Shown here piece by piece: positions 1-32,042 of a DNA stretch of 32,042 nt. The stretch's first letter is position 1. Each line of letters starts with the position of its first letter. The stretch is from assembly GCA_014360845.1 (NCBI GenBank), contig JACIWR010000006.1, forward strand, positions 1 through 32,042, written 5' to 3'. This DNA is from Anaerolineae bacterium. Lineage in GTDB: Bacteria; Chloroflexota; Anaerolineae; JACIWR01. Both the position numbers and the translations under genes were made by a program. Under the pieces are notes generated by a model. That model did no database searches, was not told the DNA's origin, and saw nothing but the letters and a program-made list of their open reading frames with translations.

Positions 1-60
1 CATCCTTCGACTACGTTCGTCCCTCCGCTGCCGCTTCGGGACTCACTCCGCTCAGGATGA
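1..60. repeat. Degenerate copy of a dispersed GC-rich repeat
   Basis: The first 60 bases read like the 'CTTCG...CTCAGGATGA' class of dispersed intergenic repeat. The same vocabulary (CTTCG, GCTCAGGA, CCTGAGCGGA) recurs in the tandem arrays at 21869-21964 and 31931-32042. No coding potential is seen. The repeat may begin before the window. Confidence 0.4.
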
Positions 61-139
61 CTACTGCAACAGCCCTGCTCTAGATACCGTGTAGCCTGCT
101 TTTTGCATTATGTCTAGTAAATATTTAGTAAATCCTGCA

Positions 140-148
140 TGGTATAAT
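140..148 (+). promoter_or_regulatory. Extended -10 promoter for the 40-aa peptide gene
   Basis: TGGTATAAT at 140-148 is a perfect TATAAT hexamer with the extended -10 TG motif. No good -35 hexamer lies 16-18 bp upstream, which is typical of extended -10 promoters. It lies in an AT-rich stretch (about 100-180) that stands out from the GC-rich surroundings, roughly 45 bp before the start codon of the small gene at 194. Confidence 0.55.
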
Positions 149-193
149 ATTGGCAGTTATTTTGAAACATAAATTCACAGGGAGGAAGTACCG

Positions 194-316
194 ATGAAAG
201 AGATCAAGTACCTTTACAACAAGTATGCCAACGTCCGGTCACTGCGGGTGCTGTACGTGCTGCTCGCCCTGGTTGCTGTCGTTCTAGCTGGTGGGGCACC
301 GCACGCAAACCCGTAA
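194..316 (+). CDS. Small hydrophobic peptide, 40 aa, unknown function
   Basis: A 40-codon ORF starts at ATG 194, with the strong ribosome binding site GGAGGAAG at 181-188 and a perfect -10 box upstream. The peptide has a charged, Tyr-rich N-terminus (MKEIKYLYNKYANVRSLR), then one hydrophobic stretch (VLYVLLALVAVVLAGGAP), and ends in PHANP. This is the layout of a single-pass membrane peptide or a short exported peptide with a signal-like core and almost no mature part. I do not recognise a family. It precedes a RiPP-precursor-like gene and a histidine kinase, so a signalling role is possible but unproven. The promoter plus Shine-Dalgarno support real expression. Confidence 0.55.
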   Translation: MKEIKYLYNKYANVRSLRVLYVLLALVAVVLAGGAPHANP

Positions 317-646
317 GATTGACCTTCATCGTACTCATCAACGCCGTCATCGCCGTCACCCAAATAACTAGAGGCCTGGTACAGGGGGGACCGAGGCCAC
401 TCCCAATGTGCCCCCTGGAGGGGGACAGATGCTGCTTGCTTCGTCACGCAACGCCCTATTCATCCACTAGGTGGCGGATGAGAGCAGCGTCTTTTTTTCT
501 CTAGAGGCCGTTGGCTCCTTGTTCCCCGCCTCGCTCATTACTGGGCAAGATCAGGGGTTTTCGGGAAGCACCGTCATAAGCTTTGCGGCCCAAGAAGTTC
601 CAGATTAACACAACCATCTCATCAGCAGGGAATTGAGGAGACTAAC
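317..646. other. Intergenic region, 330 bp, no gene recognised
   Basis: I see no convincing gene here. A short hairpin-like stretch (CATCC...GGATG, about 460-480) is followed by a run of seven T at about 491-497 and could end the upstream small transcript. The only open frame (319-504) uses a TTG start with no ribosome binding site and is not credible. Confidence 0.4.
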
Positions 647-940
647 ATGTTAGACTATACACTGAATAAACTTATCGGTACAGCCATCACCGACAAGAGC
701 TTTGGCACGCTACTGTTGACCAATCCCCGTGCGACTGCGCGGCGCTTTGGATTGGGCACGGAAGAAGTAGAAGCAGTGGCTGCCATCCACGCAACTACTC
801 TGAGCGAGTTCGCTCAACAATTGGATGAATGGATGAGACAACGGCATCATCGCCTCGATGCCGAAGATTATCAAGGGCAGCGAACAACACCGGCCTACAT
901 CCCGACCATGCCTGCCACGGTGAGGTACTCTACGGCTTAA
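647..940 (+). CDS. RiPP-precursor-like protein of the NHLP clan type (Os1348/Franean1_4349-like), 97 aa
   Basis: The ATG at 647 is preceded by GAGGAG at 635-640. The first 65 residues resemble the leader of NHLP-clan RiPP precursors: an N-terminal helix (MLDYTLNKLIGTAITDKSFG), then 'LLTNPRATARRFGLGTEEVEAV', the pattern 'L..dP..a...fgLt.eE...l' seen in Os1348- and Franean1_4349-type proteins. The tail (about 66-97) is polar and ends PAYIPTMPATVRYSTA, with no Cys and few candidate modified residues except Ser, Thr and Tyr. No cyclase, radical SAM maturase or peptidase-transporter adjoins it, so it is either an orphan precursor or a leader-like domain used for another purpose. The next gene, a histidine kinase, follows within about 25 bp. 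The family assignment comes from pattern recognition only. Confidence 0.6.
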   Translation: MLDYTLNKLIGTAITDKSFGTLLLTNPRATARRFGLGTEEVEAVAAIHATTLSEFAQQLDEWMRQRHHRLDAEDYQGQRTTPAYIPTMPATVRYSTA

Positions 941-965
941 CCAATAGCCAGTCAAGAGAGAAGCA

Positions 966-1838
966 TTGACCCGTCACCTTAATATCGTGCTCGCCCGGTG
1001 TCATGCAGGTTCGTTCCAACTGCGCAATCGCTGCTGCTGGGAGGGCAGCATGTATTGTCCGAATTATTCGGCCAAAACGCAAATAGGAAAATCCGCTGTG
1101 CAAGATAACGCCGCCAGGCGCATCGCCGAACTGGAAGCACAACTCGTGCACTCGGCTAAGTTGGTCACAGTCGGTCAACTGGCTGCTTGCGTCGCTCACG
1201 AGATCAAAAACCCCCTGACCAGCATCTTAGGCTACGCTTATCAAGTGCGCAAAGCCGTATCTGACGACTCGCCTATGGCCAAAGACCTGGACATTATCAT
1301 CACCCAGGCACAGCGTATCAGCCGCATGACCCACAGCTTGCTGGACCTCTCCCGGCAAGAGATAGGGCCCATATCACCCTGCGACATTCACCGCCTCCTC
1401 GACCAGGCCCTAGATCTGCTCAAGTTCCAGATGAAAACCGTTGAAGTCAGGCAAGAGTACGACAAACAAGTTCCCTTCATTCTGGGCTCAGCCAGTCAGT
1501 TGGAACAGGTTTTCCTCAACTTACTTCTGAACGCTCTACAGGCCATGCCCCACGGTGGGACCTTGACCATCCGCACCGCTCTGGTACGTAGCAGTGAGGA
1601 AGGCGATCAGGTGCAAATCTCCATCAGTGACACCGGGCAGGGCATTCCACCTGAGCACATGGAACAGATATTTCAACCCTTTTTCACCACCAGAGGTGAA
1701 AGCGGCACCGGCCTGGGCCTATATGTCTCCCAACGCATCATCCATAATCACGGAGGTTCTATCACCGTCGAAAGCACCGCTGGCGTTGGCTCAACTTTCA
1801 CCGTTTCACTACCGCTCGACGATCCTTCCGCATCATAA
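966..1838 (+). CDS. Soluble sensor histidine kinase (HisKA + HATPase_c)
   Basis: This is a cytoplasmic two-component kinase with no membrane segment. The H-box 'VAHEIKNPLTSILGY' places the phosphorylated His at residue 78. A dimerisation helix pair covers about 55-125, and the HATPase_c domain follows at about 170-285 with the N-box (FLNLLLNALQAM), G1 (ISDTGQGIP), F-box (FQPFFTT) and G2 (GTGLGLYVSQ). It resembles the NtrB/ZraS/AtoS type of catalytic core. Two starts are possible: TTG at 966 after AGAGAGAAG (290 aa), or ATG at 1050 after GGGAGGG with 5-bp spacing (262 aa). The second trims a poorly conserved Cys-rich N-terminus and may be the real one. There is no sensor domain and no adjacent response regulator before the terminator, so its partner and signal are unknown. 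The RiPP-like gene just upstream is probably co-transcribed. Confidence 0.9.
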   Translation: MTRHLNIVLARCHAGSFQLRNRCCWEGSMYCPNYSAKTQIGKSAVQDNAARRIAELEAQLVHSAKLVTVGQLAACVAHEIKNPLTSILGYAYQVRKAVSDDSPMAKDLDIIITQAQRISRMTHSLLDLSRQEIGPISPCDIHRLLDQALDLLKFQMKTVEVRQEYDKQVPFILGSASQLEQVFLNLLLNALQAMPHGGTLTIRTALVRSSEEGDQVQISISDTGQGIPPEHMEQIFQPFFTTRGESGTGLGLYVSQRIIHNHGGSITVESTAGVGSTFTVSLPLDDPSAS

Positions 1839-1860
1839 AAGAACCTGCTCACGCCTCCGT

Positions 1861-1895
1861 AAAGCCCCGTTGTGACCAGCGGGGCTTTACTTTTT
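1861..1895 (+). terminator. Rho-independent terminator after the histidine kinase
   Basis: A perfect 9-bp stem AAAGCCCCG (1861-1869) pairs with CGGGGCTTT (1880-1888) around a 10-nt loop, followed by AC and TTTTT. It lies 22 bp after the kinase stop codon and separates that unit from uppP. Confidence 0.85.
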
Positions 1896-2026
1896 GCCTC
1901 GGCGGTTCTTTCGTATCCCTTCAGATGGTCCCTCTGGTGGATGACAAAGTATCCGAACTAGGGTACAATGAAACTGAGCTATCTCGTATATTAGTGCGAA
2001 CACGACCCAGGGAGAAGCAACGACTC

Positions 2027-2929
2027 ATGTACCGTGAGGTGGCGCGATACGTATTTCTCGGTTTCATCCAAGGAATCACTGAAGTGCTGCCCATTAGCAG
2101 CGCCGGTCACCTGGCGCTCAGCGATGCGCTGTTCAATTTGGGTACCGTGTCCATGAACCTGGCGCTATTCTTGCATCTGGGCACTTTTCTCGCCATCCTC
2201 ATCTATTTCGCGCAAGATGTCCGGGACCTGCTGGCAGCTTTCCTGCGCTCCTGGAAAATACTTCTGTTCCCCCGTGCTGACCAATCGAGAAATCCCCTCC
2301 GGCGGCGCGACACACGGGTACCCTGGTATCTCCTGTGTAGCACTGCGGTCACCGGCGTAATAGGTTATACCTTCCAAGAGGCCGTGAGCGCGACCTTCCG
2401 CTCACAGAGCTGGGCCATCACTTTGCTTCTCCTCCTCAACGGGCTGCTGATCATCGCCACCAGCCAGCGAACGATGGGCCACAAGACCATGGCCGAGATT
2501 GGCCTGCGAGACTATTTGCTGATCGGTCTGGCCCAGGGTTTGGCGGTGTTCCCCGGCCTCTCGCGGCTGGGGCTCACTCTATGCATGGGCCTGATCCGCA
2601 AAATGAACTGGTTCGAAGCCTTGAAGCTCTCGTTTTTGCTGTCCCTGCCTACCATCGCCGGCGGTGTCGTCCTCCGCGCCCCGACGATGCGGTACACACC
2701 TGCTACCGAGACGTGGCTGGGGATAGCCCTGGGCATCGCTGCTGCCACCGGTGGCGGCCTGCTCGCTGTCCGCTTCCTGATGAACAATGTGCTTGAACGC
2801 CACTCGCTGGTCGCCTTTGGAGTGTATTGCGTATTGGCCGGGACCTTTTTCACCATTCTCTTCCTGACTTTTCCCCAGGCGAGGGTCCAGGCAGAAGCCC
2901 TGTTGAACAGCTTGCCGGGAGGCATATAA
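2027..2929 (+). CDS. uppP: Undecaprenyl-diphosphatase (UppP/BacA family)
   Basis: This integral membrane phosphatase converts undecaprenyl diphosphate to the monophosphate lipid carrier used for peptidoglycan and other envelope glycans. The N-terminal signature 'LGFIQGITEVLPISSAGHL' matches the UppP motif with its catalytic Glu, Ser-rich loop and His. A second family motif is visible at 'FPGLSRLGLTLCMGLI' (family: PGxSRSGxT), where the expected second Ser is Leu. At 300 aa with multiple hydrophobic helices it is of usual or slightly greater length. The start at 2027 is chosen because GGAGAAG lies 9 bp upstream and it begins right before the first helix; the frame stays open back to 1925 but lacks support. 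The sensor kinase start follows 3 bp after the stop, so the two are almost certainly co-transcribed, which suggests the kinase concerns envelope state. Confidence 0.9.
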   Translation: MYREVARYVFLGFIQGITEVLPISSAGHLALSDALFNLGTVSMNLALFLHLGTFLAILIYFAQDVRDLLAAFLRSWKILLFPRADQSRNPLRRRDTRVPWYLLCSTAVTGVIGYTFQEAVSATFRSQSWAITLLLLLNGLLIIATSQRTMGHKTMAEIGLRDYLLIGLAQGLAVFPGLSRLGLTLCMGLIRKMNWFEALKLSFLLSLPTIAGGVVLRAPTMRYTPATETWLGIALGIAAATGGGLLAVRFLMNNVLERHSLVAFGVYCVLAGTFFTILFLTFPQARVQAEALLNSLPGGI

Positions 2930-2931
2930 GC

Positions 2932-5900
2932 GTGAACACCTGGCAGCGCAACTGGCAACGGATAGCCAACTTCATCAGGCGAACTCAGGTGTACCAGTTC
3001 TTGCAGTATGGCATTCACACCGAGCATGGAGTCCTCACCGCTTTATTCTATCTCCGTTTCGCCATTCTCATCGGTGTGACAGTGCATTTCGGCCTGGCTG
3101 CCGGTCAGAGCACGTCTCCCACCATTGTCGCAGCCCAAAAGTGGAGCTGCGTCTGCTTCTTCTGGTATGTGATACTTCTGGGCTACCTGCATCTTTTCCA
3201 TCCCGACTTATACATCTCGCCGAGGGTGAAAATACTGCAAGTTATCGCCGACCTGGTCTTCTTCTCCCTGTTCTATCTCCTGAACGGCGATCCCGACTCC
3301 GTGCTCATCGCCCTCTACCTCCTACCCCTAACCCTGGTAGCTCATCGGTACAGCCGTACCTTGTTGATAGTCACCTCGGCCCTGGTCGTAATCGCTCTCA
3401 TTGTCGCTTTGTTGGGCATCGCCATCTGGACCAATCGAAGCGGGGAAGTCGGTTGGACCCTGTGGCCGGGGATCATTTTCCTGATCACTCTCACTTTGGC
3501 CACGCGCCTGTTCCGCCGCCGAGAAGCTCTGGATCAACTGGGCGAGGCGCGACAGCAACTGATCAGCGATACGGAAAACATTTCTGATAGTTGGTTCATT
3601 ATTGACAGTAAATACAGTGTGATCGCTGCCGATGACCGGCTCCTGGCGTGGACGGGCACCGATCTTATCCACACCCACTGCTTTGAATCCCTGCGCGGCC
3701 ACAATTCGCCCTGCGGCGATTGCCCCCTGCGCCCCAACTCCCCAGGAGGCAACAGCCAGACCCCGTTGACCACCCACTTCCACGACCATGCCGGACAGCG
3801 CTTCCGCGTGCAGGTCAGCGCCGCATCTCTTCCGGGTGACGCTGGCGAGGGTGACGCCGCGCGCGCCATCCTCTTCGTCCGCAACCTCTCCGCGCGCGAA
3901 AGCCTCCAGCGGGAGCTCCACAATTACTTCGACAACGTGGACCAGACTGTGGATTTGCTCACCTCGGAGTTGCGGGAGCGTACCGAGGCGCTGCGACGAC
4001 AACTGAGCACGGTGTTCTCCGCCTCGCTGGCCGCCGTCTCCGCCGACGAAACGGCCAGCATCGAGCGCATCATCAGCGAGACGGTGCACACTCTGGGCTG
4101 TGCGGCAGCCTCCCTCCGCCTGGTAGGTCAGGATGAACACGGTAACGATGGATTGATCTTGCACTACGCCTACGGATGGCCCCAGGAGTACGCCCAGGAG
4201 GCCCACATCCTCAGGTTGGATCACGAGAGCCTGGTGGTGGACGCTTTCCGCTGCCGCCAGGTCCGAACCGCCAGCCAAATCAGCCACCGGGGACGTGGGG
4301 CTATTCACTTCATCCAATACGCGGCCCGGCTGAATCTGCACTCGGTCATCTGCTTCCCTTTGATGGTCGGTGCAAAACCCATCGGCACCCTATCCCTATA
4401 CCGCACTCAAGCACGAGGCTTTACCCCGGAGGAAAAACGCCTGGGGCAAGCTTTGGCCAACAACCTGGCCATCTGCGTCCACAACTTTGAGCTCTACCAC
4501 AAAGTATCCCGCGAAGCCGAAGCGCGCCGCCGCTGGCTGGATGTGCTCCACATCCTCAGTCAGCGCCTGACCGGCGTCAGCCAGCTTGATCCCCTGTTCC
4601 AACTGGTAGTAGACACCACCCGCGAGCGATTGAACGCCGAAATATCCTCCCTCTTTCTCCTGGAAAAGGGCCGCCTGGTGCGCAAAGCCATCGCCGGAGT
4701 GGAGAACGAGTGGTTTCCAGAGGAAAGCTACGAACCCGGTCAGGGACTGACCGGCCGCGCCCTCCTGTCCCTCGATGACAGTCGACGCGGTGAGGCCGTT
4801 CTCGTAAACGAGGTGGACAAAAGCGCCGACGTCATTCAATCGCATCTGGCCCGTTACCAGGCCCGCCTCCCTTCGGGACAGGTAAAGCATCTACTCGCCG
4901 TGCCGTTGAACGGGCACGATGGGCCGTTCGGCGTGCTGAGGGTGGTAAACCGCCTCCAGGCCGATGGGTCAATAAACCCGCAGGGCTTCGGACAGGATGA
5001 CGTAGACCTGCTCTCCACCATCGCCAGCCTGGTGGCCGTCGCCGTGGACAACGCCCGGCTCCTCAGCGCCGCCGCCCAGGCCCGGGAGCGGGTCGAAACC
5101 CTGTATAACATCACCACCCAATTCAGCACCAGACTCGACCTGCGCAGCGTGATGGAGACCATCCTGCGCCTGACCATCTCCAGCGTAGGCGCTGAGGATG
5201 GGAATATCTTCGTCTTGGCCGAGGACGGCAGCCCTCTGACCCACATCCGCATCCGGCGAGGTCTTATCAGAGAAGTGCCAGCCCCGGTCATAGACCGCGT
5301 GTTCAAGGAAGGATTAGCCGGCTGGCTTCTGAGTCACAAGCGGGGCATTATCATCAAAGATGCTCACCAGGATAGCCGCTGGCTTATCCTGACGCCGAAG
5401 CAGCAGAGGACACGCTCTGTCATCGCCGTGCCCCTCATCTGGCGCGAGCGGGTGAACGGTCTCCTGTTCCTGGAGCACTCCCAGCCCGGCGTGTTCACCC
5501 AGGAACACTTGAATCTGGTCACGGCCAGTGCGACGCAAGCCGCCATCGCCATTGAAAATGCACGACTGTGGGAACAAGTCGTGGAACAGAAAGGCCGTCT
5601 GCAGGAGTACCTGGCCGGTTTAAGCGACAGCATGGCTCAGCTCACCGACTTAGAGGGCCTGTACAAGATGATTGTGCACGCTGGCGCTCGCTTCCTCAGC
5701 GCGGCGGAATGCTCGCTCTACGTCCGAGACAAGGAGAAAAACGCCCTGGTCCTGGTGGCGTCCAATCAGCAAAGCGAGGTTCTATCCGCCAGCCAGGCGA
5801 CTCCCATCAGCGCTGAGCCAGGCGGGGGATTAGCCGCATATGTAGCCGCCACGGGCGAGAGCCTGAACTTCGCCTCTCCGGAGGAATGCCGGGCACATCC

Positions 5901-6783
5901 CTCCTGGAGTGAAAGCTATTGCCGGGAATGCCTGTTCAGCCTGCCCAATATCTCCTGCGGCACCCTTCTGCTGGTGCCGATGCGCGATCCCTCCGGCGAG
6001 ATCGTGGGAGTGCTGCGGGTGCAACACAAAGAACGAGGCTCCTTTTCCGAGTTTGATCAGGGCCTGCTCTCCACTCTGGCCAACCACGCCGCGGTCAACA
6101 TCCAGCGCGTGCGACGCATGGCCGAGTTGCGAGATGACATACTGCAGAGAGAGCGGCAGCGTCTGCAGGGGGACCTGCACGACACCATGAATATCTTACA
6201 TGCGGGGGTGATGCTGGAAGCGGAAAGCGTCAAAGTTAAGCTGGAAAGGGGAAAAAACACCGAGGCTCAAGAGGGAATCAGGCAACTTCTAGAGTCGTCA
6301 CGCCACGTCTACCGTGACCTGCGCGGGCTGTTAGAGAACCTGCGCTTGCCCATCCAAAAAGGGGAAGGTGTCATACCGGCGCTGCGACATTACGCGCAGA
6401 TGATGCGCTTTCAGCGCATTCACTTCGACGACGCTCTGGGGCGCTCCCTGCCCCCCGATGTCGAGTACGCGCTGGTACGCATCGGACAGGTCGCCCTGCA
6501 CAACATCGTCCGCCACGCACGGCTGGACACGGTGGAAGAGGGACGGGCGCGGGTCGTGCTGGACGGTCAGGACGACCTAGTCGTGCTGTGGATCGAGGAC
6601 AACGGCGTCGGCTTCGATGCCGAGACGACATTGCACAGCGAAGAAGCACTGGGCCTCAAGAGCATGTTCTGGTGGGCGGAATCCATAGGCGGTGATCTGC
6701 ACATTGATTCCCAACCAGGAAAAGGGACCAGGATTCGGGCCGCCGTGACTTTGAATTGCGCAGATGAACAGGAGATTGTATAA
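2932..6783 (+). CDS. Membrane multi-GAF sensor histidine kinase (NarX/LiaS-like HisKA_3 core)
   Basis: This is a 1283-aa kinase. The start is GTG 2932, with GGGAGG 9 bp upstream; an upstream frame inside uppP is less likely. Layout by approximate residue: membrane helices 36-190; PAS-like domain 213-310 containing the loop 'GHNSPCGDCPLRP'; a short helical linker; four GAF domains at 353-523, 533-710, 720-880 and 890-1060; HisKA_3 dimerisation domain at 1070-1140 with the phospho-acceptor His at 1083 in 'GDLHDTMN'; and HATPase_c at 1167-1280 (IRHA-like N-box, 'WIEDNGVGFD', 'GTRIRAAV'). HisKA_3 kinases normally pair with NarL-type regulators, and one lies two genes downstream. GAF4 carries an insertion with three cysteines ('ESYCRECLFSLPNISC'). 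Its stop overlaps the next ATG by one base (TAATG), which indicates translational coupling. Confidence 0.93.
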   Translation: MNTWQRNWQRIANFIRRTQVYQFLQYGIHTEHGVLTALFYLRFAILIGVTVHFGLAAGQSTSPTIVAAQKWSCVCFFWYVILLGYLHLFHPDLYISPRVKILQVIADLVFFSLFYLLNGDPDSVLIALYLLPLTLVAHRYSRTLLIVTSALVVIALIVALLGIAIWTNRSGEVGWTLWPGIIFLITLTLATRLFRRREALDQLGEARQQLISDTENISDSWFIIDSKYSVIAADDRLLAWTGTDLIHTHCFESLRGHNSPCGDCPLRPNSPGGNSQTPLTTHFHDHAGQRFRVQVSAASLPGDAGEGDAARAILFVRNLSARESLQRELHNYFDNVDQTVDLLTSELRERTEALRRQLSTVFSASLAAVSADETASIERIISETVHTLGCAAASLRLVGQDEHGNDGLILHYAYGWPQEYAQEAHILRLDHESLVVDAFRCRQVRTASQISHRGRGAIHFIQYAARLNLHSVICFPLMVGAKPIGTLSLYRTQARGFTPEEKRLGQALANNLAICVHNFELYHKVSREAEARRRWLDVLHILSQRLTGVSQLDPLFQLVVDTTRERLNAEISSLFLLEKGRLVRKAIAGVENEWFPEESYEPGQGLTGRALLSLDDSRRGEAVLVNEVDKSADVIQSHLARYQARLPSGQVKHLLAVPLNGHDGPFGVLRVVNRLQADGSINPQGFGQDDVDLLSTIASLVAVAVDNARLLSAAAQARERVETLYNITTQFSTRLDLRSVMETILRLTISSVGAEDGNIFVLAEDGSPLTHIRIRRGLIREVPAPVIDRVFKEGLAGWLLSHKRGIIIKDAHQDSRWLILTPKQQRTRSVIAVPLIWRERVNGLLFLEHSQPGVFTQEHLNLVTASATQAAIAIENARLWEQVVEQKGRLQEYLAGLSDSMAQLTDLEGLYKMIVHAGARFLSAAECSLYVRDKEKNALVLVASNQQSEVLSASQATPISAEPGGGLAAYVAATGESLNFASPEECRAHPSWSESYCRECLFSLPNISCGTLLLVPMRDPSGEIVGVLRVQHKERGSFSEFDQGLLSTLANHAAVNIQRVRRMAELRDDILQRERQRLQGDLHDTMNILHAGVMLEAESVKVKLERGKNTEAQEGIRQLLESSRHVYRDLRGLLENLRLPIQKGEGVIPALRHYAQMMRFQRIHFDDALGRSLPPDVEYALVRIGQVALHNIVRHARLDTVEEGRARVVLDGQDDLVVLWIEDNGVGFDAETTLHSEEALGLKSMFWWAESIGGDLHIDSQPGKGTRIRAAVTLNCADEQEIV

Positions 6784-7175
6784 TGGATAAAGTGATAAGG
6801 GTATTGATAGCGGACGACCATCTGACAGAACGTCAAGGCATAGCCAAAGTACTCAACTCCGCCGAGGACATCCTCGTGGTCGGTCAGGTGGGACAGATTG
6901 AGTTGGTGCTGGATGAAGTGCGCCAACGCCAGCCCGACGTAGTGCTGATGGATCTGAAATGGGAAGACGATGAAAGGGCGGGGATCACGGCCACCACCGA
7001 GCTTAAGCAACGCTATCCGGCCATGCGGGTGATCGCCATCAGCGTCTACGATCACCTGATACCCGAGGCACTAAAGGCAGGCGCCGACGCGGCCCTGTTG
7101 AAAGGTTTTTCCGGGGAAGAGCTTTTGCAAGCTATCAGAGGCGGTCATCGGCCCCTACAGGGCGATGACTATTGA
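6783..7175 (+). CDS. Receiver-only response regulator
   Basis: This is a 130-aa single-domain CheY-like protein. The acidic pocket is D11-D12, the phospho-acceptor is D57 ('VVLMDLKW'), the switch residue is S87 and the conserved Lys is K107. There is no output domain. It starts on the last base of the kinase stop codon, so it is translationally coupled to the kinase and is its likely phosphorylation partner. The loop after D57 reads KWEDDERAGI instead of the common 'MPxMDG', and the next gene's receiver has the same departure. It could act as a phosphate sink or as a regulator by protein contact. Confidence 0.88.
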   Translation: MDKVIRVLIADDHLTERQGIAKVLNSAEDILVVGQVGQIELVLDEVRQRQPDVVLMDLKWEDDERAGITATTELKQRYPAMRVIAISVYDHLIPEALKAGADAALLKGFSGEELLQAIRGGHRPLQGDDY

Positions 7176-7198
7176 GGTAAAGATACTCGGGGGGAATT

Positions 7199-7822
7199 AT
7201 GATACGGAACGCAACGGAGCCTATCCGCATTCTAATCGCCGACGATCAAGTGGTCATGCGCGAAGGGTTGAAAAAGGTGCTGGAACCTCATGACGACATG
7301 ATCATCATCGGTGAGGCGACTGTGGCCCAGGAAGTGCTGGGAAAAGCACAGGACTTTCAACCGGATATTATCCTCTTGGACTTGCTCTGGTTCCAAGATG
7401 AGAGCGCAGGGATAGCCGCCCTGGAACAATTGAAGCAAGCCATGCCTCAAACCAAAGTGGTGGCCATTACCGCTTATGACGATTTGATCGAGAAAGCACG
7501 TAGAGCAGGAGCAGAGGCAGCCCTGCCCAAAGGCTTTACCGTCGAAGAACTGGTCAGTGTCATCCGCAGCGTGCATCGCTTACCCGCATTCCCCGCCGCA
7601 CCAACGGAGAATGAGCACCCCAGCGATCTGCTGAGCGAAAGGGAGCTGGAAGTCCTGGCCCTCCTGGTCGAGGGCCTCAGCGACCGGGAAATCGGGGAAA
7701 AGCTCTATCTGGCGGAGAGCACCGTCAAGAAGCATGTATCCAATATCCGCGATAAGTTAGGCGCTGTCAACCGCACCCACGCTGTGTCTATCGCTCTGCA
7801 AAAGGGATTTGTCCAGCGGTAG
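7199..7822 (+). CDS. NarL/LuxR-family response regulator
   Basis: This is a 207-aa DNA-binding regulator. The receiver domain (about 8-125) has D15-D16, phospho-acceptor D61, switch T at 'VVAITAYDD' and K at 'LPKGF'. The C-terminal LuxR-type helix-turn-helix (about 142-205) shows 'LSERELEVLALLVEGLSDREIGEKL' and 'STVKKHVSNIRDKL'. A purine-rich stretch (GGGGGG, about 7189-7194) precedes ATG 7199. It is the output partner expected for the HisKA_3 kinase upstream; the two regulators look like diverged copies of one receiver. Target genes are unknown, but uppP heads the same operon and may be one of them. Confidence 0.9.
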   Translation: MIRNATEPIRILIADDQVVMREGLKKVLEPHDDMIIIGEATVAQEVLGKAQDFQPDIILLDLLWFQDESAGIAALEQLKQAMPQTKVVAITAYDDLIEKARRAGAEAALPKGFTVEELVSVIRSVHRLPAFPAAPTENEHPSDLLSERELEVLALLVEGLSDREIGEKLYLAESTVKKHVSNIRDKLGAVNRTHAVSIALQKGFVQR

Positions 7823-8166
7823 AGGTCAGCGGATGGAACGGATGAAACGGAGGGATGACTCGTCATCTACACCATCCCTATCGACCGCATCGGCTAACCC
7901 CCTCCGCTCTCGCGGAGTTAATGAACTTTCAGAAAATAATTGGGTTATCGCCTCTGGCCTCGCCTGGGACTCGAAGCCCCAGGCTGAGCGGCGGAAGGGC
8001 GCTTGCAGCGCCCTGAAAGTTGCCTGGAAAGCTCAATAGCCCGCTTGGAAGCGGGCTTGAGCTGCTCAGCCCTGAGCCTTCGGCGTGAGCGTTCGCCTGA
8101 GCTCACGCCGAAGGCTCAGACGAACGCTCGGGCCGAACGAAAGCACCAGCTACATCGGCTGACCCC
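7823..8166. other. Highly structured intergenic block between the regulator and the glycosyltransferase
   Basis: I see no gene in this 344-bp gap between convergent genes. It is packed with perfect inverted repeats: GCCTGGG/CCCAGGC (7962-7984), GGGCGCT/AGCGCCC (7997-8013), GCCCGCTT/AAGCGGGC (8039-8056) extended by GCTCAA/TTGAGC, and an 18-bp arm pair (8073-8118). An outer pair AACTTTCAG (7924-7932)/CTGAAAGTT (8013-8021) encloses the first two hairpins, giving a three-way-junction-like fold. The frame 7809-8039 is not credible, since it starts inside the regulator gene with no ribosome binding site. Confidence 0.5.
8073..8118. repeat. 18-bp perfect inverted repeat (REP/terminator-like)
   Basis: TGAGCCTTCGGCGTGAGC (8073-8090) is followed by a 10-nt loop and its exact reverse complement (8101-8118). 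No T-tract follows on either strand. It sits between the 3' ends of convergent genes, where a bidirectional transcription block or REP element would be expected. Confidence 0.75.
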
Positions 8167-11070
8167 CTAGGGCCGGGCAGACTCGACGGTCACAGGCCCC
8201 AATAGCACGTGATCTCCCACCACCTGGCCCGTCTCGTCCAGGATGGGCAGCCGCTCTCCCGTCTCCAGCCGATACATCCCCACCTCGATAGCGTACTCAC
8301 CCGCCGGCGCGTCGTCCTTGACGGGGATGAGGTATTCGTCGCTCACCACCTCGCCAGCCATCCAGAGGGCGGTCGGATACTGCCCTCCCAGTGGTGGGCT
8401 GTCCTTCTGGCCCCACACCTGGCCCGCTCCGTCCAGCAGGTGAGTAAACACCGTGTAACTCTCCGCCATCTCCGTCAAAGCTCGCCAGTAAAGCCGCAAG
8501 CGCAGGCCATCGCCCGCTTGAACAGTTTTACTCTCCAGGTCGTACCCCAACAACTCCACCTGGTCCCCCAGATTAACGTACAAAGGGTATGCCATCTCCG
8601 GCACCACAAACTGCCGCTCCACCACTTCCACTTGCAAGCTTCCCAGCGACAGCACCGTCGCCCCCGTTCCCGTGGTCAGCGGCTGTCCCCCGTCAACGCC
8701 CACCTGCAGTTCAATCTCATACTCACCGGGAGGAATGCCGGGGTCAATGAGCAGAGCATAGCGATCTTTCACGATCTCGCCCTCCGTCCACTGCCCCGTG
8801 GGATATGTTCCCTGCACCGGCGCCCCCTGCCACAGAAGCCATTCCGCGCCATCTTGTCCCCGCAGCCGAATTGTGACCTCGTAGTCCTCTGCCACATCCC
8901 GGCGGGCCTGCCAGTACAGCACCGGATAGAACTTCTCCCCAGATCGTACCTCGCGCCGGGGCCAGTCATATCCCAGAAAGACAAGAGCTTCTCCCAGAAC
9001 CTCCTCCCGACTTTCTTGAATATCCAACTCCGTCCGCGCCACCGGCTGCGTCGCGCGCGTCACCTGCAGAGGCCCCAGGACAATCGTATCCCCTGCCACA
9101 CGACCCTCCTCGTCCAGGGGCGGCAAAGGAGCGTCCAGAGAAGAAGAATACACACCCACCGCCAGCCAATACTCCCCCGGAGGAGTTCCCGCTTCCACTT
9201 CAACTCGCTTGTGGCTCACCATCACATCGCCAGGACGCCATTGCGCCGAGGGGTAATCGAAGAAATCATCCCGGCCCCACTGGAACCCCCACTCATCACG
9301 CAACCAGACAAACATGCTCCAGTCGCCCGTGGGCGTCGCTTGCAACACCCGCCAGTACAGGGTGAAGTCCACCGCCTCACCGGAGGGAACCGGGCTGCTC
9401 AGATCATATCCCAGGAGTTCCAGAGTATTACCCAGATTCACCCTGTGAGGATGCTGAGGCATCGGTTGAGGCAGCTCCTCTGGAGAGAAAAGATAAGCCG
9501 TGAAAGCGGGCTGGCCCATCGCCCCCTGCCCTTCCACCAGCAACGCCGGCGCGGGGAAAAACCGCTTCAGGAGAGACGGGTCGAGGGGGCTCTGGTGAGG
9601 AAACACATAGAGAACCTCCCGCTCCGCGCCCCCAGGGAAGACCACGGTATCACCACCGACCAGCCAGCGAATACGAGCATAATGGGGGGTCAAAAGGGCA
9701 ACCGTGGGATGTTGATAGTGAATAGACGAGACGAAAATATCCTGCTGCCCCATCTCCCACCGATTGAGATAGCGAGCCGCATCAGCCACATCGCCGTCGT
9801 TGAGGTAATAGACGTAAGGCTCACCGGCCCAATCCACAAAATAATACCAAAAGGTCAGAATTCCACCGCCGACAAGCAACAAGGCCAGCGTCCCAGGCCA
9901 GATGAGAGGCGAGTATGACAGCCGCTCCCGCACCCTGTCCAAGAGGCCCACCAGGCCCCAGGCGGGGAAGACGAACAGCAGGGGCATAATGCCCACTGCC
10001 CGCAGGTAATGGGGCACTTCGTCCAGAGCGAGAGTGGTGGGCAAGAGCATCACCACCAGGGTAACGAGGGAGAGAAAATGCGCCGCCCGTGACCATCGCT
10101 CGCGCCCACGGAGGATTTGATGCACGCTCAGCAGCAGGCCAATGTAGAAGAAAAACGAGATAATCACACCAAAGACGGGCCGATGGGCGATGTTGAAGCG
10201 CCAGTTGTCCGTCCCCCGGAAGCTGAACATGCCCGCCGTCTGGCAAATGGCCCGCCAGAGCGCAGACCATCCCCCATTTCCATCTCCCCAAAGACTCAGC
10301 AAGCCCACCTGTCCCATGCGCACGAAAAAGCTCTGGGGGTGGGTGAGAAAATAATAGCCCAAGGGCGCAAAGACGATACCCGCCACCACCGCGAAAAGGA
10401 GGAGTTGACCCAGGCGCTTGCGAAAGGCATGGCGGTCATCGAACAAAATCCAGAGGGAGAAGAGGAACAAGACCAGGGGGAAAGGACGACTGGCCAGATA
10501 GGTGTAGGCCGTCGCACCACAAAAGAAACCGCCGAGGACCAAAAACCCGACCCGCTCCTGCCGCAATCCTCGCCACAAGAAATACAGCGTGAGCCCTTGC
10601 AATAACGGCTGGCTGACAGCCCGCAGCCCATAGCGGCTGATGGTCACATTCCAATAAGAAGTGGCCAGTAGAGCCGCACTGAACAGCGCCAGCCAATGGG
10701 CTCGCTCCCGCCCCTCGTTGATGAACAGCTCCCGCACCAGAGCATAGGTCAACCCCACCGTGAGCACGCTGAGCAAAGCCGAAGTCAGGCGCAGAGCCCA
10801 GAGATTGACCCCCAGCAGCTTCATCAAGGCCGCAACCAGGTAGAAGTACAGCACCTCCTTGCCCGTATAGGATTGAATAAACAGGGGGTAGTCCCTGCCC
10901 AGGGCGATGTCGGCGCTGAGAAGACCATTGGCCGCTTCGTCGTAGTAGGGGCCATGAGGGAGAGATTGGAGGCGATACACCCGCAGAAAAAGGGCCACCA
11001 GCAAGATAGCAATCAGCCAGACCGATATGGAAATAGAAGTTCGCCTTTTGTGTTGTTGGGATTCGCTCAT
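8167..11070 (-). CDS. GT-C fold membrane glycosyltransferase (GT39/ArnT-like) with three C-terminal repeat modules
   Basis: This 967-aa protein has an N-terminal GT-C membrane core (about 1-440, roughly ten or more helices). The first external loop carries the acidic motif 'PYYDEAANGLL', the catalytic Asp/Glu position of dolichyl- or polyprenyl-phosphate sugar transferases. It probably moves a sugar from a lipid-phosphate donor to a protein, lipid or polymer on the outer face. The C-terminal half is extracytoplasmic and holds three tandem beta-rich modules at about residues 541-671, 690-819 and 831-967. Each opens with 'LGxxxxLLGYD', continues with 'LYWRxL' and 'GQYPTxxW', and closes with 'PPGEYxxxVGxY' and 'LGPLxV'. 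The start at 11070 (MSESQQHKRR, just before the first helix) is preferred; an ATG at 11127 is possible, and neither has a strong ribosome binding site. It appears monocistronic. Confidence 0.85.
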   Translation of the reverse strand: MSESQQHKRRTSISISVWLIAILLVALFLRVYRLQSLPHGPYYDEAANGLLSADIALGRDYPLFIQSYTGKEVLYFYLVAALMKLLGVNLWALRLTSALLSVLTVGLTYALVRELFINEGRERAHWLALFSAALLATSYWNVTISRYGLRAVSQPLLQGLTLYFLWRGLRQERVGFLVLGGFFCGATAYTYLASRPFPLVLFLFSLWILFDDRHAFRKRLGQLLLFAVVAGIVFAPLGYYFLTHPQSFFVRMGQVGLLSLWGDGNGGWSALWRAICQTAGMFSFRGTDNWRFNIAHRPVFGVIISFFFYIGLLLSVHQILRGRERWSRAAHFLSLVTLVVMLLPTTLALDEVPHYLRAVGIMPLLFVFPAWGLVGLLDRVRERLSYSPLIWPGTLALLLVGGGILTFWYYFVDWAGEPYVYYLNDGDVADAARYLNRWEMGQQDIFVSSIHYQHPTVALLTPHYARIRWLVGGDTVVFPGGAEREVLYVFPHQSPLDPSLLKRFFPAPALLVEGQGAMGQPAFTAYLFSPEELPQPMPQHPHRVNLGNTLELLGYDLSSPVPSGEAVDFTLYWRVLQATPTGDWSMFVWLRDEWGFQWGRDDFFDYPSAQWRPGDVMVSHKRVEVEAGTPPGEYWLAVGVYSSSLDAPLPPLDEEGRVAGDTIVLGPLQVTRATQPVARTELDIQESREEVLGEALVFLGYDWPRREVRSGEKFYPVLYWQARRDVAEDYEVTIRLRGQDGAEWLLWQGAPVQGTYPTGQWTEGEIVKDRYALLIDPGIPPGEYEIELQVGVDGGQPLTTGTGATVLSLGSLQVEVVERQFVVPEMAYPLYVNLGDQVELLGYDLESKTVQAGDGLRLRLYWRALTEMAESYTVFTHLLDGAGQVWGQKDSPPLGGQYPTALWMAGEVVSDEYLIPVKDDAPAGEYAIEVGMYRLETGERLPILDETGQVVGDHVLLGPVTVESARP

Positions 11071-11280
11071 GAAGGCGATTATACACCGACCCAGACCCCG
11101 GCGCAACTCCTCGCGTTTCGCTCCCATGTCGCACCATCGTTGTCCTGTGGTTGCACTGCGGGACTATCCTCGCCTCTCGTGGAGTACGACTCCGCGAGAT
11201 CAGGTGAGGTCCAACCCCGCGAGGCACGGGAGACCCGGACACGGTACGTTTGGAGTACTCAAGGTGGGCCCTTTGGGGGA

Positions 11281-11308
11281 TTACAACAAACAAATTGTGA
11301 TGTAAAAT
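11281..11308 (+). promoter_or_regulatory. Sigma-70-like promoter of a small transcription unit
   Basis: TTACAA (11281-11286) and TAAAAT (11303-11308) are separated by 16 bp in an AT-rich island within GC-rich DNA. The GGGGGAG ribosome binding site and ATG 11340 follow at suitable distances. Confidence 0.55.
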
Positions 11309-11339
11309 ACAAATAGTAAAAAGGGGGAGAAGACCACGC

Positions 11340-11561
11340 ATGGAAAGCGCGCAAGACAGCAGGTGGGCAATGGCAGAGATGAAGTGGACTATCACCGATC
11401 TCATCAGTCGTGAATTTGTGGATGTTGACTACGTCAACCCGCGCAAGGCCCATACCGGCGGGAGTCGCTACTACCATGCCGGAGACGCGCCACGAGTCAA
11501 CAATGCCTCACACCTCCACCCCTGCGTCTACGGCGCGACAAGGTGTAACCGTTGTCGCTAA
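11340..11561 (+). CDS. Small protein of unknown function, 73 aa, Cys/Arg-rich C-terminus
   Basis: ATG 11340 is preceded by GGGGGAG (11323-11329) and by a promoter-like pair at 11281-11308. The product is hydrophilic and ends in HPCVYGATRCNRCR with three cysteines. The middle (WTITDLISREFVDVDYVNPRK) could be a short leader-like helix. No family is recognised. A stem-loop with a T-rich end lies 36 bp downstream (11597-11640), so promoter, ribosome binding site, short ORF and terminator form a self-contained unit. An overlapping frame (11410-11616) ends closer to the hairpin but has no ribosome binding site and low-complexity Ser/Thr/Pro/Ala composition. The unit could also be a non-coding RNA. 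Confidence 0.4.
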   Translation: MESAQDSRWAMAEMKWTITDLISREFVDVDYVNPRKAHTGGSRYYHAGDAPRVNNASHLHPCVYGATRCNRCR

Positions 11562-11596
11562 AGCAACCCCATTTGCTTCCTGGAAATCTGGGGTCG

Positions 11597-11645
11597 AAAA
11601 ATCCGCTCCCGCCTGAACCAACAAGGTGAGAGCGGATTTTAGTTT
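11597..11645 (+). terminator. Terminator-like hairpin after the small unit
   Basis: AAAATCCGCTC (11597-11607) pairs perfectly with GAGCGGATTTT (11630-11640) around a 22-nt loop, with AGTTT following. The A/T ends of the stem give a U-rich 3' tail on the + strand. The long loop weakens it. It lies directly before the ribosome binding site of the next gene, so read-through control of that gene is also possible. Confidence 0.6.
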
Positions 11646-11664
11646 CAGAGAGGAGGTGACCGAG

Positions 11665-12585
11665 ATGTCGCGCATAAGATGGGAGGACAGGGGACAGGAT
11701 GACAGGGTGGTCTTCCGCACCCACTGGATCTTCCTGGTCAAGCGGCTGGCGACGTGGGTGCCACTCCTCGCCCTGAGCATCGGCTTCGTCGCTCTGGTCA
11801 GGCCAGGTAGCGTCTTCTGGCCATTACGGCTGCTGCCTCTCATCCCCCTCAGCGCCATCGTCTGGAACATCGCCGATTGGCGACAACGCATCTTCGTGTT
11901 CTACAAAGGCAGGCTGTACAGGCCAGATGGCATCCTGCACCTGCGTCAGCGCGTGCTCAACTTCCCCTTCTCCAACTGGACTCTCATCCAGTCCTTCCTG
12001 GGGAGGCTGCTGGACTACGGCGATGTGGAAATCGGCATGGGTGCCAACCCGGATCGGCTGGAGTGCATTGGCCGCTTCGCCGCCTTCACCGAAGCTCTGG
12101 ACGTGCTGCGCCAGCAACAAGCAGCCGGCAACCAGTCAAAGCCTTCACAGGTACAGCAGCAGGCAGTGGTATTCATGACCATCCCCCCAGAAGGCAGAGG
12201 CACAGTTCCCGGTGCCAGGCATCCCGTCCGCACCCAGGGAGAAGAGCTTTGGAGCCAGGGATACGTCTACCAAGGCACCCCTTTTGAGGTAGATGTGCCC
12301 AGCTACGCCGGGTTCCTGGCCTTCTGTGAGGAGTTCGTGCTACGTCAGCACAACTGGGATACCTGGTACTGCATCAGCGCCGATGCAAACCGTTGCTACT
12401 ACCCCCACGGCATCGGGGAACGTGCTGCGCAGTTCTACCTGGAATTGCTGGAGCGAGCCCACATCATCCGCGGGGCGAAGAACGGCGACAACGGTTGGGT
12501 ATCCCCCCGCATCCGCACGCTGGAGGACATCAAGCGGCGAATACCTTACTTCGAGCGCTTCAAACCCATTGGGGCGGCGAATTAA
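11665..12585 (+). CDS. Membrane-anchored PH-like domain protein, 306 aa, unknown function
   Basis: ATG 11665 follows a near-perfect AGGAGGTGA (11651-11659). The N-terminal part has two hydrophobic segments (about residues 20-45 and 50-70: 'RLATWVPLLALSIGFVAL' and 'LRLLPLIPLSAIVW'). A bacterial-PH-like stretch follows ('GRLYRPDGILHLRQR', 'DYGDVEIGMGANPDRLECI', 'FTEALDVL'), which recalls membrane bPH2 proteins. Residues about 210-306 form a separate soluble region rich in aromatic residues ('NWDTWYCISADANRCYYPHG', 'FYLELLERAHIIRGAKNG') that looks like a winged-helix or small alpha/beta domain but is not recognised. It is probably co-transcribed with the Cys-rich gene at 12651. The PH-like call is a judgement from pattern only. 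Confidence 0.6.
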   Translation: MSRIRWEDRGQDDRVVFRTHWIFLVKRLATWVPLLALSIGFVALVRPGSVFWPLRLLPLIPLSAIVWNIADWRQRIFVFYKGRLYRPDGILHLRQRVLNFPFSNWTLIQSFLGRLLDYGDVEIGMGANPDRLECIGRFAAFTEALDVLRQQQAAGNQSKPSQVQQQAVVFMTIPPEGRGTVPGARHPVRTQGEELWSQGYVYQGTPFEVDVPSYAGFLAFCEEFVLRQHNWDTWYCISADANRCYYPHGIGERAAQFYLELLERAHIIRGAKNGDNGWVSPRIRTLEDIKRRIPYFERFKPIGAAN

Positions 12586-12594
12586 ATCACTCCC

Positions 12595-12618
12595 GGGGCG
12601 ACCCGCGCGGGTCGCCCC
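12595..12618 (+). terminator. Strong GC hairpin between two genes
   Basis: GGGGCGACCC (12595-12604) and GGGTCGCCCC (12609-12618) pair around GCGC. There is no T-tract, so it is more likely an mRNA-stabilising or attenuating hairpin between 12585 and 12651 than a complete terminator. Confidence 0.5.
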
Positions 12619-12650
12619 CACCCTGCACTCCGCAAAGGAGGTGCACCACC

Positions 12651-13049
12651 ATGAACTTGAAATTGCTGTTCCCGAACGAAATAGAGGAGCTGGCCGCCGC
12701 GCTAGACGGCATCAGCGCAGCCACCGCCCAGGCCGCACAGGAGGGCTCAGAGAGCTTACGGGCCTTCCGTCTGGGTGTGCAGGTCACGCTGGCGGCGATG
12801 GTCAAGGCCACGGGCGGTCAGAGCCAGCCGATTAAGCCGAGGGACCCGATGAATCAGATCAATCGGGCACATCGGCTGACCAGCCCTTGCCCCCTCAAGG
12901 GCGTCTACGCCGGGCAAGCCAACGGTTACTACTGCCGCTTCTATCAGGGCCGCTGCCCGATGTTGGAAGACCTGGCGTACAACTATCTCGACTGCCCCGG
13001 CTGGCACAACTACGAGGCCGAGCGCCAGCGAAACGTTTGCTTCGGCTAA
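12651..13049 (+). CDS. Small Cys-rich protein of unknown function, 132 aa
   Basis: ATG 12651 follows AAAGGAGGTG with 7-bp spacing. The N-terminal half is helical and Ala-rich (about 8-55, 'EIEELAAALDGISAATAQAA'). The C-terminal part (about 80-132) has a regular cysteine pattern around aromatic residues: 'CPLKGVYAG', 'YYCRFYQGRC', 'LDCPGWHNY', 'NVCFG', suggesting a small metal-binding or disulfide domain. Between them, residues of the type QPIKPRDPMNQINRAHRLT are encoded by a dispersed DNA repeat (12825-12881), so the linker looks like an in-frame repeat insertion. It is probably an operon partner of the PH-like membrane protein. No family is recognised. Confidence 0.6.
   Translation: MNLKLLFPNEIEELAAALDGISAATAQAAQEGSESLRAFRLGVQVTLAAMVKATGGQSQPIKPRDPMNQINRAHRLTSPCPLKGVYAGQANGYYCRFYQGRCPMLEDLAYNYLDCPGWHNYEAERQRNVCFG
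12825..12881. repeat. 57-bp dispersed repeat, copy inside a coding sequence
   Basis: The segment matches the intergenic copy at 13068-13124 at 50 of 57 positions (both start CAGCCGATTAAGCCGA and end TGACC). It is built of degenerate 'CCGAT' words. It lies in frame in the Cys-rich gene. Confidence 0.75.
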
Positions 13050-13067
13050 GCTGCGGTCAGCTCTGGT

Positions 13068-13124
13068 CAGCCGATTAAGCCGATGGACCCGATGGATCGG
13101 CTCAATCGGGTACACCGGTTGACC
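13068..13124. repeat. 57-bp dispersed repeat, intergenic copy
   Basis: This is the partner of 12825-12881 (50 of 57 identical). Related CCGAT-rich sequence is found at 17185-17233 inside the BatA-like gene. Confidence 0.75.
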
Positions 13125-13145
13125 CACATCAGGTGACCAACATAG

Positions 13146-13180
13146 GCCCGTGCGCCAAAATTCACCCAGGGCGCACGGGC
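13146..13180. terminator. Bidirectional terminator-like hairpin
   Basis: GCCCGTGCGCC (13146-13156) and GGCGCACGGGC (13170-13180) form an 11-bp perfect stem with a 13-nt loop. It lies between convergent genes. It lacks a T-tract, so it may act as a Rho-assisted or structural end. Confidence 0.5.
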
Positions 13181-13204
13181 TCATACGTCTCACAGGGCCA
13201 AAAG

Positions 13205-13281
13205 TGTTCGACAGTCGAACATCTTCTTCCCCCCCACCACGATAAGGGCAAGTCCTCGTAGCACTGTTCGACAGTCGAACA
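13205..13281. promoter_or_regulatory. Pair of identical 17-bp palindromes 60 bp apart
   Basis: TGTTCGACAGTCGAACA occurs at 13205-13221 and again at 13265-13281. Each copy is a perfect palindrome around a central A. The outer flanks (AAAG on the left, CTTT on the right) extend the pair into a larger inverted repeat. It resembles a paired protein-binding site, but no adjacent gene starts here. Confidence 0.6.
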
Positions 13282-13405
13282 CTTTTCCACCACAGAGCAC
13301 GCAGAGATCGCCGAGAATAGCAGAGCCCTTTTACGTCGCCGTAAACCGGCGGCGCTGACAAAGTGGCGTCGCCCCATGTAATGCCGTCGGGGGCAAGCCC
13401 CGCCG

Positions 13406-16309
13406 CTACTCCCTGCGAGCTCGCCGCTTGGCCCGCAGCAGACGGGCGGTCAGTTCCTCGCCTTCCTCGCCACCCTCGTCTCTTGCGCCCTCCTGTCCCT
13501 CCCCAGTTCCCCTGAGTGCCCCCACTTCCCTCAATCTTCCTGCTTCCCGCCTCTTGCCTCTTGCTTCTTGCCTCTTGTTTCTTGCCTCTTGCCCTCTACC
13601 TCCTGCCTCCTGCTTCCTCACTCCTCTCTCTTTGGCCACCAACAGCCGCTCCAGACCGGAGGGCGCTGGCTGTAGCACCCGTCGCCTCCGCAGGCGAGCC
13701 CAGCCCCGCGCCAGCCAACGGCGCACGTCCGCCAGACTTATCATCACGCGGCGCAATCCTACGTCCAGGGGCAGCAGACAGACGGCGACCGTCAACAGCC
13801 AGGGCCACACGTCGGCGTGGGTGCGCACGGCGGCCAGGGGCCGGGTAAAAGCCTCCTCGGGCGAGTGCAACTCACGTCCGTGGCCTATTTCCGCCAGACG
13901 GGCCAGCAGGGCGGTGTCCGCTCCGAAGCGGCGGTACTCGTCCGAGTAGCCGCGCACGAAGCCGGTGGCCTGTGAGGCCAGTGTGTGCACAGCGCCGTCG
14001 GCCTCCTCACGCCCCGCAGTAATGCCCAGCAGATAGACGCCCTCTTCCGGCGCGGCGAACTCCCCCTCGTAGTGGCCCGGCGCGGTCTGCCGCAGGACCA
14101 GGGGCGCAAGGCCTTGCGCTCCTACCTGCGTCGGGGCGACGACGTTGACCCGCACCACCAGCCCGTTCAAGTAATCGCCGGCCTGGTCCACCACGTCCAC
14201 GGTGACGCGCGCCTGCTCGCCTTCCTGGACCACCCGCGTCTCCAGGCCGCTCTCCGCCGCCTCGATGATAGTCCAACGCACGGCCTGCGCCCAGAAGCGC
14301 GGGAATCCCTCCCAGGTCACCCACTCCCGCGCCCACCGCCCCCAGGCATCCGAGGTCCAGGCCACGGCCCGTCCCAGCCCGTACTGCCACGCAGCTAGAA
14401 TGGGGTCGTTCTGGGCGGAAACGAGCACCACCTGAGCTGCGTCCTTGCCCGAGGTACCCACGTAACCGTACAGGGCGGGCACAGCTGCGATCCCGTCCAG
14501 GATGGGACTGGGCGCGACCTGCTCCGGGAAGAAGGTCTCCTCGATGATGTACGCCCGCTGGACCACAGCCGTCTCCTGGGCGAATATCTCCGGGATGGAA
14601 GCCGGGTCCTGCACGAAGTGAAAGCGCCCACCACCGCGCACGGCCAACGGCTCCAGAAACGGGGCGTAGTCCTGGCCCACAGCCACCACCGAGAGGGTGA
14701 CGTCGGCGGCGCGCATCTCGTCTACCAGTTCGGGGATGCCGCTGGGATCAGCCCCGCCATCGGTGAGGAGCACCACGTGCTTTACCTGTGCCTCGGCAGG
14801 GATAATGGCCTTGGCAGCAGCCTTGAGCCCGGCAAAGATGTCGGTGCCGCCCCCGGCGCGGATGGTGCCCACCATCCCCTGCACCACAGCCACGTCCTCC
14901 AGCGGAGCCAGGTCCACCACCCAGTAGGCGCTGTCGTCGAAGGCCACCACCCCTAGTTGATCCTCTGGACCCAGCAGCTCCACGGAACGGATCACGGCCT
15001 CTTTGGCCAGCTCCACCTTGGGCGGGCCGCCCGCCGTCCCACCGGAACTCATGCTCCCCGACTTATCCACGACGAAAACCAGGGCCACGGTGGGCATCCG
15101 CGCCTTGTCCTTGATGCGCATCTCCACGGGCAGGACTTCTTCCAGAGGAGTGCGGAAATACCCCCCTACCCCGTAGCTCTCCTCGCCCCCAATGCACACC
15201 AACCCCCGCCCCAGGTCGCGGACGTAAGTCTGCAACGCGGCCATCTTACGCGGTCCCAGTTCGGCGGCTGGGACATTGACCAGCACGATCACGGCGTACT
15301 CGCCCAGCTCGGTCAGGTCGGAGGAAAGGCGGGCCGGCGTGGTCTCCTCGACCTGAAGCCCCGTGGCCGTGAGAGCAGCCACCAGGTTCTCGCTCTCGGA
15401 TGCTTCGCGAGCTACGAGGAGCACTCGCGGCGCACCATGCACCAGACTGAAAGCGGCCAACTGATTGTTCTGATGAAAGGTATCCTGATCAGCCACTACT
15501 TGCACACGGAAGGTGCTGAATCCGGGCGCGCCGGCCACCAGGGGCAGGACGTAGGAGTTGAGACCGGGCTCGAGCTGAACCGCTTCCTCGGCGACTAGCT
15601 GTCCATCACTCACTACGCGAATAGTGGCCGCCGTCCCCGTGGTGCTCTGCACCTTCACCACCAGGTTGAAAGACTCACCCTGATGCAGGGTGGGCGGGGC
15701 CTCCACCGCATCCACCCACACCTCCTCGCCCGCGCTGGTGAGCAGGGGGACCACGTCCAATTCGACCCCGTGAGCCGCCGCCAGGGACGCTGCTCTCTCC
15801 GCCGTGCCCTCGTTTTCCTGTCCATCGGAGAGAAGCACCAGCCGCTTCTGGGTCGCCCCGGGGAAGAGGGCCAGCCCCAGGCGAAGGGCTTCTTCGATGT
15901 CGGTGTGACCGGTGGCCGGGATGGAAAACAGATCACCCAGTTCCCGCGCCGTCGTGACGGGGCGGTCTACCAGCGCATCGCTGCCGAAGACCACAATCCC
16001 GGCCCGGTCGTGAGGTCCCATCTCCGCCAGCGCCGCTTCCACGAAGCTCAGCGCCGACGCCTTCCAGGCCGACGAGACGCTGTCCGAGACATCCACCAGG
16101 AAGATCACGGCCAGCTCGTCCACCGCGCGCACGAGCTGCATCCCGGCAATGCTCAACGTCAGCAGGACCAGGATGAGCAGGCGCGTCAGCAGGATGAGCG
16201 CCGACCGGACACGACGCACGCGGCTACGCCCCTGTCGCCACAACCAGACGATGGGCAACAGGGCGAGGAGCAGTATCAGGGCCCAGGGGTGAGTAAAAGC
16301 AATGGGCAT
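13406..16309 (-). CDS. Large membrane protein with two von Willebrand A domains and a GATase-like domain
   Basis: This 967-aa protein has two N-terminal membrane helices (about 8-25 and 38-60). A first VWA domain follows, with MIDAS residues D73, S75 and S77 ('FLVDVSDSVSS'). Next come a CARDB/Ig-like region (about 200-290) and a glutamine-amidotransferase-like fold (about 300-400, 'ALQTYVRDLGRGLVCIGGEESYG'). A second VWA domain has MIDAS 'VVDKSGSMSSGG' near 415. A late helix ('VWPWLLTVAVCLLPLDVG') precedes a charged tail. The arrangement is that of BatA-neighbouring VWA/GATase membrane proteins of unknown function; metal-dependent adhesion or chaperone-like assembly is the usual guess. The tail (about 889-922) is low-complexity E/A/G/K/R sequence encoded by a CTTCTTGCCTCTTG-type DNA repeat. 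It is the last gene of the three-gene minus-strand operon. The start at 16309 has only a weak ribosome binding site. Confidence 0.85.
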   Translation of the reverse strand: MPIAFTHPWALILLLALLPIVWLWRQGRSRVRRVRSALILLTRLLILVLLTLSIAGMQLVRAVDELAVIFLVDVSDSVSSAWKASALSFVEAALAEMGPHDRAGIVVFGSDALVDRPVTTARELGDLFSIPATGHTDIEEALRLGLALFPGATQKRLVLLSDGQENEGTAERAASLAAAHGVELDVVPLLTSAGEEVWVDAVEAPPTLHQGESFNLVVKVQSTTGTAATIRVVSDGQLVAEEAVQLEPGLNSYVLPLVAGAPGFSTFRVQVVADQDTFHQNNQLAAFSLVHGAPRVLLVAREASESENLVAALTATGLQVEETTPARLSSDLTELGEYAVIVLVNVPAAELGPRKMAALQTYVRDLGRGLVCIGGEESYGVGGYFRTPLEEVLPVEMRIKDKARMPTVALVFVVDKSGSMSSGGTAGGPPKVELAKEAVIRSVELLGPEDQLGVVAFDDSAYWVVDLAPLEDVAVVQGMVGTIRAGGGTDIFAGLKAAAKAIIPAEAQVKHVVLLTDGGADPSGIPELVDEMRAADVTLSVVAVGQDYAPFLEPLAVRGGGRFHFVQDPASIPEIFAQETAVVQRAYIIEETFFPEQVAPSPILDGIAAVPALYGYVGTSGKDAAQVVLVSAQNDPILAAWQYGLGRAVAWTSDAWGRWAREWVTWEGFPRFWAQAVRWTIIEAAESGLETRVVQEGEQARVTVDVVDQAGDYLNGLVVRVNVVAPTQVGAQGLAPLVLRQTAPGHYEGEFAAPEEGVYLLGITAGREEADGAVHTLASQATGFVRGYSDEYRRFGADTALLARLAEIGHGRELHSPEEAFTRPLAAVRTHADVWPWLLTVAVCLLPLDVGLRRVMISLADVRRWLARGWARLRRRRVLQPAPSGLERLLVAKERGVRKQEAGGRGQEARNKRQEARGKRREAGRLREVGALRGTGEGQEGARDEGGEEGEELTARLLRAKRRARRE
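13541..13640. repeat. Low-complexity CTTCTTGCCTCTTG repeat inside a coding sequence
   Basis: The stretch is a run of variants of TTGCCTCTTGC / CTCCTGCCTCCTGC. On the minus strand it encodes the charged tail of the double-VWA protein. The same type of sequence normally lies between genes, so here it has probably expanded into or extended the 3' end of the gene. Confidence 0.7.
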
Positions 16310-16322
16310 GGTAGTCCTAGCC

Positions 16323-16363
16323 TGTTGCGTGTTGCGTCTCTACGAAACACGCAACACGTAACA
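16323..16363. repeat. Inverted repeat of TTGCGTG type in the operon spacer
   Basis: TGTTGCGTGTTGCGT (16323-16337) pairs with ACGCAACACGTAACA (16349-16363) with one mismatch, around an 11-nt loop. It fills almost the whole gap between the OB-fold gene stop (16367) and the double-VWA start (16309), where it could attenuate the downstream gene. Confidence 0.65.
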
Positions 16364-16366
16364 ATC

Positions 16367-16960
16367 TCAGTCCAGCACGACCACGTCGTGGCGGGTTCTG
16401 GGCACCACTTGCAGTTCCTCGCCGAAGACGTTGATCTGGCCGGTGGCCCGCAGTTTTGTGCCCACACTGATGGCTTCCGGCTCCGGCAAATTGGCGTAGA
16501 TGTTCTGCCACAGAAGCAGCACCGCCTCGCCCGTGGCATCGCGGAGACGGGCCTTCATCCCCCGGCTGAAAGCCCACACCTCGGCGATCTCCCCCTGGAC
16601 GGTGCGCCACTGCCCGGCGAGCTCGGCGCTGACCTCGCCCAGGGGAGTCACCTGGGCCGTAGGCGGCTCTTTGACGATGACCACATCCTCGCCGCTTTGG
16701 GGCACGACTTGCAGCTCGTCCCCGTAGCGGCCCACCTTGCCCCGGGCCTGTATCTGCGCCCCGACGCCCAGCTTGTCCGGTTCCGCCAGCGCCTCGTACA
16801 CGTTGCGCCAGACGACAAGGGCGATCTGGGCCGTGCCGTCGGTGAGCACAAACTTGTAGCCTTTGCCCGCCAGCGAGCGCACATCCATCAGCGTGCCCTG
16901 CACGGCGACGGTCTGATCCGCCTGATCGGCGGCAATCTGATTGATGGGTATTACTTCCAC
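16367..16960 (-). CDS. Protein with two tandem OB-fold nucleic-acid-binding-type domains
   Basis: This 197-aa protein has two similar halves. Each runs 'VQGTLMDVRSLAGKGYKFVLTDGTAQIALVVWRNVYEAL...VGAQIQARGKVGRYGDELQVVP' (about 18-90), or the matching 'VQGEIAEVWAFSRGMKARLRDATGEAVLLLWQNIY...VGTKLRATGQINVFGEELQVVP' (about 118-190). This is the OB-fold (tRNA_anti/RecJ-like) pattern. No catalytic residues, signal peptide or membrane segment are seen. The ribosome binding site AAGGAGG lies directly before the ATG. It is nested between two VWA genes on the same strand with short gaps, so it is probably co-expressed; why an OB-fold protein belongs there is unclear. Confidence 0.8.
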   Translation of the reverse strand: MEVIPINQIAADQADQTVAVQGTLMDVRSLAGKGYKFVLTDGTAQIALVVWRNVYEALAEPDKLGVGAQIQARGKVGRYGDELQVVPQSGEDVVIVKEPPTAQVTPLGEVSAELAGQWRTVQGEIAEVWAFSRGMKARLRDATGEAVLLLWQNIYANLPEPEAISVGTKLRATGQINVFGEELQVVPRTRHDVVVLD

Positions 16961-16979
16961 GGAAACCTCCTTATAGCAA

Positions 16980-18875
16980 TCAGTATAGCAGTCTCCCGCC
17001 CCGCCAATGCACCCACCACTCGACGAGCAACACGATTACAGCAGCGAGGGCCAGCCAGCGCCACCACTCCTGTCGGCCCTGTAGACCCTCCTGAGGCACG
17101 GCGATCTGCTGCGCGCCGATGGTGATCACCTCGCGCGGAGCGATGTCCGATTCCATCTCGCTGAACAGGTTGACGGCGAAGTGGTCAGCCTGGTCAGCCG
17201 ATTGAGCCGATGAAGCCGATGGGGCCGATGACTGGTAGACGGTGTAGACGCCAAGCTCGGTTGTTTCAGCAAAGGGAATGGGTTCACCGGTGACGGGGTA
17301 GGTCCAGCGCTGGCCCGACGGCGATTGCACCACGAGCTGGGTAGCGTCCATTGCGGGGCGCAGGGTGAGCGGATCACCAGGGCGCAAGGTGGCCGGCACC
17401 TCCATCCCGCCGGTCGGGGCCAGCCAGCTCACCAGATTGGACATGAGAATGGGGAAAGCGATCTTCAAAGGCAGGTCGGAGGCGTGCAAATCAAAGGTGA
17501 GCACCGCCACCCGCCGCCCTTCCCTCTCCCCGACCAGGAGCAGTGGTCCGCCCTCGGCCTGCACCAGCACGCGCATCCATCCCGGCGGGGTGACCAGGCG
17601 CGCGCGGGCGATGTGCACGTCGTCCCAGGTCACGTAGCGCAACAGCGGATCCCCGCTCTCGGCGCGTATCACCTGGGTCGCGGTGAAGACCTCCCCCACG
17701 GTGAAAAGCTCGGTGGAGTGGGGGGGATTGACGATGAGCAGGTTGCCAGGGGGAAGGGATTCCGTGAGCAGGCCATCGAGCACGGTTATGGAAGGTTGGA
17801 GGTTGGAGGGTTGGGAGGTTGGAAAGTTGGGTGCATCCCTCCGGTCTTCCAGACTTCCGGCCTTCCAGACTTCCACGTTCGGCAACAAGCCCAGCGCTCG
17901 CTCCAGGAAAACGTTACCCGCCGACAAAAGGATCACCTGCGCCGGCTGCGAGGTAGCGCGTACGGCCCAGGCCGTATCGTCCACGAGCAGGAGGTCCTCG
18001 CCGCTCAGCCGCGCCACCACCTGACGGGCATCCAGTGGCAGTCCGGTGAAGGTGAGCCCTTGCTTGTCCCGAGGTGGCAGGGTGAGCTGCCGGGCGTCGA
18101 AGAGCTGGCCGTCCACTGCGAGCTCGACCAGCGCTGTGGCCTCCGCCGCACCGAGGTTGGCCACGCGCACGAAGACCTGCGGCCCCTGGGCCCCGTCGCG
18201 CACAGCCAGGGCCAGGATGGCGCGATTGTCGTCACCCCGCCCCACGGGCACGTAAGTGACCGGCACGGGCATATCCGGCAGATCGGCGGGCAGGCCGCCA
18301 TCGGAAACGATGACCACCGTCGAGCGGGGGGTGGCCTGCGCGCTGGCCGCCGCTAAAGTGAGCGCCGCCTGCCAGTCGGCCTGCCCCTCGGTGGATGATG
18401 CGGTGGCCACGGCCCGGCGCAGCGCGGTCTTATCGCCCGTGGTCGAGGCCAGCACGCGGGGCGACGGTCCAATGGAGATGATGGTCATCACCTCGCCCGC
18501 GCCCAGGCCGTCTATCAGGCCCCGCGCCACCTCCTGCGCCGCCGCAAAACGGGTGGGAGCCACGTCAGTGGCCCTCATGCTCGCCGAGGCGTCCAGCAGC
18601 AGAACGATGTTGCCCCGCGCTACAGCCGCTACGTGGCGATAGGGTCGGGCCAGGGCCAGCACCAGCAAGACCAGAATAAGCAGTTGCAGCAGCAACAGCA
18701 GATTACGACGCAGCCGCTGCCAGGGGGAATTGGCCTCGCGGTCGCGGAGCAATCGCCGCCACAGCATGGTGCTGGAGACCAGCACCTCCTGCCGACGTAG
18801 CTTGAGCATGTAGAAAAGGATAATGGGCAACGCCAGCACCGCCAGTGCCAGCGCGCCCGGAACGAGGAAGCTCAC
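16980..18875 (-). CDS. BatA-like membrane protein with VWA domain
   Basis: This 631-aa protein begins with the BatA N-terminal module: a helix at 5-24, a basic 'LKLRRQEVLVSSTMLW' segment and a second helix at 58-78 ('NLLLLLQLLILVLLVLALARP'). The VWA domain follows, with MIDAS residues D95, S97 and S99 ('LLLDASASM'). A long extracytoplasmic region and a C-terminal helix ('WLALAAVIVLLVEWWVHW') complete it. The start is GTG 18875 with GGAG upstream. Two stretches look like DNA repeats translated in frame: about residues 333-361 (low-complexity 17790-17876) and about 547-563 (CCGAT-rich 17185-17233, giving SSAPSASSAQSADQ). It heads the operon with the OB-fold and double-VWA genes. The exact role is unknown; Bat-type proteins are linked to envelope stress and work with MoxR ATPases, none of which is in this window. 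Confidence 0.87.
   Translation of the reverse strand: MSFLVPGALALAVLALPIILFYMLKLRRQEVLVSSTMLWRRLLRDREANSPWQRLRRNLLLLLQLLILVLLVLALARPYRHVAAVARGNIVLLLDASASMRATDVAPTRFAAAQEVARGLIDGLGAGEVMTIISIGPSPRVLASTTGDKTALRRAVATASSTEGQADWQAALTLAAASAQATPRSTVVIVSDGGLPADLPDMPVPVTYVPVGRGDDNRAILALAVRDGAQGPQVFVRVANLGAAEATALVELAVDGQLFDARQLTLPPRDKQGLTFTGLPLDARQVVARLSGEDLLLVDDTAWAVRATSQPAQVILLSAGNVFLERALGLLPNVEVWKAGSLEDRRDAPNFPTSQPSNLQPSITVLDGLLTESLPPGNLLIVNPPHSTELFTVGEVFTATQVIRAESGDPLLRYVTWDDVHIARARLVTPPGWMRVLVQAEGGPLLLVGEREGRRVAVLTFDLHASDLPLKIAFPILMSNLVSWLAPTGGMEVPATLRPGDPLTLRPAMDATQLVVQSPSGQRWTYPVTGEPIPFAETTELGVYTVYQSSAPSASSAQSADQADHFAVNLFSEMESDIAPREVITIGAQQIAVPQEGLQGRQEWWRWLALAAVIVLLVEWWVHWRGGRLLY
17185..17233. 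repeat. CCGAT-rich dispersed repeat inside the BatA-like gene
   Basis: CAGCCGATTGAGCCGATGAA and following words match the repeat family at 12825 and 13068. Read on the minus strand it encodes Ser/Ala/Gln-rich sequence (SSAPSASSAQSAD), unlike the rest of the protein. Confidence 0.65.
17790..17876. repeat. GGTTGGAGGTTGGA / CTTCCAGACTTCC low-complexity element in a coding sequence
   Basis: The left part repeats GGTTGGA/GGTTGGG units and the right part repeats CTTCCAGACTTCC units. It stays in frame in the BatA-like gene (residues about 333-361, 'WKAGSLEDRRDAPNFPTSQP'). Confidence 0.65.
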
Positions 18876-18921
18876 CTGTTGCTCCTACACCGGGAACAAA
18901 CATCATGCCGGTTTCGACAAC

Positions 18922-19073
18922 GTTACTACTCAGGCTAGCAGGCGCACTGTCCTCCCCAGGCTCGTAGCCCCCGTCCCGGGGGCGTCTCGGCTGAGAAAAC
19001 CGCGCAAAAGACAGCATCTTGCCGCATGGAACGTCCCCGGGACGGGGACTTGGAGCATAGGCTGAGTAGTCAC
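18922..19073. mobile_element. MITE-like element with 16-bp imperfect terminal inverted repeats
   Basis: GTTACTACTCAGGCTA (18922-18937) and TAGGCTGAGTAGTCAC (19058-19073) are inverted repeats matching at 14 of 16 bases. Inside, GTCCCGGGGGCGT and ACGTCCCCGGGAC form a second inverted pair. There is no ORF inside. The 152-bp element lies upstream of the BatA-like gene. No clear target duplication was found. Confidence 0.5.
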
Positions 19074-19076
19074 TAG

Positions 19077-19108
19077 AAAACAAAAAGGGCCGGGGCAAAG
19101 CCCGGCCC
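19077..19108 (-). terminator. Rho-independent terminator of the sigma/redoxin/Cys-rich operon
   Basis: On the minus strand the stem GGGCCGGG (19108-19101) pairs with CCCGGCCC (19094-19087) around CTTTGC, followed by TTTTTGTTTT. It lies about 33 bp after the stop codon of the Cys-rich gene (19142). Confidence 0.85.
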
Positions 19109-19141
19109 TGCCATGGGCTCAGCGGGCCGGACAAATGGGCC

Positions 19142-19561
19142 TTATTCGCAAGAGCACGTACCGGCTTCTACCCACCAGCAATAAATATCGCAGCATCCCG
19201 TTGGACAGCGATCGGGGTCGTTGCAACAACGGTGACACCAGTGCTCCCAGTATTGATGCGTCTGGCAATCGCAGAAGCTCAGAGCCCGATAGTCCCAGCA
19301 GTAGGTATCGGGCTGTGGTGGAGCCACTGGGAGAGGAAATACCTCCAGCTTGTAGCGATCCGAGAGGTACTCCAGGGGTGCAGACTGTGGAGAAACATCC
19401 GGTGAATCGGGCGGCAGGAACGCTTCTATTCTGAATCGGCCCTGAAGGGGGTCCTGGGCCAATGCCGCTTGCACCGAGATGCCAGCAAGTAAGAATGCGG
19501 CCATCAGCATCACAGTGAGGACCATGAAGGTTCTTTTATGCGCTATATTGGATCCGAACAT
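19142..19561 (-). CDS. Secreted protein with twelve C-terminal cysteines, 139 aa
   Basis: The start at 19561 follows a near-perfect AAAGGAGGTGA; a longer frame to 19606 lacks one. The N-terminus is a clear Sec signal peptide: a basic start 'MFGSNIAHKRT', the hydrophobic core 'FMVLTVMLMAAFLLAGISV', and a cleavage-like 'QAALAQ'. The mature part begins Pro-rich (about 36-86). The last 52 residues contain 12 cysteines in pairs and clusters (FCDC, HRCCN, TGCCD, TCSC) together with five Trp, so six disulfides or a metal site are possible. I do not recognise a family. The high Cys and Trp content and the MauD-like redoxin encoded just upstream recall the disulfide-rich methylamine dehydrogenase light chain, but the spacing does not match well. 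It is the last gene of the ECF sigma operon. Confidence 0.75.
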   Translation of the reverse strand: MFGSNIAHKRTFMVLTVMLMAAFLLAGISVQAALAQDPLQGRFRIEAFLPPDSPDVSPQSAPLEYLSDRYKLEVFPLPVAPPQPDTYCWDYRALSFCDCQTHQYWEHWCHRCCNDPDRCPTGCCDIYCWWVEAGTCSCE

Positions 19562-19645
19562 CTGAATCACCTCCTTTCCGTCGGATTGTATAGAGTCTAT
19601 ACCCATACCCGTTCAGCACATCATCTTTCCCATCGAGAAACGAAA

Positions 19646-19738
19646 TGTATCTTCTCAATAATTTGGGGTAGGGGCAGGTCTTGCACCTGCCCGCCTGGGC
19701 GACCGCAAGGGTTCGCCCCTACATTTTGAGAAGATACA
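19646..19738. mobile_element. 93-bp MITE with 13-bp perfect inverted ends and 6-bp target duplication
   Basis: TGTATCTTCTCAA (19646-19658) and TTGAGAAGATACA (19726-19738) are exact inverted repeats. Both sides are flanked by ACGAAA (19640-19645 and 19739-19744), a convincing target-site duplication. The centre is a second, GC-rich inverted structure of the 'GTAGGGGCAGG...CGCCCCTAC' type. The insertion abuts the redoxin stop codon (19745-19747) and separates it from the Cys-rich gene. Confidence 0.8.
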
Positions 19739-19744
19739 ACGAAA

Positions 19745-20296
19745 TTACTGGCTTGTCTTGACCAGGTTTTCTAATTGCTCCAATGAGAGGGCTATGTCTC
19801 GGCTGACAATGTTTCCCTGCCGGTCTAGCAGGTAAAAGAAAGGGAAGGCCGGCACTTGGTACTCCCTCACCAACTCATCTTGCCCGCTCAGGACAGGGAA
19901 GGTAAGTCCTTCTTTACGAACTATTGTCGCGTTATCTTCTTGAGAGCCACGCGAGATAAGCAGGACAGCGATATCAGGATGCAGCTCCTGAAAATCCTTC
20001 AGAATAAGGTAAATTTGCGGGCAAGCAGGGCTTGTAGTAGAAGTGAAAGCAAGGAGCACCTGCCTTCCGGCGAAATCTCGGAGTGAAACGGACTGCCCTG
20101 TTGTGTCAGATAAAGTGAACAGGGGAGCGCGGGTTCCTACATTAAGGCCCATCGGCCTCTGGAAAGGTTCCAGCGCCTGGATGACACGGCTTTGTAATTG
20201 GTTCATCCGCACGAACAGGCCCAGGTTAGCTACCATCAATAAGATCACGATGCCCAGCAGCATCAAAATCAGTGTGTCAGTTTTAACTTTGTTCAT
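19745..20296 (-). CDS. MauD-like membrane-anchored thioredoxin-fold protein, 183 aa
   Basis: One N-terminal helix (about 8-29) anchors a redoxin (AhpC/TSA, TlpA-like) domain. The linker 'MNQLQSRVIQALEPFQRPMGLNVGTRAPLF' and 'VSLRDFAGRQVLLAFTS' match the layout of MauD, which is needed for disulfide-rich methylamine dehydrogenase light chain formation. The usual CPxC site is replaced by 'TSPACPQI': the first Cys is Ser, leaving a single Cys. That suggests a monothiol isomerase or peroxiredoxin-like role rather than a dithiol oxidoreductase. A cis-Pro region is visible at 'VPAFPFFYLLD'. Its ATG overlaps the anti-sigma stop by 4 bp (ATGA), so it belongs to the sigma operon. The likely client is the Cys-rich secreted protein downstream. 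Confidence 0.8.
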   Translation of the reverse strand: MNKVKTDTLILMLLGIVILLMVANLGLFVRMNQLQSRVIQALEPFQRPMGLNVGTRAPLFTLSDTTGQSVSLRDFAGRQVLLAFTSTTSPACPQIYLILKDFQELHPDIAVLLISRGSQEDNATIVRKEGLTFPVLSGQDELVREYQVPAFPFFYLLDRQGNIVSRDIALSLEQLENLVKTSQ

Positions 20297-21189
20297 CGTG
20301 TGTCCCTTTTCAATGGCACCATTGATTGGGCGATCTTAAGCATCTCTTCATCTGAGAGGTTGGAGAGCATCACAACCTGGATGTCGTCGGTGTACCAAGT
20401 AAGCTGCTTCCCGTCTGTGTAGATGTAAACAGAAGAACAAGCGGATCCTTGTACTGCAAAGCTGGGAGTGAATTCGAATTTGCCCTGCAGGCCGGTCTTC
20501 AGGATACCTGGCTGACCGTTGATACTCACCTCCCTGCCAGTGGGTAGAGACCTCTCGGCAGAAGACCGGGTCTGGATGATGTCAACGAACCAGTCTTTTC
20601 CGGCATACGCCTGCCTGAAACCCTCCCCCTGGCCTTTGCCCTCGTCTTCCAGAGTGCACATGAGTTGGGCCGGCAGATAAGTCGGACGCAGAGGGGTAAA
20701 GTCCACGCCAGGAGATGGTATCCTGATCATGAACCTGCCACCAGGGACCTCAAAGTGGAATCGCTGGGCAATCACCTTCACTACTTGAGCCCTGATGGAA
20801 GGGACGAAAGCCATTGTCCCTGTGATAATGACCAGGGCCGCAACGAGGGCCAACGCGAATCTTTGTGTCAGAGCCATCCCTTCCCTCGGTTGACAGGCTT
20901 GTCTGACACGTCGAACGGCCAACGCCGGGCGTTGGAACCAAGAGGAGGAGCGCGACTCCCTCGCCAGCCTCGCCTGCAGGCGGCTCCAGGCCTGCGGAGA
21001 GGGGGCTACCTGAGCAGCCCTGACTCGCAGGAACTGACTGACCCGGCTCTGCAGTGCCGATAGAGCAGCCAATTCCTGTTGACAGGTATCACACCCGGCC
21101 AGATGGGTCTGCATTAACACCCGTTCAGAAGGCGTCACTTCATTGTCCAGATAAGCAACAAGCAATCTGTTCACTTCCTGACACCTCAT
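20293..21189 (-). CDS. Zinc-finger anti-sigma factor with extracytoplasmic DUF4367-like domain
   Basis: This 298-aa membrane protein starts with a ZAS/zf-HC2 domain: 'MRCQEVNRLLVAYLDNEVTPSERVLMQTHLAGCDTCQQEL', the HxxxCxxC metal site being 'HLAGCDTC' near residues 29-36. A central helix (about 108-130, 'FALALVAALVIITGTMAFVP') crosses the membrane. The outer domain (about 150-298) ends 'WYTDDIQVVMLSNLSDEEMLKIAQSM', the DUF4367-type pattern common in anti-sigma proteins. It would hold the ECF sigma factor inactive until an envelope signal arrives. It overlaps the sigma gene and the redoxin gene by 4 bp each. Confidence 0.88.
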   Translation of the reverse strand: MRCQEVNRLLVAYLDNEVTPSERVLMQTHLAGCDTCQQELAALSALQSRVSQFLRVRAAQVAPSPQAWSRLQARLARESRSSSWFQRPALAVRRVRQACQPREGMALTQRFALALVAALVIITGTMAFVPSIRAQVVKVIAQRFHFEVPGGRFMIRIPSPGVDFTPLRPTYLPAQLMCTLEDEGKGQGEGFRQAYAGKDWFVDIIQTRSSAERSLPTGREVSINGQPGILKTGLQGKFEFTPSFAVQGSACSSVYIYTDGKQLTWYTDDIQVVMLSNLSDEEMLKIAQSMVPLKRDTR

Positions 21190-21731
21190 CTTGCCGTCTC
21201 CTTCAGAGGACAGTTGCCCGGGGCTGTCCCCAGCTCCTTGCGCAGGGTTTTGAGCGCCAGGGCAAGCCGTGATTTGACCGTGCCTATGGGGATATTCAGG
21301 ATTTGAGCGATCTCAGCATATGACAGTCCCAGATAATAACGCAGGACTATAACTACGCGCAGTTTTTTGCTCAACCGACTCAATGCCTGCTGGACTGCTT
21401 CTTCGTTTTCCACTCGTCCCTGGAACGAGGGACGCTCGGCCAACAACGGAGAAACTCTGTCTAACGAGATGGAAAGACGACTTTTGCGCCGCCGATTCAG
21501 ACAATGGTTCACCGTGATGCGATACAGCCAGGTCGTGAAAGCCCCTTTCGCGGGCTCAAAGGTGGACAGCGATCTGTACACCCGGAGAAATACCTCCTGG
21601 AGCGCATCTTCGGCTTCATCAGCGCTGTCCAGCATCAGGTAAGCGATCTTATAGACCAGGTTTTTGTATTGATGAAAGAGAGCGGCGAAAGCCTCTTCAT
21701 CGCCTGCCTGACAACGGCGTATCAGGTCCAC
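21186..21731 (-). CDS. ECF-family RNA polymerase sigma factor
   Basis: This 181-aa sigma-70 group IV protein has region 2 at about 8-80 ('FAALFHQYKNLVYKIAYLML', 'DEAEDALQEVFLRVYRSL', 'FTTWLYRITVNHCLNRRR'), a linker, and region 4 at about 112-165 ('ALSRLSKKLRVVIVLRYYLGLSYAEIAQILNIPIGTVKSRLALAL'). The start is GTG 21731 after AAGGAGA. Its gene product would direct polymerase to promoters controlled by the cognate anti-sigma factor encoded next. A promoter-like GAACTT-17-TACAAT lies upstream and includes the GAAC element typical of ECF promoters, so self-activation is likely. It is the first gene of a unit running to the terminator at 19077-19108. Confidence 0.93.
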   Translation of the reverse strand: MDLIRRCQAGDEEAFAALFHQYKNLVYKIAYLMLDSADEAEDALQEVFLRVYRSLSTFEPAKGAFTTWLYRITVNHCLNRRRKSRLSISLDRVSPLLAERPSFQGRVENEEAVQQALSRLSKKLRVVIVLRYYLGLSYAEIAQILNIPIGTVKSRLALALKTLRKELGTAPGNCPLKETAR

Positions 21732-21763
21732 GGCTCGTCTCCTTGCGCTTGCAGTTCAAATAA

Positions 21764-21792
21764 ATTGTACACCGTTTTCCAATCAAAAGTTC
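21764..21792 (-). promoter_or_regulatory. Candidate ECF-type promoter of the sigma operon
   Basis: Reading the minus strand, GAACTT (21792-21787) is followed after 17 bp by TACAAT (21769-21764), about 33 bp before the sigma GTG. GAAC is the usual ECF -35 core. TACAAT would also suit a housekeeping -10 box, so the assignment is tentative. Confidence 0.4.
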
Positions 21793-21868
21793 GGTAGCAT
21801 GAGGTGACAGTCGCTTGGAAAGTGACCGTCACCCGAACAGCGAGATATGTGGATGTAGTGGCGGACGG

Positions 21869-21964
21869 CCCTTCGACGAAGCTCAGGGCATGCCCTTCGA
21901 CGAAGCTCAGGACAGGCCCTTCGACGAAGCTCAGGACAGGCCCTTCGCCAGGGCTCAGGGCATG
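21869..21964. repeat. 24-bp tandem repeat, four copies
   Basis: The unit begins CCCTTCGACGAAGCTCAGG and recurs at 21869, 21893, 21917 and 21941. The last copy is diverged (CCCTTCGCCAGGGCTCAGG). Each unit contains the small hairpin CTTCG-A-CGAAG. There are no spacers, so it is not a CRISPR array. Confidence 0.85.
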
Positions 21965-22036
21965 CCCTGTCCGCCCGGGAACGCGGCCACGGCGGGCCGC
22001 CGCTACGCCTTTGCACTAATTATACGAGGAGGAACG

Positions 22037-22876
22037 ATGAAACTGATTTGTCTGGTGGACAACGTCACCCTTCCCTACTCCCCCTTCTGGGGCGAGCACG
22101 GCCTGGCTTTCCTGGTGGAATCAGCCGAGGGCCGGGTGCTCTTCGACACGGGGGCCAGCGGGACCGTGCTCATGCACAATCTGGAGGTGGCGGGGATCGC
22201 CCCGGAAACGATAGACGCCCTGGCCATCAGCCACAGCCACCACGACCACACCGGTGGGCTGCCCAAATTCCTGGAACAACGCTCGGGCCTGCCGCTCTAT
22301 GCCAACCCCGATCTCTTGCGGGAGCGATTCTCACAGCGGGAAGGGAAAATGCGCTCCGTTGGCATACCGCTGGCCCCGGAGAAACTGCGCCAGTTGGCCG
22401 ACCTGCGCCTCAGCGCGGAGCCCCAGAAGGTCCTGCCCGGCATCTGGACCAGCGGCGAGATCACCGAGCGGCCCGAGCCGGAGGGCCGAAGCGCCCATCA
22501 TTTTGTCCGTGGCGAAAAGGGGTTGGAGCCGGACCCCTACCGGGACGACATGGCCCTGGTGTTGGAAACGGAGCGAGGGCTGGTGCTGCTCTGCGGCTGC
22601 TGTCACGCCGGCCTGCTTAACACCCTGGCCCACGTGGAGCAGGCGTTCCAGCGGCTGGTTGTGGCCATTATCGGCGGCACCCACCTCATCAGCGCCGACG
22701 CCGATCACCTGGAGCGCGTGCGCCAGAAGATGCTGGAGATGGAATCGGTGCGGCACATCTACCTGAACCACTGCTCCGGGGAGGCGGCCTTCTTCACCCT
22801 GATGATGACTCTGGGGCCTGGGGTGGTGCATTCCTGTCCGGCGGGGACGCAGATTGACCTGGAGGAGTTACAATGA
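22037..22876 (+). CDS. Cytosolic metallo-beta-lactamase-fold protein (COG1237-like)
   Basis: This 279-aa protein has the metal-binding motif H66-x-H68-x-D70-H71 in 'AISHSHHDHTGGL'. Further ligand candidates are the His in 'CGCCHAGLLNTL' and in the late 'YLNHCSGEAAF'. The overall pattern matches COG1237, the group annotated as 7,8-dihydropterin-6-yl-methyl-4-(beta-D-ribofuranosyl)aminobenzene-phosphate synthase-like, but the true substrate is unknown. There is no signal peptide. ATG 22037 follows GAGGAGG; the longer frame runs through a tandem repeat and is rejected. Its stop overlaps the ATPase start by 4 bp (ATGA), so the two are coupled. A second copy of the family, as a lipoprotein, lies at 29137. 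Confidence 0.88.
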   Translation: MKLICLVDNVTLPYSPFWGEHGLAFLVESAEGRVLFDTGASGTVLMHNLEVAGIAPETIDALAISHSHHDHTGGLPKFLEQRSGLPLYANPDLLRERFSQREGKMRSVGIPLAPEKLRQLADLRLSAEPQKVLPGIWTSGEITERPEPEGRSAHHFVRGEKGLEPDPYRDDMALVLETERGLVLLCGCCHAGLLNTLAHVEQAFQRLVVAIIGGTHLISADADHLERVRQKMLEMESVRHIYLNHCSGEAAFFTLMMTLGPGVVHSCPAGTQIDLEELQ

Positions 22877-23751
22877 TCGTCGCTGTAGCCAGCGGCAAAG
22901 GGGGCACGGGCAAAACCACGGTGGCCGTCAGCCTGGCGCTGAGTTTGCTGGAAGATAACTCCTCACCTGCCAGCAAACTGCTGTACCTGGATTGTGATGT
23001 GGAAGAGCCCAACGCTGCTCTTTTCCTAAAACCCGTCTTCGAACAGCGCGAGGAGGTAGGGATCCTCGTCCCGGAGGTGGATTTCGACAAATGTACCTAC
23101 TGCGGGCGCTGCGCCGAGGTCTGCCAATACCACGCCATCGCCGTCGTCGCCCAGAAGGTGCTCATCTTTCCTGAACTGTGCCATGGCTGCGGGAGTTGCA
23201 CCCTCAACTGCCCGGAAGGAGCCATCCACGAGGTGTTGAACGTGACGGGCGTGATCGAGATGGGGCACGCCGGTCCCCTCGCCTTCGGGCAAGGGGTGAT
23301 GAACGTGGGCCAAGCCATGGCCGTGCCCATCATCCGGCAATTGAAAAAGAAAGCCATCCCACCCGACCCATCACAGCAGGTGGTGATCCTCGATGCACCA
23401 CCCGGCACCTCGTGTCCGGTGGTGGAGAGCATGCGCGGAGCCGACTTCGTGTTGCTGGTCACCGAGCCTACCCCCTTCGGCCTGCACGACCTGCGCCTGG
23501 CCGTGGAAGTGGCCCGCGAGGAGTTGGGATTGCCCGTCGGCGTGGTGGTTAACCGCGACGGCGTGGGGGATCAAAGCGTGGACGAGTACTGCACCGCCGA
23601 AAACATCCCTATCCTGATGCGCATCCCCCTCGACCGGCGCATCGCCGAGGCGTACTCTGAGGGCGTGCCGCTGGTGAAGGCGTTGCCGGAGTACAGGGAG
23701 AAGTTTCGGGAGCTGTACAGAAAAATTCCATCTGTGCGGTTGACGATGTAG
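22873..23751 (+). CDS. MinD-superfamily P-loop ATPase with inserted ferredoxin domain (COG1149), copy 1
   Basis: This 292-aa protein begins with the deviant Walker A 'SGKGGTGKTT' (7-16). A two-cluster ferredoxin domain is inserted at about 70-118, with C74, C77, C80, C84 and C103, C106, C109, C113, enough for two [4Fe-4S] clusters. The ATPase part continues with 'VVILDAPPGTSCPVVE' and 'LLVTEPTPFGLHDL'. The family is related to Mrp/NBP35 carriers. COG1149 members occur with COG1433 (NifX-like) proteins, for example in the ORP complex of Desulfovibrio, and are thought to help assemble or move metal clusters. It is coupled to the MBL gene upstream and has a paralogue at 24686. Confidence 0.92.
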   Translation: MIVAVASGKGGTGKTTVAVSLALSLLEDNSSPASKLLYLDCDVEEPNAALFLKPVFEQREEVGILVPEVDFDKCTYCGRCAEVCQYHAIAVVAQKVLIFPELCHGCGSCTLNCPEGAIHEVLNVTGVIEMGHAGPLAFGQGVMNVGQAMAVPIIRQLKKKAIPPDPSQQVVILDAPPGTSCPVVESMRGADFVLLVTEPTPFGLHDLRLAVEVAREELGLPVGVVVNRDGVGDQSVDEYCTAENIPILMRIPLDRRIAEAYSEGVPLVKALPEYREKFRELYRKIPSVRLTM

Positions 23752-23813
23752 GCGCGGTTTCCATACCGCGCATAGGCTGTACAAAGGGCTTCGCGCTATG
23801 GAAAGCGCGGCTA
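23749..23813. repeat. Imperfect 22-bp inverted repeat starting at the ATPase stop codon
   Basis: The segments 23749-23770 and 23792-23813 are inverted copies matching at 19 of 22 bases (cores GGTTTCCATACC and CTATGGAAAG). The first one starts with the TAG stop of the ATPase gene. It may serve as a terminator-like structure. Confidence 0.6.
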
Positions 23814-23870
23814 CAGAAAGCACGACCAGTGCTGCCCAGCGTTTAATCGCACAGGTGGAAAAATTGAGGA

Positions 23871-24230
23871 TCAGGTGGGCTCAGGGGCGAGGACGATGCC
23901 CTCGGACTGAATGGCCTGGTAGATGGGGAAATGGTAGCGGGATAGCTCTTCCCACTGGGAGCGGCTTACAGCACGCACGGAGAGGAGCAGATCGTATTCC
24001 AACGAGACGCGCGCGGCCAATCGCTGCACATTCCAACGCAACTCTGGATCGTCGTCGGCCAACGTCACCAACACATCCACATCGGAATCGGGACCGGCAT
24101 CGCCCCGCGCCTTGGAGCCAAAAAGGACCACCGAGCGTACCCGGTCGCCGTAGTCCGCGTATAACCGACGCACGAAAGTATCCAGCGCGCGGCGTTCGTT
24201 ATCAGTCAGGGGGATTTGATCCATCATCAT
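23871..24230 (-). CDS. MNT-type nucleotidyltransferase (antitoxin-like), 119 aa
   Basis: This small protein of the DNA-polymerase-beta nucleotidyltransferase superfamily shows 'LFGSKARGDAGPDSDVDVLV', with G38-S39 and the Asp pair D50/D52. MNT proteins pair with HEPN proteins; in known MNT-HEPN systems the MNT partner neutralises the HEPN toxin by adenylylating it. It overlaps the upstream HEPN reading frame by 4 bp (ATGATGATG at the junction). The gene is intact while its HEPN partner has a stop codon. It sits on the minus strand, between two COG1149 ATPase genes on the plus strand. Confidence 0.88.
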   Translation of the reverse strand: MMMDQIPLTDNERRALDTFVRRLYADYGDRVRSVVLFGSKARGDAGPDSDVDVLVTLADDDPELRWNVQRLAARVSLEYDLLLSVRAVSRSQWEELSRYHFPIYQAIQSEGIVLAPEPT

Positions 24231-24607
24231 CGAATACCCTCGGTGTCCCAGAGATACTTTGCCACCCGCTCGACGAAACGGCGGGCCGAAGCCAGTGATT
24301 TCTCGGCGATTGCCCGATCCGCGTCGAATACCATCTCGTAATCGGCAGCCGTCCTGAACTCCATCACCGTGCCATAAAGATCGCTGTACTCGGCCTCGAT
24401 AAGCCCCGGTTTGATAAAGTGCTGGCGAAAGGCGGCGATGACACCAGCGTGTTTGCTCCGGCTGATGCCTTTGGTCAACAGCAAACCGCTGGCGGCGTAG
24501 AAAATGGCGTAATAAGCACGGTTAATAGCCGTGTTTTAGAAACCATGCTCCAGGCTTGATGCCGCTGACGCCAGCGCCCGACGAGCGTGACCAAGATAGG
24601 TTTCGAT
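24227..24607 (-). pseudogene. HEPN domain gene broken by an in-frame stop codon
   Basis: The intact-looking frame (24227-24484) starts in mid-domain. Reading further upstream in the same frame gives the rest of a HEPN domain: 'ETYLGHARRALASAASSLE', 'HGF', a TAA stop (24536-24538), then 'NTAINRAYYAIFYAASGLLL'. The family pattern has Tyr after 'GF', so TAC or TAT has become TAA. The expected start before 'ETYL' is ATC (24605-24607), directly after a TAG, so the start codon also appears lost. The remainder, 'TKGISRSKHAGVIAAFRQHF' to 'LWDTEGIR', is well conserved. Either the toxin is dead, or a fragment is made from an internal TTG near 24484. A sequencing error at one base would change the reading of the stop. 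Confidence 0.8.
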
Positions 24608-24685
24608 CTAATAGCGTCGGTTCAGGGTTTCATCTTCCATGATCATATTATACAGTTTCCGGCAAGCACTGTCAAAGGAGTATCG

Positions 24686-25585
24686 GTGAAACAAATCGTG
24701 ATTTTAAGCGGCAAAGGAGGCACCGGCAAGACCACCGTCACGGCGGCGCTGGCCCATCTGGCTTCCCAGGAATTCCCCATCGTCCTGGCCGACGCCGACG
24801 TGGACGCGGCCAACCTGGAGCTGGTGCTGTCTCCCACCCAACTGGAGGAACACGACTTTTACGGCGGTCAGGTGGCCATCATTGACCCTGAAAAATGCAT
24901 CGCCTGCGGCATCTGCGCCGAGGTCTGTCGCTTCGACGCCCCTCGCCCCTTGCAGGGAGAAGGGGTTGAGGTCTACACCGTAGACCCCATCGCCTGCGAG
25001 GGTTGCGCCTCCTGCTTCTATCAATGCCCCGAGGGTGCAATACGCATGGAGGAGCAGATGGCCGGGCGCTGGTTTCGCTCTGCCACGCGCTTTGGACCGC
25101 TTTTCCACGCTCACCTCTTCGCCGCCCAAGAGAACTCCGGCAAGCTGGTGACGCTGGTCAAACAGCAGGCGCGGCTGTTGGCCCTCGACACCGGGGCTGA
25201 GTTCTTGCTCGTGGACGGCCCGCCGGGCATCGGTTGCCCGGTCATCTCGGCCAGCGCCGGAGCCGACCTGGCCCTGCTGGTCACGGAACCCACCGTCTCC
25301 GGCGTGCACGATCTGGAGCGAGCGCTGAGCACGGTGAATCACTTCGGCGTGCCGGCGCTGGTGTGCATCAACAAATACGACGTTAACCCGGACAGGTCAC
25401 GGGAGATCGCCGACTTCTGCGCGGAACGGGGCATCGAGGTCGTGGGGAAGATTCCCTTCGATACGGTGGTGACCGAGGCCATGGTACGGGGATTGCCGGT
25501 GACCGCCTTCGACGACGGCGTGGTGAGCCAGGAGCTGCGGCGGATGTGGGTTCGCATCACCGTAGGGCGGATTGGGCCCGGTTGA
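24686..25585 (+). CDS. MinD-superfamily P-loop ATPase with inserted ferredoxin domain (COG1149), copy 2
   Basis: This 299-aa paralogue of the ATPase at 22873 carries the Walker A 'SGKGGTGKTT' (8-17). The ferredoxin insert has C71, C74, C77, C81 and C104, C107, C110, C114, and the later motif is 'LLVDGPPGIGCPVIS'. The start is GTG 24686 with AAGGAG five bases upstream; the in-frame extension to 24587 has no ribosome binding site and overlaps the broken HEPN gene. Paired COG1149 genes are typical of COG1433-linked loci, where the two ATPases may form a heterodimer. It begins about 80 bp after the HEPN remnant, so the toxin-antitoxin pair sits directly between the two ATPase genes. Confidence 0.92.
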   Translation: MKQIVILSGKGGTGKTTVTAALAHLASQEFPIVLADADVDAANLELVLSPTQLEEHDFYGGQVAIIDPEKCIACGICAEVCRFDAPRPLQGEGVEVYTVDPIACEGCASCFYQCPEGAIRMEEQMAGRWFRSATRFGPLFHAHLFAAQENSGKLVTLVKQQARLLALDTGAEFLLVDGPPGIGCPVISASAGADLALLVTEPTVSGVHDLERALSTVNHFGVPALVCINKYDVNPDRSREIADFCAERGIEVVGKIPFDTVVTEAMVRGLPVTAFDDGVVSQELRRMWVRITVGRIGPG

Positions 25586-25691
25586 GCAGGTCAACCTGGT
25601 GAACCACAAGCCCTCTCAAGCAAGGAGAGGCGGCTCTATTGCGCGCGGAAAAGGGCCTTACCCGCCATAGCCGCCGCCAACCGTCCGACTT

Positions 25692-26072
25692 TCATTGCAA
25701 GTCCAGCGCCATCTGCAGGCGATCGTCCACGGCTTTCAACCCATCGGGGCTCAGATGCCCCAATCGCCGACCGACGGCAGCCCGGGGTACAGCTGCCAGG
25801 TTGGAGACTTTCACCCAGGAAGTCCTTTTCAAGCCAGCCGTCGTCGCTTCGGGAGTGCCTAAACGGATCTCGTAGTCGGTGGGAAGCGGTTGGGACGCGG
25901 GCCGTGAAGATATTGCCGCAATCAACACGTCCGCCGTGTAATCGTGGATGGCCGGGCCGGAGACGATCACTGCCGGTCGGGGCTTGGCCTGTACTCGACC
26001 GCCGATCTCTAAAAAGGGGAAACGGACCAGCACCACTTCACCGCGCTGTGGCTGCCACCGTTGTTGGCTCAT
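25692..26072 (-). CDS. MazF/PemK-like toxin, 126 aa
   Basis: The N-terminus 'QRGEVVLVRFPFLEIGGRVQAKPRPAVIVSG' is the PemK/MazF SH3-like barrel signature (GdVvlvdFPp...g...KkRPavVvs). 'SWVKVSNLAAVPRAAVGRRLGHLSPDGLKAVDDRL' matches the family C-terminus. Such proteins are usually sequence-specific endoribonucleases. The start at 26072 follows GGAGAA and overlaps the antitoxin stop by 4 bp; an extended frame to 26123 lies inside the antitoxin gene. It is on the minus strand, facing the ATPase gene. Confidence 0.88.
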   Translation of the reverse strand: MSQQRWQPQRGEVVLVRFPFLEIGGRVQAKPRPAVIVSGPAIHDYTADVLIAAISSRPASQPLPTDYEIRLGTPEATTAGLKRTSWVKVSNLAAVPRAAVGRRLGHLSPDGLKAVDDRLQMALDLQ

Positions 26073-26338
26073 AGCGGTTCTCCGTCTTCCCAGGAGTAAA
26101 CATCTTCGTCCGGGTGATCCCACACCCGGGCCAGAGATGCCTGAGACAAAGCATACCAGTCCACAGAGGAGACCTGAGAAAGACGCTCCATTAACCTGTC
26201 GTAGCTATCCACGCCGAGCAAGACAGCCTGAGCGCGCCCGTGCCTGGTGATGAATACCGGCTCAGTGCCCGCTTTGACCTGTTCCAAAACATCGCTAAGC
26301 CGCTCCCGCAGCTCAGTAACCGGCAGAATCGTTGTCAT
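26069..26338 (-). CDS. Phd/YefM-family antitoxin, 89 aa
   Basis: 'ILPVTELRERLSDVLEQVKAGTEPVFITRHGRAQAVLLGVDSYDRL' is the classic Phd/YefM DNA-binding fold (prevent-host-death). The acidic C-terminus (DHPDEDVYSWEDGE) would contact the toxin. The ribosome binding site AAAGGAG is upstream. It is co-transcribed with the MazF-like toxin (4-bp overlap). A 16-bp palindrome that overlaps the -10 box is the likely autoregulatory operator. Confidence 0.92.
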   Translation of the reverse strand: MTTILPVTELRERLSDVLEQVKAGTEPVFITRHGRAQAVLLGVDSYDRLMERLSQVSSVDWYALSQASLARVWDHPDEDVYSWEDGEPL

Positions 26339-26358
26339 GCTACACTCCTTTCTACAGG

Positions 26359-26400
26359 AATTCTGTACAGAATTATATTACAAATAACGTATGAAAGCAA
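26359..26400 (-). promoter_or_regulatory. Toxin-antitoxin promoter with a 16-bp operator palindrome
   Basis: On the minus strand, TTGCTT (26400-26395) and TATAAT (26377-26372) are 17 bp apart. AATTCTGTACAGAATT (26359-26374) is a perfect palindrome overlapping the -10 box, a good site for Phd-type repression. The region is shared with the divergent + strand gene at 26424, so the antitoxin might also affect that operon. Confidence 0.7.
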
Positions 26401-26423
26401 GCTTCAATCTGGAGGAAAGAAAA

Positions 26424-26729
26424 ATGCCGCCACAGACGGTTGACACAGATAACCTGCGCCAGCGTATCGTCACCCGCTTATCGCGGGTCATAGACCCCGA
26501 GACCGGCGTGGATGTGTTGCGCATGAGACTCATCGAGGACCTGTCGGTGGACGAGGACGGGACCGTGCGCTACAAGTTCCGACCCTCGTCGCCGCTGTGC
26601 CCCATCGCCGTGACCCTGGCCCTGGACATCAAACGTGCCGTGGCGGAGGTAGAGGGGGTGACACGGCAAGAGATCGAGGTCATTGGCTACGTCGGTGCGG
26701 ACGAGCTAAATGCCCTGCTGCGGGAGTAG
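26424..26729 (+). CDS. MIP18/DUF59-family iron-sulfur assembly protein, 101 aa
   Basis: This small protein has the MIP18 pattern: 'LSRVIDPETGVDVLRMRLIEDLSVDEDGTVRYKF' followed by 'SSPLCPIAVTLALDIKRAVAEVEGV'. The Cys in 'PLCPI' matches the conserved S..CP element of SufT/PaaD-like relatives. The family acts in maturing Fe-S proteins. ATG 26424 follows GGAGG with 8-bp spacing; a longer frame from 26391 lacks one. It begins the long + strand run of genes and is divergent from the toxin-antitoxin operon. Confidence 0.88.
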   Translation: MPPQTVDTDNLRQRIVTRLSRVIDPETGVDVLRMRLIEDLSVDEDGTVRYKFRPSSPLCPIAVTLALDIKRAVAEVEGVTRQEIEVIGYVGADELNALLRE

Positions 26730-26808
26730 CGGAACAAGATTGGAGAACCACGCTGCTGGGGCTATACACAGCATCTGAGAGTGGACAAGCGAGAGGAGAT
26801 GGGGAAAG

Positions 26809-26964
26809 ATGGATGTCAAGAGCAACAGGGTGCAGGAGCTAGAGAGGGAAATAGAGGAACTGAAAAGCCGTTGGCCGGCCCATTCGGTGCCCCCGGCGAT
26901 GTTGCAGCGTCTGGAAGAGCTGGAGGAGGAATTAGAGCTGATCCGCAGAGAAGAGGGTAACTGA
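26809..26964 (+). CDS. Small coiled-coil protein, 51 aa
   Basis: This short gene runs from ATG 26809 to TGA 26964. It has GAGAGGAG upstream (about 26791-26798) and ends 3 bp before the radical SAM gene. The product has two heptad-rich helices, 'VQELEREIEELKSRW' and 'LQRLEELEEELELIRREE', joined by 'PAHSVPPAM', i.e. a helical hairpin. The sequence is clean, with compact codon use and tight spacing, so it is very probably real. The function is unknown; a scaffold or partner for the neighbouring Fe-S proteins is a guess. Confidence 0.75.
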   Translation: MDVKSNRVQELEREIEELKSRWPAHSVPPAMLQRLEELEEELELIRREEGN

Positions 26965-26967
26965 GCG

Positions 26968-27927
26968 ATGGCTTACGTCTATGGCCCCGTCCCCTCGCGG
27001 CGGCTGGGGCAATCGCTAGGGGTGGACCCCATCCCTTTCAAAACGTGCAACTACAACTGTGTCTATTGCCAGTTGGGACGCACCAGTCCGGTCACCAACG
27101 AGCGGCGCGATTTCTTCCCGCCGGAGGACATCCTGACCCAGGTGCGCGTCGCTCTGGAACGCCACCGACCCGGCGAGATTGACTACATCACTTTCGTCGG
27201 ACAGGGCGAGCCAACCCTCTGTGCCAGCCTGGGATGGCTCATCCGCCAAGTGAAGGCCATGACCGATATTCCCGTGGCGGTGATCACCAATGGCGCGTTG
27301 CTTTGCCAGGCTGATGTACGTGATGAGCTGACCGCCGCCGATGTGGTCATGCCCACCCTTGACGCGGCGGATCAAACCACCTTCCGGCGCATCAACCGTC
27401 CCTGGCCCCGTTTCCGCATCACCGAGATCATCGAGGGCATGGCCGTCTTCCGCGAGATGTTCCACGGCCAGTTTTGGATGGAAGTCATGCTGGTCAAGGG
27501 ATTGAACGACGACGAGCCCACGTTGCTGAGCATTCGCGACGCGCTGGCTCGCATCGGTCCCGACCGGATACAGATCAACGTACCCATCCGCCCACCGGCC
27601 GAACATTGGGTGGAGGTCCCTGACGACGAGGCCATCGTGCAGGCCACGGCCATCCTGGGCGAGGCCGCTGAGGTAGTCGCACCTTACGAGGGCACCTTTG
27701 ACCTCTCCGGTTTTACAGACGTAACTGAAGCGGTACTGGAAGTGATCCGCCGCCATCCGATGCGCGAAGCGCGGCTCGTAGAGACGCTGGACCATTTTGC
27801 ACCAGGGAAGGTACAGTCTACCCTGGCACGGCTGGAATCCAGCGGCCAGGTACAGCGGCACGTCTATCGGGGTGAGATTTTCTGGCAATACGCTGCCAGT
27901 ACCTTTGAGAGGAAAAAACTGCCATGA
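26968..27927 (+). CDS. Radical SAM protein (COG0731-like) with C-terminal winged helix
   Basis: This 319-aa protein has the radical SAM cluster motif C27-x3-C31-x2-C34 in 'FKTCNYNCVYCQLG', preceded by the family signature 'YGPVPSRRLGQSLGVDPIP'. The TIM-barrel core includes 'FVGQGEPTL' and 'AVITNGALL'. The C-terminal part (about 255-312, 'RRHPMREARLVETL' and 'VQSTLARLESSGQV') resembles a winged helix. The family is related to wyosine-type enzymes by COG grouping, but members of this branch have no settled reaction. Its stop overlaps the transporter start by 4 bp (ATGA), so it is coupled to that gene and belongs to the metal-cluster operon. Confidence 0.9.
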   Translation: MAYVYGPVPSRRLGQSLGVDPIPFKTCNYNCVYCQLGRTSPVTNERRDFFPPEDILTQVRVALERHRPGEIDYITFVGQGEPTLCASLGWLIRQVKAMTDIPVAVITNGALLCQADVRDELTAADVVMPTLDAADQTTFRRINRPWPRFRITEIIEGMAVFREMFHGQFWMEVMLVKGLNDDEPTLLSIRDALARIGPDRIQINVPIRPPAEHWVEVPDDEAIVQATAILGEAAEVVAPYEGTFDLSGFTDVTEAVLEVIRRHPMREARLVETLDHFAPGKVQSTLARLESSGQVQRHVYRGEIFWQYAASTFERKKLP

Positions 27928-29135
27928 ACGTTGAGCGTTGGGGCTGGTATTCCATCGCCGTCAATGTCATCCTGGCGCTGATCAACCTGGTCATCGCCCT
28001 GGCCTCCGGCAGCCTGGCCGTTGGTGCGGAGATGGTCCACAACCTGGTGGACCTGTTGACGGCGGTTGGGGTACTGATCGGGCTGAAACTCTCGACGCGG
28101 AAGTCCAAGTCCTTTCCCTACGGCCTGTACAAGCTGGAGAACGTGGTCACCGTGGTACTGGCGGTGATGATTTTCTTCACCGCCTACGAGATCACCCGGG
28201 ACGCGCTCTTTTCCCCAACTCGCCAGGCCACGGTGGACCTCTGGATGCTGGGCGGTGTGATAGTAGCCACGGCCATTCCCCTGGTCTTCAGCCATTTCGA
28301 ACTGCAAGCCGGACAGGCAGCCAACTCCCCGGCCCTGATCGCCGACGCGAGGGAGTACCGCGCTCACGTCTTCACCACCGGCGTGGTCTTCGCCGCCCTT
28401 CTGGCGCAGTGGTTCAACCTCCCGCTGGACCGTCTTGCAGCACTGGTCATCGTTGTCGCCATCGGCAAAACAGGGTGGGAGTTGCTAGCCGACGGCATGC
28501 GGGTACTGTTGGACGCCTCGCTGGACGCCGAGACGCTGAACCACATCCGCGAGATCATCACCGGCGAGCCGGGCGTGGCCGAGGTGAAATGGGTCACCGG
28601 GCGCAACTCAGGGCGCTTCCGCTTCATCGAGGCGGACATCGTGCTACGTTTCCACGATCTGGAGAAGGCCCACGCTGCGACCCAACGCATCGAGCAGAGC
28701 ATCCGCGCGGCCGTGCCCCATGTAGACCGGGTGCTGATCCACGCCGAACCGTTGGAGCGCACACACCTGCGTTACGCCGTTCCTCTGGCCGATCTGCAGG
28801 GCACGGTTAGCGAGCATTTCGGAGAAGCGCCTTACTTCGCGCTGGTCACTTTGCGCCTGGCGGATGGACAGGTGGAACAACAGCAGATTGTCGCCAATCC
28901 TCACACTGCCGTGTCCAAAGCCAAGGGCATTCGCGTGGCCGAATGGCTGGTGGCCCAGAAAGTGGACGCGGTGCTATTACGAGAGAGCCTGCAAGGCAAG
29001 GGACCGACCTACGTCTTTGGGGAGGCCGGAGTAGAGATGCAGCTTACCACAGCGGAGACGCTGGCCGACGTGCTGACCATGCTCGCGCGCGAGCACACAA
29101 CGCAGAATGCCCCACCGGATCAACAGGAAGGCTGA
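27924..29135 (+). CDS. Cation diffusion facilitator fused to a NifX/COG1433 metal-cluster-binding domain
   Basis: This 403-aa protein has a CDF transporter part (about 1-275, roughly six helices plus a cytoplasmic CDF C-domain 'ITGEPGVAEVKWVTGR'). A COG1433-type dinitrogenase-cofactor domain follows (about 285-390, 'GTVSEHFGEAPYFALVTL' and 'GIRVAEWLVAQKVDAVLL'). CDF proteins export divalent metals by proton exchange. The metal site is unusual: helix 2 has HNLVD (His/Asp), and helix 5 has 'EYRAH' where HxxxD is expected, giving a Glu/His pair. That suggests changed metal choice. COG1433 domains bind Fe/Mo-type clusters in NifX, NafY and ORP. The fusion would link metal export or sensing to the COG1149 ATPases in the same locus. 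It overlaps the radical SAM gene by 4 bp. Confidence 0.9.
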   Translation: MNVERWGWYSIAVNVILALINLVIALASGSLAVGAEMVHNLVDLLTAVGVLIGLKLSTRKSKSFPYGLYKLENVVTVVLAVMIFFTAYEITRDALFSPTRQATVDLWMLGGVIVATAIPLVFSHFELQAGQAANSPALIADAREYRAHVFTTGVVFAALLAQWFNLPLDRLAALVIVVAIGKTGWELLADGMRVLLDASLDAETLNHIREIITGEPGVAEVKWVTGRNSGRFRFIEADIVLRFHDLEKAHAATQRIEQSIRAAVPHVDRVLIHAEPLERTHLRYAVPLADLQGTVSEHFGEAPYFALVTLRLADGQVEQQQIVANPHTAVSKAKGIRVAEWLVAQKVDAVLLRESLQGKGPTYVFGEAGVEMQLTTAETLADVLTMLAREHTTQNAPPDQQEG

Positions 29136-29136
29136 G

Positions 29137-30078
29137 ATGATCTGCCGCCACTGGGTTCGACCGATAATCATAACCCTGACTGGACTGGCTTTTCTGTGTG
29201 GCTGCCGATATGATGGGCCGTTGATGGTGGAGACGATCACCCCCAGTGTCACCGAAGGGCCAACTTCCGTGAAACCGACGACCAGCCCCACAGCCACCGC
29301 GACAATGACACCCGTGCTGGCCACACCGACTGCACTGCCCAGTCCAACGGCTACTACGGAGAGTGAGACAGTGATCATCACCGTTGTGTACGATAACAAC
29401 GCCTACGATCCGCGACTCCAGACCGCTTGGGGTTTCGGCTGTGTGGTGGAGCGGTGGGAGACGACTATTCTCTTCGATACCGGTGGGAATGGTGCGATAC
29501 TGTTGAGCAACATGGCCACTCTAGGCATTGACCCGGTGGAGATTGACATCGTCGTTCTCTCGCACATCCACGGCGACCACACCGGCGGGCTGGGCGACCT
29601 GCTGGCCACCGGTGTGCGGCCCACGGTTTACGTGCCCGCATCCTTCCCCGCCAGTTTCAAAAAACAAGTACGGGCGATCACCACATTGCACGAAGTAGAC
29701 GGGTCGCAGGAGATCCTGCCGGGCATCCACACCACCGGCCAGATGGGAACCAATCCTGTCGAGCAGGCCCTGGTCGTCGAGACATCCCAGGGGTTGGTGG
29801 TGATCACCGGTTGTGCTCATCCGGGCCTGGCGGAGATGGTGCGCCGCGCTGGACAAATCGGCGAAAATGAGGTATACCTGGTGCTGGGCGGCTTTCACCT
29901 GGGCGGCGCGAGCAGAAGCCGCATCGCGGGCATCATCACCGCTTTTCGGGAGATGGGGGTCCAGAAAGTGGCTCCCTGCCACTGCACCGGAGATCAGGCG
30001 ATTAACATGTTCGCCGCTGAATACGATGATGATTTCATTCAGAACGGCGCAGGCAAGATTGTAGAGATCACACCATAG
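29137..30078 (+). CDS. Lipoprotein metallo-beta-lactamase-fold protein (COG1237-like)
   Basis: This 313-aa paralogue of the MBL gene at 22037 is directed outside the cell. A signal peptide (1-22) ends in the lipobox 'LCGC' with Cys23 as the lipid-modified residue. A Thr/Pro/Ser-rich spacer (about 40-80) follows, then the MBL domain with 'VLSHIHGDHTGG'. Further His candidates are in 'GCAHPGLAEM', 'GGFHLGG' and 'APCHCTGD'. The start at 29137 has AGGAAGG upstream and lies one base after the transporter stop; the frame from 29107 is rejected. The substrate is unknown. Placing one copy inside and one outside the cytoplasm in one locus is notable. Confidence 0.88.
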   Translation: MICRHWVRPIIITLTGLAFLCGCRYDGPLMVETITPSVTEGPTSVKPTTSPTATATMTPVLATPTALPSPTATTESETVIITVVYDNNAYDPRLQTAWGFGCVVERWETTILFDTGGNGAILLSNMATLGIDPVEIDIVVLSHIHGDHTGGLGDLLATGVRPTVYVPASFPASFKKQVRAITTLHEVDGSQEILPGIHTTGQMGTNPVEQALVVETSQGLVVITGCAHPGLAEMVRRAGQIGENEVYLVLGGFHLGGASRSRIAGIITAFREMGVQKVAPCHCTGDQAINMFAAEYDDDFIQNGAGKIVEITP

Positions 30079-30098
30079 ATACAGGAGTTGACTGAGGA

Positions 30099-30515
30099 AT
30101 GGACTACACCGACATCGTACTCGACCATGCACGCAATCCGCGCAACGTGGGCTTCATCGAGGATCACGACGGGATGGGCACCTACGGCGACCCGAACTGC
30201 GGGGATTTCGCCGTGATGACCATCAAAGTACGGGGCGAGAGGCTGACCGACGTGCGTTACCTGGTACAGGGGTGCGGAGCAGCCATCGCCACCTGTAGCA
30301 TGGCCACCGAACTGGTCAAAGGCAAGCCATTGTCCGAGGCGCGGAAATTGACCGACGAGGACGTCACCGAGGCCCTGGGCGGCTTGCCGGAGGTCAAGCT
30401 GCATTGCTCCAACCTGGCAGCCTCGGCCCTGCAAAACGCCATCGAGGACTACTACAAGCGGCAACGCACCGACCTGCACAACTGGAGAGCATTGTACACC
30501 AGAGCCATGCGCTAG
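30099..30515 (+). CDS. nifU: NifU/IscU-type Fe-S cluster scaffold protein, 138 aa
   Basis: The three scaffold cysteines are present in their usual contexts: C34 ('DPNCGD' with Asp36), C59 ('VQGCGAAIA') and C103 ('LHCSNLAA'). An extra Cys lies at 66. The N-terminal 'HARNPRNVGFIEDHDGMGTYGDP' is typical of IscU/NifU-N proteins. There is no LPPVK motif, as in NifU-like rather than IscU-HscA systems. It would assemble [2Fe-2S] or [4Fe-4S] clusters and hand them to carriers such as the COG1149 ATPases. No cysteine desulfurase is in the window. Its last 58 bp are repeated at 30820-30877, and the stop here (CGC TAG) differs from the copy (CGT TAG) by a silent change. Confidence 0.92.
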   Translation: MDYTDIVLDHARNPRNVGFIEDHDGMGTYGDPNCGDFAVMTIKVRGERLTDVRYLVQGCGAAIATCSMATELVKGKPLSEARKLTDEDVTEALGGLPEVKLHCSNLAASALQNAIEDYYKRQRTDLHNWRALYTRAMR

Positions 30516-30523
30516 CCCGATCT

Positions 30524-30750
30524 GTAGGGCAGGTTGGCTGCGGCATCGTCCCAGCGCTTGCTGCGATCCGCCTCGCCCTCTGATGGCTCAACTACCTTGC
30601 ACAGGACACGGAGCAGCCTACCTGCCGCCCGGTCCGGTAGCCAGGTGGCAGGTAGGCGACGGGACGGTCTGTCATCGGAAAGGCAGAGACCAAGTAGCTG
30701 GTTGAGGTCAGAATGGCGGTCTTCCTTACCCTGCCGCCAACCTGCCCTAC
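30524..30750. mobile_element. Non-coding element with 15-bp perfect inverted ends inserted after the nifU-like gene
   Basis: GTAGGGCAGGTTGGC (30524-30538) and GCCAACCTGCCCTAC (30736-30750) are exact inverted repeats. A nested hairpin, GCCTACCTGCC/GGCAGGTAGGC (30616-30626 and 30647-30657), lies inside. There is no credible ORF. It looks like a non-autonomous element. It is part of the segment enclosed by the duplicated nifU tail. Confidence 0.65.
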
Positions 30751-30819
30751 AAATCCCGTACCTGTCATTCTGACTGAGCGCCCGAAGGGCGCGGCATCCC
30801 GTTTCAGGAGCACAATACC

Positions 30820-30881
30820 ACAAGCGGCAACGCACCGACCTGCACAACTGGAGAGCATTGTACACCAGAGCCATGCGTTAG
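30820..30881 (+). pseudogene. Duplicated 3' end of the nifU-like gene
   Basis: Positions 30820-30877 are identical to 30454-30511 (58 bp, offset 366). The final codons are CGT TAG here against CGC TAG in the gene. It is a fragment with no start codon and is not expressed as a protein by itself. The natural spacing TAG-GAGGAAAGCACC-ATG follows this copy, so it probably marks the original gene end. Confidence 0.9.
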
Positions 30882-30893
30882 GAGGAAAGCACC

Positions 30894-31133
30894 ATGCCCA
30901 TCTATGAGTACCGCTGCCATAACTGTGGTAGCCGGGTGGAGATATTGGTTCGCCCTGGAGATCACGCCCCCTCCTGTCCCCACTGCGGTAGTCCACTACG
31001 CGAAAAACTGCTGTCCGCCCCCTACGTGATGAGCGAGCGGAGCAGTCGTCCAGCGGGCCATACTTGCTGCGGGCGGGAAGAGCGCTGCGCAGCACCGCCC
31101 TGCTCCAGCGGGGGCAGTTGCCGAAGGGGATAG
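30894..31133 (+). CDS. FmdB-family zinc ribbon protein, 79 aa
   Basis: 'MPIYEYRCHNCGSRVEILV' and 'PSCPHCGSPLREKLLSAP' form the FmdB-type CxxC...CxxC zinc ribbon at residues 8-31. The C-terminal tail (about 55-79) adds six more cysteines ('HTCCGREERCAAPPC', 'GGSC'), more than needed for the ribbon, and might bind another metal. FmdB proteins are putative regulators, and their role is poorly known. ATG 30894 follows GGAGGAAAG. Its stop is one base before the Fur-family ATG, so the two are co-translated. Confidence 0.88.
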   Translation: MPIYEYRCHNCGSRVEILVRPGDHAPSCPHCGSPLREKLLSAPYVMSERSSRPAGHTCCGREERCAAPPCSSGGSCRRG

Positions 31134-31134
31134 C

Positions 31135-31557
31135 ATGGACGTAGAACGCATCCTGCGCGCTAGGGGCCGGCGCATCACCCCGCAGCGCAGACTGATCCTC
31201 AGCATCATTCAAGAACATGAAGGACACCTGAGCGCCGACGAAATATACCACCTGGCCAGAGAGAAACGGCCTCGCCTCAGCCTGTCCACGGTATATCGCA
31301 CCCTGGACATACTGCGCGAGAGCGGGTTGATTAGCGAGCTACACCTGGACAGAGACCTGCTGCGCTACGAGATACAGCGCGACGAGGAGCATCAACATCT
31401 GGTCTGTCTAGGCTGCGGGCGAGTGATCGAGTTCAAATGCGCTCACTGTACCCGCATGCACCAGGACTTGGCCTTGCAATACGGGTTTAAGATTACCGGC
31501 AGCCGAGTGGAATTGCTGGGCTACTGCGCAGAGTGTCAGCAGAAGCAAGCAGAGTGA
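31135..31557 (+). CDS. fur: Fur-family metal-dependent transcriptional regulator, 140 aa
   Basis: The winged helix (about 1-82) shows 'RITPQRRLILSIIQEHEGHLSADEIYHLAREKRPRLSLSTVYRTLDIL'. The dimer and metal part (about 83-138) has 'HQHLVCLGCGRVIEF', 'CAHC' and 'GYCAEC', giving the structural CxxC-CxxC zinc site and His/Glu ligands. Whether it senses Fe, Zn, Mn or peroxide cannot be told from the sequence. Its place next to Fe-S and metal-transport genes suggests it regulates the locus. It is followed directly by the Gly-rich zinc-ribbon gene. ATG 31135 lies one base after the fmdB-like stop. Confidence 0.92.
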   Translation: MDVERILRARGRRITPQRRLILSIIQEHEGHLSADEIYHLAREKRPRLSLSTVYRTLDILRESGLISELHLDRDLLRYEIQRDEEHQHLVCLGCGRVIEFKCAHCTRMHQDLALQYGFKITGSRVELLGYCAECQQKQAE

Positions 31558-31575
31558 ATGAAGGAGGTGATAAAG

Positions 31576-31770
31576 GTGGGTCGAGGTCAAGGACGTGGTG
31601 GCGGTCGTGGTGGAGGCCGTGGACCGGGCCGCATGGGTGGGCCCAAGGCCGCCGGCCCCGGCGGCTACTGCGTGTGCCCTCATTGCGGCCACAAAGTGCC
31701 CCACCAGGCCGGACAGCCTTGTTATCAGATGAACTGTCCCAAGTGTGGCACGCAGATGATACGCGAGTAA
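31576..31770 (+). CDS. Gly/Arg-rich zinc-ribbon protein, 64 aa
   Basis: The start is taken as GTG 31576, because the perfect AAGGAGGTGA (31561-31570) lies five bases before it; starting at ATG 31558 would bury that site inside the gene. The N-terminus is RG-repeat-rich ('GRGQGRGGGRGGGRGPGRMGG'), followed by a compact ribbon 'YCVCPHCGHKVPH' ... 'CYQMNCPKCGTQMIRE'. Similar small Gly-rich zinc-ribbon proteins accompany COG1433/COG1149 loci in several anaerobes. The function is unknown. It is the last gene before the terminator. Confidence 0.85.
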   Translation: MGRGQGRGGGRGGGRGPGRMGGPKAAGPGGYCVCPHCGHKVPHQAGQPCYQMNCPKCGTQMIRE

Positions 31771-31819
31771 ATACCGGATCGTACAGCAACGGCGCGAAAA
31801 GGAATCCAGTTACCCCTGT

Positions 31820-31857
31820 GGGCCTCCGGCTATAAAAGACAGCCGGAGGCCCGTTTT
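31820..31857 (+). terminator. Rho-independent terminator of the metal-cluster operon
   Basis: GGGCCTCCGGCT (31820-31831) pairs perfectly with AGCCGGAGGCCC (31841-31852) around a 9-nt A-rich loop, followed by GTTTT. It is a 12-bp stem, 49 bp after the last stop codon. Confidence 0.9.
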
Positions 31858-31930
31858 CGATGCAAAAACGGGGCTCGGATGGGTGCGCTTCAGATTCGGA
31901 CAGATTTGTCCCGTAGCGGCCGACCGCTGC

Positions 31931-32042
31931 TGCGTCCTGAGTGGAAGCGAAGGGCTGCGTCCTGAGCGGAGACGAAGGGCTGCGTCCTGAGCGGAGACGA
32001 AGGGCTGCGTCCTGAGCGGAGACGAAGGGCTGCGTCCTGAGC
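31931..32042. repeat. 25-bp tandem repeat running off the window
   Basis: Units beginning TGCGTCCTGAGCGGAGACGA start at 31931 (diverged), 31956, 31981, 32006 and 32031 (cut by the window end). The later copies are identical. There are no spacers, so it is not CRISPR. Confidence 0.9.

Follow-up and report, generated by a model that had tools for sequence, protein, structure and literature searches.

Chloroflexi are among the phyla from which GTAG-tagged extragenic palindromes of the REP/BIME kind have been reported (Di Nocera et al., 2013; PMC3733652), and insertions between long direct repeats are on record for IS1549 and IS1634, with repeats of 8-514 bp and no model for the mechanism (PMC2266710). 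A third point of comparison lies in eukaryotes, where templated insertions, attributed to replicative template switching, bring in DNA from a foreign site with little or no junction homology, as far as the cited example describes them (e.g., PMC5120786). Here we describe a locus of an Anaerolineae bacterium, within a stretch of 32,042 nt (contig JACIWR010000006.1, hereafter the window), that looks like a real insertion with a target duplication of 58-66 nt and like one of several similar scars in its genome. The inserted palindrome resembles the GTAG-tagged repeats in carrying GTAG at its foot, in being dispersed and mostly intergenic, in its pairing in inverted orientation and in sharing a genome with IS200-like Y1 transposases, but its unit measures ~225-240 nt and contains two nested stems vs. 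20-40 nt for REP. With IS1549/IS1634-type insertions the locus shares long direct repeats of variable length around an insert; unlike them, the insert contains no transposase and has no terminal inverted repeats at the duplication borders, and the inserts are heterogeneous. The likeness to templated insertions lies in the foreign-site DNA and the scant homology at the junctions, although the host is a prokaryote and the mechanism is a proposed one. Searches of the literature turned up neither an account of this repeat family nor one of comparable gene-end duplications. The features of the locus are given below by window position.

30099-30515, + strand: NifU_N (IscU-type) scaffold gene, "nifU"; complete ORF of 138 aa (PF01592, E=6.5e-41)
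30450-30515, + strand: copy 1 of the duplication (X1), 3′ end of nifU, with a 58-nt identical core at 30454-30511
30516-30815, no strand assigned: inserted DNA (Y), 300 nt, a composite of two repeat types (from repeat comparison, folding and Pfam)
30519-30541, + strand: left arm of the outer inverted repeat (GATCTGTAGGGCAGGTTGGCTGC), GTAG-type, 23 nt
30616-30657, no strand assigned: inner palindrome stem (30616-30632 / 30641-30657)
30733-30755, - strand: right arm of the outer inverted repeat, 91% complementary to the left
30761-30815, no strand assigned: second repeat type (CCTGTCATTCTGAC..GCGCCCGAAGGGCGC..), resembling dispersed repeats
30816-30881, + strand: copy 2 of the duplication (X2), fragment of the nifU 3′ end (from sequence comparison)
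30894-31133, + strand: fmdB-type zinc-ribbon gene (PF09723), neighbour of nifU in genomes G012 and G017
31135-31557, + strand: Fur-family regulator gene (PF01475), next in the operon

The two copies of the nifU 3′ end match at 64 of 66 positions (30450-30515 vs. 30816-30881), and 58 of these form an unbroken identity (30454-30511 and 30820-30877). A match so long, at a distance of 366 nt, is far beyond chance. The nifU stop codon falls within copy 1, where its context is CGCTAG vs. CGTTAG in copy 2, and the CGC/CGT difference is silent; copy 2 ends in the context of the fmdB ribosome-binding site (TAGGAGGAAAG). The 58-bp identity and the silent base at the stop codon had both been recorded in a preliminary description of the locus and hold, with the repeat now extended to 66 nt. 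Its name for the gene, nifU, can stand if it is read as a protein of the NifU_N (IscU-type) family, PF01592.

The insert consists of a GTAG-type palindrome of 237 nt (30519-30755) followed by ~60 nt of a second repeat. The left arm begins 3 nt past copy 1, and the right arm stops 60 nt before copy 2. What had been described as "15-bp inverted ends" is thus real as an inverted repeat, forming the core of the 23-nt arms (91%), but does not mark the ends of the insert. The second repeat (30761-30815) resembles dispersed repeats on two contigs of the same-genus genome G001 (C208 and C111, 80-88%) and on one contig of the same assembly as the window (G000, C130). The region 30512-30819 is predicted to fold into one long hairpin (-140.9 kcal/mol, z -3.65). 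No ORF of the insert had a Pfam match, a search around it for an intrinsic terminator or promoter gave no match, and Rfam returned no relevant match for it. An Rfam match to sR1 at the contig end is at chance level; a 25-nt tandem repeat (GCTGCGTCCTGAGCGGAGACGAAGG) also lies there (31929-32028), and the contig probably breaks off within it.

The palindrome belongs to a family. Its core, TAGGGCAGGTTGGC, occurs at 48 sites with at most one mismatch in its own genome vs. four for the reversed control pattern, and at nine sites vs. one in G001. Five other copies are complete with both arms (C270, C237, C281, C97, and C346). Complete copies span ~210-226 nt from core to core and 225-240 nt as whole units, and most arms start with GTAGGG. 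The nearest other copy is just 83% identical, so that no source for the captured DNA was found. No duplication of neighbouring DNA was found around the five complete copies, with duplications under ~10 nt judged only by eye; such repeats as occur at these copies lie inside the elements. At L043 (C53), ~1367-1454, a palindrome of the GTAGGGGCG type is nested in a copy of the GTAGGGCAGG palindrome, and a near-identical pair (99%) of the same element lies on C101 (L051) at 520-613 and 1393-1486.

Other members of the class indicate what the locus may have looked like before the insertion. In G017 and G012, which represent two other Anaerolineae families, nifU adjoins fmdB with a short gap from stop codon to ATG, and a purine-rich ribosome-binding site lies between the two genes (TAATGGGAGGCAAAATG in G017, similar in G012). 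Copy 2 of the window is followed by fmdB with the same tight spacing of stop codon, ribosome-binding site and ATG (TAGGAGGAAAGCACCATG), as the preliminary description had proposed in placing the natural spacing after the second copy; this argues that nifU and fmdB were neighbours until the insert came between them in this lineage. A scan of genome contigs gave matches only in a same-genus metagenome-assembled genome (MAG; G001, Anaerolineae bacterium isolate A05DMB24, JANLFX01) and in a distant archaeon. The nifU of G001 stands at 87%; fmdB was looked for behind it in this only same-genus genome and was not found, so no direct empty site is available for the nifU case.

Such an empty site exists for a second locus of similar layout. 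In a survey of 1.23 Mb of the genome (28%), we looked for sequences that recur within 3 kb and kept those that had no further copies; it gave four further gap-free layouts of the same shape, with duplications of 32-67 nt.

C568 (L156) 11049-11715: 67-nt duplication (94%) around a HicA cassette, the best sister case
C556 (L184) 8887-9157: 45-nt duplication around an GTAGGTCGGG repeat
C523 (L191) 13395-13598: 32-nt identical duplication around GTAGCGGCC repeats
C568 (L156) 4155-4656: 40-nt duplication (90%) around nested GTAG repeats

In the first of these, the duplicated 67 nt are the 3′ end of an upstream AllG-domain gene, and the second copy runs into the start of a FAD oxidoreductase (DAO) gene. 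The 533-nt insert holds two small ORFs, the second of which encodes a HicA toxin (PF07927, E=1.4e-12), while the first, for which Pfam gave no match, corresponds in size and position to a HicB antitoxin. G001 has these two genes linked by one copy only (C111:88006-88070), and this is the empty site of the HicA case. Between themselves the two G000 copies differ less than either does from G001; the four differences are spread over both, a pattern that a single duplication in the G000 lineage and subsequent drift would produce. The other three layouts contain intergenic palindromic repeats, and their duplicated sequence is otherwise single-copy; that of C556 includes a stretch that looks promoter-like by eye. 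A conserved site in G001 was looked for in the cases of C556 and C523, and none was found. The remaining near repeats of the survey were copies within elements, coding repeats or gap artefacts, and a control of 166 kb from other members of the class gave just one gap artefact and coding repeats. No terminal inverted repeats are common to the inserts, junction matches amount to 0-3 nt, and a trait shared by the window case and the four sister cases is the direct duplication of 32-67 nt.

The preliminary suggestion of an insertion with duplication is thus supported by the adjacency of nifU and fmdB in other families and by the sister HicA case with its empty site. In the scheme that we favour, and to which we give about an even chance, the ancestral order would have been nifU-(12 nt)-fmdB-fur, and a single event would have inserted ~300 nt of repeat DNA and duplicated the 58-66 nt target at the nifU 3′ end, either through repair of a break or through template switching. 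Copy 1 would then complete nifU, and copy 2 would preserve the ribosome-binding site and spacing of fmdB. Both flanking genes are whole, which suggests that the insertion was tolerated inside the operon, and a duplication of 30-70 nt, which preserves both the stop codon upstream and the ribosome-binding site downstream, may be the selective reason for its survival. One conceivable route is a staggered break with a long overhang that captured a patchwork of dispersed repeats; another is a replication fork that jumped to repeat DNA and returned to a point ~66 nt upstream. On either route, the palindromes would have been part of the captured DNA or would have made the fork stall, without acting as a transposon. 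It is the heterogeneity of the inserts, together with their lack of common terminal inverted repeats, that leads us to favour a one-step event of this kind.

Among the alternatives, an unlikely one is that non-autonomous DNA was mobilised by a transposase of the sort that generates long direct repeats of variable length, as IS1549 and IS1634 are reported to do (PMC2266710), the 58-66 nt being its target duplication. The genome does contain three IS1634-family transposase genes above the NF033559 cut-off (C262, C39, and C85), and several insertions in it are flanked by long, variable duplications. Against this, none of the three genes sits between long direct repeats (L227-L229, with up to 1.5 kb on each side, L227 being truncated on one of them). 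Nor do the inserts have terminal inverted repeats in common where they meet the duplications; members of the palindrome family normally lack duplicated flanks, and the HicA cassette is unlike the other inserts. Around the IS1634-family transposase gene of L228 (C39) we noted inverted repeats of 72 nt (90%; 1354-1424 / 3185-3256), which seem long for the ends of an insertion sequence.

An assembly artefact, in which two contigs that overlap at the nifU 3′ end would have been misjoined with repeat sequence between them, is likewise improbable. The assembly is fragmented (578 contigs), and one 37-mer in it occurs twice, on either side of a short unrelated stretch and N10, in what looks like an aminotransferase-like coding region, while a 23-mer is duplicated around a poly-G run; duplications of 47 and 55 nt surround N gaps in other MAGs. 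These perfect duplications of 23-55 nt, at L177 (C549) 1135-1271, L178 (C550) 11791-11937, L256 116-362, and L030 1861-2070, are probably products of scaffolding or gap filling that mimic an insertion with target duplication. The window case has no N or homopolymer gap, however, and its two copies differ at their edges, indicating that they were assembled from different reads. In addition, the inserted DNA is of a kind typical of the intergenic repeats in this genome, neither junction has an overlap able to mislead an assembler, and the copies of the HicA case show four differences, with an independent empty site known for that case. From the lack of a gap, the differing copies and the typical intergenic repeat between them, we think that the window case is real.

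A history in two steps, in which slippage duplicated the nifU 3′ end in tandem and repeat DNA entered later where the two copies meet, appears quite improbable. Tandem duplications of short sequences are common, and members of the palindrome family are scattered through the genome, but the inserted DNA would have had to land at the copy junction or no more than a few bases from it, and to do so repeatedly in one genome.

Three further candidates were rejected. The preliminary description had read the locus as an inserted inverted-repeat element with the duplication as target site, and had suggested a search for other copies with similar flanking duplications, naming copies without them as evidence against its reading; as this is what all five complete copies gave, and as the arms lie off the duplication borders, the palindrome does not behave as a simple transposon or MITE with target-site duplication. 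Mobilisation by RAYT was dismissed since the Y1 genes are unlinked to the repeat, with no flanking pair found in up to 1.5 kb around them, and since the IS200/IS605 family generates no larger target duplications (PMC2817692). Classical end joining of the Ku type is not supported, as no match to a Ku gene (PF02735) was obtained in G000, which is ~90% complete, or in G001.

It is largely an open question by what means toxin-antitoxin modules and repeat DNA get into operons while the genes stay unbroken. It is conceivable, though we hold the idea only tentatively and consider it rather doubtful, that the single-event insertions proposed here reflect a recurrent and so far undescribed process in this Anaerolineae lineage, by which unrelated DNA such as palindromic repeats and toxin-antitoxin cassettes enters tightly packed operons and intergenic regions with target duplications of 30-70 nt and leaves the neighbours intact. 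If so, it might be a general route of such modules and repeats into bacterial operons. Should several of the scars be real, a tally of them across strains could show what DNA is taken up, at what frequency and by which machinery; should the window scar alone be real, it would amount to an ordinary local rearrangement. Elsewhere in the window (27924-29135), we observed a cation-efflux transporter fused to a dinitrogenase iron-molybdenum cofactor domain (PF01545, PF16916, and PF02579).
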